A DNA stretch of 64,000 nucleotides, taken from the NCBI GenBank assembly GCA_947652735.1, contig CANTEG010000001.1, forward strand, positions 62,001-126,000, in the 5' to 3' direction. The position numbers and the translations under genes are program-made. Each line of letters starts with the position of its first letter. Within the stretch, counting starts at the first letter, position 1. The notes beneath the pieces were generated by a model. That model saw only the letters and a program-made list of their open reading frames with translations, had not been told where the DNA came from and ran no database searches. This DNA comes from an uncultured Lachnospiraceae bacterium (GTDB lineage: Bacteria > Bacillota > Clostridia > Lachnospirales > Lachnospiraceae). Below, in pieces: positions 1-64,000 of this stretch.

Positions 1-1134
1 TGGACTTGCAAGCCAGTAAAACACCTTCATCCATACCAAAAATGTACCCACCGCCATTATGGCAGAAACTGCAATATATCGAATTGGATGATAAAAAACA
101 ACAAGGTCAATATATTCTTGTGGGGAAGCGGAAATAAACACTGACGGAATAAATATTCCAATCAAAACTGTCAAAAAAACCATACATATATTAAATATTT
201 TACTGTTCGGGTTTGAGGTTTTGGTTCTCATTTTCTCCCATTTGAGTTGGCGATGCTCCGAATTTTGACCATTACCGCTTCTCTTTTTTATTTGAATAAT
301 AACCAAAAAACCTAACAGGAGTTCCACCAATACTGCCATGCATATCATAAAATACTTCTGACTCAGCAACGGCGGATGATAAAATTTGATGATATACGTA
401 ATAAGTGCTATGTTTGCAGCTAATGCACACATTACAATTGCAAGCGGAGTTATTAAATACCTTTTTACCTTAGAAAACATCTGTTTAAACAGGGAGAACA
501 AATTATTAAGCGTCCAGTAAAATACAAGACCGGATGGTGAGCCATATAAAAATACAAGAAAAAACAGTGCCATTCCATAAAGCTGTATCTTCGTCTTTAC
601 GGGAGAGCCTTTTGAATAAAGAACGCTTGCTATTATATTGATGGCAGTCATAAGAATAGGCAGAAGATTTATGGTGATGCCGCCAATCACAAGCATTCCG
701 TCCGGTCTGCTCAAATCTGCAATGGGACCTAAGGATACACCATCCAGAATTTCTAAGTGCGAAAGAAATTGGTATGCCGCAATAAAAAACGGAATTTGAA
801 GCAGCAACGGCACGGAGCCTTTCAACGCATCTGCCGGCTTATAATGATTTTGCCTGTAGTATGTCTGGAGTACCATCATTTTCTCATCACCGGAAAATGT
901 TTTTTTAATATGTGCTACCCCGTCACGAAGCTTTGCATCAATATTCTCCGCCTGCTTCTGCATGGCATCCGCACGTCTGTAAAGCGGCAGTACCAGTATA
1001 TTTATAACGAGGCTTAAAAAAAAGATTGCCAAACCCGGATTATAAAAATATCGGTAGAAAATCCCATATACAATCTCAAAAAGCAGCTCCAGCGGTCCGA
1101 TGAATACCATATAAATCAGTTCAAAGAAAATCAT
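1..1134 (-). CDS. YidC/Oxa1-like membrane protein, second tandem copy (3' end outside window)
   Basis: The frame is open for 378 codons from an ATG at 1134 to the window edge, so the C-terminus is missing. The start MIFFELIY and the following membrane segments are close in sequence to the first part of the upstream neighbour, including the LPLYRRADAM loop and the segment ending near the SGLVFYWTLNN motif. The match continues through the transmembrane linker to ASPQEYI and FYWLASP. The two genes are therefore tandem duplicates. The ATG sits 12 bases after the neighbour's stop and has a strong AGGAGG Shine-Dalgarno site, so the pair is co-transcribed. A C-terminal phosphatase/sulfatase-like domain is expected by analogy but cannot be seen here. 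Confidence 0.85.
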   Translation of the reverse strand, partial: MIFFELIYMVFIGPLELLFEIVYGIFYRYFYNPGLAIFFLSLVINILVLPLYRRADAMQKQAENIDAKLRDGVAHIKKTFSGDEKMMVLQTYYRQNHYKPADALKGSVPLLLQIPFFIAAYQFLSHLEILDGVSLGPIADLSRPDGMLVIGGITINLLPILMTAINIIASVLYSKGSPVKTKIQLYGMALFFLVFLYGSPSGLVFYWTLNNLFSLFKQMFSKVKRYLITPLAIVMCALAANIALITYIIKFYHPPLLSQKYFMICMAVLVELLLGFLVIIQIKKRSGNGQNSEHRQLKWEKMRTKTSNPNSKIFNICMVFLTVLIGIFIPSVFISASPQEYIDLVVFYHPIRYIAVSAIMAVGTFLVWMKVFYWLASP

Positions 1135-1146
1135 TTATTTGCCCTC

Positions 1147-3939
1147 CTAATTTATATTCGGGAATGCATACTCATCAAGCACGATTTCCTCATTATAAAA
1201 TTCCCAGTTTTCCCTATTTCGCAAATCATCCTTTACCCTCGCCCATCTTGCAGGCAGGAAGGTGTTGCCGTTATTAAAAGCAGTATTCGCTTCCTCCGAC
1301 ACAATAATGTACTGTTCATGTGCCGTTTTCTCGGAATTGGTAATCGCCTTTCCCGTAAATGGATTTGTGGGATTTTCAATCAAATCATTTGTTGCAAGTA
1401 CAGGCACATCCGCATTCGTCATAAACTCTTCCGACACGGAAAACTCCGTGCTGTCAAAATCCTTCACAAGCAACAGCGGATAATATAGCTCTACATCATC
1501 AGGAATACCATTATCTTCATTAAATACCAAATCGTCAAAATGATAAAGATTTCTTCCGTGATCTGATACGATTATTATTTTCATATTATCATATACACCA
1601 TTTTCCCGTAGAAAATCAAACCATTCCCCAAGCTTCATCAGTGCCGCCATATTTGAATGATAATGTATCATCTGGTTGCTGTTTTCCATACTTAAGGTTT
1701 TTCCGTCCACCGTAAATCTCCATGTGTTTTCGGTGTCGTATTTCGTATTGTCTATGGTCTGTGCAGGAATATACGCAGGCTCCGACAGCAGCATCGGGTC
1801 ATGGGTTGTGTCATTTACTAAGATAGTAAATGTATTTACTGCGTCACCTGTCACCCTTGTCATACCATTCAGATTGCAAAGTACCTCATAGGATTCCATA
1901 AATATAGAAGATAAGCCCTCTGATTTAGACATAGTATCTATTGTCTGTGTATAGCTCCTGTCACCTATGGCATCCGAGCAGTTGTAAAGTCCCTTGTCAT
2001 AAAGCAAAGGCTGCATAAAGAGCGGCATGGACTTCATAAGACCAAAGCAAAAGAAATTTCTGTTATTATGGGCAACAAACTGCTGCTTCATTTCCACGCC
2101 ACCGAAATTACCTTTCGTAATGTATCTGTTTATTGACGGATAGTCCTCAAAAATAGACAAATCCGGAATCCATTCATAATTTGCGTATGGCGGGTCACAT
2201 ACCGTCACTTCATATCCGTTATCTGCAAATAAAACCGGCATTACCTTTAACGCTTCGTTATGCTTGTCCACGAGTGGCTCCTCCGCCCTTTTATTCATTT
2301 CTACAGGGGTATACTCATACCCCCCCATGAGTGCCTGGGCACCAAAATTCGTATATCCGCCAAAAGATATGGTATTTGGATAATAAGTAAATCCTGCAAA
2401 CTGCTCCAAAAGCTCCGGCTTTTCATTCATGATATATGGTATATATGCACCCATCCCTCTGTCAAGCATGATTACAACAACATTTTTTCCATTTTTATTT
2501 AGCTTTAAAATACCATTTGGTGATGTTGTCTCCAACGAAAGTTTCTTTACTGACGCATGAATCTCCGTTATATTAAAGACAGACATAACACCGATTGCGA
2601 CAGCACAGATTATAATTGCCGATGCGGTTGCCCTATGATACTTTTTTGCAACAAAACACATCAATGCCGCAATCGCTATCAAAACAATGACATTAATAAA
2701 ATGCTCCGAAACCGAAAAGCTCATCTTTTTTTCATACTGCAGCGATGGGGAAATAACACCCAATCCCGTACCAAAAAACATATAGTTTACAAACATGATA
2801 CCGCACAGGATATAAATAATTTTTTCAAATAACACCTTACTCTTCGGACTTGCCAGCCAGTAAAACACCCGCATCCATACCAAAAACGTCCCTGCCGCTA
2901 TGATACAGGCACTTACAATATACCAAATAGGATTATAAAAATAGTTTATATCCACATACTCCTGCGGAGATGCTGCAATAAAATTGGAAGGAATAAGAAT
3001 CCCTATAAGAACCGTTAAAAAAACAAGACCTGTAACAAAAAGTTTTCCGTCCGGTAAGGCTTCTTCCTCCCTTTTCTTCTTTGGCTCATCGACCGCTTTT
3101 TTCGCCCGTATGATAACAAATACTACTATAAGCAGCTCCATAAGCAATGTCATGGCTAAAAGAAATATCCGTTCACGCAACGATACCGCATTATATGTGG
3201 CTGCCACATATATAAATAACAAAAGACCTGCCACAACAGCTATCACATATGATACTCTTAACTTCAGGTTTATTTTATAAATTATTGTTTTTATGAGTGA
3301 AAATATGTTGTTAAGCGTCCAATAAAATACAAGCCCCGACGGTGAACCATACAAAAACACGAGAAAAAACAATGCCATTCCGTAAAGCTGTATCTTCGTC
3401 TTTGTTGGAAATCCCTTTAAATAAATACAGCTTGAAATTACATTTACAACCGTCATAATGATTGGCAAAAGATTTATGGTGACACCACCTATTTGAATCA
3501 GTCCGTCAGGTGCCCCAAGGTCACGAACCGGACCAAAAGAAACCCCCTGAAGGCATTGAAGATTGGACAAAAGCTGATATGCAGCAATAAAAAACGGTAT
3601 CTCCAAAAGCAGTGAAACGGAGCCCTTCAAGGCATTTATCGGCTTATAATTATTCTGCCTGTAGTATGTATCTAAAAGCATCATTTTCTCTCTGCCGGAA
3701 AATGTTTTCTTTATGTGTGTCACTCCATCACGAAGCCTCGCATCAGTATCCCTTGCCTGAGCCTGCATATCATCCGCACGCTTATAAAGCGGTAGCACAA
3801 GAAGGTTCATAATTATGCTTAGATAAATAATTGCAATCCCCGGCATATCAAATATTCTCATGCTGACTACAAAGATGGATTCAAAAAGTAGATTTAACGG
3901 ACCTATCAGCAGGGTATATATCATTTCAAAAAACGTCAT
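1147..3939 (-). CDS. YidC/Oxa1-like domain fused to sulfatase/alkaline-phosphatase-superfamily domain, 930 aa
   Basis: Residues 1-222 form a YidC/Oxa1-type insertase core: several membrane helices, the LPLYKRADDM loop, a basic helical hairpin at about 60-100, and YGSPSGLVFYWTLNN near 197-211. Residues 225-455 hold about six further membrane segments. Residues 485-870 resemble the extracytoplasmic catalytic domain of lipoteichoic acid synthase and phosphoethanolamine transferases: an acidic metal-ligand motif VIMLDRG (D493), a candidate Thr nucleophile in GGYTNFG (T530), and IIVSDHGR (D793, H794). Insertase plus phospho-transfer domain is not a standard YidC architecture. It lies one base after the glycerophosphotransferase gene and is followed by a paralogue. 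The real substrate is unknown; a role in transferring phospho-groups to surface polymers or lipids is inferred from context. Confidence 0.85.
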   Translation of the reverse strand: MTFFEMIYTLLIGPLNLLFESIFVVSMRIFDMPGIAIIYLSIIMNLLVLPLYKRADDMQAQARDTDARLRDGVTHIKKTFSGREKMMLLDTYYRQNNYKPINALKGSVSLLLEIPFFIAAYQLLSNLQCLQGVSFGPVRDLGAPDGLIQIGGVTINLLPIIMTVVNVISSCIYLKGFPTKTKIQLYGMALFFLVFLYGSPSGLVFYWTLNNIFSLIKTIIYKINLKLRVSYVIAVVAGLLLFIYVAATYNAVSLRERIFLLAMTLLMELLIVVFVIIRAKKAVDEPKKKREEEALPDGKLFVTGLVFLTVLIGILIPSNFIAASPQEYVDINYFYNPIWYIVSACIIAAGTFLVWMRVFYWLASPKSKVLFEKIIYILCGIMFVNYMFFGTGLGVISPSLQYEKKMSFSVSEHFINVIVLIAIAALMCFVAKKYHRATASAIIICAVAIGVMSVFNITEIHASVKKLSLETTSPNGILKLNKNGKNVVVIMLDRGMGAYIPYIMNEKPELLEQFAGFTYYPNTISFGGYTNFGAQALMGGYEYTPVEMNKRAEEPLVDKHNEALKVMPVLFADNGYEVTVCDPPYANYEWIPDLSIFEDYPSINRYITKGNFGGVEMKQQFVAHNNRNFFCFGLMKSMPLFMQPLLYDKGLYNCSDAIGDRSYTQTIDTMSKSEGLSSIFMESYEVLCNLNGMTRVTGDAVNTFTILVNDTTHDPMLLSEPAYIPAQTIDNTKYDTENTWRFTVDGKTLSMENSNQMIHYHSNMAALMKLGEWFDFLRENGVYDNMKIIIVSDHGRNLYHFDDLVFNEDNGIPDDVELYYPLLLVKDFDSTEFSVSEEFMTNADVPVLATNDLIENPTNPFTGKAITNSEKTAHEQYIIVSEEANTAFNNGNTFLPARWARVKDDLRNRENWEFYNEEIVLDEYAFPNIN

Positions 3940-3940
3940 G

Positions 3941-5182
3941 CTATCCTATCTCCTCTTTATCACAAACAGATATCTCTTCATACTTTTTTATCAGGTAGTC
4001 AACTGTACGACAGCATCCCTCGCCAAAATATGCCCATGTCTCCGCTTTTACCTCACGTCTTCCCTCAGTATATTTCTCATCTTCTATACAAGAGTCAATC
4101 AGCTCCTTTAGCGATTCCATATTATCCTCATTCAGCTCACAGCCTATCCTTGGAAGTGCGGTAGTTGTCCAAACAGGAGTATCAAGCCACCATGCATCAT
4201 AAGGAGCAAGGTCAAAATCAGGATTTGTATAAATAACCGGTTTATCATATATTAAGGAAAACTCAAACACAACACCCGAAAAATCAGAAATAAGTATATC
4301 CGAGCGACGCAAAACTTCAAAATTATCCGTATCCCTGTTCCACTCAAGCTTCTCCTGCTCCGGATATTCTTTCATCAGCTTTTCAATCATATCCTTCTCT
4401 GACGTAAAGGACTGCGGGTGCGGACGGACAATTACATGATATCCTGTTTTTAAAAGCACCTCAATAATCCTTCCCCCATACACACCAAATATGGCACTAC
4501 TTCCCCAAGATGGAGCCAGCAGTACCGTCCTTTCATGTTCTGATGTCAATCCACTTTTTTCAAGTCTTTTTGCCATCTCATCCATATACGGAATACCAAC
4601 CTTTACAAGCTCCTTCTCTGGCAGGGAACGAAGCTTCTCAAGATTACGCACATCTCTTTCCTGAAAATCCCCTGAAAGCAAAATTGCATCATAATAGTCA
4701 ATTCCGAACATCCTATAAAGAATAAGCTCGCTTGCCGCATGAGGGATATGCACATAATACTCTACATCCCGTGAGCGTTTCCACTGATAAACATCAAGTC
4801 CCGGCGTAGTAGATAAAACAATGGTCGCATTTAAAAAATTTAATCTTGTAAAAAGTTTATTACTATTTTCAATACATTCCACCGTAACATGCGGATATTG
4901 ACATTCAAGCACAGGGTCGTCAGGAGATGCCGTTATGTATAAAATATCCTTTCCACGCCTGTCCATTTCACGGCAAATCGGCTCAAAGACTGACCAATAC
5001 CGCTTATTATCTGAAAATATTACAAACGGTATTTTATTTTTATCTACCATGACCTTACCGCCTGTAAGCTTAAACTGTATTTTGATGAAAAGCATCCGCA
5101 GGGAATAAACTGCTGTTCCAATCACACCGATAAGAATTGTAAACAGCATGCTTCCCGTCCCGGGATCTATATATAAAATCAT
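3941..5182 (-). CDS. CDP-glycerol glycerophosphotransferase family protein (TagB/TagF-like)
   Basis: This 413-residue protein begins with YIDPGTGSMLF and a single membrane helix (about 6-30), an N-terminal signature seen in several surface-polymer enzymes. The rest is a GT-B-like TagF/TagB domain with LLAPSWGSSAIFG (about 225-240), VRPHPQS and DILISDFSGVVFEFS, which correspond to the conserved His-Pro and Asp/Ser-Ser motifs of polyglycerolphosphate polymerases and primases. The family transfers glycerol- or ribitol-phosphate from CDP-alditol to teichoic acid or related acceptors at the inner membrane face. It heads an operon with the two YidC-like fusion genes, which suggests a joint role in a phospho-polymer or in decorating a lipid-linked glycan. 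The exact acceptor and polymer cannot be read from sequence. Confidence 0.85.
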   Translation of the reverse strand: MILYIDPGTGSMLFTILIGVIGTAVYSLRMLFIKIQFKLTGGKVMVDKNKIPFVIFSDNKRYWSVFEPICREMDRRGKDILYITASPDDPVLECQYPHVTVECIENSNKLFTRLNFLNATIVLSTTPGLDVYQWKRSRDVEYYVHIPHAASELILYRMFGIDYYDAILLSGDFQERDVRNLEKLRSLPEKELVKVGIPYMDEMAKRLEKSGLTSEHERTVLLAPSWGSSAIFGVYGGRIIEVLLKTGYHVIVRPHPQSFTSEKDMIEKLMKEYPEQEKLEWNRDTDNFEVLRRSDILISDFSGVVFEFSLIYDKPVIYTNPDFDLAPYDAWWLDTPVWTTTALPRIGCELNEDNMESLKELIDSCIEDEKYTEGRREVKAETWAYFGEGCCRTVDYLIKKYEEISVCDKEEIG

Positions 5183-5218
5183 ATGATTTCCCCTCTCAAA
5201 ATCTTTACATACGTGCTG

Positions 5219-5247
5219 ATTTTATCACATTGTATTGCGTATTTCAA
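5219..5247 (-). promoter_or_regulatory. Sigma-A-type promoter of the glycerophosphotransferase/YidC-fusion operon
   Basis: On the minus strand, TTGAAA (5242-5247) is separated by 17 bases from TAAAAT (5219-5224), which is preceded by an extended -10 TGA. It lies about 35 bases upstream of the ATG at 5182, and a GAGAGGGG ribosome site follows. The match to the vegetative consensus is good. Confidence 0.7.
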
Positions 5248-5359
5248 CACTGTAATCAATGCAAATCTTCTAACCCTCAATTGCAAAAAATAAATTGGAA
5301 AAGCACTTTTTTTGTATTTTTTCATATTATATATCAAGAAGGATAAATGTGAGGTTACC

Positions 5360-5983
5360 ATGCAGACCTTTAAGCGACCACTTTCACCTTCCGAGGAAGC
5401 ACATTATCTGGCACTTAGCCGCACAGGTGACCTTGAGGCCAGAAACACGCTGGTTGAGTATAACCTTCGTCTTGTCGCTCATATTGTCAAAAAATATCAG
5501 GCACCCAACAGAAATACCGAAGATCTTTTGTCAATTGGTACGATTGGTCTTATAAAGGCGGTCAATACATATGATGACAGCAAGGGCAGCCGCCTTGTCA
5601 CATATGCTTCAAGGTGTATCGAAAATGAACTGCTGATGAGATTACGACATGAGCGAAAGGAATCGAGGGAGGTTTCACTATACGAGCCTATCGGGACTGA
5701 TAAAGAAGGAAACGAAATAAGTCTTATGGATATAATAAGCTGTGATGAGGAAAATGTACTCACAAATATTATCGCCTGTGACAGCATTAAGCATATAAGC
5801 AGAATATTTGACAAGACATTAGAGCCCCGTGAACAGAAAGTGATTATAATGCGGTACGGACTGGACGGAAACGCCCCCATGTCCCAGCGCGATATAGCAG
5901 CCATTTTAAATATTTCCCGCTCTTACGTTTCACGAATTGAAAAAAAAGCACTGCTTAAGCTTCGCAGTGCTCTTGCCGGATAA
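5360..5983 (+). CDS. sigK: Sporulation sigma factor SigK (mother-cell RNA polymerase sigma factor)
   Basis: The 207-residue protein has sigma-70 region 2 (ARNTLVEYNLRLVAHIVKKY, then SIGTIGLIKAV), the SigK/SigE-type linker EPIGTDKEGNEISLMDI, and region 4 with REQKVIIMRYGL and a helix-turn-helix ending ISRSYVSRIEKKAL. These match mother-cell SigK throughout, and the gene is uninterrupted, with no skin-element split. The ATG at 5360 is preceded by GTGAGGT. The frame extends upstream to a TTG at 5312 that would add a hydrophobic 16-residue leader, but that codon has no ribosome site. The protein therefore probably lacks the pro-sequence of Bacillus SigK. A CATATTAT at 5323-5330 loosely resembles a mother-cell sigma -10 element. 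Its end overlaps the convergent trhP gene by 29 bases. Confidence 0.9.
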   Translation: MQTFKRPLSPSEEAHYLALSRTGDLEARNTLVEYNLRLVAHIVKKYQAPNRNTEDLLSIGTIGLIKAVNTYDDSKGSRLVTYASRCIENELLMRLRHERKESREVSLYEPIGTDKEGNEISLMDIISCDEENVLTNIIACDSIKHISRIFDKTLEPREQKVIIMRYGLDGNAPMSQRDIAAILNISRSYVSRIEKKALLKLRSALAG

Positions 5984-7235
5984 TCATTCCTTTTTTAACG
6001 GATGATGAATCACTCAACTTTAAATAAAGCTGCTGTTTCGGATGAGGCGCGCATGACATATTATTCAGGGTTTCATCAAATATTGCCTCAACCGTCACCC
6101 TTAAATTGTCCCCTGAAAAATCCATAATCTCTATTTCATCTCCCGATGCAAATTTATTTTTCTGGTGAAGGCATATAAGTCCTTCATCAGTTATATTTTC
6201 CACCGTTCCAAGATATACATAATTCTTAATGTATGTGTTATTGTCGTAAATCTGGGAATTTTCATCTGTTTTTCCGAAATAAAAGCCAGTTGTAAACTGC
6301 CTGTACGTACATGCAGCTATTTCTTTTTTGTAATATTCCATCCGGCTTCTGTATAATTCCTCAGACTTCATGTAATCATCTATCGCCTGCCTGTAGGTTC
6401 TTGTTACAGCCGCAACATAAAGTGCCGTTTTCATTCTTCCCTCAACCTTAAAGGAATCGATACCTGCATTTATCATTTCAGGAATGTACTCTATCATGCA
6501 CAAATCCTTGGAGTTAAAAATGTAAGTTCCTCTGTCATCCTCGTAAACAGGCAGATATTCACCTGGTCTTTTTTCCTCAACGACAGAGTATTTCCATCTG
6601 CATGGATGTGTACACGCACCCTTATTGGCATCCCTGCCCGTAAAATAACTGCTTAACAGGCATCTTCCCGAATAGGAAATACACATAGCCCCATGCATAA
6701 ACGCTTCTATTTCCATATCAGCAGGAATATTTTCCTTAATCGTTTTTATCTCATTCAGTGACAGTTCCCTTGCCGCCACAACCCTTGTTGCACCAAGTCC
6801 ATACCAAAAATTGTAGGTCATGTAATTTGTGTTATTTGACTGGGTACTGATGTGAATATCAACTTGGGGAAGCATTTCCTTTGCCAGCGTAAATATGCCG
6901 GGGTCAGATATAATGAAGCCGTCTATGCCATCTTCCAAGCCTGCATGTTTAATTTCTGAGAAATATTCTTTCACTCCATTAATGTCATCATTATGTGCAA
7001 ATATATTTACCGTGACATAAAGCTTTGCTCCTGCCTGATGAACATATTCCACTGCTTCCTTCATCTCATCAATTGTAAAATTTCCTGCTTTGGCACGCAG
7101 TCCAAACTTCTGACCGCCTATGTATACCGCATCAGCACCGTAATCCACAGCACATTTTAACACCTCAAGGCTGCCTGCTGGTATCAAAAGCTCAGGATAT
7201 TTTCTATTTTTTTCTTTTATATCCGTCTTCTTCAT
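5955..7235 (-). CDS. trhP: Peptidase U32 family protein, probable tRNA U34 hydroxylation protein TrhP
   Basis: The protein (about 426 residues) starts ELLIPAGSLEVLKCAVDYGA and contains VYIGGQKFGLRA, the U32 signature around EAFMHGAMCISYSGRC, and cysteine motifs (GACTHPCRW) typical of the YrrO/YegQ/RlhA group. YrrO-like proteins promote prephenate-dependent 5-hydroxyuridine formation at tRNA position 34. The methyltransferase for the next step, TrmR, is encoded immediately upstream, which supports this reading over true peptidase activity. The ATG at 7235 has AAGGATAAGGA just ahead. An in-frame ATG at 7274 lacks a ribosome site. The last 29 bases overlap sigK on the other strand. Confidence 0.85.
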   Translation of the reverse strand: MKKTDIKEKNRKYPELLIPAGSLEVLKCAVDYGADAVYIGGQKFGLRAKAGNFTIDEMKEAVEYVHQAGAKLYVTVNIFAHNDDINGVKEYFSEIKHAGLEDGIDGFIISDPGIFTLAKEMLPQVDIHISTQSNNTNYMTYNFWYGLGATRVVAARELSLNEIKTIKENIPADMEIEAFMHGAMCISYSGRCLLSSYFTGRDANKGACTHPCRWKYSVVEEKRPGEYLPVYEDDRGTYIFNSKDLCMIEYIPEMINAGIDSFKVEGRMKTALYVAAVTRTYRQAIDDYMKSEELYRSRMEYYKKEIAACTYRQFTTGFYFGKTDENSQIYDNNTYIKNYVYLGTVENITDEGLICLHQKNKFASGDEIEIMDFSGDNLRVTVEAIFDETLNNMSCAPHPKQQLYLKLSDSSSVKKGMIIRQEHCEA

Positions 7236-7295
7236 ATTCCTTATCCTTTTAAATATCAGCCCATAACTTAACATTTCCCATAAAACCTGATTCGC

Positions 7296-7308
7296 TGATA
7301 CTGTATCA
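7296..7308. promoter_or_regulatory. Short perfect palindrome upstream of trhP
   Basis: TGATAC-T-GTATCA is a perfect 6-bp inverted repeat with a one-base centre, in the 105-base gap between trmR and trhP. It could be an operator, but no promoter elements are obvious around it, so the assignment is weak. Confidence 0.2.
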
Positions 7309-7340
7309 ATTTTAAATTGTATATACTCTTTATTTTTGTT

Positions 7341-7997
7341 TCATGACTTTTTTACACAAGTTACCGCAACGCCATCACCCACAGGATTTATGGATGTAAC
7401 CATTCTGTCATCATGCGTGATGGTGTACAAATATTCTCTCATTCTATCATGGATTGTCCTGTTTCTTTTTTCTACAACAAAATGAGACTCAAATATTTCC
7501 CCGTCCTGCAAAACGTTATCCGATACAATAATGCCATCATCCTTAATTACCCGCATCACCTGCGGCAGATAGTTAATATACTGCCCCTTTGCCGCATCAA
7601 CAAAAATCATATCAAAGCTGTCTGCTTCCAGTTCTGATATCACCTGAAGTGCATCTCCATGTATTACAGAAATCATATCTTCCCTGTTCATTGCCTTTAT
7701 ATTTGCCACAGCTCTCACATATCTCGCGTCATCCAGCTCAACAGTAGTAATTTTTCCCTCGCCCTGCATAACTTCACTCATATAAAGTGAAGAATAGCCT
7801 ATTGCAGTTCCTACTTCCAGTACCCGCATAGGCTTTTTAATCATTATCAGAGTTCTTATAAATTCCTTTGTCTCTTTTCTTATTACAGGAATCCCCTCTG
7901 CAAGTGCTTCGTTATACAGGGCTTTAAGTGGTTCCCCGTCATCCGTCAAAAAGGATTTTATAAACCCTGAAACCCTTTCCATGCTAAAATTCTCCAA
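7341..7997 (-). CDS. trmR: SAM-dependent O-methyltransferase, probable tRNA 5-hydroxyuridine methyltransferase TrmR
   Basis: The 218-residue protein is a class I O-methyltransferase of the YrrM/caffeoyl-CoA type: RVLEVGTAIGYSSLYMS (SAM motif I), TTVELD (motif II), MIFVDAAKGQY and IIVSDNVLQDG (metal-binding Asp/Asn motifs). YrrM is the TrmR enzyme that methylates ho5U34 to mo5U34 in tRNAs. It sits beside the U32 gene, as in Bacillus yrrM-yrrN-yrrO, so the two probably act consecutively. It starts ATGGAAAATTT and follows the mltG-like gene by three bases. Confidence 0.85.
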   Translation of the reverse strand: MENFSMERVSGFIKSFLTDDGEPLKALYNEALAEGIPVIRKETKEFIRTLIMIKKPMRVLEVGTAIGYSSLYMSEVMQGEGKITTVELDDARYVRAVANIKAMNREDMISVIHGDALQVISELEADSFDMIFVDAAKGQYINYLPQVMRVIKDDGIIVSDNVLQDGEIFESHFVVEKRNRTIHDRMREYLYTITHDDRMVTSINPVGDGVAVTCVKKS

Positions 7998-8000
7998 GAA

Positions 8001-8429
8001 CTACTTGTCCTCCTTTTCTTCCGTTTCAATATGACAGATTATATTTAATATCTCATCATATGTCATTGATGCACAAAGACCGTATTTTCCTGAAGTAATT
8101 TTATCTCCGTAGCCCTTAACTTTTACTTTCACTGCAAACACATACCTGCTGTCGATGATTCCCTTTTCCTCCAATGCCTTTCCAATGTCAAAAGAAGATG
8201 AGTCAGCAGGAATTTCCACTACTACATACTCCTTACTGGAAGGATCACTTGCCACATTTCCGAATACACTGTATGCAAAGTTAAATGAAAAGGAAAACAT
8301 TTTTACGACGAGATATACAATAATTACATTTATAAGCAGTCCCCAAGTAAAGCCCGCCGAATGCTTCAGCCCTTTTCTTACTGTTTCTTCAATTGGTTTT
8401 TTCTTCTTTTTCTTCTTCGTGTTACTCAT
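8001..8429 (-). CDS. Short MltG/YceG-like membrane protein (no catalytic domain)
   Basis: About 142 residues: a lysine-rich cytoplasmic N-terminus (NTKKKKKKKPIEE), one membrane helix near 30-55, and an extracytoplasmic LysM-like fold with VVEIPADSSSFDIGKALEEK, IIDSRYVFAVKVK, ITSGKYGL and the MTYDEILNII motif. These match the first extracellular part of the endolytic transglycosylase MltG, which is normally about 330-380 residues. The C-terminal catalytic half is absent, so it probably acts as an accessory rather than an enzyme. The position is the one mltG (yrrL) holds in Bacillus, ahead of yrrM. The ATG at 8429 overlaps the ylbF stop (ATGAGTAA), suggesting translational coupling. A TTG at 8441 is the alternative start. 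Confidence 0.7.
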   Translation of the reverse strand: MSNTKKKKKKKPIEETVRKGLKHSAGFTWGLLINVIIVYLVVKMFSFSFNFAYSVFGNVASDPSSKEYVVVEIPADSSSFDIGKALEEKGIIDSRYVFAVKVKVKGYGDKITSGKYGLCASMTYDEILNIICHIETEEKEDK

Positions 8430-8757
8430 CAAAATAATCAAACTCCAATCCTTCTGCTATTGCCGTATAAAGCTCCTGCATCATTTTACAAACGCAAAGC
8501 TCTGCTTTCATAAAATCACTTACAACAGAGTTGTGTATGAGTTCTGCATATTCCTTTACCAGCCCTACAACTTCGTCGTACATGTTGATTCCCTGCCTGT
8601 TTTGAAGTTCATTGTTTCTTCTCTTGAATTCTCCAAGCTGGTGCTTAAGATCAGGATACTGGAACAATATATTTTTCTTTTCAATATACTGCCTGTATTC
8701 CTCAGTCTGTTTTATATGGCTGCTTAGCTTTTTACCTTCATTGATTACATCTTTCAT
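8422..8757 (-). CDS. YlbF/YmcA family protein
   Basis: This 111-residue, almost entirely helical protein has the YlbF-family pattern: EGKKLSSHIKQTEEYRQY, FQYPDLKHQLGEFKRRN and a C-terminal helical region. In Bacillus, YlbF, YmcA and YaaT form a complex that influences RNase Y-dependent mRNA processing, sporulation and competence. Here it lies directly downstream of the RNase J gene, which fits a link to RNA turnover. It overlaps the start of the mltG-like gene by a few bases. Its precise role in this organism is unknown. Confidence 0.7.
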   Translation of the reverse strand: MKDVINEGKKLSSHIKQTEEYRQYIEKKNILFQYPDLKHQLGEFKRRNNELQNRQGINMYDEVVGLVKEYAELIHNSVVSDFMKAELCVCKMMQELYTAIAEGLEFDYFDE

Positions 8758-8761
8758 TTGC

Positions 8762-10426
8762 TTATACCTCAGATATAATTGGCAGTATCATAGGACTTCT
8801 CTTTGTACGTTTCCACAGAAACTCTCCAAGGGAATCCTTTATACCTGTTTTTATTTTACCCCAGTCAGATATTCCACGCATAAGACACTCATCAAGTGCC
8901 TCCTGAACAACTGCACGGCAGTCATCCATAAGGGTTTCCGACTCTCTTACATACACAAATCCTCTTGACACAATATCAGGTCCTGCAAGAAGCTGGTTCG
9001 TTTCTTTTTCCAATGTAACTACTATAATAAGCAGTCCGTTTTGGGACAAATGCTGTCTATCCCGAAGAACAATATTACCAACATCACCGACTCCAAGTCC
9101 GTCAACAAGTATACCCTGTGCCGGAACCCGTCCTGCAAGCTTAAACACGTCATCCGATATCTCAAGCACATCACCTGTTGAAAGTATCTTGACATTTTCC
9201 TTCGGAACTCCCATTTCAATTGCAAGCTCCGCATGACGCTTAAGATGACGGTACTCTCCATGTACAGGTATGGCATACTTCGGCTTTGTAAGTGCATACA
9301 TAAGCTTAAGCTCCTCCTGACAGGCATGTCCTGAAACATGGGTATCCTGAAAAATAACATGTGCACCCTTCATTTCAAGTTCATTGATTACCTTAAACAC
9401 GGCTTTTTCATTTCCCGGTATCGGGTGTGATGAAAATATTACCACATCTCCCGGCATTATGGAAATCTTATTGTGTATGGATGCTGCAATTCTTGACAGA
9501 GCCGCCATATTTTCTCCCTGACTTCCAGTTGTTATCAGGACTATCTTTTCATACGGATAATCATTGACACGCTCTATCTCTATCAGAGTGTTGTCAGGAA
9601 TATTGATATATCCAAGCTCAGTTGCAGTCTGTATGGTATTTACCATGCTCCTGCCTTCAACTACTACCTTGCGCCCGTACTTGTACGCTGAATTTATTAT
9701 CTGCTGAACCCTGTCCACATTTGAGGCAAAGGTTGCTATAATAATCCTGTGGTCCTTATTGTCAGCAAACAGATTGTCAAAAGTTTTACCCACCGTTTTT
9801 TCTGACTGGGTATATCCCGGCCGCTCAACATTTGTGGAGTCAGCCATAAGTGCCAAAACACCCTTTTTCCCAAGCTCTCCAAATCTTGGTAAATCTATAA
9901 CCTCACCAAACACAGGTGTATAGTCCACCTTAAAGTCGCCTGTATGGACGATGATGCCGGCAGGTGTATATATTGCAAGTGCTGCTGCATCCACTATGGA
10001 ATGGTTTGTCCGAATAAATTCTATTCTAAAGCAGCCCAGATTGATAATTTGTCCATGTGTAACAATCTTTCGTTTTACGTTATTTATGTTTTCATGTTCC
10101 CTTAACTTGTGTTCAATCAGTCCCATTGTAAGCTTAGTAGCGTATATAGGCATATTTATCTCATTCTCGACGTATGGAATGGCTCCGATATGGTCCTCAT
10201 GCCCATGTGTAACAACCAGTCCCTTTACCTTATCAGCGTTTTCCTTAAGGTATGTAACATCCGGAATAACCAAATCTATTCCAAGCATTTCATCCTCAGG
10301 GAATGATAACCCACAGTCGATTACTATGATGCTATCCTCATACTCTATTGCGGTAATGTTCATTCCTATCTGTTCAAGTCCGCCCAATGGAATGATTTTC
10401 ACCGGCTTATTTTTACTGTCCTTCAA
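8762..10426 (-). CDS. rnj: Ribonuclease J
   Basis: The 554-residue protein is a metallo-beta-lactamase/beta-CASP ribonuclease. It starts IIPLGGLEQIGMNITAIEY and carries the zinc motif THGHEDH (H74, H76, D78, H79), the later MADSTNVERPGYT and ATFASNVDRVQQI beta-CASP motifs, and the C-terminal domain after VDGLGVGDVGNIVLRDR. RNase J matures and degrades RNA by 5'-3' exonuclease and endonuclease activity. Length agrees with RNase J1/J2 (about 555). It follows the DUF1292 gene by two bases and precedes ylbF by four. The usual Bacillus neighbour order lacks rnj here. Confidence 0.95.
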   Translation of the reverse strand: MKDSKNKPVKIIPLGGLEQIGMNITAIEYEDSIIVIDCGLSFPEDEMLGIDLVIPDVTYLKENADKVKGLVVTHGHEDHIGAIPYVENEINMPIYATKLTMGLIEHKLREHENINNVKRKIVTHGQIINLGCFRIEFIRTNHSIVDAAALAIYTPAGIIVHTGDFKVDYTPVFGEVIDLPRFGELGKKGVLALMADSTNVERPGYTQSEKTVGKTFDNLFADNKDHRIIIATFASNVDRVQQIINSAYKYGRKVVVEGRSMVNTIQTATELGYINIPDNTLIEIERVNDYPYEKIVLITTGSQGENMAALSRIAASIHNKISIMPGDVVIFSSHPIPGNEKAVFKVINELEMKGAHVIFQDTHVSGHACQEELKLMYALTKPKYAIPVHGEYRHLKRHAELAIEMGVPKENVKILSTGDVLEISDDVFKLAGRVPAQGILVDGLGVGDVGNIVLRDRQHLSQNGLLIIVVTLEKETNQLLAGPDIVSRGFVYVRESETLMDDCRAVVQEALDECLMRGISDWGKIKTGIKDSLGEFLWKRTKRSPMILPIISEV

Positions 10427-10428
10427 AA

Positions 10429-10692
10429 TTATACCTCCAAATCAATATCGTCCAGCAGCTCATTAAATATAGCAGCTACGGCTTTTATTTCGTTTTCATT
10501 CTCCATGACCTCATAAGAAGCGATATCTCCCTCACCGCCGTTTTCTTTCAGTATAAGGAAATCTCCCTCCTCAGAGTCAATATCTTCAGTTACTAATATA
10601 TAATTTATGCCTCCGAGCATGGTCTGCTCCAGAACAAAAAATTCTACATTTCCATCTTCGGTTTCAAATATAAGTTTTCCGTCTTCCATCAT
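10429..10692 (-). CDS. DUF1292 family protein (YrzB-like)
   Basis: A small acidic protein of 87 residues matching the YrzB/DUF1292 family (KLIFETEDGNVEFFVLEQTM, followed by YILVTEDIDSEEGDFLILK). Function is not known. The family is nearly always found downstream of ruvX and ireB in Firmicutes, as here. The start overlaps the ruvX stop by four bases (ATGA), indicating translational coupling. Confidence 0.85.
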   Translation of the reverse strand: MMEDGKLIFETEDGNVEFFVLEQTMLGGINYILVTEDIDSEEGDFLILKENGGEGDIASYEVMENENEIKAVAAIFNELLDDIDLEV

Positions 10693-11126
10693 AATTCCTG
10701 TTCCTGATTTTTTTTCATATCCAAATAATTTTGTAATATAATAGCGGCTGCCATCTTATCTATATGCTGCTTTCTTGCACTTACCGCAACTCCAGTAGCG
10801 TCCAGTATTCTATCTGCCTCGACTGTTGTAAGTCTCTCGTCCACCAGTACAACAGGAAGTCCCGTTCTTCTCTCCAGTGCTTCCTTGAATTCATTTGTAC
10901 TCTCTGCTCTTTCTCCCTCAGTGTTGTTCATCATTTTGGGATAACCAAGCACAATCAGCCCTACATCCTGCTCACTGATAATCTTCTCTATAGCGGCATG
11001 CGTCTGTCTCAGTTTTGTTGCATGCTTTCTCTCAATTGTAACGTACGGTGATGCTATAATGTGGTTTTCATCACTCAGTGCAACGCCCACTGTTTTTGTG
11101 CCGTAGTCTAATCCTATTATCCTCAA
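10689..11126 (-). CDS. ruvX: RuvX/YqgF-type Holliday junction resolvase-like protein
   Basis: The 145-residue protein opens with RIIGLDYGTKTVGVALSD, the acidic first strand of the RNase H-like fold, and has LIVLGYPKMMNNTEGERA and VVLVDERLTTVEADRIL, which carry the other family acidic residues. YqgF-family proteins act in pre-16S rRNA processing and were originally proposed as junction resolvases. Length is typical. It lies between ireB and DUF1292, as in Bacillus (yrrK). Confidence 0.9.
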   Translation of the reverse strand: MRIIGLDYGTKTVGVALSDENHIIASPYVTIERKHATKLRQTHAAIEKIISEQDVGLIVLGYPKMMNNTEGERAESTNEFKEALERRTGLPVVLVDERLTTVEADRILDATGVAVSARKQHIDKMAAAIILQNYLDMKKNQEQEL

Positions 11127-11138
11127 TCTGTTTTCCTC

Positions 11139-11396
11139 TTATCTTAATCTTGTTTCTATATAGTTCTCCAGTAAAACCTCTATAATTTCATCACGTTCCG
11201 CTTTCATAATAAGACTTCTTGCATTTTTATAGCTTGTGATATAGGTAGGGTCACCACTCATAACATATCCGACTATCTGGCTTACCGGATTGTATCCTTT
11301 CTCAGAAAGTGCCTCATATACCTGTGCAAGTATATCCGGAACCTCAATCATGGCTTCCTTGATTATTCCTATATCCTGTGTATTTTGATTATTCAT
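11139..11396 (-). CDS. ireB: IreB family regulatory phosphoprotein
   Basis: The 85-residue protein matches IreB/YrzL (DUF965): VYEALSEKGYNPVSQIVGYV, then DPTYITSYKNARSLI and a C-terminal basic helix. In Enterococcus, IreB is a substrate of the PASTA kinase IreK and affects intrinsic cephalosporin resistance. A PASTA kinase and its phosphatase are encoded in this same window (32678-35683). The ATG at 11396 is chosen because GAAGGAC lies upstream. The in-frame ATG at 11417 lies too close to the -10 element to be translated. First gene of the operon ending with trhP. Confidence 0.9.
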   Translation of the reverse strand: MNNQNTQDIGIIKEAMIEVPDILAQVYEALSEKGYNPVSQIVGYVMSGDPTYITSYKNARSLIMKAERDEIIEVLLENYIETRLR

Positions 11397-11425
11397 TTCA
11401 TCACGTCCTTCAAACATATAGACCT

Positions 11426-11454
11426 ATTCTAATATATTTATGCAAAAATAGCAA
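11426..11454 (-). promoter_or_regulatory. Promoter of the ireB-ruvX-rnj-trhP operon
   Basis: Minus-strand TTGCTA (11449-11454), a 17-base spacer, and TAGAAT (11426-11431). It is placed about 30 bases upstream of the chosen ireB start. Confidence 0.7.
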
Positions 11455-11468
11455 CTTATTTATTTTAA

Positions 11469-11497
11469 TTGACATACTATTGTTAAAACAATAAAAT
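11469..11497 (+). promoter_or_regulatory. Divergent promoter of the 432-residue membrane protein gene
   Basis: Plus-strand TTGACA (11469-11474, consensus), a 17-base spacer, and TAAAAT (11492-11497). The two divergent -35 boxes are only 14 bases apart, so the promoters could interfere with or share a regulator. Confidence 0.75.
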
Positions 11498-11535
11498 AAA
11501 AGCATATTACTTTTAAGGAAAGGATTTAGCTAACC

Positions 11536-12834
11536 ATGAAACCACCAATGTCTAATGAAAAAAGAAGCAAAATCATTATATGGGCATTTTTGATTGCCCT
11601 GTCAATAAGCCATGTTGTATTTTGGATTTTAAATATATCAACCTATGGCTACAGCATGCACTCCATAATTAATAATTATTATTCTGACTCGTATAAAGAT
11701 TTCTTTAATCCGATATATTATGCAACGCAAAACAATCCTTACAGCGAAGGTCTTACTGCTACTCCTCTCATGCTGCTTGCAGGTAAATTTGCAAGCTACT
11801 TTATCAAGCATGATATATTCGGCTACAACATATCATTTTTGCAGCACTTTTCCGAGTCAACCCTTGTTCTTTTTATGGCAATGATGATGGCAGGATTATT
11901 GTTTGCCCTTGTTATTTTCTCCCATAAAAAAGGAAACAAGGCACTTTCGGTATGGTTTATCTTCCTTATTTTCTTTTCCACCCCATTTATGTTTTTGTAT
12001 GAGCGGGGAAGCATAATTTTACTTACTACCGCGCTTACGTGTATCTATGTATACGGATATGACAGTGACAACAAAGTTACACGTGAATTTTCACATATTG
12101 CACTTGCTGTTGCAGCAGGACTTTCCATCTATCCGATTGTATTTATTATACTGTCATTTAGAAAGAAACGTCTTCCAAATGCATTTCGGTGCCTGCTTTA
12201 CTTTGCACTTTTATTTTTCCTTCCGATATTTGCCTTTGGCGGTTTGGGCAGGCTGGGATATTACTTTGCAAACATTAAGGCTGCCATTTCAAATGCCTTT
12301 TCCACAGGTATTGCTTACAGAATCGACATTATATCAGGCATTAACCTAATCAGCCTGTGTATGGGAAAAGGCTTAGTTGAAACCACTCCTATACTGATTA
12401 TTATATGGGCAATTATCGTTTTGGTGCTTTTTGTCTGTGCCTGCACATCAAAGTCAAAATGGCGTACGGTTCTTGCACTTTCACTTATAGCCGCATGTGC
12501 TCCTTTTATGGCAGGCGAGCAGGCTGTAGCGTACCTTATCATTCCTCTTATCATGCTGATTGATTCCGATGAGGAACGTATTGAGGCTGACTTCATTTAT
12601 ACGGGACTTTATATTATCATGCTGGCTCCTATCGCCATTAAGGACTGCATTGTAAACCTTTCAGGCAACAACGGTGCTGAAGTTTATATTTACTCACTTA
12701 TATGTACCGTATGTGTATTTTTCATGGTACTCATGCTCTTTATTGAAACGGTTGCCGCACCACTTTCCGGTATCGAGCTTTCAAAACGCAAACGGGAATA
12801 TGCAAAGCTAAATGCAGAAAAAGCAAAGGAATAA
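11536..12834 (+). CDS. Polytopic membrane protein, GT87/DUF2029-like (putative polyprenyl-phosphate-sugar-dependent glycosyltransferase)
   Basis: The 432-residue protein has about 10 hydrophobic segments, starting with IIIWAFLIALSISHVVFWIL and ending in a basic tail. After the first helix comes a polar extracellular loop (YYSDSYKDFFNPIYYATQNN), whose Asp/Phe-rich pattern and the later FMFLYERGSIILL segment resemble GT87/DUF2029 mannosyltransferase-like proteins. That assignment is tentative. The gene is isolated, with its own promoter 40 bases upstream and a strong terminator, and an AAGGAAAGGA ribosome site about 12 bases from the ATG. It is one of the few plus-strand genes here. Confidence 0.6.
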   Translation: MKPPMSNEKRSKIIIWAFLIALSISHVVFWILNISTYGYSMHSIINNYYSDSYKDFFNPIYYATQNNPYSEGLTATPLMLLAGKFASYFIKHDIFGYNISFLQHFSESTLVLFMAMMMAGLLFALVIFSHKKGNKALSVWFIFLIFFSTPFMFLYERGSIILLTTALTCIYVYGYDSDNKVTREFSHIALAVAAGLSIYPIVFIILSFRKKRLPNAFRCLLYFALLFFLPIFAFGGLGRLGYYFANIKAAISNAFSTGIAYRIDIISGINLISLCMGKGLVETTPILIIIWAIIVLVLFVCACTSKSKWRTVLALSLIAACAPFMAGEQAVAYLIIPLIMLIDSDEERIEADFIYTGLYIIMLAPIAIKDCIVNLSGNNGAEVYIYSLICTVCVFFMVLMLFIETVAAPLSGIELSKRKREYAKLNAEKAKE

Positions 12835-12860
12835 GAAAATCATAATTTTGATAAACGATA

Positions 12861-12905
12861 AGAGTTGCACATAACAGAACACCTGTTATGTGCAACTCTT
12901 TGTTT
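12861..12905. terminator. Strong bidirectional intrinsic terminator between the GT87-like gene and polC
   Basis: A perfect 17-bp stem (12861-12877 with 12883-12899), a five-base loop AACAC, and a T-rich tail follow on the plus strand. It lies between convergent genes and can serve both; on the minus strand the tail is only moderately T-rich. Confidence 0.85.
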
Positions 12906-12948
12906 TTCATATCATTATTGAAACAACTTTCTAAACAATAGTGTGTAT

Positions 12949-15900
12949 CTACCCTAACAGCGAGAAGAAATCATACTGGTTTGTCTCTGGCAGGTCACCT
13001 AATATGCCAAGCTCCTGCATGTCATCCACAAGTGATTTTGACACCTTGCCTCTCGTTCGGATATCCTCCCTCGAAGTGAATGTTCCGCTTTTTGCCGCCG
13101 CCTGCAAATCTGCCGCCGCCTTTTCTCCCATGCCCTGCAAGGATGCAAAGCTCGGCATTATTTTTCCGTCAATTATCTGGAATCTTTCAGCATCTGCCCT
13201 ATAAATATCGATTGGCATAAACTCTATTCCTCTGGCATACATTTCCTGCACAATCTTCATATCACGGAGTGTATCCTTTACCTTTGCAGTCTGTTCATTC
13301 TTGTCAAGCTTTTGAAGCTTTTCCATACATTCCTCCAAATGTTCTTTTCCAAGACACATGCTCTTATAGTCAAATGCCGATGCACGTATACTGAAAAATG
13401 CCGTGTAATACGCAAGGGGATAATTCACCTTAAACCATGCTATTCTCCATGCCATCATTACATAGGCAGCGGCATGTGCTTTCGGGAACATATATTTTAT
13501 TTTGTTACATGACCAGATATACCACTCTGGTACATCATGGGCAAGCATTTCCTCCTCCCATTCGGGTTTTAGTCCCTTGCCCTTTCGCACGCTCTCCATA
13601 ATCGTAAATGCTTTTCCCGACTCCATACCCATATGTATCAGATATGTCATAATATCATCACGTGTACATATTGCTGAAGACAGTTCACAGGTTCCCTCGG
13701 CAATGAGTGTTTGGGCATTTCCCAGCCATACATCCGTACCATGTGAAAGTCCTGCGATACGAACCAAATCAGAAAATGATTTCGGGTTCGTATCAATAAG
13801 CATCTGCATGGCAAACTCTGTACCAAACTCAGGTATTCCAAGAGAGCCAAGCTTTGTTCCACCTATCATATCAGGCGTTATATTAAGTGCTTCTGTGTTA
13901 TGAAACAACGACATTACCTTTTTATCATCCAGCGGTATATCCTTTGCATTTTTATCTGTCAGGTCTTCCAGACGCTTTATCATTGTCGGATCATCATGCC
14001 CCAAAATATCAAGTTTTAACAGGTTATGGTCAATGGAGTGATACTCAAAATGTGTGGTTATAATATCCGTGGACATATCATTTGCAGGCTTTTGTATCGG
14101 GGTAAACGAATATATTTCCTCATGCTGAGGCAAAACTATCATTCCACCCGGATGCTGTCCTGTTGTTCTTTTGACGCCTGTGCAGCCAAGAGCAAGACGT
14201 TCCATCTCACAGCGTCTTTTCTCCTCTCCCTTGTCCTTGAAATAATTATATACATATCCAAATGCAGTTTTTTCCGCCATTGTTCCTATGGTTCCTGCAC
14301 GAAATGCTTTACCCTTTCCAAACAGTTCTTCCGTGTAGGCATGTGCCTGCGGCTGATACTCTCCCGAAAAGTTAAGATCGATATCAGGCTCCTTGTCGCC
14401 CTTAAAACCAAGAAATGTCTCAAACGGTATGTCATGCCCTTCCTTTTTCATATTTGTTCCGCACTTCGGACATGCCTTATCAGGCATGTCACAGCCTGAC
14501 TGTCCACTGTATGCCCGAACATCCTCAGAGTCAAAATCCGTATAATAGCACTTTGGACATATGTAATGTGCCGGGAGGGGATTTACTTCCGTAATTCCCG
14601 CCATCGTGGCGACAAAGGACGAACCTACAGAGCCTCTTGAGCCTACCAGATATCCGTCATCATTGGAGCGCCATACAAGCTTCTGCGCAATAATATACAT
14701 AACGGCAAATCCGTTTGTTATGATTGAATTTAATTCCCTCTCAAGCCGTTCCACAACTATTTCGGGAAGGTTCGGTCCATAAATTTCATGTGCCTTATCG
14801 TAACATATTGTCTTTAAGGTCTCATCCGAATTTTCAATAATCGGTGGCTGCTTATCAGGTCTTACCGGTGATATTTTTTCTATCATATCCGCGATTTTAT
14901 TTGTGTTTGTGATAACAACCTCCCTGGCAACATCACTTCCCAAATACTGAAACTCCTCCAGCATCTCCTCGGTTGTCCTAAAATAAAGAGGCGGCTGTCT
15001 GTCGGCATCTGCAAAGCCCTTTCCCGCCATAATGATTCTTCTGTATATCTCATCCTCAGGGTCAAGAAAATGTACATCGCAGGTTGCAACCACAGGCTTG
15101 TTAAACTGATGTCCAAGCTCGACAATTCTCCTGTTTACATCCTCCAAATCTTCAACCGTTTTTACAGGTGCACTTTCCTTTTCCAATAAAAACATATTGT
15201 TTCCCGTCGGCTGAATCTCATAATAATCATAAAAATTGGCAAGCCTTGTTATTTCATCCTCACTCTCATTGTAAAGCATTGCCTTATAAAGCTCTCCTGC
15301 CTCACATGCCGACCCGATAATCAGACCTTCCCTGTATTTGTTTATCAGGCTCTTTGGTATTCTCGGCCGTCTTGCAAAATAGTTTATATGTGACTCCGAG
15401 ATTAGTCTGTAGAGATTTACCCTGCCGATTTCATTTTTTACCAAAATAATTCCGTGGTACGTCTTCGCCTTTTTCACCGCGTCTGCTGACGTATGGCTCA
15501 TGGAATTGAGCTTGGCGATTGTGTTTATTTCTTTATCGTGGAGCATTTTTAACATTTTTACAAATATCTCTGCCGTTGCACGTGCATCATCACATGCCCT
15601 GTGGTGATTTAACAGCGATACATTAAACTGCTTACACAACCTGTCCAACGTGTACTTTCCAAGCTCGGGTATAAGAATATGTGCAAGCGTCATTGTATCC
15701 ATAATTGTATTTTCAACCGAAATACCCTGCCTTTTTGCAAACTCCTTAATAAATCCCGTGTCAAAGGATGCGTTATGTGCCACAAGCACTGCATCTCCCA
15801 CATATTCAAGAAATTCAGGAAGAACCGTCTCTATCACAGGTGCATCCATAACCATACTGTCATTGATTGATGTCAGCTTTGTTATATTGTATGGAATCGG

Positions 15901-17370
15901 CACCCCGGGATTTACGAAACGGGAATATGTATCGCATATCTTTCCATTTTTTACTCTTACCGCACCTATCTCAATTATTTTATTGAACCTTGGACTTAGA
16001 CCTGTTGTCTCTATATCAAACACAACATATTCCGTATCTATATTTTGTCCCTTATCGTTTATTACCAAATCCTTTAAGTCATCTACAAAATATCCTTCTA
16101 CACCATATATGATTTTAAAGTCCTCATCTTTATTCACCATATGGTTTGCAATTGGAAACGCCTGTACAACACCGTGGTCAGTGATTGCCATAGCCTTGTG
16201 TCCCCATTCCTTTGCCCGTTTTATAATCTTTCCTATGTCAACAACGCTATCCATCTCACTCATAACAGTATGAAGATGCAGCTCCACCCTCTTTTCAATG
16301 GACGTGTCAACACGCTTTTCCCTGAAGTCGTTTGCGTGTTTTATACCTGCGATTGACGACACGGATACCTCTTTCGTATAGGAATCATATAACGGAACTC
16401 CCTTTATGAGATAAAACTCTCCCTTTTTCAGCTCATCAAGCAACGGCTCCCTGTCCTCAGGTGATACAAAAACCTTAAAGGAAATAGTGTCCGTAAAATC
16501 TGTGATATGTCCGTTTATTAAAAACTTTCCACTTTTCAGCTCCCTATCCTCGAGGAAAATAACCTGTCCGTGTATGCATACAGCTCCAACACCGTCATAC
16601 AGCTCACTTATTTGTACAATATCTCCCTCGCAGTTTCTGCCGTAAAATACGTCAGGGTCTGTACCCTGTCTGCTCTTTTCATACTTTTTTTCATACGGCT
16701 TCTCATAACTCTTTTTCGGTTTTTCTATAGCAGGCTTCTCGGTCTTCTTTTCTTTTTCTACTACGTCTTCGCCTGTGGCTTCCTGTACTTCTTCCGGCAC
16801 ATTAATTTTGATTGACATCAGCTCCTGTCTCAGCCTTTCCTCGTTTGCCGCACGAAGACTTACCTTTTGTTCCTCCGTATAGTCAAAGCCAACTGTAACG
16901 TCCATATTAAATCTCTTTTTATATGTAGTTTCAAGATATTCCTTTATGTATGCAGAATGGCTTTTTGACAGATTACTGTCATCTAGCGCAAGTGTAAGAA
17001 TATTTTCGTTATAATACCACTCCGCCTTATTTAGCAGTCTAAAATCCACATAACTTACCTGCTTTATTTCCTCCAAAAAGCTGTCCTTATATATGTTTGT
17101 AAGCTGTGTAAGATTATACTGTTTTGACAGCTCATAGCGGTCCTCTATCACGCAGCTTTCAGGGTTTCCAAAAATAAACTCGGAAATGGCTGCTTCCGCC
17201 CTATATATCAGCTTCTTGGCAATCAAATTCTTACTAACGAAAGAGATAACCATTTTTCTCTTTGATTTGAACATGGTTATCTTCTCTACCTCAGTCTCGC
17301 TGATTATATCTTTAATTTTATTATCCAGCTTTAAATCAGGAAACACATCCTTGAAAAGCTTCCTATCCAT
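12949..17370 (-). CDS. polC: DNA polymerase III PolC-type alpha subunit
   Basis: About 1473 residues in PolC order: N-terminal domain, OB fold (about 245-345), split PHP domain (HLHTVMSEMDSV, then AITDHGVV), an inserted DEDD proofreading exonuclease (VVFDIETTGLSPRFN to VLVAHNASFDTGFI), the rest of PHP, a zinc-binding segment with CPKCYYTDFD and CPKCGTNM, and the polymerase palm with DKEPDIDLNFSGEYQ. It is the main replicative polymerase of low-GC Firmicutes. The ATG at 17370 has GGGGTTG upstream, overlapping the ispG stop. An upstream in-frame TTG is unlikely. Last gene of the long operon, ending at the bidirectional terminator. Confidence 0.97.
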   Translation of the reverse strand: MDRKLFKDVFPDLKLDNKIKDIISETEVEKITMFKSKRKMVISFVSKNLIAKKLIYRAEAAISEFIFGNPESCVIEDRYELSKQYNLTQLTNIYKDSFLEEIKQVSYVDFRLLNKAEWYYNENILTLALDDSNLSKSHSAYIKEYLETTYKKRFNMDVTVGFDYTEEQKVSLRAANEERLRQELMSIKINVPEEVQEATGEDVVEKEKKTEKPAIEKPKKSYEKPYEKKYEKSRQGTDPDVFYGRNCEGDIVQISELYDGVGAVCIHGQVIFLEDRELKSGKFLINGHITDFTDTISFKVFVSPEDREPLLDELKKGEFYLIKGVPLYDSYTKEVSVSSIAGIKHANDFREKRVDTSIEKRVELHLHTVMSEMDSVVDIGKIIKRAKEWGHKAMAITDHGVVQAFPIANHMVNKDEDFKIIYGVEGYFVDDLKDLVINDKGQNIDTEYVVFDIETTGLSPRFNKIIEIGAVRVKNGKICDTYSRFVNPGVPIPYNITKLTSINDSMVMDAPVIETVLPEFLEYVGDAVLVAHNASFDTGFIKEFAKRQGISVENTIMDTMTLAHILIPELGKYTLDRLCKQFNVSLLNHHRACDDARATAEIFVKMLKMLHDKEINTIAKLNSMSHTSADAVKKAKTYHGIILVKNEIGRVNLYRLISESHINYFARRPRIPKSLINKYREGLIIGSACEAGELYKAMLYNESEDEITRLANFYDYYEIQPTGNNMFLLEKESAPVKTVEDLEDVNRRIVELGHQFNKPVVATCDVHFLDPEDEIYRRIIMAGKGFADADRQPPLYFRTTEEMLEEFQYLGSDVAREVVITNTNKIADMIEKISPVRPDKQPPIIENSDETLKTICYDKAHEIYGPNLPEIVVERLERELNSIITNGFAVMYIIAQKLVWRSNDDGYLVGSRGSVGSSFVATMAGITEVNPLPAHYICPKCYYTDFDSEDVRAYSGQSGCDMPDKACPKCGTNMKKEGHDIPFETFLGFKGDKEPDIDLNFSGEYQPQAHAYTEELFGKGKAFRAGTIGTMAEKTAFGYVYNYFKDKGEEKRRCEMERLALGCTGVKRTTGQHPGGMIVLPQHEEIYSFTPIQKPANDMSTDIITTHFEYHSIDHNLLKLDILGHDDPTMIKRLEDLTDKNAKDIPLDDKKVMSLFHNTEALNITPDMIGGTKLGSLGIPEFGTEFAMQMLIDTNPKSFSDLVRIAGLSHGTDVWLGNAQTLIAEGTCELSSAICTRDDIMTYLIHMGMESGKAFTIMESVRKGKGLKPEWEEEMLAHDVPEWYIWSCNKIKYMFPKAHAAAYVMMAWRIAWFKVNYPLAYYTAFFSIRASAFDYKSMCLGKEHLEECMEKLQKLDKNEQTAKVKDTLRDMKIVQEMYARGIEFMPIDIYRADAERFQIIDGKIMPSFASLQGMGEKAAADLQAAAKSGTFTSREDIRTRGKVSKSLVDDMQELGILGDLPETNQYDFFSLLG

Positions 17371-17375
17371 AAATA

Positions 17376-18440
17376 TCAACCCCAATTATCCAATTCGTAT
17401 TTCAATGCTGCAAGCAATTCATCCTGAGGCAGCTTTTTAACAATTTCCCCATGCTTAAAAAGCAAGCCCTCGCCTTCGCCGCCGGCGATTCCAAGCTCTG
17501 CTTCCTTGGCCTCTCCCGGTCCATTTACCGCACATCCCATAACTGCAACCTTAATATTTAAGTTATCATACTCAGAAACCAGCTTCTCTACCTGATTTGC
17601 AAGCCCGATTATATCTATTTTGGTTCTTCCGCAGGTTGGGCAGGAAACAAGCTCTATGCCGTCATTCTTAAGCTTTAATGTCTTAAGTATTGTCTTTGCC
17701 GAAATAATCTCATCAATCGGGTCACTTGTCAGGGATACCCTTATGGTGTCTCCGATACCCTGTCCCAAAATAAGTCCAAGTCCCACTGCCGATTTTATGT
17801 TTCCCCTATACAATGTTCCCGCCTCTGTAATACCAACATGCAACGGATATTTTGTCTGCTCTGCAATCAGCTCGTGTGCACGCACACACATCATAACATC
17901 CGATGATTTAATGCTTATTACAATATTGTCATATCCACATTTTTCTATCATGGATACTTTGTCAATAGCACTCTCCACTATGCCCTCAGCAGTAACACCG
18001 CCGTATTTTTCCACAAGATTTTTCTCTAACGAGCCTGAATTAACACCTACCCGTATAGGTACATTGTGGGACTTTGCAACACTTACTACCTTTTTAAGGT
18101 TTTCCTCACCGCCTATATTTCCCGGATTAATTCTTATTTTGTCAGCTCCATGTTCAATTGCCGCAATTGCAAGCCTGTAGTCAAAATGGATATCTGCCAC
18201 AATCGGTATATGAATGTTTTCTTTTATTTTATCAAAGGCACACGCCGCCTCCATAGTATTTGCAGTGGAGCGTATAATCTGGCAGCCTGCTGCTTCCAAA
18301 TCCAGTATCTGCTTTACGGTTGCAGAAACATCTGCCGTGTCCGTGTTTGTCATGGACTGAATGGCAATTTCATTTCCACCACCAATTTTAACCGAACCAA
18401 TAGCCACTGTTCTTGTTGTTTCTCTATGTGTTATTTTCAT
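17376..18440 (-). CDS. ispG: 4-hydroxy-3-methylbut-2-en-1-yl diphosphate synthase
   Basis: 354 residues. The TIM-barrel part begins RETTRTVAIGSVKIGGG and SIQSMTNTDT. The Fe-S part has SCPTCGRTKIDI (two Cys) and VMGCAVNGPGEAKEA (third Cys) as 4Fe-4S ligands. IspG (GcpE) reduces MEcPP to HMBPP in the MEP isoprenoid pathway. Dxr of the same pathway is encoded two genes upstream. Length is normal for the short bacterial form. Confidence 0.96.
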   Translation of the reverse strand: MKITHRETTRTVAIGSVKIGGGNEIAIQSMTNTDTADVSATVKQILDLEAAGCQIIRSTANTMEAACAFDKIKENIHIPIVADIHFDYRLAIAAIEHGADKIRINPGNIGGEENLKKVVSVAKSHNVPIRVGVNSGSLEKNLVEKYGGVTAEGIVESAIDKVSMIEKCGYDNIVISIKSSDVMMCVRAHELIAEQTKYPLHVGITEAGTLYRGNIKSAVGLGLILGQGIGDTIRVSLTSDPIDEIISAKTILKTLKLKNDGIELVSCPTCGRTKIDIIGLANQVEKLVSEYDNLNIKVAVMGCAVNGPGEAKEAELGIAGGEGEGLLFKHGEIVKKLPQDELLAALKYELDNWG

Positions 18441-18549
18441 TCATATACCTCTTTTTCTAAACTTTATCCTATTTTAACATTACTGTATATGACATTTTGC
18501 TATATGTTAATTTTCAAACAGTATCTGCCATTGCACATTCCATTAATAT

Positions 18550-19602
18550 TTAGAAGAATACATTCCGTATGTCATTGAAAAATACCAGTACCATAATGCC
18601 AATCAGTATGACAAATCCCACAAGGTTTACGATTGCTTCCTTTTCCTCTGGTATCTTTTTTCTTCGCACAGCCTCCACGATAAGGAATAAAAATCTTCCG
18701 CCGTCAAGGGCAGGTATTGGCAGTAAATTCATAATTCCAAGGTTTACAGAAAGGAGTATGCACCAGTTAATCATGTTAAGCAGTACATTTATGACAGCTT
18801 CCTTTGTAGTATTGCTTTCCTCCTTCACTTCCTCAATAATGTCGTTCATCTGACCGCCGACACCCACAGGACCCATTACGTCATTTCCCGTAACCTTGCC
18901 CGTAAATATCATTTTCAGACTGGTAACTGTCGCCTTGACCCAATACCGCAGCTCATATGCCGCATATTTAAAATCCATTGCAATTCCATCTGACGGAATA
19001 TATCCGCCTGCGACGCCAAGCTTATACTCGCCTGTCTCATCTGCCAAAGGAGTCACCACAACCTCGTAGGTTTCATTTTCCTTGTTTTTCATAAGAAGTG
19101 TCACCTTTGCCTGTGGGTCATCTATCTGCCTAGACAAAAGCAGCTCCCTGTAGTTATATACCTTTTTTCCGTTTAACTCAAGTATGGTATCTCCCTGCTC
19201 CACGCCTGCAAGGTCTGCGGCCCCGCCGTCCTGTACCAATGTGAGCACCGCAGGATCACAGCCAGTAAAATGGATAAGGATAATTGAAAAAATAAATGCA
19301 AGAATAAAATTGAAAAACGGCCCTGCAAGCACCACAAGCATTCTTGCCCACACAGGCTTGTTTCCAAATGCATTTTCATCATCACTCTCACTGTCTTCCC
19401 CAACCATAAGACAATATCCACCTATGGGCAGGATTCTCAATGAGTATTTTGTTCCCTTTTTCGTAGTGGAAAAAATAGCAGGTCCCATACCGATTGAAAA
19501 TTCCGTGACAGCTATTTTGTTCAGCTTTGCAAATATAAAATGTCCAAGCTCATGGATGAATACAATCACGCCAAATACCAAAACAATTAATAAAATGTTC
19601 AT
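18550..19602 (-). CDS. rseP: RIP metalloprotease RseP (site-2 protease family)
   Basis: 350 residues with FIHELGHFIFAKL (zinc ligands H17, H21, catalytic E18), a PDZ domain at about 110-185 (GGAADLAGVEQGDTILEL), and the second active-site motif LLPIPALDGGRFLF in a membrane helix. Such intramembrane proteases cut anti-sigma factors and remnant signal peptides; the substrate here is unknown. The position between dxr and ispG is the usual one for Firmicutes. The stop is one base before the dxr start region of the operon order. Confidence 0.94.
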   Translation of the reverse strand: MNILLIVLVFGVIVFIHELGHFIFAKLNKIAVTEFSIGMGPAIFSTTKKGTKYSLRILPIGGYCLMVGEDSESDDENAFGNKPVWARMLVVLAGPFFNFILAFIFSIILIHFTGCDPAVLTLVQDGGAADLAGVEQGDTILELNGKKVYNYRELLLSRQIDDPQAKVTLLMKNKENETYEVVVTPLADETGEYKLGVAGGYIPSDGIAMDFKYAAYELRYWVKATVTSLKMIFTGKVTGNDVMGPVGVGGQMNDIIEEVKEESNTTKEAVINVLLNMINWCILLSVNLGIMNLLPIPALDGGRFLFLIVEAVRRKKIPEEKEAIVNLVGFVILIGIMVLVFFNDIRNVFF

Positions 19603-19603
19603 A

Positions 19604-20758
19604 TTATCTCCTTACCATCTGATTTATATATTCATACACATTTTTTTCTGTTTCAAATATATCAGAAAGTGATGGATGTTCTATCACCTTATGATTCTTC
19701 ATACATGCATCAATTATATTGTATATATCCAAAAATTTTATTCTTCCCTCTAAAAACAGGGCAACTGCCCTTTCATTTGCCGCATTAAAAACCGTCGGCA
19801 TGGAACCACCTGCCTCTAAAGCATTATATGCAAAGTCAAGCCCTTTAAATGTCTCCCTGTCAGGCTTATCTATGATTATTTCTGACAATGCCTTAAAATC
19901 AAGCCTGTCCCCTGCAAGATAACGTCTCTGTGGATAGAACAGGGCATATTGTATCGGCAGTTTCATATCAGGTGTTCCAAGCTGTGCCTTTACGGAGCCA
20001 TCCTCAAACTCAACCATAGAGTGAATAATGCTTTGGGGCTGTATTACAACCTCTATGTTTTCAGGCATAACGTCAAACAACCATCTTGCCTCAATCACCT
20101 CAAGTCCCTTGTTGACAAGGGTAGCCGAGTCTATTGTTATTTTCTTCCCCATGGACCAGTTCGGGTGCTTTAACGCATCCTCCACCGTAACATGCTCAAG
20201 GTAAGCCTTATCTTTTCCCCTAAATGGTCCTCCTGACGCCGTGATTAACAGTCGGCTAATTTTATTGCCAATACTTTCTTCGCCATGTATGCACTGGAAT
20301 ATAGCCGAATGCTCACTATCCACAGGAAGAATTTTTACGCCATGTTCCTTTGCAAGAGGCATAATAATATGCCCTGCCGTGACAAGGGTTTCCTTGTTTG
20401 CAAGTGCAATGTCCTTTCCCGCCTTGATTGCTTCTACCGTTGGTCTGATTCCTATCATGCCCACAATTGCCGTAACAAGTATATCTGAGGCTGACATAGC
20501 AGCAATTTCAATCAGTCCCTCCATGCCTGAGACAACCCGTATATTAAATTCAGACAAGGCATGCCTAAGTTTCCCTGCCTTGTCCTCACTCCAAATTCCA
20601 ATTATGTCAGGCAGAAATTCCCTAGCCTGTTGTTCAAGTAACTCCACATTTGATCCTGCTGCAAGTGCTACTACCTTAAGGTCCTTGTTGTTCCTTACGA
20701 TATCAAGCGTCTGCGTTCCTATGGAGCCTGTAGATCCTATAATTGCTATCTTTTTCAT
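19604..20758 (-). CDS. dxr: 1-deoxy-D-xylulose 5-phosphate reductoisomerase
   Basis: 384 residues. An NADPH-binding start KKIAIIGSTGSIGTQTLDIV is followed by LANKETLVTAG, LPVDSEHSAIFQC and ITASGGPFRG, the metal- and substrate-binding segments. Dxr commits DXP to MEP synthesis in isoprenoid biosynthesis. It is followed after one base by rseP. Nothing unusual in length or motifs. Confidence 0.97.
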   Translation of the reverse strand: MKKIAIIGSTGSIGTQTLDIVRNNKDLKVVALAAGSNVELLEQQAREFLPDIIGIWSEDKAGKLRHALSEFNIRVVSGMEGLIEIAAMSASDILVTAIVGMIGIRPTVEAIKAGKDIALANKETLVTAGHIIMPLAKEHGVKILPVDSEHSAIFQCIHGEESIGNKISRLLITASGGPFRGKDKAYLEHVTVEDALKHPNWSMGKKITIDSATLVNKGLEVIEARWLFDVMPENIEVVIQPQSIIHSMVEFEDGSVKAQLGTPDMKLPIQYALFYPQRRYLAGDRLDFKALSEIIIDKPDRETFKGLDFAYNALEAGGSMPTVFNAANERAVALFLEGRIKFLDIYNIIDACMKNHKVIEHPSLSDIFETEKNVYEYINQMVRR

Positions 20759-20776
20759 GTTCGCCTCACATTTAAA

Positions 20777-21592
20777 TTAGTACTCAACGTACTGTATCAG
20801 ATAATAAAGCCCATAATAAATGACAGGTGCCGTAAATATCATGCTGTCAAATCTGTCAAGAATACCGCCGTGTCCCGGAATAAGCTTTCCATAATCCTTA
20901 ATATCATTATTTCTTTTTATGGCTGAAGCCGTTAAATCACCAACAACTGCCATTCCTGCACCAAATACACATATAACTGCAAATACAAGCGGACAGTTAT
21001 GTATCACATGAACCTTTGCATTAAAGAAAATACCATAGCAGGCACCTATCAAAGCAGACCCTAACAGTCCCCCCAATAGTCCCTCGACACTTTTTTTCGG
21101 GCTGAGCTTCGGTGTCATTTTGTGCTTTCCAAGCGTAACGCCTACGCAGTAAGCAAACGTATCATTAATCCACGAGCAGATAAATATAAGTACTACAAAA
21201 GCTCCGCCGTATTTTATCTCCCTGATTTGATATACATATGAAAGCATAACGGATACATAAAAGAAAGACACAAATGTTACCATCACATCCCTGTCCTTAA
21301 ATTTAGGGAATGTTACAACATATACCATCAAAATAACAAGCAGATATATCACCATAAGCGGTAAAACAAATTCCCCCTTATGGAAACACAACAGTGCATA
21401 ATACGCAACGGTAAAAATATATGCAATAGCCCCCATTGCGGACTTATCCAGCTTGTACACACGAAGCAGCTCAATGATTCCTCCAATGGAAAGACCAAGC
21501 ATTGCCGCTCCTGTCAGATAACCGCCTACATATAAAATTCCTATAGCCAGCACAACAAGAACTGCACCGCTTATAAATCTCGTTTTAAACAT
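20777..21592 (-). CDS. cdsA: Phosphatidate cytidylyltransferase
   Basis: 271 residues with about eight hydrophobic segments and the CdsA signature SAIKRNNDIKDYGKLIPGHG followed by GILDRFDS, which carries the conserved Lys, Asp and Arg residues. It makes CDP-diacylglycerol from phosphatidate and CTP at the membrane. The start is directly adjacent to the uppS stop, as is common in this operon. Confidence 0.96.
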   Translation of the reverse strand: MFKTRFISGAVLVVLAIGILYVGGYLTGAAMLGLSIGGIIELLRVYKLDKSAMGAIAYIFTVAYYALLCFHKGEFVLPLMVIYLLVILMVYVVTFPKFKDRDVMVTFVSFFYVSVMLSYVYQIREIKYGGAFVVLIFICSWINDTFAYCVGVTLGKHKMTPKLSPKKSVEGLLGGLLGSALIGACYGIFFNAKVHVIHNCPLVFAVICVFGAGMAVVGDLTASAIKRNNDIKDYGKLIPGHGGILDRFDSMIFTAPVIYYGLYYLIQYVEY

Positions 21593-22330
21593 TTACTTTA
21601 CCCCGCCATACCTTCTGTCTCGTCCGTTATAATATCTCACTGCATTTTTTAATTCCTCAATATCAAAATCCGGCCACAGTGTATCAGTAAAATAAAACTC
21701 AGTATATGCAAGCTGCCATATAAGGTAATTTGATAATCTGAGTTCTCCGCTTGTCCTTATAAGTAAATCCGGATCCGGCATGTCCCATGTATCAAGATAA
21801 GAGCCGATAAGCCTTTCGTCTATATCATCGGGTGATATCACACCCTTACATCCATCTGATACAAGCTTTGTCACAGCTCTCCTTATCTCATCTCTGCCCC
21901 CATAGTTAAGTGCAATTGTAAAATTCAAACCATTGTACCCTGCCGTCTTCTTCTCAAGCTCGTCTATGGATACAACAATATCCTCGTCAAGAGCAGTCTT
22001 ATCCCCAATAATTCTGACCCTCATATTGTTTTTGGATGCACGCTCAATACAATCCTTTAAATAATTCCTAAGCAGATTCATAATACCGGTCACTTCCTCT
22101 ACGGAGCGTTTCCAGTTTTCGGTGGAAAATGCATACACAGTAAGATACTTTATTCCAAGATTGTGTGCATCTTCACATATTTGTTCAACAACCTTGGCTC
22201 CTGCCTTGTGTCCCATATTTCTAGGCAGAAAACGCTTCTTTGCCCATCTTCCATTACCGTCCATAATTATGGCAACATGCTCAGGTATGTTTAATAATTC
22301 CCCGTCAATCTCATTTTTCAATACAATCAC
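21593..22330 (-). CDS. uppS: Isoprenyl transferase (undecaprenyl diphosphate synthase)
   Basis: 245 residues with the family start HVAIIMDGNGRWAKKR (catalytic Asp), YAFSTENWKR, NYGGRDEI and DLLIRTSGELRLSNYLIWQ, all typical of cis-prenyltransferases. It makes the C55 lipid carrier for peptidoglycan and other surface polymers. The start is adjacent to the frr stop, and the end abuts cdsA. Confidence 0.97.
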   Translation of the reverse strand: MIVLKNEIDGELLNIPEHVAIIMDGNGRWAKKRFLPRNMGHKAGAKVVEQICEDAHNLGIKYLTVYAFSTENWKRSVEEVTGIMNLLRNYLKDCIERASKNNMRVRIIGDKTALDEDIVVSIDELEKKTAGYNGLNFTIALNYGGRDEIRRAVTKLVSDGCKGVISPDDIDERLIGSYLDTWDMPDPDLLIRTSGELRLSNYLIWQLAYTEFYFTDTLWPDFDIEELKNAVRYYNGRDRRYGGVK

Positions 22331-22876
22331 CTACACTGTGAGAATTTCCTTGGTCTTATCCTCCACAGCCTTATCAATCTCAGCAATATATTTGTCAGTG
22401 AGCTTTTGAACCTTGTCCTCGTTTGTTTTAAGCTCATCCTCTGAAATCTCACTTGCCTTATTCATTTTCTTAAAGGCATCATTGGCATCACGTCTTATAT
22501 TACGCACTGCAACCTTTGCCGCCTCGCCCTTTTTCTTGATATCCTTCACTAAATCTTTTCTTCTTTCCTCAGTAAGCTCAGGGAAATTGATAAGTACACT
22601 TTTTCCGTCGTTATTTGGGTTTACTCCCAAGTCTGAATTAATGATAGCTTTCTCTATCTCCTTAATCATACTTGCCTCCCAAGGTGTAATCATAAGAGTA
22701 CGTGCCTCAGGTACGGTTACATTTGCCACACCCTGAATCGGAGTCGGAGAACCATAATAATCTACCTTTAGCTTATCCAATATATGCGGATTGGCACGTC
22801 CTGCTCTTATTCCTGAATATTCTGAGATAAGGTTTTCCAGAGTTTTTTCCATTTTATTTTCGTATTGAGTTAACAT
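22331..22876 (-). CDS. frr: Ribosome recycling factor
   Basis: 181 residues. Motifs GIRAGRANPHILDKL, VDYYGSPTPIQGVANV, ARTLMITPWE and INFPELTEERRKDLVK match RRF in order and length. It splits post-termination ribosomes with EF-G. It lies between pyrH and uppS, the universal Firmicutes order. Confidence 0.98.
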   Translation of the reverse strand: MLTQYENKMEKTLENLISEYSGIRAGRANPHILDKLKVDYYGSPTPIQGVANVTVPEARTLMITPWEASMIKEIEKAIINSDLGVNPNNDGKSVLINFPELTEERRKDLVKDIKKKGEAAKVAVRNIRRDANDAFKKMNKASEISEDELKTNEDKVQKLTDKYIAEIDKAVEDKTKEILTV

Positions 22877-22903
22877 AATATACCTCCTGTTTTTTCATAC
22901 ATG

Positions 22904-23608
22904 TTAATCGCACTTTATAAGCGTACCCGTAAATCCTCCGGTAACCGCCTTTATTATACTGTCCTCACCGTCAAGTCCAAATAGCATCATCGGCATATTA
23001 TTTTCCATGGCAAGTACGGCTGATGCCAAGTCGATAACCTGAAGCTTTTTGTCAATTATCTCACTTATGTTCATGGCGTCATATTTTTTTGCATCAGGAT
23101 TAAGCTTCGGATCACTGTCGTACACACCGTCTATCGCCTTTGCAGACAAAATAACATCTGCACAAACCTCTATCGCCATAAGCACGGTTGAGGTATCCGT
23201 GGAAAAATATGGGTGTCCCGTTCCTCCCGCAAAAAATACTACTTCTCCCGCCTCAAGATATTCTATCGCCTTGTCCTTTGAGAAAAGCTCCGTCATACTT
23301 CCACATGCAAAAGGCGTCATAATATGGGTTTTGAGTCCAAAGCTCCTTAGCATATCTGCTGTGTATATACAGTTCATAACGGTTGCCAGCATACCTATCT
23401 GGTCTGCCTTTACCCTGTCCATGTTGTCACTTGTTCTGCCTCTCCAGAAGTTTCCACCACCGATAACGATACTTACCTGTATCCCTCTATCGACGATTTC
23501 CTTTACCTGACGTGCAACCTCCTTTACAGTTGCCTCATCAAATCCAGTCTTTTTATCACCTGCCAAAGCTTCTCCTGAAAGCTTCAAAAGTATCCGTCTC
23601 ATGTCCAT
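22904..23608 (-). CDS. pyrH: UMP kinase
   Basis: 234 residues with RRILLKLSGEALAGDKKTGF, IVIGGGNFWRGRT, FAGGTGHPYFSTDTS and DGVYDSDPKLNPDA, the signatures of bacterial hexameric UMP kinase (amino-acid kinase fold). It makes UDP from UMP. The ribosome site TAGGAG is about 10 bases from the ATG. It starts 14 bases after the bactofilin stop. Confidence 0.97.
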   Translation of the reverse strand: MDMRRILLKLSGEALAGDKKTGFDEATVKEVARQVKEIVDRGIQVSIVIGGGNFWRGRTSDNMDRVKADQIGMLATVMNCIYTADMLRSFGLKTHIMTPFACGSMTELFSKDKAIEYLEAGEVVFFAGGTGHPYFSTDTSTVLMAIEVCADVILSAKAIDGVYDSDPKLNPDAKKYDAMNISEIIDKKLQVIDLASAVLAMENNMPMMLFGLDGEDSIIKAVTGGFTGTLIKCD

Positions 23609-23621
23609 ATATTATTATCTC

Positions 23622-25277
23622 CTACCCAAAAAAGCTCTTAACATCTATCTCTGCATAACACTGTGAACAAAATCCTTCAATAACGGCTCCGTTGTTTATC
23701 TGTACGGAACGTGATTTTATATTTCCCATAATTACGGCAGTTGAGTCAACGATAACAGGTCCCTGAACATCGATATCACCGTTTACTGCACCTGCAACAA
23801 CTGCTGATTCGGCTATAACATTTCCGACTACCACAGAACCTACTCCTATCTTGACACTGCCTGACGTACTTATCTCGCCCTCAATCTTAGCAGCATTTGC
23901 ATATATTTCTCCTGCCTTTACGTTTCCTATAATATGTCCGCCTATAATAAGCTTACCTTTACAGTCAACGTCACCCTCTACGGTACCAATAATATCAATA
24001 CATCCATCCGTCTCTAAATTACCTTTTACAACGGTTCCCTTAGTGATAAATGTTGTATCCTCTGCTACCATATTGTCCGCATTTTGTTCCTTTTCTTCTG
24101 TTACTGTGTCCTGCTGTACTACTTCCGCCATAGTGTCCTCCTCTTTATCTGGTACTATTTGTATTCTTTTTTCCTGTCTTACAGGTATTGCCGTTCTTTC
24201 TGGTTTTGGTGGTTCAGGTTTTACTGCCTCCTTTTTCGGTGCAGGTGCCAATGTAGACTTTGGTCTTATTTTTATCTTTTCTTTTACCTCGTCCACTACC
24301 TTAGAGACCGCCTCGTTGGTTTTTTCCCTTTCCTGCTCCCTTGCCCGCTGAATCGCTGCCCTTACCTCGTCGGCGGTTTTTGCAGTTTTAAGTATATCAG
24401 CCAACTCATCCTGCTCAATATTTAAGCCTGTCAAACTATCTGCCGGTTTTCTTGCCGGTGCCGGTTTCGGTTCTGGTCTTGATACTGGTTTTGGCACAGG
24501 TCTCGGTGCCGGTTTTGGTGTAGGTTTCGGTGCTGGTTTTGGTTCTGGTATCGGCTCAGGTTCAGGTATCGGTTCTTCTTCGACCTCAGGTTCTGGTTCC
24601 GGTTCCTCTTCAACCTCAGGCTCAGGTTCTGCTATCAGTTCTGCCTCTGGCTCAGGTATCGTTTCTTCTTCAACCTCAGGCTCAGGTACCACTTCCGGTT
24701 CAACTTCTGGCTCCTCTATTGCTTCCGTCACTGCCTCTGGTTCTGCCTCAGCTACCACAGTATCTTCGCCCACTGTATCAACCTTGACTGCCTCCCCGGT
24801 ATTTTCAAGCATGTCGCCATCATCCAGCTTGTCCGTTTCCTTAAGCTCGTCCGATACAATGTCCACAGGCTCTGGTACAGGCATTGCTGCACTTTCCATA
24901 ATTTCAGCAGGTATTTCCATCTGCTCATTTATAGCCTCTGCACTTTGAATGTCCCTTAGCATATCTTCTATTGATTCCTGCACGCTTGTATCGCTTCTGC
25001 CGTAGTTCTCGTATCCCCTGCGTAAGTTTTCGTACTCTGACTGAGCCTGTCTTGCTTTTTTCCTGTCTGCAAAGCTGCCCCTGTTAAATCTATCATCTAT
25101 AGAATATTCGTCGAAATCATCTATTAAATCCTCCGGAGCGATATCCATGTTATCATTTTCATCAAAGGTATTTACCATATCTTCATCATCATATTCATTT
25201 GCAAGTTCATCTTTATCAGGCATCAGTTCATTAACAGCCTGAGCAAAATCTCTCTTGAAATCTTTAAAAAATCCCAT
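23622..25277 (-). CDS. Bactofilin-domain protein with long charge-segmented proline-rich linker
   Basis: About 551 residues. The N-terminus [17 protein letters not shown] could be an amphipathic membrane-binding helix; an acidic disordered region follows. Then comes a Pro-Glu-rich block (about 176-244), directly a Pro-Lys/Arg block (about 245-277), a helical segment (about 285-335) and another basic/Pro stretch. The C-terminal bactofilin beta-helix (about 409-540) begins [20 protein letters not shown]. Bactofilins polymerise into cytoskeletal filaments. The family is usually 100-200 residues, so the N-terminal extension is unusual. The ATG at 25277 has AAAGGAG seven bases upstream. It leads the pyrH-to-polC operon. 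Confidence 0.8.
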
Positions 25278-25308
25278 ATTCACTCTCCTTTGTCATATTC
25301 ATCCTTGC

Positions 25309-25337
25309 ATTATACACCAACGTTACAATTAAAACAA
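25309..25337 (-). promoter_or_regulatory. Promoter of the bactofilin-pyrH-...-polC operon
   Basis: Minus-strand TTGTTT (25332-25337), 17 bases, then TATAAT (25309-25314). It sits in the 65-base gap ahead of the bactofilin gene and gives a 5' leader of about 25 bases. Confidence 0.65.
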
Positions 25338-25342
25338 GCTCT

Positions 25343-26899
25343 CTATCTCTCATCAATGATATCTATATCGCCAACATCACATATAAGCTTTGGAAGTATA
25401 ACGTATGTATTGGCATGATACATATGTCTTCGGCTCTGGATAATGTGTATATATGAGTCGCGGCTGTGATACGAAAGTAAATCCCTTACCTCCAGATATG
25501 ACATATCCTCATACTCAATACCAAGCAGACCACCCAGTCTTATTACTATACCCATAACAAGCCTTACATCATCAACGAATTCCCGCATAATTTTTTTCTC
25601 ACTCTCTACGGAATTCAATATAAATTCTGCAAGAAGCTCAGGTGCCAAATCTATTTCTGCCTGCTCCAAAGCTTTTTTTATTTCATCTGTGGAAATTTTA
25701 TCGGATGCTTCCTCATCGCCAAAAGGCATATCCCACATGCCTCTGTTACCTCGTGCATTCATCCTTATATTAAATATTCCCTCATACCGCTCTGCCCTTT
25801 TCACGTTCAGCCACATTTCCATGCTTAATTTATAAAGCATTTCCCTTGTGTCCTTATCACCTGATTCAAGTGCTTCACAGTATCCCTTAGAAATATTAAC
25901 ACATCTTTCCTGATACATAAGTGCAGGAACAACATAATTTCTGATTGCCACAACAAGCTTTTCCACATATCTGTTAAGCTTCATTGAATTACTCTCCGAA
26001 AATGGTTCGCTTGCATAAATCTTTTCCCTAAGCTTTTTCATTTTTTCAAGCCCCTGATTATATTTACCAGTCATGAAGCTGTAATTTTCTACAACACTTA
26101 CAGTCTGGTTTTTCAGTGCTTCCGTAATCTCGGTGATATCTTCATCCGTAAAACCATATTCCTTTAAAGCAATCAAACGCTCTGCCGTGTCTGCCGCATA
26201 TGAGTCAAAAAGTACACTTTTCTCAAAGGTTTCGCCTCTGCTTTTGTTGTCCTTAACATACTGCTCATAATAATTTTCCAGCTTATATTTTGTCATTATC
26301 CTAAGCCCCACTGGCATAAGTCCTAAGAACATGTTATTTAACGACGTATACGGCTTATTTCCTATTCTGATAAACAACTCATTTTCATTTCCCTCATATC
26401 CCATACAGGTTATGACGTCATTCCACCCGCCTGTATCAATAAACTCCTTCAATAAAGAAAATTCAAGGGGTTTCGGATTATTTCCCAAAAGCCTGAAAAG
26501 ATTCAAATATGCACCATCAGACAACATATGATGCGTATCCAAATAAATACACTTTGCGATTGCTTTTGTATCAATAAATTCCTTGTCACTCATAACCCTG
26601 GGGACTTCCGATATCTCGTCCAGCTTTTCAGCATGTAGTATTTTTACCTCGTCATCCTCAATTGTGAAGTCAATATCAAGTGCTTCCCAGTCACCGTGAA
26701 GCCCCTCCAGTTCTTTCACCGACTGAATCAACTGAAAAAACTCACCGTCCAAAAATTCTCTTGATACATTGTGGGCAATCCATCTGCAATTTTCAAATTC
26801 CTTAGCATCAACATCTGCCATACCCTGCCTGATATAGTTTATAACATAATATGGTCTGTTGTGCGTTAAATCTCTTGTACGTACATTTCCCGATATCAC
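25343..26899 (-). CDS. PEP-synthase/PPDK-like protein lacking the ATP-grasp head and catalytic-His tail
   Basis: 518 residues. The first 100 residues (RTRDLTHNRPYYVINY, then HGDWEALDIDFTIEDDEVKI) resemble the end of the ATP-binding domain of PEP synthases and rifampicin phosphotransferases, just before the usual LQxRP motif. The middle (FRLLGNNPKPLEFSLLKEF, then IRIGNKPYTSLNNMFLGLM) resembles the helical linker of the same enzymes. The N-terminal ATP-grasp lobe and the C-terminal swivelling His domain are absent. The start is GTG with AGAGGT seven bases upstream, 14 bases after the HAD stop, so the gene is truncated compared with the family but well translated. The similarity is by eye and moderately sure. 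Function unknown. Confidence 0.6.
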   Translation of the reverse strand: MISGNVRTRDLTHNRPYYVINYIRQGMADVDAKEFENCRWIAHNVSREFLDGEFFQLIQSVKELEGLHGDWEALDIDFTIEDDEVKILHAEKLDEISEVPRVMSDKEFIDTKAIAKCIYLDTHHMLSDGAYLNLFRLLGNNPKPLEFSLLKEFIDTGGWNDVITCMGYEGNENELFIRIGNKPYTSLNNMFLGLMPVGLRIMTKYKLENYYEQYVKDNKSRGETFEKSVLFDSYAADTAERLIALKEYGFTDEDITEITEALKNQTVSVVENYSFMTGKYNQGLEKMKKLREKIYASEPFSESNSMKLNRYVEKLVVAIRNYVVPALMYQERCVNISKGYCEALESGDKDTREMLYKLSMEMWLNVKRAERYEGIFNIRMNARGNRGMWDMPFGDEEASDKISTDEIKKALEQAEIDLAPELLAEFILNSVESEKKIMREFVDDVRLVMGIVIRLGGLLGIEYEDMSYLEVRDLLSYHSRDSYIHIIQSRRHMYHANTYVILPKLICDVGDIDIIDER

Positions 26900-26913
26900 T
26901 TTATCTACCTCTG

Positions 26914-27735
26914 CTATTTTATAAACTTATCTATAACCTGTACAATTCCGTCCTCATCACACGACGCTGTTATATAATCTGCATTATCCTTTATAATCTG
27001 CTGTGCATTTGCCATAGCAACGCCTACTCCGCCAAACTTAACCATCGTCAAATCATTAAAGCCGTCACCGCAACAGATAGAATGTTCTCTTTCAATCCCT
27101 AATATGTCAAGCAGTACAGCAAGGCTCTTTGCCTTGTCCACTTCCTTTGTTGTTATTTCAATAAAATAAGGCTCTGAACGAAAAACATTTAAATCGTCAC
27201 CCAAAAGCTTTGCCAATGCTGATTCGTGCTCTCCTGCTGTTTCAGGAGAAGCTGTCAGAAGACATTTTATCATATCAAAATTAACATATTCTACAAAATC
27301 TTCAACCTTTTTCAGCTTTAAAAAATTCAACCGTGCCTCATATTCCATATACTCATCGACAGCAGTTCCCGTTATAACACTATCACCTTCATAAGTAACC
27401 ATGCCAAGTCCGTTTTTTACCGCGTAATCATATATAGGCTTTGCAAAACTGTTCGGAATGGTATTTTTATATACCTCCTCCTTTGTGTCACACTTTATAA
27501 TAAGGCCTCCGTTAAAGGAAAGTGCATAGCCACCAAACTTGTCAAGTCCAATTTGTCTTGCATAATTTTCCATACCCGGATATGGTCTTCCCGATGCAAG
27601 TGCAACCACATGTCCCATATTTTGTATTTCCAAAAGAGCTTCCAGTGTCCTTGGAGTTATTTCTTTTTTTGAGTTTACAAGTGTTCCATCTATATCTAAC
27701 ACCAATAATTTTCTTGTTTTTATATCTGCCATCAT
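26914..27735 (-). CDS. HAD-IIB (Cof-type) phosphatase
   Basis: 273 residues with LLVLDIDGTLVNSKKEI (nucleophile DxD), ALASGRPYPGMENYARQIG, and the C-terminal motif ICCGDGFNDLTMVKFGGVG (GDGxND). These define the Cof/YbjI/YkrA-type sugar-phosphate or nucleotide phosphatases. The substrate cannot be predicted. GAGGACAT precedes two adjacent ATG codons at 27735. It is divergent from the plus-strand RlmH-like gene and is followed by the PEP-synthase-like gene. Confidence 0.88.
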   Translation of the reverse strand: MMADIKTRKLLVLDIDGTLVNSKKEITPRTLEALLEIQNMGHVVALASGRPYPGMENYARQIGLDKFGGYALSFNGGLIIKCDTKEEVYKNTIPNSFAKPIYDYAVKNGLGMVTYEGDSVITGTAVDEYMEYEARLNFLKLKKVEDFVEYVNFDMIKCLLTASPETAGEHESALAKLLGDDLNVFRSEPYFIEITTKEVDKAKSLAVLLDILGIEREHSICCGDGFNDLTMVKFGGVGVAMANAQQIIKDNADYITASCDEDGIVQVIDKFIK

Positions 27736-27784
27736 ATGTCCTCTTTTTTTCTTCTAATCCCTAACTTTCATAATAACATTTTTT

Positions 27785-27813
27785 TTGAAGTTTTAGAAGA
27801 TATGTGTTACAAT
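27785..27813 (+). promoter_or_regulatory. Promoter of the plus-strand RlmH-like gene
   Basis: TTGAAG (27785-27790), 17 bases, then TACAAT (27808-27813) with an extended -10 TGT just ahead. It excludes the upstream GTG at 27804 as start and leaves about 32 bases of leader before ATG 27852. Confidence 0.7.
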
Positions 27814-27851
27814 TATTTCAAATATTTAAGGATTTTTTTAGGGCGCCGTTT

Positions 27852-28253
27852 ATGGAAATAATAATACATCTTTCCGGCAGACGTTTAGATACGGATTTTC
27901 AGTCTGCGGCAAATGAATATATCAAACGAGTATCTCCATTTTGCAGGATTAAACTTGCATTTCACAAAAAGCTTGATGGGATCTCCCCAAAGCAGGGTAC
28001 ATATGTTATAAACATAAATCCTGATGCCACTCTCATTGACTCACCATGTCTTGCCTCTGAAATAAACCGAATATGCGTAAACGGTTTTTCAAAAATTGAA
28101 ATTTTCGTGTCAAACACCTTTTGCCATGAAAATGCCGACAGTTCATATGCCCTTTCACGTCTTCATATGGATGAAGACCTTGCATGTGTCTGCCTGACAG
28201 AGCAAATTTACAGGGCATTCACAATCTTAAACAATATTACCTATCACAAATAA
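27852..28253 (+). CDS. RlmH-family paralogue with degenerate SAM-binding loop but intact C-terminal tail
   Basis: 133 residues from the ATG at 27852 (AGGG about nine bases upstream). It aligns with the SPOUT methyltransferase RlmH: N-terminal strand MEIIIHLSGRR with a helix ending in EYIKRVSPFCRIKL, a middle strand TYVININPD, and the C-terminal TEQIYRAFTILNNITYHK. That tail is nearly identical to the canonical EQxYRAxxI...YHK. It is shorter than the usual 159 residues because the segment between residues 35 and 50 is reduced. The glycine-rich loop FVIGGxxGL is replaced by FVSNTFCHEN, so SAM binding is doubtful. Its 3' end overlaps by 17 bases the convergent gene that keeps that loop. May be a pseudo-enzyme partner. 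Confidence 0.75.
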   Translation: MEIIIHLSGRRLDTDFQSAANEYIKRVSPFCRIKLAFHKKLDGISPKQGTYVININPDATLIDSPCLASEINRICVNGFSKIEIFVSNTFCHENADSSYALSRLHMDEDLACVCLTEQIYRAFTILNNITYHK

Positions 28254-28692
28254 AATCATACAGTCGTTCCAACAGCATAACCCTCATAAGCTGATGCGGA
28301 AATGTCATAGGCGAAAAGCTAAGCTTATAATCTGCACGTTTGATAACCTGTTCCGATAGTCCGAGAGACCCGCCTATTATAAATGTAATACAATCCGTTC
28401 TCTTTGCCTTGTTAAATATCCCCCGAAATGATCCCTGTTCTCCTGCCATGTTCCCGTCTATGCACAGTGCAACAACGAAGTCCGTGTTTTTTATTTTTTC
28501 CAGTATACGCCTGCCCTCTGTATCTTTGATTTTTTCAAACAGAGCTTCCTTTGCATTCTGCGGTATCGGCTCGTCAGGAATTTCAATCAGGTTAATATTT
28601 GTAACCGTTTTTATCTTTTTGACATACCAATCTATTTTTTCCCTGTAATATTCTTCTTTTACGGAACCTACTACAATTAAATTTATGAACAT
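28237..28692 (-). CDS. rlmH: 23S rRNA (pseudouridine-1915-N3)-methyltransferase RlmH-type, C-terminal tail truncated
   Basis: 151 residues; the canonical enzyme has 159. The start INLIVVGSVKEEYYREKI, the IEIPDEPIPQNA segment, the SAM-binding trefoil-knot loop FIIGGSLGLSEQV and LSFSPMTFPHQLMRVMLLE are all well conserved. After LLERLYDF the sequence ends ICDR, so the usual YRAxxIxxGxxYHK tail, which contributes to the active site, is missing. The convergent neighbour has exactly that tail but lacks the glycine loop. RlmH works as a homodimer with a composite active site, so the two products may form a heterodimer. That is inference. The catalytic competence of this subunit alone is in doubt. 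Confidence 0.85.
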   Translation of the reverse strand: MFINLIVVGSVKEEYYREKIDWYVKKIKTVTNINLIEIPDEPIPQNAKEALFEKIKDTEGRRILEKIKNTDFVVALCIDGNMAGEQGSFRGIFNKAKRTDCITFIIGGSLGLSEQVIKRADYKLSFSPMTFPHQLMRVMLLERLYDFICDR

Positions 28693-28804
28693 ATTTTTTT
28701 ATCCCTTTTTACATAATGTTGTTATTCTTGTCATAATTTGTTCATATTTTACGTTTATACTATGAGTATAGTTTTTTCATAAATCCTCTCTTTAAGTTTA
28801 TACA

Positions 28805-28842
28805 CGCTAAAAAAGTGCCGGTTACGCTATGCCGGCACTTTT
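28805..28842 (-). terminator. Intrinsic terminator downstream of putP
   Basis: An 11-bp stem (28811-28821 with 28832-28842), a 10-base loop, and a run of six T on the minus strand. It lies about 55 bases past the putP stop and closes the murE-putP operon. Confidence 0.8.
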
Positions 28843-28896
28843 ACTTTATATAGAAAACTTCGTTTCCTATTGGCACGGTTCCAGCGAACCTTGCTA

Positions 28897-30471
28897 TTAT
28901 ATATTCCCATTTTTAACGGCTTCAAATTCTTCTATTATATCCTCTGATACCGGCTTTGTAATAAGTGTAAATATAATTATAAATAAAAGGCTTACCGCAA
29001 AACCTACAAGCAGAGAGTAAACTCCTGTTGATTTTGCCAATGTCTGTCTTATAATTTCTTCTTTTCCCGTAACTTCATTGATAACGGTATCCTTAACAAT
29101 TTTTATATAATCCCATATAATAACCGTCGCTCCACCACTTATCATACCTGCGGCAGCTCCTGCAAGATTTGTCTTTTTCCAATAAAGGGACATAAGTATT
29201 GTCGGCCCGAATGCACTTCCAAGTCCCGCCCATGCATCTGATACAAGACCCATAATGCTTGAATTCGGATTCCACGCGATTGCATATGCTATAACAGCAA
29301 CAACAACAACTGTAACCCTTGCGATTATCAGTATCTGCTTATCCGTAAGCTTCTTGAAAAATACTCCCTTACACAAATCCTTTGCCACTGACGAGGATGC
29401 AACCAAAAGCTGTGAATCCGCAGTTGACATAATAGCGGCAAGGATTCCGCACAGCAGTATACCACCTATAAACGGAAGCGAAATATCATCCATAAAAAGC
29501 TTTTTAATCATTTCAATATACACATTCTCATTTGCACCATCTGCTGTGGAAAGCACCGTAGGATAGAGATATGCCCTTCCTATAACTCCAATAATACATG
29601 CAATGGCAAGTGAGAGAAGCACCCATACGATTGCAACTTTTCTTGATTTCCCAAGCTCCTTCTCATCCCTTACCGCCATAAATCTTACAAGTATATGCGG
29701 CATACCACAATATCCAAGCCCCCATGCAAGCTGTGATAAAATGCTTGTCACCGTGATAGGCTCTCCATTTTCATAGAATATGTTAAGAAATTCCCTTGCA
29801 CTTGTGTTAAGTCCGCTGTCAATCAAATTAGGGATAATATATCCGCTTCCCATAACCATAACCGCAACAATCGGAACAATAATGATACCCAAAAGCATCA
29901 TGGTTCCCTGAATAAAATCCGTTGTACACACGGCAAGGAATCCGCCTAGAAACGTATATATCAGTATAACGACAGCTCCAAGCGTAAGCGCCTGATGGTA
30001 GTCCATTTTAGTTACGGATGCAAACAGCTTACCGCCTGCCGCAAATGCTGACGCAGTATATACAAGGAAAAATATAACGATAACGATTGATGATACAGCC
30101 TTTAAAATATTGTTCTTATCCCTGAATCTGTTGCTTAAATATTCAGGTATTGTCATGGCATTTCCTGCCTTAATCGTATATCTTCTAAGTGGACCTGATA
30201 TAAACAGCCAGTTAAATACCGTACCTATAAAAAGTCCGATTGCTATCCATGCCTGATTTGCACCAAATGCATATATTGCACCCGGGAGTCCCATAAGCAG
30301 CCATCCACTCATGTCAGATGCCTGTGCTGAAAGTGCTGCAACCCAACCGCCCAGATTCCTTCCTCCGAGAAAATAATCGTCTGCATTTTTGTTTTTCTTT
30401 GCGTTTGCCGCACCTATTATTATCATGCCCAGCATGTAACAGGCAAATGCTGCTAAAATCCATTTTGTCAT
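28897..30471 (-). CDS. putP: Sodium/solute symporter, PutP-type (sodium:proline)
   Basis: 524 residues with 12-13 membrane helices. The start has DDYFLGGRNLGGWVAALSAQ followed by ASDMSGWLLMGLPGA, which carries the sodium-binding Ser/Asp residues of the SSS family. FLGGFLAVCTTDFIQGTMML and the later LWGLGYCGMPHIL-like segment also match PutP. It imports proline with sodium; the proline specificity is inferred from overall similarity. It follows thiN by one base and ends before an intrinsic terminator, so it appears to be the last gene of a long operon, an unusual site for a transporter. Confidence 0.85.
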   Translation of the reverse strand: MTKWILAAFACYMLGMIIIGAANAKKNKNADDYFLGGRNLGGWVAALSAQASDMSGWLLMGLPGAIYAFGANQAWIAIGLFIGTVFNWLFISGPLRRYTIKAGNAMTIPEYLSNRFRDKNNILKAVSSIVIVIFFLVYTASAFAAGGKLFASVTKMDYHQALTLGAVVILIYTFLGGFLAVCTTDFIQGTMMLLGIIIVPIVAVMVMGSGYIIPNLIDSGLNTSAREFLNIFYENGEPITVTSILSQLAWGLGYCGMPHILVRFMAVRDEKELGKSRKVAIVWVLLSLAIACIIGVIGRAYLYPTVLSTADGANENVYIEMIKKLFMDDISLPFIGGILLCGILAAIMSTADSQLLVASSSVAKDLCKGVFFKKLTDKQILIIARVTVVVVAVIAYAIAWNPNSSIMGLVSDAWAGLGSAFGPTILMSLYWKKTNLAGAAAGMISGGATVIIWDYIKIVKDTVINEVTGKEEIIRQTLAKSTGVYSLLVGFAVSLLFIIIFTLITKPVSEDIIEEFEAVKNGNI

Positions 30472-30472
30472 G

Positions 30473-31111
30473 TTAATCTTTTGACTCTATCGCTATCATA
30501 TACCCTTCATCTATAGAAATAAAGCCTTCCTCCTCCTTGATTTCATTGCTCACACCGATTGATTCCATTTTCCCAACGGTGACGTTATCTAATCCATATT
30601 TAAAGCCTTTTAAACATACACCCTTTACGGGTTCTGCAAAAGGAATAAATGACACATATTTCCCAAATTGCTGTTGCTTGCTGAAGGTGTAGGATTTGTC
30701 CACAATCTTTATCTTGTTTGTCTCATCAATAAGCTCTGCCTCTACCCCCTGCTTCCTGCAAAGTGCAAGCAACCCTATATTTGCAAGCATATGGTCTATT
30801 CTGCTTCCTGTTCCTCCAAGTATTGTGATAAGTTCAGGCTTATGCTTAAGGGCAGAAATTACAGCCACATGCATATCCGTAAAATCCTTTTCGGGATTCA
30901 ATAACGTTGTACTATCCCTGCCGATATATTTTTCTCTTGCAAAGTCAGACGCCGAGTCAAAGTCTCCCACAGCAGCATCCGCCATTATGCCCGCTTCAAT
31001 CAGTCTGTCAAGCCCGCCGTCCACGCCAATTATATGGTATTTTTTTTCGCTTACAATACTTTTTAAAAGCTCCGTACTTACCCTGCCGCCTGCAACTATT
31101 AAAACATTCAT
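30473..31111 (-). CDS. thiN: Thiamine diphosphokinase
   Basis: 212 residues with VDGGLDRLIEAGIMADAAVG, DFDSASDFAREKY, EKDFTDMHVAVISAL and ILGGTGSRIDHMLANIGLL, the conserved Asp, Lys and His motifs of ThiN. It phosphorylates thiamine to thiamine diphosphate. The gene order stk-rsgA-rpe-thiN is typical of Firmicutes. Start at the ATG near 31111, 14 bases after rpe. Confidence 0.93.
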   Translation of the reverse strand: MNVLIVAGGRVSTELLKSIVSEKKYHIIGVDGGLDRLIEAGIMADAAVGDFDSASDFAREKYIGRDSTTLLNPEKDFTDMHVAVISALKHKPELITILGGTGSRIDHMLANIGLLALCRKQGVEAELIDETNKIKIVDKSYTFSKQQQFGKYVSFIPFAEPVKGVCLKGFKYGLDNVTVGKMESIGVSNEIKEEEGFISIDEGYMIAIESKD

Positions 31112-31125
31112 ATTAAATATATATC

Positions 31126-31779
31126 CTAACTATTTATAAGCTCGTTAAGTGTCTTTACATTTTCCGCCTTATCACCGCTAAATACGGCAGAGCCTGCAAC
31201 AAGAACATTTGCTCCCGATGCAACGGCCTTTCTGATATTATCCTGATTAATTCCGCCATCTACCTGAATCAGTAATCCCGGATTTAATTCATCTGTAAGC
31301 CTTTTGACCTGCTTGAGCTTTTCCAATGCTTCAGGTATAAACTTCTGCCCGCCAAATCCCGGCTCCACGCTCATTACAAGCACCATGTCAACCTGAGAAA
31401 TGAATTCTTCTATGTCCGAAACGGGCGTATTCGGTTTAATTGCAATGCCGCACTTTGCTCCCTTACTCCGTATAATCTCTAAAGTTGTTTTTACATCAGT
31501 GCATGCCTCATAATGAATGGTTATCATTTCTCCGCCTGCTGATACAAAATCATCAATATATCTTATGGGTTCATCTATCATAAGATGGACATCAAAAAAT
31601 GCATCTGTAATTTCCCTGAAACATTTAATCACTGGTGCACCAAATGAAATGTTATGCACAAAGCTTCCATCCATAACATCAAGATGAAGCCATTTGGCAC
31701 CAGCATCGGTAACAGCTTTTATATCATCAGCAGCATGATTAAAATCCGCTGACAATAATGAAGGTGAAAGTATATTCAT
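31126..31779 (-). CDS. rpe: Ribulose-phosphate 3-epimerase
   Basis: 217 residues. LSPSLLSADFNHAADDIKAV, LHLDVMDGSFVHNISFG, VHLMIDEPIRYI, MSVEPGFGGQKFI and IQVDGGINQDNI match the TIM-barrel epimerase with its metal-binding His and Asp residues. It interconverts ribulose-5-phosphate and xylulose-5-phosphate. It starts one base after the rsgA stop. Confidence 0.97.
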   Translation of the reverse strand: MNILSPSLLSADFNHAADDIKAVTDAGAKWLHLDVMDGSFVHNISFGAPVIKCFREITDAFFDVHLMIDEPIRYIDDFVSAGGEMITIHYEACTDVKTTLEIIRSKGAKCGIAIKPNTPVSDIEEFISQVDMVLVMSVEPGFGGQKFIPEALEKLKQVKRLTDELNPGLLIQVDGGINQDNIRKAVASGANVLVAGSAVFSGDKAENVKTLNELINS

Positions 31780-31780
31780 A

Positions 31781-32671
31781 CTACCATTTCCTCCTATCCT
31801 TTATCTCATTGTACAAGTTTACATAATTTTCATACCGCAGTCTGCTTAAATTTCCTTCTTCCAATGCGGACTTTACACCACATTCCGGCTCATGGATATG
31901 AAGACAGCCGTTAAATCTGCACCCTGTACTGTAATTGTCAAATTCCCTATAGTAAGTTTTTAAATGTTCCGCCTCCATATCATCCACATAAAGGGAGCTG
32001 AAGCCGGGCGTGTCCATAATATAAGTGCCTGTATCAACACACATAAGCTCAGAATGTCTTGTTGTGTGTTTTCCTCTTTTTATTTTTTCGCTTATCGCGC
32101 CAGTAGCTGCCCCAGCGTCAGGCTTCAGACAGTTTAGTATGGAGGATTTCCCCACACCCGATGGTCCTGCAAGCACAGTCGTTTTTCCGTGTATCATTTC
32201 CCGCAGTTCGTCTAATCCCTGATTTTCATAAACGGAACTTATAATAACCTTATAACCCGCTGCCTCATAAGCATGAGCAGCAAGTACACCCATATCATCC
32301 TGTGAAATATCTGCTTTATTCAGACATATGACTGTATCGACATCCTGATTTGACATCATAATAAGAAATCTGTCCAACAGATTGAAGTTTGGTTTTGGCT
32401 GTGTCAGGGCAAAAATAATTACCGCCTGATCCACGTTGGTCACTGCTGGTCTTATCAGCGAATTAGACCTCTCGCATACGGCGGTTATATTACCGGTAAA
32501 TGTCTCCTTATCAACAATATCAATTTCAACATTATCCCCAACTGACGGTTTTATATTCTGATTTCGGAATACACCTCTTGCCTTGCACTCATATAATAAA
32601 TCATTATCTATATCATTGTGCAGGTGGACATAGTAAAATCCACCTACACCTTTCATAATCTTTCCCTGCAT
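31781..32671 (-). CDS. rsgA: Ribosome small-subunit-dependent GTPase A
   Basis: 296 residues: N-terminal OB fold (about 1-70), circularly permuted GTPase (CLNKADISQDD, then the P-loop VLAGPSGVGKSSILNCL, then DTPGFSSLYVDD) and a C-terminal zinc finger with CRFNGCLHIHEPECGV. RsgA checks 30S maturation. The PASTA kinase upstream is known to phosphorylate RsgA (CpgA) in Bacillus, matching this neighbourhood. It starts six bases after the kinase stop. Confidence 0.96.
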   Translation of the reverse strand: MQGKIMKGVGGFYYVHLHNDIDNDLLYECKARGVFRNQNIKPSVGDNVEIDIVDKETFTGNITAVCERSNSLIRPAVTNVDQAVIIFALTQPKPNFNLLDRFLIMMSNQDVDTVICLNKADISQDDMGVLAAHAYEAAGYKVIISSVYENQGLDELREMIHGKTTVLAGPSGVGKSSILNCLKPDAGAATGAISEKIKRGKHTTRHSELMCVDTGTYIMDTPGFSSLYVDDMEAEHLKTYYREFDNYSTGCRFNGCLHIHEPECGVKSALEEGNLSRLRYENYVNLYNEIKDRRKW

Positions 32672-32677
32672 AAGGCT

Positions 32678-34912
32678 CTATTCTTCCTCGTAGTTTACGC
32701 TGGCAACACTCTTTGTAAAGGAAGATGTAACATCATTGCCCGAACCATCTATACACTGTATATCCGCACTGCCATCCCTTGATGTCTGACCTGGAACAGA
32801 TGCACTTACGTCATAGGTCGTTCCTGATACTACAGTAATTGTCTTCTCTCCTGCATTAGAGCCATTGAAAAGAAGTCTTATTGTGATTGCCTGACCATCT
32901 AGTGCTTCATCATTGCATGTTACCGAACCTGATACCTTTGCCGTGTATGTTGTCTCTTTCGGTTCAGGACCGTCACTGATTGTAAAGCCAACAGTAGCTC
33001 CCTCCTGCACTGTTGAACCACTCTCAATATCCTGTGACATTACAAGACCCTCAGCAACCGTATCGCTATATGCATGCCTTACAGTTCCAGGTGTCAGTTT
33101 CTTTTCCTTGATGGCATTGATTGCCTCAGACTCATTCTTTCCTAACAGACTTGGAACCTCTACTTCTTTTACCTCCGAGCCGTTGCTTACCGTTATGGTT
33201 ACGGTTGAACCCTCTGCCGCCTTTGTATGTGCCTCAGGGCTTTGGGAAATAACCTTGTCTTCCTCCACATCGTCATCATAATCATAAGCATGAGAAACCT
33301 TAAAACCTGCTTCCGTCAAAACTGTCGTTGCCTGTTCGTCTGTATATCCCTTTACGTTAGGAACTTCAACTTCTTCCGCTCCTGAGCTTACCTTGATAAG
33401 AATTTCATCGTCTGCCGCTATTACCTTATCCTTATCAACGCTCTGGAAGAACACGTAGCCCTCCTGAACTTCCTGATTTTTCTCCTTTTCAACCTTTACA
33501 TTTGTAAAGCCCTCTCTCTCAAGAAGCTTAATAGCTGCATCCTCTGAATAGCCCAAAACGTCTAACATGACAAGTTCTTCTACTTTCTCAGTGCCTGTAT
33601 CACCAGTTGTCTTTTTATCTTTTTTACCAAACTTGAACCATCCGAGAAAGTTTCCAAGCACAAGCATAATTACAATTGCAATAACAACGGCAGTTGCGAT
33701 TCCTGCGGCAATTACCGCCTTACGAAGCTTCGGATCAATATCACCGTCCTCCTCGTATTCCTCCTCGTCGTCCTCATCATAATCCTGTACCTTTTTGAGA
33801 TTTCCTCTCTTTACCGGTTCAGGCGTTTCATATTCGTCCTCATACTCATCCTCCCAGTCATCCTCCTCAAGAAGCTGGGTCAGTCTCTGGTTATTGATAG
33901 GAGGTATCGGTGATATTCCGTTAATTTTGTTAACTTCACCTGATGTTCCAGGCATGCGTATTTCCTCCTGAAATGCATCCGCATTTTCATTCTTGTATGC
34001 ACTTCCGTCACGGATTGCCTGAACGTCCTCCTTTGTCCACTCCTGAGTCGGACTGTTTGTCACCGCCGTAGGGGCAACAACGATATCTATGTTAGGATTG
34101 TTTTGTACTCTCTTTAAATCTGCAATTAACGCACTTGCAGTCAGATATCTTCTTTCCGGCTTTTTCTGGGTGGCCTTAAGTATAACTTTTTCAAAGCTTG
34201 AATATATGTCAGGATAATACTGCCTTGGCGGTATCATTTCATTTTGTATGTGCATCAATGCAATTGTGACATTGTTATCCCCATCAAAAGGCACTCTGCC
34301 CGTAACCATTTCATACATGGTAATACCTAAGGAGTAAATATCACTTCTCTCATCACTGTATCCGCCTCTTGCCTGCTCAGGGGAAATGTAATGAACACTT
34401 CCGATTGCACCCGACGTAAGTGTATTTGGAGATGCTGCCTTTGCGATACCAAAGTCTGTAACCTTAATGTTGCCGTTTTTGGACACAATAATATTTTGAG
34501 GCTTAATATCCCTGTGTATTACATGACTTTCGTGGGCTGCCTCAAGACCGGATGCTATCTGCATAGATATATCTATGGCTCTGTCCATGGACAATCTTCC
34601 ATTTTGCTCAATATACTCCTTGAGTGTGATTCCATCCACAAGCTCCATAACGATAAAATAAAGTCCGTCATCATCATATACATCATATACATTTACTATA
34701 TTCGGATGTGATAATCCTGCTGAAGCCTGTGCCTCTATTTTGAACTTAGTGACAAAATTTTTGTCGTTACTGAACTCCGGCTTAAGCACCTTTATTGCAA
34801 CATTCCTGTTCAATCTATGGCATCTTGCCTTGTATACGATAGACATACCGCCAGCACCGACAACGTCCAATATCTCATATCTATCACACAACATCATTCC
34901 TGGTCTTAACAT
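32678..34912 (-). CDS. prkC: PASTA-domain serine/threonine kinase (PrkC/Stk type)
   Basis: 744 residues. Kinase domain 10-270 with glycine loop VGAGGMSIVYKA, K41, catalytic HRDIKPQN (D135) and DFG (D153); then a juxtamembrane acidic stretch (350-390), one membrane helix at about 399-421, and three PASTA repeats (446-509, 513-577, 583-648). Residues 655-740 form an extra Thr/Ser-rich, beta-like domain not found in the basic PrkC. PASTA repeats bind muropeptides or lipid II. The kinase pairs with the phosphatase upstream, and the known substrate families IreB and RsgA are also encoded in this window. The extracellular extra domain is of unknown role. Confidence 0.93.
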   Translation of the reverse strand: MLRPGMMLCDRYEILDVVGAGGMSIVYKARCHRLNRNVAIKVLKPEFSNDKNFVTKFKIEAQASAGLSHPNIVNVYDVYDDDGLYFIVMELVDGITLKEYIEQNGRLSMDRAIDISMQIASGLEAAHESHVIHRDIKPQNIIVSKNGNIKVTDFGIAKAASPNTLTSGAIGSVHYISPEQARGGYSDERSDIYSLGITMYEMVTGRVPFDGDNNVTIALMHIQNEMIPPRQYYPDIYSSFEKVILKATQKKPERRYLTASALIADLKRVQNNPNIDIVVAPTAVTNSPTQEWTKEDVQAIRDGSAYKNENADAFQEEIRMPGTSGEVNKINGISPIPPINNQRLTQLLEEDDWEDEYEDEYETPEPVKRGNLKKVQDYDEDDEEEYEEDGDIDPKLRKAVIAAGIATAVVIAIVIMLVLGNFLGWFKFGKKDKKTTGDTGTEKVEELVMLDVLGYSEDAAIKLLEREGFTNVKVEKEKNQEVQEGYVFFQSVDKDKVIAADDEILIKVSSGAEEVEVPNVKGYTDEQATTVLTEAGFKVSHAYDYDDDVEEDKVISQSPEAHTKAAEGSTVTITVSNGSEVKEVEVPSLLGKNESEAINAIKEKKLTPGTVRHAYSDTVAEGLVMSQDIESGSTVQEGATVGFTISDGPEPKETTYTAKVSGSVTCNDEALDGQAITIRLLFNGSNAGEKTITVVSGTTYDVSASVPGQTSRDGSADIQCIDGSGNDVTSSFTKSVASVNYEEE

Positions 34913-34963
34913 AAATTCTACACCTTTCTAATATGTCTCTCTGCCTGTGAGACATCTAATTTA

Positions 34964-35683
34964 TTACTCTTCTACCACAACTACAGATATGTTATCCGAG
35001 CCGCCATAGTAATTTGCCCTGTCAATTAATGCCTGAGTCATTTCTTTTAAGTCATCGTGTTCAACTACGATATCACGTATCTCATCGTCCTCAACCATAT
35101 TGGACAATCCGTCAGAGCAAAGTAAAAATCTTTCACCCTTATGAATATCAACCTCAAAGAAATCAGGAACAATTTCCTCCTTGGACCCCATCGCCTTTGT
35201 GATGATGTTTCTCTCAGGATGGTTTCTTCCTTTTTTTCTCTCAAGCTCACCGTTTCTGATAAGTTCTTCCACAAGCGAATGATCCATTGTAATTTGCTTT
35301 ATATCACTGTCTATGGCATAGAGCCTGCTGTCACCAATATTAGCCACATACAGCTTTCCGTCTAATGCAATCGCTGCCACCATTGTAGTACCCATACCCT
35401 GCAAATCAGGATCGTTTCCTGCTGCCTTGAATATCTCACTATTTGCGAACGCAATTGCCCGCTTCAAAATTGCAATCGGGTTTTCCAATGTGGAATCCTT
35501 TATAAAGTCAACGGTAATGTCTATTGCCATACGTGATGCCTTGTCTCCTGCCCGGTGTCCACCCATTCCGTCTGCAACTATATAAAGATTAGGCATCATT
35601 CCTATTGGTTTATCACTATAAAAAATACTGTCCTGATTATTGCTTCTCTTATTGCCTGTATCAGTTTTTCCGCATGATTTCAT
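34964..35683 (-). CDS. stp: PP2C-family serine/threonine phosphatase (Stp/PrpC)
   Basis: 239 residues. Signatures RSNNQDS, LYIVADGMGGHRAGDKAS (metal-binding Asp), ATMVAAI-type segment, LYVANIGDSRLYAI and GSDNISVVVVE define the PPM family. It reverses phosphorylation by the kinase encoded next. The start overlaps the rlmN stop by 23 bases. The gap of 51 bases to the kinase gene contains its ribosome site. Confidence 0.95.
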   Translation of the reverse strand: MKSCGKTDTGNKRSNNQDSIFYSDKPIGMMPNLYIVADGMGGHRAGDKASRMAIDITVDFIKDSTLENPIAILKRAIAFANSEIFKAAGNDPDLQGMGTTMVAAIALDGKLYVANIGDSRLYAIDSDIKQITMDHSLVEELIRNGELERKKGRNHPERNIITKAMGSKEEIVPDFFEVDIHKGERFLLCSDGLSNMVEDDEIRDIVVEHDDLKEMTQALIDRANYYGGSDNISVVVVEE

Positions 35684-36716
35684 CAGCTTCCTCCTGATTC
35701 TTTTTTATGTACTTACGTCTCAATTGTCCACAGGCAGCATCTATATCGCTACCCACACTCCTTCTTATAGTAACATTAATTGATTTTTTTTCAAGTGTTA
35801 ATTTAAATTTTTCGACAGAATTCTTGTCACTCCTACAATAATTTCTCTCAGATATGGGATTTACCGGAATTAAATTAACATGACAGTTTATTCCTTTGAG
35901 CAGCTTTGCCAGCTTTTCTGCCTGAACCACACTGTCATTTTCCCCTTTCACAAGACTATATTCAAATGTAAGTCTTCTTCCCGTTTTTTCAAAATAGTAT
36001 CGGCACGCATCCATAACCTCATCCAGATTATATTTTACGGCTATGGGCATAAGCTTCTGTCGTTCCTCATCCGCAGGTGCATGCAGCGACAGTGCAAATG
36101 TAATGGTAAACTTTTCATCTGCAAGCTTTTTTATCATCGGCACTATCCCGCAGCTTGAAACGGTTATGTTGCGCTGACTGATATTATATCCCCGTTCATC
36201 CGATATCAGACGAATAAATCTTACAAGGTTATCATAGTTGTCCAGCGGCTCACCTGTTCCCATCACAACAATGTTTGATATTTTTTCTCCTGTTGCCCGC
36301 ATGGACGCATATACCTGCTCGAGCATCTCAGATGCGGTAAGGTTTCTTATCAGTCCTCCGATTGTGGATGCACAGAATTTACATCCCATCCTGCATCCTG
36401 CCTGTGAGGATATACATATGGAATTTCCGTAATCATGCCTCATAAATACAGTCTCAATCATCTGGTTATCATAGAGCCTGTAAAGAAATTTTATTGTGCC
36501 GTCCGTTTTTGAGGTTTGGCGCATTTCCTCTTTTATGCAGACAAAATCATCTTCAAGGGCAGCAACCAGTGTTTTCGGAATATTTGTCATTTCACTTGGG
36601 GATGCAACATATTTTTTGTGCATCCACTCAAAAATTTGTTTGGCCCGAAATTGCGGCTGCCCCTTTTCCTTAACCCATTCATTCAATTCATCAAAATACA
36701 TTGATTTTATATCCAT
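35661..36716 (-). CDS. rlmN: 23S rRNA (adenine-2503-C2)/tRNA methyltransferase RlmN
   Basis: 351 residues from the ATG at 36716, which has GGAGG eight bases upstream; a longer in-frame start at 36743 does not. The radical-SAM motif CRMGCKFCAST is preceded by CISSQAGC. GEPLDNYDNLVRFI and the C-terminal catalytic segment SVGSDIDAACGQLRRKY are also present. It methylates A2503 in 23S rRNA and A37 in tRNA. Located between rsmB and stp, as in many Firmicutes. Confidence 0.96.
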   Translation of the reverse strand: MDIKSMYFDELNEWVKEKGQPQFRAKQIFEWMHKKYVASPSEMTNIPKTLVAALEDDFVCIKEEMRQTSKTDGTIKFLYRLYDNQMIETVFMRHDYGNSICISSQAGCRMGCKFCASTIGGLIRNLTASEMLEQVYASMRATGEKISNIVVMGTGEPLDNYDNLVRFIRLISDERGYNISQRNITVSSCGIVPMIKKLADEKFTITFALSLHAPADEERQKLMPIAVKYNLDEVMDACRYYFEKTGRRLTFEYSLVKGENDSVVQAEKLAKLLKGINCHVNLIPVNPISERNYCRSDKNSVEKFKLTLEKKSINVTIRRSVGSDIDAACGQLRRKYIKKNQEEADEIMRKN

Positions 36717-36727
36717 ATGTTCCTCCG

Positions 36728-38074
36728 TCAGACAATCTGACACTGCTTGTCATTTTTTTCACAAACGCCTGATACAAGCTTGGCATAATAAAAGCCGTCG
36801 CATTTATCGATGCCCTGCAAAAACTGCCGTTCCTCTGCAAGGTGAAATTCCTTGTGACTTTTCAAAAACCATTTTACGTTATCCGAATTTTCTTTCGGAT
36901 TTATGGTACAAGTGCTGTAGAGAAGAACCCCGCCTGCCCTTACATACCTGCATACCGTATCAAGCATTGTTCTTTGCAGTTTGATAAGCTCCTCAATCTG
37001 TCCTGCATTTATTCTATATTTAATATCATTTTTTCTTCCCATAATTCCAAGGCCTGAGCATGGCAAATCTGCAATTACCACATCCGCCTTATTGATAAGT
37101 GTCTCATCAGTAACACACGCATCCCATTTACTGATAATGACGTTTCCAATTCCAAGCCGCCTGACATTTTCATCAATAAGCTCGATTTTCTCATCCGATA
37201 TGTCCCTTGCATATACGGTTCCTTTTCCCATAAGAAATTCCGCTGCACAGGTAGACTTTCCGCCCGGTGCCGCACAAACATCAACAACGATATCTCCCGG
37301 CCTTATTCCCGCCGCTCTTACCGAGCACATGGAGCTTTCGTCCTGAACCGTAAAATAGCCTTCTCTATATCCTGGTGTTTTTCTTATAAAGTCATACCCC
37401 GAAATCAGAAGTGCCTTATCGTCATAATATCCATCGCAAACCGAAAGCTTCTCCGATGCAGCATCCCCTGTATTGTCATAAATATAAGCCTTTAAATCGT
37501 CCTTTTTAATCTTAAGTTCATTTACCCTGATGGAAGTTTTTCGTTCCTGAAAGGAAGCCTCTATGATTTTCTTTCCCTCATTTGGATAATCCTGTAACAC
37601 CTTTTCACAAAGCCACACAGGCATGGAATAATTGACTGACAAATAGTTTACGGTATCGGCCTCATCGGGCATTTTTATGCTGTCCTTATTTCTTGCAATC
37701 GTTCTAAGCACACCATTTACAAACCCTGACAAACCTGCAAAGTTGTGTTTTTTTGCAAGCTTAACTGACTCGTTGCAAACTGCACTGTCGGGAACGCTGT
37801 CCATGTAAAGTATCTGATATGTCCCCATGCGGAGCAATGAACGTATCAGGGGCTTACACTTCTTTACAGGTGTTTTGGAAAACCCATTAATAATATAATC
37901 CAGCTTTATTTGGGACTCAGTCACACCCTCTGCAAGCCTTGTAATAAACGCCCTGTCCTGCTTATTTTCAAACTGATTTTGTCTTAATGCCTTTGTAATG
38001 GCAATGTTGGAAAATGTATTGTTGTTTTCTATATCAATCAGTATCGCAAGTACGATGTCTCTCGAATCTATCAT
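36728..38074 (-). CDS. rsmB: 16S rRNA (cytosine-967-C5)-methyltransferase
   Basis: 448 residues. N-terminal NusB-like domain (1-140), then the RsmB/NOL1 methyltransferase with VVDVCAAPGGKSTCAAEFL, DLPCSGLGIMGRKNDIKY and LLYSTCTINPKENSDN, which holds the two catalytic cysteines. It follows fmt with a 4-base overlap, which suggests coupling. Confidence 0.96.
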   Translation of the reverse strand: MIDSRDIVLAILIDIENNNTFSNIAITKALRQNQFENKQDRAFITRLAEGVTESQIKLDYIINGFSKTPVKKCKPLIRSLLRMGTYQILYMDSVPDSAVCNESVKLAKKHNFAGLSGFVNGVLRTIARNKDSIKMPDEADTVNYLSVNYSMPVWLCEKVLQDYPNEGKKIIEASFQERKTSIRVNELKIKKDDLKAYIYDNTGDAASEKLSVCDGYYDDKALLISGYDFIRKTPGYREGYFTVQDESSMCSVRAAGIRPGDIVVDVCAAPGGKSTCAAEFLMGKGTVYARDISDEKIELIDENVRRLGIGNVIISKWDACVTDETLINKADVVIADLPCSGLGIMGRKNDIKYRINAGQIEELIKLQRTMLDTVCRYVRAGGVLLYSTCTINPKENSDNVKWFLKSHKEFHLAEERQFLQGIDKCDGFYYAKLVSGVCEKNDKQCQIV

Positions 38075-39021
38075 AAATTACTCCCACATGAACGTGCCAT
38101 AGTTCCCTGTTCCAGCTTGTTTCCGTTTAAGTAAGCCGCCACGTCCATTTCCTTTTTGCCCTCAGGCTGGAGCCTTTTGATTGCAAGTGCGTCACTGCCG
38201 CAGACTATTTTAAAGCTTTTCTTTGTCACATCAATAATTTCGCCCACTTTAAAGCCTGACACATCCTGCTTTACAACCTGTGCCTCAAACAGCTTTACGG
38301 TTTTGTCCATAATTTTGGTATATGCACACGGCCACGGAAAAAGACCTCTGATTAATCTTTCTATTTCTTCCGCAGACTTTGTAAAATCTATATTGCCAAG
38401 TTCTTTATTTAACATGGAAGCATAACAGCTTTCATCATCATTTTGCTTTGTTCTTGTTGCCGTTCCCTCATAGAGTGCAGTAAGGGTTGAAAGTATCAGC
38501 TTTGCACCTGCGGCTGCCAGCTTGTCATGGAGCGTTTTTCCCGTGTCACAAGGCTCTATTTCCACCTCTGCCTTTTCTATCATGTCTCCTGTATCAAGCC
38601 CCTTTTCCATATACATGGTAGTAACACCTGTCACCTTTTCACCGTTTATGATTGCCCATTCTATCGGTGCCGCTCCCCTGTACTTCGGAAGCAGGGATGC
38701 ATGTATATTGATGCATCCATAGGCAGGTATGTTTAATATACTTTCAGGCAGGATTTGTCCGTAGGCAGCAACAACGATTACCTCAGGTGCCAGCTCCTTA
38801 AGTATCGTTACCATCGCTTCATCCTTTACTTTTTCAGGCTGATACACAGGGATGTTGTTCTCCCCTGCAACTGCCTTTACAGGTGTTGGCACAAGTGCCT
38901 TGCTCCTCCCCTTTGCCTTGTCGGGCTGTGTAACCACTGCGACAACATCATGCCCGTTTTCTATGATTGCTTTAAGAGCACTGACCGCAAATTCGGGTGT
39001 TCCCATATATACTACTTTCAT
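38071..39021 (-). CDS. fmt: Methionyl-tRNA formyltransferase
   Basis: 316 residues: KVVYMGTPEFAVSALKAI, INIHASLLPKYRGAAPIEWA (catalytic His/Asn motif), VTTMYMEKGLDTGDMI and a C-terminal OB-like domain. It formylates initiator methionyl-tRNA. It pairs with def upstream, separated by 13 bases, and overlaps rsmB. Confidence 0.97.
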   Translation of the reverse strand: MKVVYMGTPEFAVSALKAIIENGHDVVAVVTQPDKAKGRSKALVPTPVKAVAGENNIPVYQPEKVKDEAMVTILKELAPEVIVVAAYGQILPESILNIPAYGCINIHASLLPKYRGAAPIEWAIINGEKVTGVTTMYMEKGLDTGDMIEKAEVEIEPCDTGKTLHDKLAAAGAKLILSTLTALYEGTATRTKQNDDESCYASMLNKELGNIDFTKSAEEIERLIRGLFPWPCAYTKIMDKTVKLFEAQVVKQDVSGFKVGEIIDVTKKSFKIVCGSDALAIKRLQPEGKKEMDVAAYLNGNKLEQGTMARSCGSNL

Positions 39022-39034
39022 GTATAATCACCTC

Positions 39035-39511
39035 TTAATTATTATTGTCCGCGTCAACACTGTGCAGACCATCCAAAGCCTTATCCTTGTACAGTATGCC
39101 GTCAAGATGGTCAAGTTCATGACAGATTGCTCTTGCAAGCAGTCCCTCTCCCTCAACAACAATCTTGTTCATGTTAATATCAAGTGCCTCACATATAACA
39201 TGATTTGGTCTTTTTACAGTTCCCACAAGCCCTGGAAGTGACAGACATCCCTCGCTTCCCTCCTGTTCTCCCTCAGCAAGAACTATCTTGGGATTTATCA
39301 GGCAATATGCATTTCCATCCTCAACATCAATAACCACAATTCTTTTCAGGATTCCTACCTGTGATGCAGCAAGACCTACACCGTTTGTCTCGTACATTGT
39401 ATCAAACATATCTTCTATCAGAGTCTCAAGCCTCGGTGTCATCTTGTCAACAGGCTTGCATACTTTTCTTAATATGTCGTCTCCGTCCACTCTTACTTTT
39501 CTAAGTGCCAT
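39035..39511 (-). CDS. def: Peptide deformylase
   Basis: 158 residues from the ATG at 39511, which has a perfect AAGGAGG site; an earlier in-frame ATG at 39595 has none. Motif I reads GVGLAASQVG (a Ser replaces the common Pro), motif II EGCLSLPG (Cys metal ligand), motif III HELDHLDG (HExxH). It removes the formyl group from nascent proteins. The gene lies between priA and fmt. Confidence 0.95.
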   Translation of the reverse strand: MALRKVRVDGDDILRKVCKPVDKMTPRLETLIEDMFDTMYETNGVGLAASQVGILKRIVVIDVEDGNAYCLINPKIVLAEGEQEGSEGCLSLPGLVGTVKRPNHVICEALDINMNKIVVEGEGLLARAICHELDHLDGILYKDKALDGLHSVDADNNN

Positions 39512-39603
39512 TTTAAAATCCTCCTTTTCCTTAAACATCAATCCATTATTTTTAAGCTCTATAAAATAGACTGACACAATTTTTATATTTATCAAACTAT
39601 TCT

Positions 39604-41640
39604 TTAATACATATTCATCGGGTTAACATCAACCATTATGCTCACTGCATCTGACTCATATCCCTCTGCAATTTCACGCACCTGAAATAATTCCTCAGGA
39701 TTATTTGACTTTACATAGATTACTTTTCTGAACATGGAATTAATTTTTCCTATGGTGGCATCTGACGGTCCTATAATCCTTGTAGCTTTCATATGTCCCG
39801 TTTCTTTTTTGAGCAATGCTCCAAGTGCATCTGCCTCATTGTTTGTCCGGTCATAATCCTCACCAACCATCAAAATTACCATCATATTACATATCGGGGG
39901 GTACGAAAGCATTCTCCTATATGCCATCTCCAAATCAAAAAATGATTCGTAGTCCTGCTTTGCTGCCGCGGCAATTGCGTAGTGGTCAGGCTGATAGGTC
40001 TGTATAATCACCTGTCCTGCCTCGCTGCCCCGCCCCGCACGCCCTGCTGCCTGCGTGAGCAAATCAAAGGTTCTCTCTCCTGCTCTGTAATCATTTGCAA
40101 ATAATGACATATCTGCAATTATAATTCCCACAAGGGTAACATTTCCAAAATCGTGTCCCTTTACTATCATCTGGGTTCCGATTAGTATATCTGCTTCTTT
40201 GTTGTTAAATGTCCGAAGTATATTTTTTTGTGATGTTTTTTTCTTTGTTGTATCCTTATCCATTCTTAAGGTTTTGGCATTGGGAAATATACGTTTTATC
40301 TCTGCCTCAACCTTTTCCGTTCCTGTTCCAAACCCGCCTATCAGCTTTGAATCACATGCAGGGCACCTGTCAGGCTTTTTCGTAACGTATCCACAGTAAT
40401 GGCAAACCATCATTCCTGAAGAATTTTTGTCATATGTACCTCCATTTTTATGGTACGAAAGCGAAACATCACATTTCGGGCATTTTATTGCCTCGCCGCA
40501 TTCCCTACAGGATATAAAGCTATTGTATCCTCTCCTGTTTATAAAAAGCATTATCTGCTCTTTCTTTTTTAGCCTTTCATCAATCGCTTTTTTAAGCTCA
40601 TCACTTAGTATACTCCTGTTTCCCATCCTAAGTTCATGCCGTAAATCCACAACACTTACGCTTGCAAGCTGTTTTTCGTCAGGTCGTTTGTCAAGCTTCC
40701 AAAGCTTGTACATTCCAAGCTTGGCTGACATGTAGCTCTCCACTGACGGGGTCGCAGAACCGAGTATCACGGATGCTCCCTCAATTTCAGCCCTCTTTAT
40801 CGCCACATCCCTTGTATGATATTTGGGTGTCATGTCACTTTTATATGCACTGTCGTGTTCCTCATCAATTACGATAAGTCCAAGGTCTGCACAAGGAGAA
40901 AAAAGTGCTGACCGCGGACCTATTACCACATCAACCTCATGTGCCTGTGCCCGCATAAATTCCCTGTATTTTTCACCTTTACTCTGCTTTGAATTTATCA
41001 CCGCCACACGGTCTTTAAAATGCTGCTTAAACCTGGCTACATTTTGATAGGTAAGTGCAATTTCAGGCACTAAAACCACTGCCTGCTTTCCTTTACTGAC
41101 AGCCTTTTTTATGCACTCAATATAAACCTCAGTTTTGCCGCTTCCCGTAACGCCATGTAAAAGATAGGTTTCTTTTATTCCCCTGTCAATATCATTTGAA
41201 AAATCATCCACTAAACTTTGCTGGGACGAATTCAGCTTTGTCACCACTGGCGTAAGAATTTTATATTCCTCACCAGAAATTCTCGGAGCATGTTTTCTCA
41301 CCTGTTCTTTTACAGGCATCACCGTCATAAGGCAGTTTATCATTGTGGAACCATATTTTTCCCTCATCCATGCGGCAAGCTTTATAAGCTTACCTTCTAT
41401 AGGAAGGCTTCCATCTGCTATCCCCTGTATCATCTTCATCCGTTCCACGTCAAATTCCGGTTTTTCGGATATGCCGATTACATACCCCTTTCTTACTTTG
41501 TTGCCCTTACCAAAGGGTACCATAACTAAAACCCCAACGGATATATCAGGTTCAAGCTCCTTGGGAATCATGTATTGAAATGCCTTATCAATTGCCTCAT
41601 GCGAAATATCTATTATTATATCCGCATATTTTTGTGACAT
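39604..41640 (-). CDS. priA: Primosomal protein N' (replication restart helicase)
   Basis: 678 residues, shorter than the usual 720-800. A 3'-end-binding N-terminal domain with ADIIIDISHEAIDKAFQY, the helicase core with LLHGVTGSGKTEVYIECI (Walker A), DEEHDSAYK (DEAH-like) and GSATPSVESY, the zinc-binding region with CRECGEAIKCPKCDVSLSYH and CHYCGYVTKKPDRCPACDSK, and TQAAGRAGRG motif VI. It restarts stalled forks. The start overlaps the murE stop by 44 bases, and GGAGGAAGA is upstream. The deletion is in the N-terminal region and probably within family variation. Confidence 0.94.
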   Translation of the reverse strand: MSQKYADIIIDISHEAIDKAFQYMIPKELEPDISVGVLVMVPFGKGNKVRKGYVIGISEKPEFDVERMKMIQGIADGSLPIEGKLIKLAAWMREKYGSTMINCLMTVMPVKEQVRKHAPRISGEEYKILTPVVTKLNSSQQSLVDDFSNDIDRGIKETYLLHGVTGSGKTEVYIECIKKAVSKGKQAVVLVPEIALTYQNVARFKQHFKDRVAVINSKQSKGEKYREFMRAQAHEVDVVIGPRSALFSPCADLGLIVIDEEHDSAYKSDMTPKYHTRDVAIKRAEIEGASVILGSATPSVESYMSAKLGMYKLWKLDKRPDEKQLASVSVVDLRHELRMGNRSILSDELKKAIDERLKKKEQIMLFINRRGYNSFISCRECGEAIKCPKCDVSLSYHKNGGTYDKNSSGMMVCHYCGYVTKKPDRCPACDSKLIGGFGTGTEKVEAEIKRIFPNAKTLRMDKDTTKKKTSQKNILRTFNNKEADILIGTQMIVKGHDFGNVTLVGIIIADMSLFANDYRAGERTFDLLTQAAGRAGRGSEAGQVIIQTYQPDHYAIAAAAKQDYESFFDLEMAYRRMLSYPPICNMMVILMVGEDYDRTNNEADALGALLKKETGHMKATRIIGPSDATIGKINSMFRKVIYVKSNNPEELFQVREIAEGYESDAVSIMVDVNPMNMY

Positions 41641-43096
41641 CTTCTTCCTCCAAAATTTCTCTGATTAAATCTCTCTCGTCCATATGGTGTTTCACACCCT
41701 TTATCTCCTGATAATCCTCATGTCCTTTTCCTGCAAACACAATAACATCACCCTGCCTTGCATTCATTATGGCATATCTCATAGCTTCTTTTCTGTCAGG
41801 TATCTCTATGTATGTTCCATCTGTTTTCCCAATACCGGTTTTGATATCTTTTATGATATCCAAAGGATCCTCAAATCTCGGATTATCGCTTGTAATAATT
41901 GTGAAGTCTGACATGTTACCCGAAACCTCACCCATCTCAAATCTTCTGTCTCTTGCCCTGTCACCCCCGCATCCAAACAATGATACAATACGCTCAGGCT
42001 TATAGCATTTAAGTGCACAAAGAAGGCTTTCGAGAGCCATTGCATTATGGGCATAATCAATCATTATGGTAAATGCATCCGATATTGGAATCATTTCCAC
42101 TCTGCCCCTGACTTTTATTTTCTTTAAAATATCCCTTATGTTGTCAAACTGTACATCAAGCAAGTCTGCTATAGCAACAGCAGCAAGTGAATTATGTACG
42201 GAAAATTCTCCCGGAAGGTCAACATCTATATGACCCTCAAGTCTTCCACTCAAATCATAGCTGATGCCCAGCACACCATCCTCACTGTAAAGCTCAAATG
42301 CGTTTGCCTTATAGTCAGCTTCATGGTCCATTCCATATGTAACAATTTCGCAGTCCGACTCGTCTATCATATAGCCCGCATGACCGTCATCCACATTAAA
42401 TATACCGACACGGCACATGGTAAACAGCTTTGACTTCCACATCATATACTCCTCAAAGCTGCTGTGCTCGTTTGGTCCGATATGGTCCTTTGAAAGATTG
42501 GTATAGATTGCATAGTCAAAATCTACACCTGCAACCCTGTCTAACATAAGTCCCTGGGAGGATACCTCCATAACCACGCAGGACAGTCCGTTATCCACCA
42601 TATCCTTAAGTTTTTTATGTAATTCCAACGATTCAGGCGTTGTATTTTTTGCATGAATATGGTCTTTTCCGTCAATGATTTCTATAGTTCCAATCAGTCC
42701 TGTTTTCTTTCCTGCCGCCTCAAGCATCTCCCTTATCATATATGTTGTGGTTGTCTTCCCCTTTGTTCCCGTGATACCAATTACGGTAAGCTGTTTGGAC
42801 GGCTCACCATAAAATCTTGAGCTTATCATACCCATAGCTTTTCTGGAACTTTCAACTTTGACAACGGTAACATTTCCCTTGATGTCAACTTCCTTTTCAA
42901 CAATCAGCACCGATGCACCCTTTTCCATTACATCTGCTGCATATTTGTGTCCGTCTGATACCGCACCTGCTATGCAAAAAAATAAATCTCCTCCGCATAC
43001 CAGTCTTGAATCATTTTTTATATCCAAAACCTCTGTGTCAGGACTTCCACATAAAATTTCATATTCAAAACCATGTAACAGTTCTGATAATTTCAT
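41597..43096 (-). CDS. murE: UDP-N-acetylmuramoyl-L-alanyl-D-glutamate--2,6-diaminopimelate ligase
   Basis: 499 residues. The P-loop VIGITGTKGKTTTTYMI is at about 105-121, followed by TNLSKDHIGPNEHSSFEEY and the C-terminal domain with SDNPRFEDPLDI. That DNPR motif marks the meso-diaminopimelate-adding form rather than the lysine form, implying DAP-type peptidoglycan. It has GGAGG just before the ATG and no strong promoter in the 130-base gap to rpoZ. The short tail after MDERDLIREIL is unremarkable. Confidence 0.93.
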   Translation of the reverse strand: MKLSELLHGFEYEILCGSPDTEVLDIKNDSRLVCGGDLFFCIAGAVSDGHKYAADVMEKGASVLIVEKEVDIKGNVTVVKVESSRKAMGMISSRFYGEPSKQLTVIGITGTKGKTTTTYMIREMLEAAGKKTGLIGTIEIIDGKDHIHAKNTTPESLELHKKLKDMVDNGLSCVVMEVSSQGLMLDRVAGVDFDYAIYTNLSKDHIGPNEHSSFEEYMMWKSKLFTMCRVGIFNVDDGHAGYMIDESDCEIVTYGMDHEADYKANAFELYSEDGVLGISYDLSGRLEGHIDVDLPGEFSVHNSLAAVAIADLLDVQFDNIRDILKKIKVRGRVEMIPISDAFTIMIDYAHNAMALESLLCALKCYKPERIVSLFGCGGDRARDRRFEMGEVSGNMSDFTIITSDNPRFEDPLDIIKDIKTGIGKTDGTYIEIPDRKEAMRYAIMNARQGDVIVFAGKGHEDYQEIKGVKHHMDERDLIREILEEEDVTKICGYNNRYFA

Positions 43097-43138
43097 ATAT
43101 AACCTCCAATTCAGACACTACATTTACCAAAAGAACAA

Positions 43139-43192
43139 CAGGCTGTCGGCACCGGATATGTCTTGTTATTCTTTCACCTGGTGGACAGCCTG
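43139..43192 (-). terminator. Probable terminator or attenuator between rpoZ and murE
   Basis: A 9-bp stem CAGGCTGTC (43139-43147, with 43184-43192) plus imperfect inner pairs CACC/GGTG encloses a large loop, followed on the minus strand by TTGTTCTTTT. The tail is only partly T-rich, so read-through is possible. Confidence 0.45.
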
Positions 43193-43230
43193 ATATAAAT
43201 CCTTATTCTACGGAATATTGGCAGTGAAAA

Positions 43231-43464
43231 CTAGTCCTCATCTCCAACAATCTTAACCATTCCGCTGTAAAGTTCTTCAACCGCTATAGATAACGGCTTC
43301 TTTTCGTCTCCTGCAACTAAAGGCTCACTGCCTGCAATAATCTGTCTGGCCCTCTTTGATGTAGCCATAACAATTGAATATCTACTCTGTACAACCGGCT
43401 GTTCTCCCGGCTCCACCTCACTGTTAACTACTTCCATTAAGTCTGTGTATGACGGATGTAACAT
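43231..43464 (-). CDS. rpoZ: RNA polymerase omega subunit
   Basis: 77 residues with LHPSYTDLMEVVNSE, VVQSRYSIVMATSKRARQII and PLSIAVEELYSGMVKIV, typical of the short omega of clostridia. It stabilises the RNA polymerase core. It is 17 bases after gmk, with a terminator-like hairpin downstream. Confidence 0.93.
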   Translation of the reverse strand: MLHPSYTDLMEVVNSEVEPGEQPVVQSRYSIVMATSKRARQIIAGSEPLVAGDEKKPLSIAVEELYSGMVKIVGDED

Positions 43465-43481
43465 TTATTTATCTCCCTTCC

Positions 43482-44096
43482 TTAAAGAGCCTTAAGCTCT
43501 TGTTTAATATCTTCCATCAGTCCTAAGTTATTTTCCCTTAGGCATTTATTACTTACAATGATAGAATTTACAGTATCAACGCAATCTGAAATATTATCGT
43601 TAATTACTATGTAATCATATTCCTTCATATCGTCAGCTTCCTCAGCCGCCCTTTTCAGCCTCTTTGCAATCGTCTCGTCACTCTCTGTTCCCCTGCCTGC
43701 AAGTCTTTCTTTCAGACTTTGTGCATTTGGTGCAGTTACAAAGATAAGAAGTGCATCCGGATACTGCTGCTTGACATTCATGGCCCCCTGAACCTCTATC
43801 TCAAGGATAACATCATTCCCGTCAGCCATTTCATTCTCGACAAATTTCCTAGGTGTACCGTAATAATTATCCACATACTGCGCCCACTCTATAAAACCAT
43901 TGTAATCGATAAGGTTTTGGAATTCCGCCTCGGTTTTGAAGTAATACTCCCTGCCGTTAACCTCACCTTCTCTCGGCTGTCTGGTTGTGGCGGATATGGA
44001 TAAACTGTATCCGTACTTTTCCACAAGCTCTTTCACAACAGTTCCCTTGCCTGCTCCGGAAAATCCCGAAATAACAATTAAGAAGCCTTTCTTCAT
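43482..44096 (-). CDS. gmk: Guanylate kinase
   Basis: 204 residues: LIVISGFSGAGKGTVVKEL (P-loop), SISATTRQPREGEVNG (GMP-binding), YYFKTEAEFQ and VILEIEVQGAMNVKQQYPDA. It converts GMP to GDP. It lies between yicC and rpoZ without the remA gene seen in Bacillus. Confidence 0.97.
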   Translation of the reverse strand: MKKGFLIVISGFSGAGKGTVVKELVEKYGYSLSISATTRQPREGEVNGREYYFKTEAEFQNLIDYNGFIEWAQYVDNYYGTPRKFVENEMADGNDVILEIEVQGAMNVKQQYPDALLIFVTAPNAQSLKERLAGRGTESDETIAKRLKRAAEEADDMKEYDYIVINDNISDCVDTVNSIIVSNKCLRENNLGLMEDIKQELKAL

Positions 44097-44106
44097 ATTA
44101 CACCAC

Positions 44107-44991
44107 CTACTCTATATTTTGTATTTGTTCTCTTACTTTTTCAATGTTTGTCTTAAGGTCTATTCCAATATCAGAAATCTTGAGGGAATTTGATTTGCTT
44201 AAAATTGTATTTGCTTCCCTGTTCATTTCCTGTGCTATGAAATCCAGCTTTCTTCCTACGGCTCCGCCCGCTATCAGGATATCCTTAGCAGTACTGATAT
44301 GGCTTTTCAGCCTTACTATTTCCTCATCCACACATATTTTGTCTGCATAAATGGTAACCTCAGTTGCGATTCTTTGCTCATCTATCTGTGTGTTTGCCGA
44401 AAGCTCATCTATCTTCTCGATAAGCTTAGCCTTGTACTCGGAAATAAGCTCAGGCGACTTTTCTTCAATGGCAGTTACCATTTCTAACATTTCATCCAGC
44501 TTGCAAACAAGGTCTTTTTTTAAGTTTTCACCCTCGGATATTCTTGCATCCACAAACATATCGGTTGCTTCCGTAAGTACATCCTTAAGATATTCCCATA
44601 CCCGTTCCTGGTCTGCCGGTTCTTCCTCAAGTGCAAATACCTCAGGAAATCTCCCGATAACAGATACACTCATATCTGATTTTATTCCAAAATCCTCGGA
44701 CATCTGTCTTAAGTAGCTTATATATTTTTCTGCAACATCCCTGTTATATTTTACATTAACATTTGATTTCGTGTAATCCTCATATGTTATGTAAACGTCT
44801 ACCTTTCCTCTTTGGATATAATCCTTGAGAAAGCCTCTTACGGAATTTTCAAAATAATTTAATTTTCTCGGCAGTTTGATATTCATATCACAATATCTGT
44901 GATTCACTGCCTTTATCTCTACAACTATTTTTCTGTCTTCGTTAAGAACTTCGCTTCTTCCGAAGCCTGTCATACTTTTTATCAATTTCAT
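44107..44991 (-). CDS. YicC/YloC family endoribonuclease
   Basis: About 294 residues. KSMTGFGRSEV is the conserved family start; the C-terminal DUF1732-like part contains REANTILSKSNSLKISDIG with the acidic residues of the proposed active site. E. coli YicC and Bacillus YloC are reported endoribonucleases. GTG (44994), ATG (44991) and TTG (44985) are close together. The family alignment favours the TTG with AGGTGA just ahead, so the true N-terminus may be a few residues shorter. First gene of the yicC-gmk-rpoZ operon. Confidence 0.88.
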   Translation of the reverse strand: MKLIKSMTGFGRSEVLNEDRKIVVEIKAVNHRYCDMNIKLPRKLNYFENSVRGFLKDYIQRGKVDVYITYEDYTKSNVNVKYNRDVAEKYISYLRQMSEDFGIKSDMSVSVIGRFPEVFALEEEPADQERVWEYLKDVLTEATDMFVDARISEGENLKKDLVCKLDEMLEMVTAIEEKSPELISEYKAKLIEKIDELSANTQIDEQRIATEVTIYADKICVDEEIVRLKSHISTAKDILIAGGAVGRKLDFIAQEMNREANTILSKSNSLKISDIGIDLKTNIEKVREQIQNIE

Positions 44992-45033
44992 CACCTGTCA
45001 AATAAAAATGTATTAATTAACGCATACTTTGAA

Positions 45034-45062
45034 ATTATAATACATCGTTTCATTAAATGCAA
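45034..45062 (-). promoter_or_regulatory. Promoter of yicC-gmk-rpoZ
   Basis: Minus-strand TTGCAT (45057-45062), 17 bases, TATAAT (45034-45039, perfect consensus). It lies about 45 bases upstream of the yicC start, in the 110-base gap after rqcH. Confidence 0.75.
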
Positions 45063-45108
45063 GATGTTTTGGGAGTTTATGGCAGCTTGTGATTTGCATT
45101 TACCATAA

Positions 45109-46899
45109 TCAACCCACTTCCTGTATGCCATGTATATCCGGTTCTATGGTCATGGAATAATTTGTGTGGTATATTACAAAACCAGGCATTGATTTTGGCG
45201 GTTTTTTCAGATTTTTCTTCTCGGTGTAGTCTATCTCTACCTTTGGTGCTTTATTTCCGCTAGAATAATACGCCGCAAGCCTTGCCGCCTCCTCGTAGGT
45301 TCTGTCGGGAAGCTCCTTTGCACCGTTAAGCTTTACGATAACATGGGAGCCTGGCATATTTTTTGCATGGAACCACATATCGTTTCCCGTTGCAAACTTA
45401 AAGGTAAGTTCCTCATTCTGCAAATTATTTTTCCCCACATACATGTGAAATCCGTCGGAGGAAATATAGTGCAGTGGTTTGCTTTTCGTTTCCCTTACAC
45501 CCTTACCCTTTTGCACTTTTCCTTTCATATATCCGTTTTCAACAAGCTCTTTTTTTATTTCTTTAATGTCTGCCTCAGATGTGGCGATTTCAAGAAAGCT
45601 TTCCACGGACATAAGATATTGAAGTTCGTCTTTCGATGTCTTTATAAGCTCTGTAAGCGCCTCATATGTACGTTTCAGCTTATTATACTTTGCAAAATAT
45701 TTTTTTCCGCATTCCATTGCGGTTAGCTCAGGGTCAAGGGGAATGGTTATCTCCTCCCCCGTATAATAATTTTCACATACAAGTTTTGTATCGCCCTGCT
45801 TTGCACCATATCCATATGCAGTTATCAGTTCTCCGTAAACCTTATACTTATCTCTTTTTTCCGTATCTTTAAGCTGGGCTAATTGAAGGTCATATTTTTT
45901 TGCAGTTCGCTCAATTGCATTTGAGACAATTTTTCTCAAGTCTATTGACCGCTGTTTCATCCTCGTTGCAACGCTTTTCTTGCTGTAATATTCCTCAATG
46001 GCAGTTGAAACCCGCTCAAAGGTCTTTATACCGTTTACATCTGCCGCAGGCATTTCCTTATCTGAAACATCTCCGTACATTGTAAGTTTTACGACAGAAA
46101 ATTCCCTTGGCATATATCCCTCATATGCGATACATGGATAATATGATTCTCTCTCAAGGTCAGCTTTCAGCGCCTCGTAGCTCTTATATAATGTTTCCCC
46201 GTCAGAAAGTGAAAGTGCTGCCGTGGCACTGCTGCCGTCAATTCCTGCACGGTAACATATTTCATTTGCAAGTACGGGAGAGATTCCCGTAACGGATGTG
46301 TAAATTGCTTTCGCAACACTGCATGGTTCCTTGAGTATATGATTCATAAAGAAATTTACATCCACGTCAAGGGGATTTTTCTTATTCTGCGACGGCGGAT
46401 ACTCATACATTCTTCCCGGCAGCACCTCCCTCACAGAACTGATTTGATGGGAAATATGCTTTATACTGTCAATAATCGTTCCCTCAGCATCTGCAAATAT
46501 AATGTTGCTGTGCTTTCCCATAATCTCAACTATGAGCTTTTTTGAACATAAATCACCAAGCTCATCCAGATGTTCCACCGTTATTTCAACGATACGTTCC
46601 CTCATGGGCTGTTCAATTTTCAATATTCTTCCGTTACCTATATGCTTTCTCAAAAGCATACAGAAATTAGGTGCAGCGGCTGGATTTTCTTTGGCACTCT
46701 TTGTCAGATATATAAGTGGGAGACTTGCATCTGCCGACAGCACCAATCTCTCCGTTATATTTTCGTTTTCAATTTTGTTTTTGACTACTATACATATCTC
46801 ATCAACCTCAGGCTGATAAATTTTATATATTTTCCCGCCAAGAATTCTGCTGTTCATTTCATGCACAATTCCTGATATAACAACTCCGTCTAAAGCCAT
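45109..46899 (-). CDS. rqcH: NFACT-family ribosome quality control protein RqcH (Rqc2 homologue)
   Basis: 596 residues. N-terminal NFACT-N with ALDGVVISGIVHEMNSRILG and a central coiled-coil (about 270-440). The C-terminal NFACT-R domain has MYVGKNNLQNEELTFKFATG followed by NDMWFHAKNMPGSHVIVKL. RqcH adds C-terminal alanine tails to stalled nascent chains on the 50S subunit. Older annotations call it fibronectin-binding FbpA. Standard length and motifs. Separated from glgA by a terminator. Confidence 0.94.
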   Translation of the reverse strand: MALDGVVISGIVHEMNSRILGGKIYKIYQPEVDEICIVVKNKIENENITERLVLSADASLPLIYLTKSAKENPAAAPNFCMLLRKHIGNGRILKIEQPMRERIVEITVEHLDELGDLCSKKLIVEIMGKHSNIIFADAEGTIIDSIKHISHQISSVREVLPGRMYEYPPSQNKKNPLDVDVNFFMNHILKEPCSVAKAIYTSVTGISPVLANEICYRAGIDGSSATAALSLSDGETLYKSYEALKADLERESYYPCIAYEGYMPREFSVVKLTMYGDVSDKEMPAADVNGIKTFERVSTAIEEYYSKKSVATRMKQRSIDLRKIVSNAIERTAKKYDLQLAQLKDTEKRDKYKVYGELITAYGYGAKQGDTKLVCENYYTGEEITIPLDPELTAMECGKKYFAKYNKLKRTYEALTELIKTSKDELQYLMSVESFLEIATSEADIKEIKKELVENGYMKGKVQKGKGVRETKSKPLHYISSDGFHMYVGKNNLQNEELTFKFATGNDMWFHAKNMPGSHVIVKLNGAKELPDRTYEEAARLAAYYSSGNKAPKVEIDYTEKKNLKKPPKSMPGFVIYHTNYSMTIEPDIHGIQEVG

Positions 46900-46924
46900 T
46901 TTATTTCTCCGTTCCCATAACTGT

Positions 46925-46969
46925 AAAAAGGGACTGCCCAGTCATCTCACTCAGTGCGGCAGCCCCTTT
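46925..46969 (-). terminator. Intrinsic terminator of glgA
   Basis: A 12-bp stem with one G-T pair (46927-46938 with 46958-46969) and a T5 run on the minus strand. It lies about 10 bases after the glgA stop and upstream of rqcH. Confidence 0.82.
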
Positions 46970-46978
46970 AATATATTT

Positions 46979-48415
46979 TTATATTTGCTCGTAAAGTCTC
47001 TGATATATTTCTGCCGAATTACTCCAGCTATAATTTTGCTGCATTGCCCTTGCCTGCATTTCCTGCCATGCATCCTTGTAATCAAAGAATATTCTCTTTG
47101 AGTAATTGATTGTTGACAGCAGTTCAAAAGCACTGTAATTGGCAAATGAGAAACCTGTTCCCGAACCCTCAAACTCATTGTACGGCTGAACCGTATCCTT
47201 AAGTCCTCCTGTCTCACGCACAATAGGAAGTGTACCATATCTGAGTGCCATAAGCTGCGTCAGTCCGCACGGCTCAAATCTTGATGGGACAAGCATGGCA
47301 TCACAGGCAGCATACATCTTATGTGACAGGTCATCAGAATAATAAATGTTTGCTGAAACCTTTGCAGGATGTATTCCCTGATAGTATCTGAACATATCCT
47401 CATACCGTCTGTCACCGGTTCCAAGTACCACAAACTGGGTTCCGTCGGTACAAATGTCATTCATAATACGGTCTACGAGATCCAAGCCCTTTTGGTCTGT
47501 CAGTCTTGAGATAATACCTATCATGTATGCATTCCTATCCTCAGGAAGTCCAAGCTGCTTCTGAAGTTGAATCTTATTTTCCACCTTATTTTTTTTGTAA
47601 TTTTTTAATGTGTAGTTCTTGTATATCTTGCTGTCCGTAGCAGGGTTATAATCGTTGTAATCAATACCGTTCACAATACCCCAAAGTGACTGGTTTCTTG
47701 CACTTAAAAGTCCCTCTAAGCCCTCTCCGTACTGGGAGGTCTGAATTTCACCTGCATATGTGTTTGACACTGTTGTAATCTTGTCAGCATATACAAGTCC
47801 ACCCTTTAGCATGCTGGCATCCTTATATATCTCAAGCTTATCAGGGGTAAACACGTAATCAGGAAGCCCCGAATACTCTTTTATGGTCTTTATATCCCAT
47901 CTTCCCTGAAATTGAAGATTGTGTATTGTCATAACCGACTTCATGTTACTGTAAAAAGGACTTCCCGCAAATATTGTCTTAAGATAAACAGGAACAAGTC
48001 CTGCCTGCCAGTCATGACAGTGAACGATATCAGGCTGAAAGCCTATGCTAGGAAGTATTGAAAGTGCTGCTTTACAAAAATAACAGAACTTCTCTATGTC
48101 CCATTTTACATCTCCGTATATATTAAATCCGTTAAAGAAATATTCGTTGTCAATGAAGTAAACAGGAACGCCCTCGTATTCAAGATACATGACACCGACA
48201 TACTGTTGTTTCCAACCTATATCCATATGAAAATGAGTAAGATACCTCATCTTATCCTTATACTTTGCAGGCAGACATGTATAATTAGGTATTATGACCC
48301 TTACATCATATTCCTTTTTATCAAATATTCTAGGTAATGTTCCAACAACGTCTGCAAGTCCGCCCGTCTTAATAAATGGCACGCACTCCGACGCAATATA
48401 AGCTATCTTCTTCAT
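46979..48415 (-). CDS. glgA: Glycogen synthase (ADP-glucose type)
   Basis: 478 residues with the GT5 start ASECVPFIKTGGLADVVGTL (ADP-glucose-binding KTGGL), HCHDWQAGLVPVYL, LIGIISRLTDQKG-like core, and PSRFEPCGLTQLMALRYGT. It extends alpha-1,4-glucan with ADP-glucose. The gene is solitary with its own promoter and terminator; glgB, glgC or glgP are not in this window. Suggests glycogen storage in this anaerobe. Confidence 0.95.
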   Translation of the reverse strand: MKKIAYIASECVPFIKTGGLADVVGTLPRIFDKKEYDVRVIIPNYTCLPAKYKDKMRYLTHFHMDIGWKQQYVGVMYLEYEGVPVYFIDNEYFFNGFNIYGDVKWDIEKFCYFCKAALSILPSIGFQPDIVHCHDWQAGLVPVYLKTIFAGSPFYSNMKSVMTIHNLQFQGRWDIKTIKEYSGLPDYVFTPDKLEIYKDASMLKGGLVYADKITTVSNTYAGEIQTSQYGEGLEGLLSARNQSLWGIVNGIDYNDYNPATDSKIYKNYTLKNYKKNKVENKIQLQKQLGLPEDRNAYMIGIISRLTDQKGLDLVDRIMNDICTDGTQFVVLGTGDRRYEDMFRYYQGIHPAKVSANIYYSDDLSHKMYAACDAMLVPSRFEPCGLTQLMALRYGTLPIVRETGGLKDTVQPYNEFEGSGTGFSFANYSAFELLSTINYSKRIFFDYKDAWQEMQARAMQQNYSWSNSAEIYQRLYEQI

Positions 48416-48450
48416 ATGTCTTCCTCCCTCTTAAAACCCCAAGCCTCATA

Positions 48451-48478
48451 ATTATATAGTCACACCTGATGGTGACAA
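48451..48478 (-). promoter_or_regulatory. glgA promoter with an inverted repeat in the spacer
   Basis: Minus-strand TTGTCA (48473-48478), 16 bases, TATAAT (48451-48456). A palindrome-like CACC-TGAT-GGTG (48463-48474, flanked by GTCA.../...TGAC partial arms) lies inside the spacer and the -35 box, a typical operator position. The same 12-mer occurs at 51867-51878. Confidence 0.6.
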
Positions 48479-48524
48479 TTGTCAGTTTATCATAATATTG
48501 TAAATTATTCAATCATTTAACATC

Positions 48525-49751
48525 TTATCTTTTTGATGTTAATTGTTTTATTGTTTTTATGTCGTCTTTTCCAACAGCTTTTCCGCCGTATCTCACCTCT
48601 GAGTAAAGCCTTGTAAGAGCCGACAAATCCTCATTGGTTTTTTCCATAATCTCCTGTTGTATTTCCCCACAGGTCCTACTGTTTTTCAACTTTATATCAT
48701 AGCTGTAACCAAGTATATATTTTTTATACATTTTCCTCAGCTTTTCCTCAGGTGAAAACAGGGTGTTAAATATCCGTTTTATACCAACAGTTTCTGTTAC
48801 TATTTTTTTCTCTGCCTCCGCTTCCTCAACGATATCAAGAACCCCCTGTTGTTTTACAAGCAGTGCCTTTATTATTCTGATTACCAATCTGACTGCAATG
48901 TACACCAGAACTGCCAGAAGCACATATTTTAATAAAACAATTATACTTTCCCCTGCTGCAAAATTACTTTCACTGGTTTTGTTCACTGCGGTATACGACT
49001 CACCAGAGCTTACCGCTGTGTCACCACTGAACAGTTTCATAATAAGGTTTATAACAAATGCAAATCCTGAAAAAATCACTTTTACAACTGTGACAACTGC
49101 GTTTTTTATCATAGCTAAAACAGCCGTAAAATCAATGGAATTTCCCAATATGACGGCGACCAGTAACACAGCTATAACCACAACTACAAACATGGAATTT
49201 GTCTTAATTATGTTTTTCATCGGAAGTCCCGATACATTTTTAGTGGCATTTACATATTTAATAAGTCCGTCCAAGTATACATTCAGCAGATAGATGGCAA
49301 CACATATAAGCGGTATATGATATGCTGCACTTTTAAGCATGTCATTTTTCACATAATACCCAAATGCGAAAAAAATCAGTGACATTAAAAATACAGGCCA
49401 CGGCATATCATCAACAGGCTTCAATATCCTTCCCATCTTTATATACATCCATGTATCAGTAAAAAGGTAAAATCCTATCATAACCATAACGATAAAAACT
49501 GCAGTTTCCATACCGTAGAAATATATACCGGCTAACGATATCACATGGAAAATAAGTGCCAACAGCAAATTAGGAGCTACATCCCTTGCTATATATGAAA
49601 TAACATACATGATAACGATTTCCACAAAATAATCATACCTGACAGGAACATGAATCATAACCACACATGTAAACAACATGAACAGGCATGTAAACAGACA
49701 TTGATACGTAAAATTCAGCACCTTACGGAGCCTGTATATGTTATGTATCAT
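48525..49751 (-). CDS. Membrane protein with C-terminal DUF4129-like domain
   Basis: 408 residues: eight or more hydrophobic segments, then a cytoplasmic tail (about 310-408) with EEKLRKMYKKYILGYSYDIK, KLKNSRTCGEIQQEI and ALTRLYSEVRYGGKAV, which resemble DUF4129. In other bacteria DUF4129 is fused to transglutaminase-like domains in MoxR/DUF58 clusters; the transglutaminase is absent here. It overlaps the DUF58 gene by 11 bases and thus belongs to that operon. Function unknown. Confidence 0.65.
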   Translation of the reverse strand: MIHNIYRLRKVLNFTYQCLFTCLFMLFTCVVMIHVPVRYDYFVEIVIMYVISYIARDVAPNLLLALIFHVISLAGIYFYGMETAVFIVMVMIGFYLFTDTWMYIKMGRILKPVDDMPWPVFLMSLIFFAFGYYVKNDMLKSAAYHIPLICVAIYLLNVYLDGLIKYVNATKNVSGLPMKNIIKTNSMFVVVVIAVLLVAVILGNSIDFTAVLAMIKNAVVTVVKVIFSGFAFVINLIMKLFSGDTAVSSGESYTAVNKTSESNFAAGESIIVLLKYVLLAVLVYIAVRLVIRIIKALLVKQQGVLDIVEEAEAEKKIVTETVGIKRIFNTLFSPEEKLRKMYKKYILGYSYDIKLKNSRTCGEIQQEIMEKTNEDLSALTRLYSEVRYGGKAVGKDDIKTIKQLTSKR

Positions 49752-50862
49752 TTAACACTACCTCCCTTGCATATATATAAGGACGGCTTACACAAAGTCC
49801 ATATTGGTCATAATACGGCACAATCATATAAGCAGGAATGCCCTTTCCCTGCATGTAGTCCATTCTGTCCACAAGGTCGGATTTACAATAAGCTGAAATG
49901 ATAATGTAAGCTGTATGTCCGTCATCATTCTCAAATTCTCCGTCAAGCATTTTTAAAAATTCAGATGCTTCACCTTGACCGTTAATGCATGCAAGATATT
50001 TATCAATCGTAATCATATGGTTTTTGGAAGCACCATATTCTATTTTTCCAATGGGGTTTCCACTTCCATCCTCACCGTTTGACGCAAGCATAACTGACAT
50101 GCCTTTTCCAAGCATTTCGTATGCAAGGCTGCTTGTAAGCTCTATGCAAAGTTCCCTTATATAGTCTGACTTAACCATTATGTTGGTATCAAGATTTAAA
50201 AGCAGCTTAAGCTTTTGTTCCGATGTCTGGTTATACAAATTCACCATCAGCTCGCCTGTCTTCGCTGATGCTTTCCAATTTATACGATTCATTCCGTCCT
50301 GTGTGCTGTATTCCCTTATCCCCCGAAATGTGTATGGGTCCTCAATTAGTCGGTGCCTTACCTCAATGTCACCCAGTATTTCATTTACCATATTGACAAA
50401 AGGAACATCCTTGTGTTTTCTTGGAAATACATAGATTGATGTACCTGTATGCAATGTTTTTGCATATGTTTGTGTCATAAAAAAATTTTTTGCAATAATG
50501 TTTATCCCCGATATTTCATAGTATCCTCTTTTTTTTGCTGAAAATTCAAGTACTCTTGTAATTTTCTGCCCTCCCATAACTGAAAACGCATCGTTTCTGT
50601 AATACAAATCCGTGACAGACGAATTGATGGTATCATCAAAAATAAAATATCTGGGTGCGGAAAATTTCACATGCAAAACAGGAAGCGGAAGCTTCTTCGC
50701 ATTATTTACCACAAGCGTAAGTGTTGCTCTTTCTCCCACCTCCATATATGTCTCATCAAAATTGGCACTTATCTTAAGTCCTTTATCCCACGTTTTCCGA
50801 TAAAGCCTGTTTTGAAGGGAATATATAATTACTGCTATTGTAAGGGCAATTATAATCTGCAT
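49741..50862 (-). CDS. DUF58 domain protein (MoxR partner)
   Basis: 373 residues. A short N-terminal membrane region, a long extracytoplasmic-like or periplasmic-like beta domain, and the DUF58 core with TFRGIREYSTQDGMNRINWKASAKTG-type motif (shown here as GIREYSTQDGMNRINWKAS) followed by a vWA-like fold with LLLNLDTNIM. DUF58 proteins are the usual partners of MoxR ATPases. The gene starts directly after the MoxR stop. Confidence 0.85.
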   Translation of the reverse strand: MQIIIALTIAVIIYSLQNRLYRKTWDKGLKISANFDETYMEVGERATLTLVVNNAKKLPLPVLHVKFSAPRYFIFDDTINSSVTDLYYRNDAFSVMGGQKITRVLEFSAKKRGYYEISGINIIAKNFFMTQTYAKTLHTGTSIYVFPRKHKDVPFVNMVNEILGDIEVRHRLIEDPYTFRGIREYSTQDGMNRINWKASAKTGELMVNLYNQTSEQKLKLLLNLDTNIMVKSDYIRELCIELTSSLAYEMLGKGMSVMLASNGEDGSGNPIGKIEYGASKNHMITIDKYLACINGQGEASEFLKMLDGEFENDDGHTAYIIISAYCKSDLVDRMDYMQGKGIPAYMIVPYYDQYGLCVSRPYIYAREVVLNDT

Positions 50863-51822
50863 TTATATCTCCCAATTTTCAACCGGAACATCAATTTCGT
50901 CTATTAGCTTTTTCAAACTGTCACCAGCTTTTGATGACATGCCATACCCGCCTAATGACACCGCCCTGTGTCTTAAAACATATGGTGCCACCTTTTTTAC
51001 CGTATCAGGGTCCACATATTGTTTTCCCATAATTGCACTGTAGGCTTGCGCACATCTTACAAGTGCAAGGGTGCCTCTTGTACTCACTCCCCCTGACAGC
51101 TTATCCGTTGTCCTTGCTGCCATGATAATATCAACAATATATTCCCTGACACACGCATGTACAAATATCTTTCTGACTGCCTCTTTCATTTCCCGAAGTT
51201 CATCAATGGTGCAGACTGCTTCTATCTTTTCAAATGGGTTTTCTTCTATATATCTGTCTATAATGCTGATTTCTTCTTCCTTTTCGGTCACTCCCATTGA
51301 AAGCTTCATTATGAATCTATCCAGTGATGCTTCCGGAAGCGGATACGTTCCCGTTGTCTCTAACGGATTTTCTGTTGCGATTACAACAAACGGATTATCA
51401 AGGGGCATTGTCTTACCATCAATTGTCACCTGCTTTTCCTCCATTGCTTCAAGCAGACCCGACTGTGTTCTCGGCGTTGCCCTGTTTATTTCATCAGCCA
51501 GCAAAATATTGGTGAAAACAGGTCCCTTTACAAGCGTAAAGGATGCCTGCTTTGGATTGAACACATTAAGACCTGTTATGTCTGACGGCATAAGATCAGG
51601 CGTAAACTGGACACGCTTGAAATTACAGTCTATACTTTTTGCAACTGCCTTTGCAAGCATAGTCTTTCCCGTACCTGGATTATCCTCAATGAGAATATGC
51701 CCGTCTGAAAGTATACCTGCCAGTATCAGTCTTATTACCTCATCCTTTCCAACTATAACCTTTGATACATTCTCTATTATTTTGTCTGATATTTGTTTTA
51801 TATTCAACTGTTCATTCTTCAT
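50863..51822 (-). CDS. MoxR-family AAA+ ATPase
   Basis: 319 residues from the ATG at 51822, preceded by a perfect AGGAGG. Walker A VLIEDNPGTGKTMLAKA-like segment, LLADEINRATPRTQSGLLEA (Walker B), MEEKQVTIDG and FVVIATENPLETTGTYPLPE with LDRFIMKLSMGV (sensor). MoxR ATPases act as chaperones that remodel or activate vWA/DUF58 partners, encoded immediately downstream. An upstream in-frame region has no good start. Confidence 0.92.
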   Translation of the reverse strand: MKNEQLNIKQISDKIIENVSKVIVGKDEVIRLILAGILSDGHILIEDNPGTGKTMLAKAVAKSIDCNFKRVQFTPDLMPSDITGLNVFNPKQASFTLVKGPVFTNILLADEINRATPRTQSGLLEAMEEKQVTIDGKTMPLDNPFVVIATENPLETTGTYPLPEASLDRFIMKLSMGVTEKEEEISIIDRYIEENPFEKIEAVCTIDELREMKEAVRKIFVHACVREYIVDIIMAARTTDKLSGGVSTRGTLALVRCAQAYSAIMGKQYVDPDTVKKVAPYVLRHRAVSLGGYGMSSKAGDSLKKLIDEIDVPVENWEI

Positions 51823-51842
51823 ATGTATCCTCCTACCTGTCA

Positions 51843-51872
51843 TCATCCGAAGGTTGATGACCTGCGCACCAT
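51843..51872 (-). CDS. Possible nine-codon leader ORF upstream of moxR
   Basis: AAGGAGG six bases ahead of an ATG at 51872 starts the short frame MVRRSSTFG, stopping 20 bases before the moxR start. It overlaps two small hairpins: GTCATCA/TGATGAC at 51839-51861, and a GCACC/GGTGC pair near 51866-51879. It may be a leader peptide or a chance start; there is no direct support. Confidence 0.25.
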   Translation of the reverse strand: MVRRSSTFG

Positions 51873-51886
51873 CAGGTGCCTCCTTA

Positions 51887-52333
51887 TTACCAATCCCTGC
51901 TATCCCATACAATCGTAAATGGACCATCATTTTGTAAGCCAACTTCCATGTCCGCACCAAATTCCCCGCATGCCACGCTTCCGTATTTTTCCTTCACCTT
52001 ATCTTTAAAATATTCGTATAACTCTTCTGCAAGGGCAGGTTCCCCCGCATACACAAAGCTCGGTCTGTTACCCTTTTTGCAGTCGGCATAAAGGGTAAAC
52101 TGTGAAACAACCATAATTTCGCCCTGAATATCCGATACACTCAAATTAGTTTTTCCGTCCGCGTCAGCAAATATTCTAAGCTTTAACAGCTTGTCCACGT
52201 ATTTATCAACCATTTCCCTCGTGTCACCCTTGCCCACACCAAGAAGCACCAAAAGGCCCTGACCGATATGTCCGACTTGATTGCCGTCTACCTTAACCTC
52301 TGCCTGTTTTACTCTTTGAATTACAAGTTTCAT
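51887..52333 (-). CDS. dtd: D-aminoacyl-tRNA deacylase
   Basis: 148 residues with [47 protein letters not shown] (catalytic SQFTLY-type motif) and [16 protein letters not shown] (cross-Gly region NxGPVT varies to NDGPFT). Removes D-amino acids from tRNA. Upstream of the MoxR operon, with a 65-base gap. Confidence 0.93.
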
Positions 52334-52424
52334 TTTCTTCTCCTTTTCATATGCTGCATAGATAATTCCACAAAATAGTTTTTATGTCTGATATTATTTC
52401 CCTTAAACGTCCATAATCCAAAAT

Positions 52425-52802
52425 TTATTTTCGTATTCCGTCATCAGTAAACGTTCTTTTTAAGGCTCTTTCTGTCGGAAAAATAGCTATTATTAAAATT
52501 ACACTCTGTATTGTACAAAGAATTGCACCAACTGTTCCAACTATATTTTTTGAACAATAATAAAAAGGAACATGTATTACCAGCGATGGTATAAACATAC
52601 TCCAACCTATTTTCCACCACAAGCGTCCACAATAATTCTGTGCAAACTTCCATGTATCTATATTTTTCATGGAACGTGTTGTCCTATAACCAACCATTCC
52701 ATTGATTGTTTTGGGAGGGTGTCTCCACATCATATTGCCTGCAACAATCATAGTGATTGGAATCAGCAAATCACAAACAAGCATAAACCACCAAAACCAC
52801 AT
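52425..52802 (-). CDS. SdpI family membrane protein
   Basis: 125 residues with four hydrophobic segments and the motif NGMVGYRTTRSMKNIDTWKF, which matches the C-terminal SdpI/YfhL-type domain (GxRTxxSMxNxxxW). Bacillus SdpI gives immunity to the SdpC toxin, but small members are widespread and mostly uncharacterised. It borders the decayed region at 52803. No toxin gene is seen nearby. Confidence 0.75.
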   Translation of the reverse strand: MWFWWFMLVCDLLIPITMIVAGNMMWRHPPKTINGMVGYRTTRSMKNIDTWKFAQNYCGRLWWKIGWSMFIPSLVIHVPFYYCSKNIVGTVGAILCTIQSVILIIAIFPTERALKRTFTDDGIRK

Positions 52803-52817
52803 GTCTTTTCCTCCTAA

Positions 52818-53000
52818 TCATAGAAAATGGGATTTGTTTGTTGTATTGAACTCTTTTTGCATAACCTCATATACTAATACAACACCATGTTCAACATTAT
52901 GTTTTTCATGTTTCTTAGTTATATACCCTCTTTTTTCATACATTTGGCTTGCAGGAAGTGAAGCATCTTCACATTTTGCTTCTCTATATTTATATTTACT
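52818..53000 (-). pseudogene. GNAT acetyltransferase C-terminal fragment
   Basis: In one minus-strand frame the sequence reads DASLPASQMYEKRGYITKK and, after HEKHNVEHG, ends VVLVYEVMQK near a TGA at 52818. This is the usual end of a GNAT N-acetyltransferase (PASxxYEKxGY... motif). Upstream of about 53000 the frame is lost and no start or acetyl-CoA-binding motif is present, so only the last part of the gene survives. Confidence 0.65.
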
Positions 53001-53166
53001 GATACTGCTCCTGTTTCAATTAAATTATAATAACCTGAATTATTTCGACGTCATAAACCCAAGAGGCAACCCCCTATCATAGGAACTTTCTGTCAAATAT
53101 TGTAACACTCACATCGACAAATAACAACTTAAGTATATTTTATTTTTAATTCAACTTTTGTTAATT

Positions 53167-53340
53167 TTATGTTTCTTTTTCCAGCAAATGATGATATGTC
53201 ATATCAATACCAATCTTTGTGATAAGTTCATTGATGATACAAGAATTTAATTCCTTCAGGTCACTGTACTGCCAGATTACGCTTATCCACTTTTCTGCAT
53301 TCTGCTCCGTGCTGTCATGCTCTGCTGTACAACGGCAGTT
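53167..53340 (-). pseudogene. Serine-recombinase C-terminal fragment (DUF4368-like)
   Basis: A minus-strand frame, closed by stops on both sides, reads AEHDSTEQNAEKWISVIWQY, then SDLKELNSCIINELITKI. It resembles the C-terminal part of large serine recombinases of the Tn4451/Tn5397 TnpX type. The catalytic and zinc-ribbon parts are absent. It is a relic of an integrative element. Confidence 0.5.
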
Positions 53341-53395
53341 TATTTAACCATCATACAGCAGTCTAATATTCGTCCACATATCTTAATAAGTCTGC

Positions 53396-53643
53396 TTATG
53401 AAACTTCATGTTTTGCAAAAATCCTACGAGAAATAAAAATGCCAATTCCCATAAATATCAATGCAACTGGTACAGCCATTAGTGCGTAAAGTACATTACC
53501 ACTTATTTGTTCTACCGACATGAGGGAAACAAACTGTGCGTGATACAGTGGTAAAAGTGTAATTAAATTCTCATTTATCTACTTTTTGAACTACCTTTTT
53601 GCAAAGCCGGCTTTTCGTCCGATAATTGCCGACTGTTTTTCAT
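53396..53643 (-). pseudogene. Internally deleted membrane-protein gene (possible ABC permease remnant)
   Basis: A strong GGAGGTGG site precedes an ATG at 53643 that starts MKNSRQLSDEKPALQK and stops after 22 codons. A different frame from 53578 to 53396 then reads ENLITLLPLYHAQFVSLM, a hydrophobic helix around VPVALIFMGIGIFISRRIF, and the ending AKHEVS. This looks like the end of a membrane permease joined to its own start by an out-of-frame deletion, but the family is not certain. A 41-residue peptide starting at an ATG at 53521 is possible. Confidence 0.4.
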
Positions 53644-53831
53644 CCTAACACCACCTCCAATGATATAGCGCATATTGGGGGAATTTTCTAATAACCTACA
53701 TATATATTTTTCTTATTTCTTATGATATAATAAATTATTATTCCAATTACGAACAATGAACTACTTACAACAGACAACCCATTATCTCAGAAAATCTTTA
53801 CTGTCTGAGCCAAATGAAAGGAGACCAAAAT

Positions 53832-56165
53832 ATGTATTGTGATGATTGCGGCCATGAGCTTGGCCATGACGGTGTCTGCCCTATATGTGGATGGCATGCA
53901 CCTTCCCAACCAAAACCACCACAAAATGAACAGCCACAAATGAATCAAATGCACCAACAAAACATGCAGCCACAGATGAACCAGATGCACCAACAAAACA
54001 TGCAGCCACAGATGAACCAGATGCCTCGGCAAAACATGCAGCCACAGATGCAATATCATACTGGGCAGCCATATCAACAACAGGCATCAATGAAAAATGC
54101 TGCTAAACCTGCTAAAAGCAAAACGCCCCTTTTTATAGGCATAGGTGCCGCAGTTATAGTTGCGATTATTGTAACAGTCTGCCTCATAAAGGCAAATACA
54201 TACACAGACTACACAAAGGACAAAACGACAACCGACGAACCAACTTTCGCACAGACAACAGAAGAAAAAACTGACGAACCGTCAACAGAACAAGTTTTAC
54301 CTGTATCTGCATCAGGCAACAAAACAATTATGATGTATGTTGTCGGTTCCGACCTTGAAAGTGAAAACAGTGCTGCAAGCAGTGATTTTGATGAAATACT
54401 GTCATCCGGTTTTGACGATGACAAAATAAATCTCCTCATATATACAGGGGGTTGTAACGAGTGGCAAAACAATAAGATATCCGATGACAGCAACTCCATC
54501 CATATCGTTTCAGACGGAGACCTTACAGAGCTTCAAAGCACAGAACAAAAAAATATGGGTGACGCTGATACACTATCTGATTTCTTACAGTTTGGATATG
54601 AGAACTATCCTGCTGACCAATATGCACTTATTTTGTGGAACCACGGTGGTGGTGCACTGCTCGGATACGGCTATGATGAAATATCTGGTGACTGTCTCAC
54701 CTTGGATGAGCTTAATGAAGCATTTTCCGACAGCCCATTTTCTACAGAAAATAAGCTTGAATGGATTGGTTTTGACGCATGCCTTATGGCAGGAATAGAA
54801 ACGGCTGATGTTCTTTCCCCTTATGCAAACTATATGATTGCATCACAGGAGTCAGAACCGGGTTGGGGATGGGATTACAGCTTTCTTGATGATATAGAAG
54901 ATCTTTCAAGCGGTGCCGAAATCGGTGAGGTAATTGTTGACACATATATTGATTATTGTGAAAGTATTTTTGACAGTGTCCCATTCTCCTACTCATATGT
55001 GACACTATCCGTTATGGATTTAAGCAAGGTTGACGCTGCCGAGGAGGCACTGGACAGCCTGTATAGCAAGGTCAATGCAGAGTTTGACACAAGCAGCTAT
55101 GGACGATACTCTCATATACGTGCAACATCAAAGGAAATTGCCTCTGAATATACAGGTGAATACTCATATGACATGGTTGACTTAAAGGATTTGTCCCTGA
55201 AAATGAAGTCTCTTCATCCTGACGAGGCAAACGCCTTGACCCATGCAGTGGATGAGCTTGTTGTTTACAATAAAAGCAACGAAATAAACGTCAGTGGTGT
55301 ATCCATTTACCATCCTTATAATGCAAAAAATTACACAAGTGTTACCATTCCAACATACATGGGCTTTAGCTTTGCACCTGATTACACGGCTTACATTACA
55401 TCATTTTCAAAGTTACTTACGGGAGCTGACACACTCTCCGCTGAGTGGGATGTGTCATCCTTGGTGCCTCAGGCAAATGATGACATGACCTTTTCCCTGA
55501 CACTTACGCCTGAACAGCAGGCTTGCTGTGAAAATGCTTACTTTGTCATATCAAGAACTGATATGGATAACCCGTCCAATTATATGTTTGTGGCAATGGG
55601 AAATGACGTTTCAATAAATTCTGACGGAACTGCAACTGCCAACTTTGACGGAAAAATAATTTACATGCAAAATGATACAACATTACAGCAATACGAGGTA
55701 ATGTATACTATTCAGGAAAAAACAGAATCCTACACAAGATATTTACTTTCCAGTATTCTTTTCGACGAGGATATTGAGGAAGAAGATGCAATGTATGCAT
55801 ATTTCGTAATGGACGTATCCGATGAAAACCCAGGCGGAAAACTGCTTGGTACATATCCGATTGCAAATATTGCATCAGGTGATACAACCAATTTATTTCC
55901 TGAACGGTACGAGATAAATCCAAATGATTACAAGAACATTGCATTTGGCGCCCTCTCCCATGAATTTACATCCGAGGAGGATTTGACGACGTTAAACGAA
56001 GCTGACTGGAATGACCTTGTACTTCATTACAATACCCAGCCTGTAGCAGATGGATTTTCAACAGTCTCTGGTGACATGATTGATGGCATTCCCTATTTCG
56101 GAATGTTCATATTTGAGGATATACAGGGAAACCGCCACTGCTCTAATCTTGTAAGGCTACAGTAG
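53832..56165 (+). CDS. Clostripain (C11) family cysteine peptidase with zinc-ribbon and membrane anchor
   Basis: 777 residues from the ATG at 53832, which has AAAGGAG upstream; an ATG at 53814 does not. The N-terminal zinc ribbon has CDDCG...CPICG (C3, C6, C16, C19). It is followed by a Gln/Met/Asn-rich repeat tract (about 30-75), a membrane helix at about 98-120, a Thr/Glu-rich linker, and the C11 peptidase with LILWNHGGGA (catalytic H271) and GFDACLMAGIE (catalytic C317). A long C-terminal beta region follows. By membrane topology the ribbon would be cytosolic and the peptidase outside. Clostripain-type enzymes cut after Arg or Lys. Plus-strand gene next to the decayed region, ending in a strong terminator. 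Confidence 0.85.
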   Translation: MYCDDCGHELGHDGVCPICGWHAPSQPKPPQNEQPQMNQMHQQNMQPQMNQMHQQNMQPQMNQMPRQNMQPQMQYHTGQPYQQQASMKNAAKPAKSKTPLFIGIGAAVIVAIIVTVCLIKANTYTDYTKDKTTTDEPTFAQTTEEKTDEPSTEQVLPVSASGNKTIMMYVVGSDLESENSAASSDFDEILSSGFDDDKINLLIYTGGCNEWQNNKISDDSNSIHIVSDGDLTELQSTEQKNMGDADTLSDFLQFGYENYPADQYALILWNHGGGALLGYGYDEISGDCLTLDELNEAFSDSPFSTENKLEWIGFDACLMAGIETADVLSPYANYMIASQESEPGWGWDYSFLDDIEDLSSGAEIGEVIVDTYIDYCESIFDSVPFSYSYVTLSVMDLSKVDAAEEALDSLYSKVNAEFDTSSYGRYSHIRATSKEIASEYTGEYSYDMVDLKDLSLKMKSLHPDEANALTHAVDELVVYNKSNEINVSGVSIYHPYNAKNYTSVTIPTYMGFSFAPDYTAYITSFSKLLTGADTLSAEWDVSSLVPQANDDMTFSLTLTPEQQACCENAYFVISRTDMDNPSNYMFVAMGNDVSINSDGTATANFDGKIIYMQNDTTLQQYEVMYTIQEKTESYTRYLLSSILFDEDIEEEDAMYAYFVMDVSDENPGGKLLGTYPIANIASGDTTNLFPERYEINPNDYKNIAFGALSHEFTSEEDLTTLNEADWNDLVLHYNTQPVADGFSTVSGDMIDGIPYFGMFIFEDIQGNRHCSNLVRLQ
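53931..54050 (+). repeat. 36-bp tandem repeat in the clostripain gene
   Basis: Three 36-bp units start at 53931, 53967 and 54003, followed by a 12-base partial unit. Each encodes a 12-residue QPQMNQMHQQNM-like repeat; the third unit has PR in place of HQ. In-frame 36-bp copies suggest copy number can vary by slippage without breaking the gene. Confidence 0.8.
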
Positions 56166-56255
56166 CAGATACATTCCATGCAAAAGCAAAAATCTGCTTT
56201 AAATGTAGCGGTGTTAATCATTGTGGAATCATTACAAAGACAGTAACAATTAAAA

Positions 56256-56306
56256 TGCCGGTTCAAGTTACCCTAACATATAGGGTTCCTTAAACCGGCA
56301 ATTTTT
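56256..56306. terminator. Bidirectional intrinsic terminator after the clostripain gene
   Basis: The stem GCCGGTT (56257-56263) pairs with AACCGGC (56293-56299), and an inner ACCCTA/TAGGGT stem is enclosed. T-runs follow on both strands (ATTTTT on plus, ATTTT on minus). It lies between convergent genes. Confidence 0.82.
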
Positions 56307-56317
56307 AGTTTCATATT

Positions 56318-57247
56318 TTACATTCCAAGTCTTGTTCCTCTGGACGAGTCACTACTTCCCTGCCCTACAAACGCATCTGTTTCATTATCATATTTACTCA
56401 TCAGACGCTCTAACTCAGAGCCGCCCTTTACCACCTGTTGTGACGGTAAATCTATATGTATCTTGTTTGCCTCCAAAAATCTGTAGGCTATCATAAATGT
56501 TGTCTCATCAAATGCCGTAAGATATTTGTCATTTATGGCATCCACACACTCATCAATGGTATAAAAACTGCTTGGGTTTAAATCACTAAACACCTGTCGG
56601 AACACATCCAGACAGATTGCCTTTTGTCTGTCAAAATCCGATGAAACCGACTGTATGGGGAATACCCTCAAATATGCCCGAAGCCAGCCTGTATCACGGT
56701 TATACCACTGAGATATTACATCGTACTCCAAAGACATATCGTATATCTCCCTCTCCCATGAGTAAGACATATACGAGGCATCAACCATACGTTCAACTTC
56801 CTTTTCCGTAAGATTTAAATTGTATTTTTTACTGAATTTCTCAACAATCTTACATCTCTTGGGATACGACCTCGTAAGTCCCGTGAGCGAAAAGCCCTTG
56901 CCCCTTTTTTCTTTTTTTCCCTGAACTCCATTCATCTCATACTCGTACCGTTGCCTGTCTGCTTCATTCCTAAGCCCTTTATTTTTGTCACTGACAATTC
57001 CGAGTCCCTTTAACACAGTATATATCAGATAAAACGGAAGTCCGAATACGCCTAACACAGCTATAAGCGGTATAACAAGAAATATGGACGAAAGGAAAAA
57101 GCTTGGAATACCGATGGAGCTTAAAACACTGATAATAACGATTGCAGTAATCAGCTTGTCAAATTTGTCCTGAACAGACTTATATGCCCGTGGGTTATTT
57201 TTTAATATAAAATTATAGACAATAAAAAAACATATTATTAATCCCAT
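56318..57247 (-). CDS. Uncharacterised membrane protein, 309 aa
   Basis: Not recognised. About three hydrophobic segments lie within the first 95 residues (IVIISVLSSIGIPSFFLSSI, then FLVIPLIAVLGVFGLPFYL). A basic, charged soluble domain follows (NKGLRNEADRQRYEYEMNG, then KKEKRGKGFSLTG) and a helical region with TEKEVERMVDASYMSYSW. The tail is Ser/Gly-rich and acidic. It starts two bases after the yebC stop and ends near the terminator, so it is last in the operon. No catalytic motif was seen. Confidence 0.55.
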   Translation of the reverse strand: MGLIICFFIVYNFILKNNPRAYKSVQDKFDKLITAIVIISVLSSIGIPSFFLSSIFLVIPLIAVLGVFGLPFYLIYTVLKGLGIVSDKNKGLRNEADRQRYEYEMNGVQGKKEKRGKGFSLTGLTRSYPKRCKIVEKFSKKYNLNLTEKEVERMVDASYMSYSWEREIYDMSLEYDVISQWYNRDTGWLRAYLRVFPIQSVSSDFDRQKAICLDVFRQVFSDLNPSSFYTIDECVDAINDKYLTAFDETTFMIAYRFLEANKIHIDLPSQQVVKGGSELERLMSKYDNETDAFVGQGSSDSSRGTRLGM

Positions 57248-57249
57248 GC

Positions 57250-57978
57250 TTATTCATCCCAATTGTGATATACACTTTGAACATCGTCATCCTCATCAAG
57301 CATATCAAGTATCCTTGTCATCTTCTTGATATCATCCTCGCTTGTAAGTGCAACATAGTTTTGCGGTATCATAGTAACCTCCGCCTCTGCCATAGCTATG
57401 CCTTCTTTCTCAAGTGACTCCCTTACAGCCGTAAAATCTGCGGGAGCGGTAATTATCTCATAGCTGTCCTCCTCGTCTGCAAAATCCTCTGCCCCTGCAT
57501 CCAAGGCAAGCATCATAAGCTCATCAGGGTCCATGTCGCATTCCTGCTTATCAATAATAATTTGCCCTTTCTCATCAAACATATATGACACACAGCCTGT
57601 TGTTCCTACGTTTCCGCCGCCCTTTGTAAATGCATTTCTAACATTTGATGCTGTCCTGTTTTTGTTATCTGTAAGTGCATTTACAATAATCGCTGTTCCG
57701 CTAGGACCATATCCTTCATATGTAATGGAAACATAGTTGACAGAACCTGCATCTCCTGCCGCTTTCTTGATACCTCTGTCTATGGTATCATTTGGCATGT
57801 TATTTGCCTTTGCCTTTGCTATCACATCTCGAAGCTTGCTGTTATTTGCAGGGTCAGGTCCTCCCTCCTTAACAGCTACGGCTATTTCTCTACCTATAAT
57901 TGTAAAGATTTTTCCTTTCGCTGCATCATTTTTTTCCTTCTTATGCTTTATGTTTGCAAATTTTGAATGTCCTGACAT
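57250..57978 (-). CDS. yebC: YebC/TACO1-family translation or transcription regulator
   Basis: 242 residues. [20 protein letters not shown] is the family start; [30 protein letters not shown] and [18 protein letters not shown] are conserved. Members affect translation of proline-rich or difficult sequences and transcription. It follows the CBS-protein gene by six bases. Full length. Confidence 0.94.
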
Positions 57979-57983
57979 TTTAT

Positions 57984-58826
57984 CTACTCCTTATCCTCTT
58001 TTTCTTCCAGTGATTTCTCAATTTTTGTAAGAGTAATCATTTTATCACATATTTTTAAAGGTGTAAATTTGTACCCCTCATAAATGATTTCTGTTTTTTC
58101 GTGTTCCACAGGCAGTCTGCCTAATTTATAGAGCAAAAATCCGTTTAAGGTTTCGATGTCCTCATCTGGAAATTCTATCTCCATAATATCAGCCAGCTCA
58201 TCCAATGAAGCTGTTCCCTGAACTATCATTCTTCCATCCTTTAGCTGACGTATATGAGGCTCCTCCTCATCATCATGCTCATCAAGTATATTACCTACTA
58301 TCTCCTCGATAATATCCTCCATCGCAACCAGCCCTTCGGTCTGACCATATTCATCAACAACAATTGCCATATGTATCTTTTCCGTCTGCATTTTTTGAAG
58401 CAGCTTCGATATATTAAATGTAGGATGAATAAATATCGGGGCATCCATTACCGTTGTAATCTGTGCATCACGGTTTTCAAGATACGCTGCTATTAAATCC
58501 TTTAAATGTATGACACCGACAACATTGTCTATATCCTCCTCATATACGGGATATCTGGAAAACGAATTTTCCAATGCGTATTTTAGTGCTTCATCAACCG
58601 TAATCGTATTTTCCACTGCCATGATTTTCTGGCGGCTTGTCATAATATCCTTGGCGTCCTTATCACCAAATTCAAAGATGTTGGATATCATTTCTACCTC
58701 GCTGTCTTCTATGACGCCCTGTTCATAGCCTTCCTCAACCATGGAAAGAATTTCTTCCTCAACCTTTTCCTCATTTACCTTTTTTGTAAATAACTTCTTT
58801 AAGCTACTGGGACCACTTTGGGACAT
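57984..58826 (-). CDS. CBS-domain/CorC_HlyC protein without membrane domain
   Basis: 280 residues. Starts with a polar stretch; two CBS domains (about 60-175) contain [40 protein letters not shown] and [20 protein letters not shown]. They are followed by the CorC/HlyC C-terminal domain ([20 protein letters not shown]). The DUF21 membrane domain of HlyC/CNNM transporters is missing, as in the CorC and clostridial hemolysin-like form. Possibly involved in magnesium or cobalt homeostasis. Between mazF and yebC. Confidence 0.85.
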
Positions 58827-58841
58827 ATTTTTTCTCCTTTA

Positions 58842-59183
58842 TTATAATTCAAGGCTTACCTTAAGTGCCTCGTTTACTCTTTTAATAATTTGCGGCTCCA
58901 AATGACATACCTTTTCCTTCAGTCTCTGCTTGTCAATTGTTCTTAACTGCTCTAACAGTATAACAGAATCCTTGGCTATATCGCAATACCTCGAATCAAG
59001 TTCCACATGAGTCGGAAGCTTTGCCTTGTGTAATTGTGATGTAATTGCCGCTATAATGACTGTAGAGCTATGTTTGTTACCCGCTTCATTCTGTATAATA
59101 AGTACTGGACGTATTCCGCCCTGTTCAGACCCGATTACAGGTCTTAAATCCGCATAATATATATCGCCTCTTCTGATTATCAA
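58842..59183 (-). CDS. mazF: MazF/PemK-family toxin (EndoA-like mRNA interferase)
   Basis: About 113 residues. [58 protein letters not shown] and [16 protein letters not shown] closely match Bacillus EndoA, an ACA/UAC-type mRNA endonuclease. The chosen start is the TTG at 59183, which aligns with the family N-terminus and has GGGAG nine bases upstream; a GTG at 59192 is possible. It follows alr by only about 60 bases. The EndoAI antitoxin gene normally found between them is missing here. It lies upstream of the CBS gene by 15 bases. Confidence 0.85.
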
Positions 59184-59252
59184 ATATTTCACACTCCCAA
59201 TGTTATTTCTAACTATTCAAAGTATTTCCACTAATCAGATTGTATATACATG

Positions 59253-60407
59253 CTATTGGAGAAGATAGTTTACGCATTTTTCTTCAACACCTGCCTGTAT
59301 ATAAACTCTTGGTACTCTCCTTGAGATGTTACATACAAGCTCATAATTAAAGCTTGCCGCCGGTTTGGCTACCTCCTCCACCGACACACATGCTGCTCCC
59401 TCACTTCCTATCAGTATAACCTCATCCTTAACTTTTACATCGTTAATATCCGTGACATCCACCATAAACTGATCCATACACACCCTGCCTAAAATGGGAG
59501 CATACCTGCCATGTATAATGACATGCCCTATATTTGACATTGCCCTGGGATACCCATCAGCGTAACCTGCGGTAATTGTGGCTACCCGTGTGTCCCTGTT
59601 GGTTATATATGTCCAGCCATAGCTGATTCCCCGGCCTGCGGGCACAGTCTTTACGTGTGCCACATGTGCCTTAAGTGCCATCGCTGGTTTTATGTAAACC
59701 GATTTATCAATTTCCTCTGATGGATAAAGCCCATACATTACTATGCCAAGCCTTATCATATCGAACTCGTTATCATCAAGCTCCATTGCACCTGCACTGT
59801 TATCTATATGTTTAATTTCAGGATTTACACCTCTTTCGGCAAGCATGTCAATAAATCTTTGGAACTCTTTTTTTTGTCCTGCCGCATAAGTCTTATCCCG
59901 CTCATCCGCCTTTGCATAGTGCGTAAATATTCCCTCCACGTATATGCTCTCAAGCCCTGCTATACTTGCTGCAGCATCTGCATCCTCCTCAGTAACCTGA
60001 AAACCTATACGTGTCATTCCAGTATCAACCTTAATATGTACACGGGCAATTTGCCCTTTTTTCTTGGCAGCCTGTGCCAAAAGTTTTGCATCATCTACAC
60101 TGTATACAGTTTGGATGATGTTATTATCTATTATTTTATCATAATTCTCATCTGCCGTATATCCTATCACAAGTATAGGATGGTCAATACCTGCTTTTCG
60201 AAGCTCCACAGCTTCATCTGCCGTTGCAACGCCGAAATAATCCGATATATCGCCGATTCTCTTTGCCAGCTCAACCGAACCATGTCCGTATGCATCTGCC
60301 TTAATCACGGACAATACTTTTATATCAGGTTTGTTTAGTGCTTTTACGGTCAATATGTTATGGCGGATATTATCTACATTTATCTCTGCATATATCCTGT
60401 TATACAT
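59253..60407 (-). CDS. alr: Alanine racemase
   Basis: 384 residues. PLP lysine in VLSVIKADAYGHG (K36), TVKVDTGMTRIGF-type segment (here HIKVDTGMTRIGF), SAGAMELDDNEFDMIRLGI, and the catalytic-Tyr region GISYGWTY. It makes D-Ala for peptidoglycan. Ends ahead of mazF, starts 10 bases after nnr. Normal length. Confidence 0.95.
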   Translation of the reverse strand: MYNRIYAEINVDNIRHNILTVKALNKPDIKVLSVIKADAYGHGSVELAKRIGDISDYFGVATADEAVELRKAGIDHPILVIGYTADENYDKIIDNNIIQTVYSVDDAKLLAQAAKKKGQIARVHIKVDTGMTRIGFQVTEEDADAAASIAGLESIYVEGIFTHYAKADERDKTYAAGQKKEFQRFIDMLAERGVNPEIKHIDNSAGAMELDDNEFDMIRLGIVMYGLYPSEEIDKSVYIKPAMALKAHVAHVKTVPAGRGISYGWTYITNRDTRVATITAGYADGYPRAMSNIGHVIIHGRYAPILGRVCMDQFMVDVTDINDVKVKDEVILIGSEGAACVSVEEVAKPAASFNYELVCNISRRVPRVYIQAGVEEKCVNYLLQ

Positions 60408-60417
60408 TTTGTATCTC

Positions 60418-61920
60418 CTAATCCATATTCTCCAAAACTCTTGTTATGCTTCTCACTATGTCTCCCGCAATAACGCTGTATCTTCCCATTGATATGGATG
60501 CCTCCTGACCTGCAAGCCCATGCATATAAACACCCAACTTGGCAGCTTCAAAATTATCCATTCCCTGACCAACAAGTCCTGCAATGATTCCTGTAAGAAC
60601 GTCTCCGGAACCTCCCGTTGCCATACCGTTATTTCCCGTACTATTAATATATGCCTGTTCCTCCCCATTAGATACTATGGTTCGTGCATCCTTAAGAACT
60701 ACAACTATATTATGCTTACCTGCAAACTGTCTTGCCACTTCAAATTTGCTTCCCTTTATCTCACTTGTCTTGTATCCTGTCAGTCTGGACATCTCCATAA
60801 GATGCGGTGTAATTATAACCTTTGCTTTTGTGTTGTTAAGCCATTCTTTATTTTCCGACAAAATATTTAATGCGTCTGCATCCATTACGATAGTTTTCTC
60901 AAACTTCCTTAGGATGCGCTCGACTATAAAATACGCTTCTTCACCTTTACCAAGCCCCGGCCCGAGTGCGATAACATCACACCATGACATAATCGTCTTA
61001 AGCGCTTCTTTCACGGAACTCATATTATCACTTTCATATGTTGTGAGCATAGCCTCAGGAAGCTTAGTCTGCATAATCTCCCTATTATCACAAGTCGTAC
61101 ATATCCTAACTAAGCCGCAGCCCATTCTATATGACGCCTCAGCGGCGAACAGTGCTGCTCCCGCCATATTTTTACAGCCGCCTACAATTCCTATTTTTCC
61201 ATAGCTTCCCTTGTGGGAATCCGACTTTCTGAATGGTAACAGTCTGTCTACATCCGTGTTGTCATATGTGTACAGCTTCGGACATATAAATTCAACTGCC
61301 TTTTGCGGAAAGCCTATATCCGCAACCTCAACCTGACCGCTGTACTCATTTCCAATACCCATCATATGACCAAGCTTTGAAAGCCCGAATGTGACTGTTG
61401 TATCCGCATGAAATGCAGTACCTAAAACAAAGCCCGTTGACGCATCTATCCCTGATGAAATATCAACCGCCAGTTTATGTGCCTTTATCTCATTTATAAT
61501 ATTAATTGTCTCTGCATGCTTTCCCGTAAGTGCCCGTGAAAGCCCAACCCCAAACATTGCATCCACAACCAAATCATAGCCATAATTCACTATCTCGTCT
61601 ATAAATTTGATTCCAAGCTTTTTTGCAATCTCATACTGCTTACTGAATCCATCCGACACCTTACTTATATCATTTACATAGTAAACATCGGTATCATAAC
61701 CTCTCTCTGACATTATTCTTGCAAGTGCAAGTCCGTCAGCACCATTGTTCCCACTCTCAACCACAATGAGAGTCCTTATATCATTTTGAAACCTGTTTCT
61801 TATAAAACCAAACACACCCATAGCAGCTCTCTCCATAAGAACCATCTGTGGTATTCCTATTTCCTCTATGGTATATTTGTCTATATTTGCCATTTCTTCA
61901 CTGTTAGCAATGTATCTCAT
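60418..61920 (-). CDS. nnr: Bifunctional NAD(P)HX epimerase/dehydratase (Nnr)
   Basis: 500 residues from the ATG at 61920 (GGGAGG eight bases upstream). N-terminal YjeF-N epimerase (1-215) with ESGNNGADGLALARI; C-terminal ADP-dependent dehydratase with GIVGGCKNMAGAALFAAEAS, VIALGPGLGKG, MDADALNILSE and GNNGMATGGSGDVLTGIIAG. It repairs hydrated NAD(P)H. acpS, often upstream in Firmicutes, is absent. Between the lytic transglycosylase and alr. Confidence 0.93.
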   Translation of the reverse strand: MRYIANSEEMANIDKYTIEEIGIPQMVLMERAAMGVFGFIRNRFQNDIRTLIVVESGNNGADGLALARIMSERGYDTDVYYVNDISKVSDGFSKQYEIAKKLGIKFIDEIVNYGYDLVVDAMFGVGLSRALTGKHAETINIINEIKAHKLAVDISSGIDASTGFVLGTAFHADTTVTFGLSKLGHMMGIGNEYSGQVEVADIGFPQKAVEFICPKLYTYDNTDVDRLLPFRKSDSHKGSYGKIGIVGGCKNMAGAALFAAEASYRMGCGLVRICTTCDNREIMQTKLPEAMLTTYESDNMSSVKEALKTIMSWCDVIALGPGLGKGEEAYFIVERILRKFEKTIVMDADALNILSENKEWLNNTKAKVIITPHLMEMSRLTGYKTSEIKGSKFEVARQFAGKHNIVVVLKDARTIVSNGEEQAYINSTGNNGMATGGSGDVLTGIIAGLVGQGMDNFEAAKLGVYMHGLAGQEASISMGRYSVIAGDIVRSITRVLENMD

Positions 61921-61950
61921 AATGTCCTCCCACATGCTTTGAACATCACA

Positions 61951-63003
61951 CTACTTTAACAAATTTGATGATGCCATATATTTGGCTGCAACGTCAGACA
62001 TAGTAGTCGTATGAAGCTGCGAGGTCGTAGTTGAAATGCTCTGCCCGTCTGTGTATATGGTTCCAAGTCTCTGCTGCATACTAAGCTTGTATAAATCTGC
62101 AAGAGAATCATCCATATCGCCTGAGTCGTCAGATAATGCATCCGTGTCCCCGATGCTTGATATTATTTTCAACATCTGTGAAAAATATTGCATGAGTAAA
62201 TCATATTCCGTATATGAAAAGTACTTATCAAGCTCTGATGATGTGTATACGGATGTATTTTTATTACTTTGCACTGCCTTTGCAGTCGTATTATTATTTG
62301 TCGTCCCGCCAGTATTGGTATTGCTGTTATTCACAGCACCAGCTTCGGTACCATTGTCGTTTTTTACTACCGTGGCAGTCTTTGTATCACTATTTCCCTT
62401 TACACCCGAAGTTGCATTATCTGCCACAGTTGCTGATATGCTCTGTGCACCGGAAGCATCCAGATAATTTTTTCCTGATTCCAGCATTTTAAATATGTCA
62501 GCAACATAATTTTGTGTTTCCGCAAACGGAGGAACACCTCCATATTTTGCAACATTTCCTGTTCCCGCACTGTAAGCCGCAAGGGTAAGCTTTAAGTCTC
62601 CGTTATACAAATCGGAAAGCTGTTTTAAAAGCTTTGCTGCTCCCATAATATTTTCATATGGGTCATAGGCGTCATTCACACCCATAGCTCTGGCTGTTCC
62701 CGGCATAAGCTGCATAATTCCCATAGCACCGGCACTTGAGGTTACACCTGCCTGAAACCTTGACTCATGGTAACCGATTGCCTCTAGCAAGTCCTGTCTC
62801 AGTCCATATTTTTGTGCTGCCTCAGCAAAGATATCTTTCAAATTATAGGTCTTGCCCCTTGCCTGTGACAGCTTGTTTGATTCACTTTCAAGCAGGCTGT
62901 CAAACTGGGATTTTTCAGACTTTATTTTCTTTTCTGCCAAATCTCCGCTATCTATGGATTTAAGCTTTATCTCATCAACATTACCAATTCCTTCAACAGA
63001 CAT
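61951..63003 (-). CDS. SLT-domain lytic transglycosylase without recognisable signal peptide
   Basis: 350 residues. The SLT domain (about 55-175) has EAIGYHESRFQAGVTSSAGA (catalytic E80), then MGIMQLMPGTARAMG and LTLAAYSAGTGNV. The N-terminus begins SVEGIGNVDEIKLKSIDSG, with no hydrophobic signal and a SQFDSLLE motif resembling flagellar rod-associated proteins. The C-terminal half is Thr/Asn/Ser-rich and low in complexity. It could be exported by a flagellar-type route or act inside, which is unclear. Upstream of nnr, downstream of an ABC permease. Confidence 0.75.
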   Translation of the reverse strand: MSVEGIGNVDEIKLKSIDSGDLAEKKIKSEKSQFDSLLESESNKLSQARGKTYNLKDIFAEAAQKYGLRQDLLEAIGYHESRFQAGVTSSAGAMGIMQLMPGTARAMGVNDAYDPYENIMGAAKLLKQLSDLYNGDLKLTLAAYSAGTGNVAKYGGVPPFAETQNYVADIFKMLESGKNYLDASGAQSISATVADNATSGVKGNSDTKTATVVKNDNGTEAGAVNNSNTNTGGTTNNNTTAKAVQSNKNTSVYTSSELDKYFSYTEYDLLMQYFSQMLKIISSIGDTDALSDDSGDMDDSLADLYKLSMQQRLGTIYTDGQSISTTTSQLHTTTMSDVAAKYMASSNLLK

Positions 63004-63014
63004 TTTACATTCTC

Positions 63015-64000
63015 CTATCTTTGTTCATCCTTAAGCCTTGTAAGAACAGCTATACTTGCTCCTGCAAAAATAAATGTCACACCGAACAGTATTCCCCAGC
63101 ACGACATCACGTGCTTTTTTGTTCTCACAAACATTTTATCGTCCTCATCTTCACCCGTTTCTTCCTCATCATCCTCAGGAAGCTCAACCTCAGCCTTTTC
63201 TGATACAAATTCATCAAACTTTTGAGGGTCACCTGCCACCGCCGAATACGATTCAACCATATCCTGCAAATCATTTATTGTTGCATCATACTCAGCCTGC
63301 ATGTCCGCAATCATTTCATTACAGTCATTTACAAGCTCCTCCTGCTTTTCCTCCGCTTCTTCCTTCGCCTTATCAGCATCCTCTTTTCCTACAGGGACAA
63401 GTCCGTTTAAGTCATTGGTACTTCCAAGTGCCTCCATGGACCACCTACTGAATGTCAAATATGAAATCTTGTCGGTTGCCCCGTTTAACGAAAACAATAT
63501 ACCCGAGAACAATAGCTGTATAATCAGTATAAATGGTGCTATTGACATGGCACGGTCTCCGTTTTTCGATATGGCCGATATAAGCAGTCCAAACCCTGCC
63601 GAGACATATATGGTAACAAAAATGGTTACTATCATCTCAAGAGCAGCATTTCCTATTATAACTCCGTCACATTTTGGTGCTCCCTTTATAATTACAAAGG
63701 TCACTACGAGAATACATGCCTGAATAGCCGCAATCAGTGCCTGCACAATATACTTTGACAGCATATAAAGCGGCAGCTTTAGATTTGCCATATACTCTCT
63801 CTTTAATATGACTCTTTCCTTGTATATTTCCTGAATCGTGTTAAACAATCCCATCCATATTCCCGCACTCATAAGTGCAAACAATATAGAACGTGTCTCA
63901 AACATTTTATCATAAATTCCACTCTCTGCAACAAGTGCCATGAGAAGTCCGATTAAAACAGGCTGAATAAATATCATCAACAGTCGTTCAATATCATTTT
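63015..64000 (-). CDS. ABC-2-type/ABCG-like transporter permease (5' end outside window)
   Basis: The frame stays open to the window edge, so the N-terminus is missing. The first residues (NDIERLLMIFIQPVLIGLLM) look like the segment linking an ATP-binding domain to the permease in ABCG-type transporters, with about six helices in all: LFALMSAGIWMGLFNTIQEI carries the conserved TQxI-type motif. Between the fifth and sixth helix lies a long polar Glu/Asp-rich, coiled-coil-like loop (about residues 200-285 from the first visible Met). An upstream ATPase part is probable. Ends 12 bases before the transglycosylase gene. Confidence 0.7.
   Translation of the reverse strand, partial: NDIERLLMIFIQPVLIGLLMALVAESGIYDKMFETRSILFALMSAGIWMGLFNTIQEIYKERVILKREYMANLKLPLYMLSKYIVQALIAAIQACILVVTFVIIKGAPKCDGVIIGNAALEMIVTIFVTIYVSAGFGLLISAISKNGDRAMSIAPFILIIQLLFSGILFSLNGATDKISYLTFSRWSMEALGSTNDLNGLVPVGKEDADKAKEEAEEKQEELVNDCNEMIADMQAEYDATINDLQDMVESYSAVAGDPQKFDEFVSEKAEVELPEDDEEETGEDEDDKMFVRTKKHVMSCWGILFGVTFIFAGASIAVLTRLKDEQR

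Follow-up and report, generated by a model that had tools for sequence, protein, structure and literature searches.

Our findings suggest that two diverged copies of rlmH, lying tail to tail in an uncultured Lachnospiraceae bacterium, very likely each encode one half of a single, obligately heterodimeric RlmH, the 23S rRNA pseudouridine-1915 N3-methyltransferase. Judged from the sequences, the minus-strand protein, here called S (for SAM), would bind SAM in its knot, and the plus-strand protein, called T (for tail), would contribute dimer-interface helices, basic residues in contact with the RNA and, at its C-terminus, the catalytic tail, which it would lend to the S site. An earlier note on this DNA had proposed such complementary halves, an idea that is largely supported by our comparisons; it is from these that we infer the complex itself and predict its methylation of pseudouridine-1915.

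In the window (the whole stretch of 64,000 nucleotides that was analysed), the T gene (RlmH-T, 133 aa) occupies positions 27852..28253 of the plus strand and the S gene (RlmH-S, 151 aa) positions 28237..28692 of the minus strand. Their 3' ends overlap by the 17 bp (28237..28253) that the earlier note had pointed out, and here the last codons of S lie antisense to the Tyr-His-Lys codons of T. As had also been described, T retains the tail (its C-terminus reads ...EQIYRAFTILNNITYHK) and lacks the GGxxG loop, and S carries FIIGGSLGLS and stops, tail-less, at ...LLERLYDFICDR. Both proteins match Pfam model PF02590 (cut-off 27 bits), T with 59 bits and S with 131.4 bits over positions 1-142 of the 154 in the profile, and neither reaches the 172-bit cut-off of the best NCBIfam RlmH equivalog (T 47.9, S 158.4), as would be expected of incomplete copies. 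The predicted structure of the S monomer (AF2) has a pLDDT of 94.5 and a pTM of 0.90. We place the start of T at the ATG at 27852, a methionine that is invariant in a T alignment of 25 rows; an alternative frame of 149 aa opens with GTG at 27804. The strong extended -10 promoter formerly ascribed to T (27785..27813, plus strand; TTGAAG-17-TACAAT with TG before the -10) did not hold up: it matches 9 of 12 positions and is one of 5 such sites where shuffled sequences give 5.1, so the site is not above chance. A separate full-length rlmH, which the earlier note had named as evidence against its reading, is not there either, with no third PF02590 copy besides S and T in the own genome (2.77 Mb, 40 contigs, 100% complete). 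The pair is flanked by genes for a HAD hydrolase and a sodium:solute symporter, and adjoining the HAD hydrolase there is a 518-aa protein (window positions 25346-26899) that has no Pfam match at E 1e-4. The S end also lies antisense to the T tail in several other convergent pairs, e.g. those of G093, G131 and G1039, and in such pairs the conserved tail codons of T would constrain the end of S.

What T and S have each kept corresponds to the two sides of a known active site. According to the passages of Koh et al. 2017 (PMC5430550) drawn on here, E. coli RlmH is a homodimer whose active site combines the SAM pocket of monomer A (GGPEG 103-107, K11, K42, R43) with the tail of monomer B, to which R25, R26, R142 and R154 also belong, and mutants at E138, Y152 (Y152F), H153 (H153F) and R154 (R154A) had no detectable activity. 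Set against these monomer-A and monomer-B roles, the losses in S and T are complementary residue by residue (an alignment with canonical RlmH had been suggested in the earlier note). The alignment comprises distinct sequences only (178 full-length, 62 S, 66 T); motif-based typing had at first given 175 full-length, 68 T, 67 S and 3 marked '?', before L068, L320 (contig end), L083 (two pieces), L084, L151 and L178 were dropped by hand, L312, L156 and L309 were re-typed as full-length and L263 as S. Two of the dropped rows, the acidobacterial records L151 and L178, are RlmH-like with altered tails (YPR and YQK), L151 having an altered glycine loop as well. Included in the 66 T is L119, used neither for the tree nor for dN/dS; it is a second T on the small contig C48 of G009, which also has the usual convergent pair, and may be a binning admixture.

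On the tail side, K25, R26, Y141, R142, Y152, H153 and K154 are present in 66/66 T; in the window the Lys25-Arg26 codons, the basic pair of the partner side (R25 R26 in E. coli), are found at 27924..27929 and the Tyr-His-Lys codons of the catalytic tail (Y152 H153 R154 in E. coli) at 28242..28250, both on the plus strand. These residues are eroded in S, where K25 is kept in 23/62 (with R in 9 more), R26 in 13/62 and R142 in 15/62, and a YHK tail is absent from the C-termini of all 62. The SAM side is distributed the other way round, G103, G107, P128 and H129 being present in 62/62 S and G104 in 60/62 (the GGSLGL codons of the glycine-rich SAM loop lie at 28357..28374, minus strand, in the window). 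In T the loop motif is gone, which is the criterion by which T was typed, with G103 alone left in 23/66; at positions 128/129, P and H do not figure among the six most frequent states, and positions 42/43 are deleted in 66/66. Two residues do not partition, namely E138, found in 57/62 S and 65/66 T, and G103 in view of those 23 T.

The fold of T is also reduced. The stretch with helix alpha2 has a median of 34 residues in S and full-length RlmH and of 13 in T, which (in our own helix numbering) is without alpha2 and alpha4, the helices on the solvent side in the structure of Koh et al. (PMC5430550, same passages), and keeps the interface helices alpha1, alpha3 and alpha5. Dimer-interface residues 122, 125 and 127 are hydrophobic in 66, 64 and 62 of the 66 T, respectively; residue 74, also at the interface, is hydrophobic in just 12 of them, which counts against a heterodimer.

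Conservation of the plus-strand gene in relatives, on which the earlier note had made its reading depend, is evident within the genus and outside it. Among 37 genomes of the genus, the own one included, 30 have S and T, five have full-length RlmH only (G007, G012, G018, G026, G032) and two, incomplete at 79% and 64%, have no match; the genes are convergent neighbours in 29 of the 30 and sit on two contigs in G023. With the same complementary losses in so many genomes of the genus and in others outside it, the pairing of S and T is not chance. A census of the order (at least 95% completeness) gave a PF02590 match in 376 of 395 genomes. Upon inspection of the best places listed, S and T were found together in 16 of these (10 genus codes, 5 family codes), T only in one (G086) and, as far as these places show, full-length RlmH in the remaining ones; 20 genomes with a weaker single match (G290, G326, G063, G051 and 16 more) were re-read and all span 1-154 or 2-154. 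The 19 nearly complete genomes of the order in which an RlmH match is absent include 4 from genus code g115 and 7 from family code f5, a clustering that suggests lineage-wide rlmH loss. Apparent pairs were rejected in G289 and G397 (the second piece is an extra piece at a contig end), in G309 and G311 (the second match has just 18 bits), in G062 (two full-length copies, one with an internal stop) and in G129 (three overlapping pieces). With the T profile as query and a completeness of at least 90%, T was seen, among the matches listed, in at least 10 of 393 genomes sampled from the class and, at E <=1e-20, in at least 6 of 398 sampled from the phylum, both counts including the own genome. Together these two samples add 14 new T genomes, of which 13 have S and one, G577, has T alone at a contig end.

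Taking all searches together, T occurs in 65 genomes: 62 have a tail-less S, two are fragmented drafts without S (G086 and G577, ~250 and ~220 contigs) and one has full-length RlmH together with T, and across all these searches we found no genome with S but without T. The S+T genomes come from 15 family codes, to which are added named genomes that have no code. Seven named genomes have T, namely Lutispora saccharofermentans (G632), Paenibacillus alkaliterrae (G806) and five others with S and T (Youngiibacter fragilis, Anaerostipes sp. MSJ-23, Bacillota CSSed162cmA_249, Lachnospiraceae RGIG4480 and Clostridiaceae SRR11784281_bin.66). The two genes co-occur whatever their arrangement: convergent neighbours are commonest, and there are co-directional neighbours (G560, G726, G495, G668, G851), genes 4 to 46 kb apart (G808, G045, G317, G632, G505, G460), genes more than 400 kb apart (G057, G070) and genes on separate contigs of a draft (G085, G094, G528, G807, G023). 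As for the one genome with full-length RlmH, G806, its T stretch has a G+C content of 0.38-0.40 against 0.485 at the rlmH locus, and its T is possibly a contamination, or else not needed there or island-borne; at the G806 loci L153 / L299, T is near a large restriction-type gene (HsdR-like by eye). The predicted target, loop H69, is intact in 4/4 other S+T genomes tested, and in the own draft assembly an H69 pattern with up to 2 mismatches was not found.

Selection acts on both genes. Over 21 species pairs, 19 S and 18 T comparisons were computable (dS was saturated in the others) and gave dN/dS values of 0.04-0.28 for S and T alike, which indicates purifying selection, and in most of these pairs S is better conserved than T. 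This last point, together with the kept SAM loop and E138 in 57/62 S, could be taken to mean that S alone is a working, tail-independent RlmH and T a regulator or an accessory RNA-binding paralogue. We consider this improbable, however, because T keeps in 66/66 sequences those tail residues whose single mutation (Y152F, H153F, R154A) abolished activity in E. coli, as given in the passages of PMC5430550 cited above, and a regulator would not need catalytic tail residues; moreover, across our searches, tail-less S without T was found in no genome. To a scenario where both genes are decaying remnants of an RlmH function that is being lost we give hardly any credence. It is true that rlmH can go missing (no match in 19/395 genomes of the order) and that S and T each lack essential parts, but both frames are open, as the earlier note had already held against simple decay, both genes show the constraint just described, the catalytic residues of T are invariant and the same complementary losses are seen in 15 coded families. 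So, in view of dN/dS and conservation, simple decay seems unlikely, and a heterodimer of S and T is the reading we go on with.

Where such a pair could have come from is suggested by two genomes, G317 (family code f1) and Lutispora saccharofermentans G632 (f42), in which S and T are co-directional and 14-15 kb apart and in which an element of 15,657 bp (G317) or 15,934 bp (G632) has been inserted, with attL and attR identified in both. In G317, S is followed by genes for a 705-aa serine recombinase (Resolvase, Recombinase and Zn-ribbon domains), HsdR, HsdM, HsdS, a tyrosine integrase, a DUF6602 protein, an RNase H / ParB_N protein and finally T, i.e. the element contains type I restriction-modification genes; relatives of the recombinase, HsdR, HsdM, HsdS, the integrase and the RNase H protein occur in the same order in G632. 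Although the two hosts are from different families, aligned blocks of more than 250 bp are 84.8-90.0% identical between them. A third genome, G505 (f43), has a T block that is 88.6-92.4% identical and a different interior, in which no relative of the recombinase was found. All three (that is, three families) have in common a left end, GTGATTTACYGAATACATGACTCC, located directly after the EP codons of rlmH (ER in G632), and in G317 and G632 a stop directly follows ...EP or ...ER, respectively, so that the rlmH frame is not restored in cis. Beyond T there is a right end, GAGTCATGTATTCRGTAATACACGGTGARCC, which in G317 and G632 leads into the host's own Y-H-K-stop codons, attR thus containing the displaced EPYHK codons; G505 has the right end without recognisable YHK codons. 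Joining the flanks of the G317 element gives an empty site that reads ...IINKEPYHK-stop. The join and the att sites together indicate that insertion strands the tail codons of the host and that T brings a tail of its own. Between T and the right att site, G317 also has a short series of diverged repeats that contain GTGCC cores (L132:18112-18450), of which only the start is common to G632.

On this basis an element origin of the split seems likely. We propose that an element with a Ccr-like serine recombinase would insert just before the YHK codons of rlmH and make the host protein tail-less, that the element-borne T would give the tail back in trans, and that the resident gene might later erode its other tail-side residues until, with loss of the element, S and T would be left over as in the window. 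The nearest NCBIfam models of the recombinase are CcrC (111 bits; 111.1 for G317 and 113.5 for G632) and CcrB (97 bits), both far under the cut-off of 900, which leaves it outside ccrAB/ccrC as these models define them.

Consistent with erosion after insertion, a series can be seen in S over K25, R26, E138, Y141 and R142. All five residues are kept in G317, G632, G505 and G1182, whose S proteins stop at the YHK position or immediately short of it (in G1182 the C-terminus, ...INKP, is at or beside the break site of the element); three S keep four of the five, nine keep three and 46/62 keep two or fewer. In a quick, unrooted tree of 139 rows, T is one clade (SH-aLRT 99), all 66/66 T sharing the deletion of positions 42/43. 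A careful tree of 69 rows, built without T and without the tail columns, rejects a single S clade (AU p=0.0007) and needs 9 label changes, bearing in mind that both trees were made with LG+G4 without a mixture model, that T branches are long and that the bootstrap of the careful tree had not settled. S of G317 groups with full-length RlmH from the genus it belongs to, and the S proteins of G1039 and G1150 group with full-length copies from their family. In these last two genomes, the upstream neighbours of S match those of the full-length rlmH in G1134, and the match stops at rlmH.

These histories bear on a further scenario, which keeps the S/T heterodimer and sees T as an ordinary host duplication that elements captured later, so that integration would not be the cause in most lineages. 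It could draw on the lack of any relative of the G317 recombinase in stretches of 4-20 kb from 17 other S+T genomes, on the unrooted T tree and on the commonest arrangement (convergent), which differs from that of the element. We find it rather doubtful nonetheless: the rejection of a single S clade goes against it, as do those S that stand beside full-length RlmH of their own genus (G317) or family (G1039, G1150), and an S scattered among full-length RlmH fits the arrival of T followed by local loss of the tail; in addition, S of G1182 with its ...INKP end stops at or next to the same place as the elements. Very improbable to our minds is that T works in another complex or on another RNA and that its co-occurrence with S reflects mobile hitch-hiking at the 3' end of rlmH, even though such ends are known insertion sites of SCC and ECC (in the portion of PMC6222049 consulted) and G806 does have T alongside full-length RlmH.

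For the pair in the window, we found no att motif at the locus and the surrounding synteny is common with a genus member that also has S and T (G028) and not with four of the five full-length members (G026, G032, G012, G018). This leads us to regard it as probably an element-free descendant, i.e. a settled S/T enzyme whose element origin would be that seen in G317 and G632. Likewise, a search with the G317 recombinase at E 1e-3 gave no relatives in the above stretches of the 17 other S+T genomes, so an element origin of these pairs is something we infer.

Compared to what is known of this family (RlmH / YbeA / OrfX; PF02590, SPOUT; structures 5twj, 1ns5, 4fak, 1to0), where one gene makes a homodimer with two SAM sites, the active-site features described for the homodimer in the passages of PMC5430550 are all present here yet distributed over two proteins with one role each. 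Enzymes made from two diverged, related subunits do exist, such as the tRNA deaminase ADAT2/3 and trypanosome AdoMetDC/prozyme; judging from the parts of that literature seen, these are eukaryotic, whereas S/T is a bacterial SPOUT methyltransferase whose subunits have lost opposite halves of the active site and whose break coincides, in two genomes, with an integration site. In the open-licence literature searched, mostly by title, we found neither an RlmH heterodimer nor an rlmH-inserting element with a tail subunit acting in trans; the accessible text of a SPOUT review (PMC9508554) is without the word 'heterodimer', and in the accessible part of another paper (PMC1829167) a heterodimer of yeast COG2106 is raised as a mere possibility.

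Staphylococcal and enterococcal cassettes (SCCmec, ECC) resemble the G317 and G632 elements in that serine recombinases insert them, too, at the 3' end of rlmH, and their att sites have dyad symmetry and a kept TATCATAA motif according to the portion of PMC6222049 consulted. We read this motif as keeping the tail codons in place, i.e. as repair in cis. The G317 and G632 elements differ from such cassettes in a recombinase far below the Ccr cut-off, a left end that encodes a stop and a tail provided in trans by T. A sister element is present in G481 (same genus code as G632). In this genome RlmH is intact and ends in YHR, and immediately behind it come the left-end sequence TACATGACTCCAAAT and a recombinase with 65% identity to the one in G317. 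While left end and recombinase are shared, the YHR-stop at the left end leaves RlmH whole and there is no T, the only T-profile match among those listed being full-length RlmH, and we read the YHR codons as repair of the tail in cis. In two other genomes (L016, L255), a more distant serine recombinase runs into an intact rlmH 3' end.

If correct, the S/T pair amounts to an experiment of nature in separation of function, in which two genes have come to divide the SAM role and the catalytic-tail role of a knotted methyltransferase between them, and would lend independent support to the composite active site deduced from E. coli mutants as well as to the view that one active site per dimer suffices. 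It would also allow a rare glimpse of the birth of an obligate heteromer, one in which slow drift is not the whole story: an insertion takes the tail away in one step and itself supplies the partner, and young (G317, G632, G505) and old stages are both visible. A second route by which an element may be tolerated in a needed gene is thereby suggested, in which the loss is complemented in trans and not repaired in cis. A bolder reading, to which we would give slightly more than an even chance, holds that integrative elements break a housekeeping enzyme in its active site and carry a half-enzyme that rebuilds it in trans as an obligate heterodimer, making the host dependent in a one-way ratchet where the pair outlives the element, and that this was repeated across Bacillota. 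While RlmH and rlmH-targeting cassettes are already known, that would be a categorically new relation between host and element. On the practical side, genomes with S and T only may carry an annotation as truncated or duplicated rlmH.

Among 321 genomes sampled from the class, the G317 recombinase has relatives at E <=1e-60 in two, G481 and G662; G317, G632 and G505 do not figure among the matches of this sample. In G662, whose RlmH is full-length, a relative of the G317 element (L352, L372; recombinase 98% identical) lies away from rlmH; the match breaks off short of T, and no right end was found. In viral_contigs, the two att patterns had 0 matches and T has one relative with 26% identity, and T of G317 as query hit 12 plasmid and 20 phage records, all at less than 60% identity. 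A relaxed att motif is present at loci of G317, G632, G505, G662, G481 and G473, also in L153, L202 and L346, where chance may account for it, and at no other S gene locus examined. In G473 (L374), an att-like right end and extra YHK codons lie near a full-length rlmH, perhaps as the remnant of a lost element.
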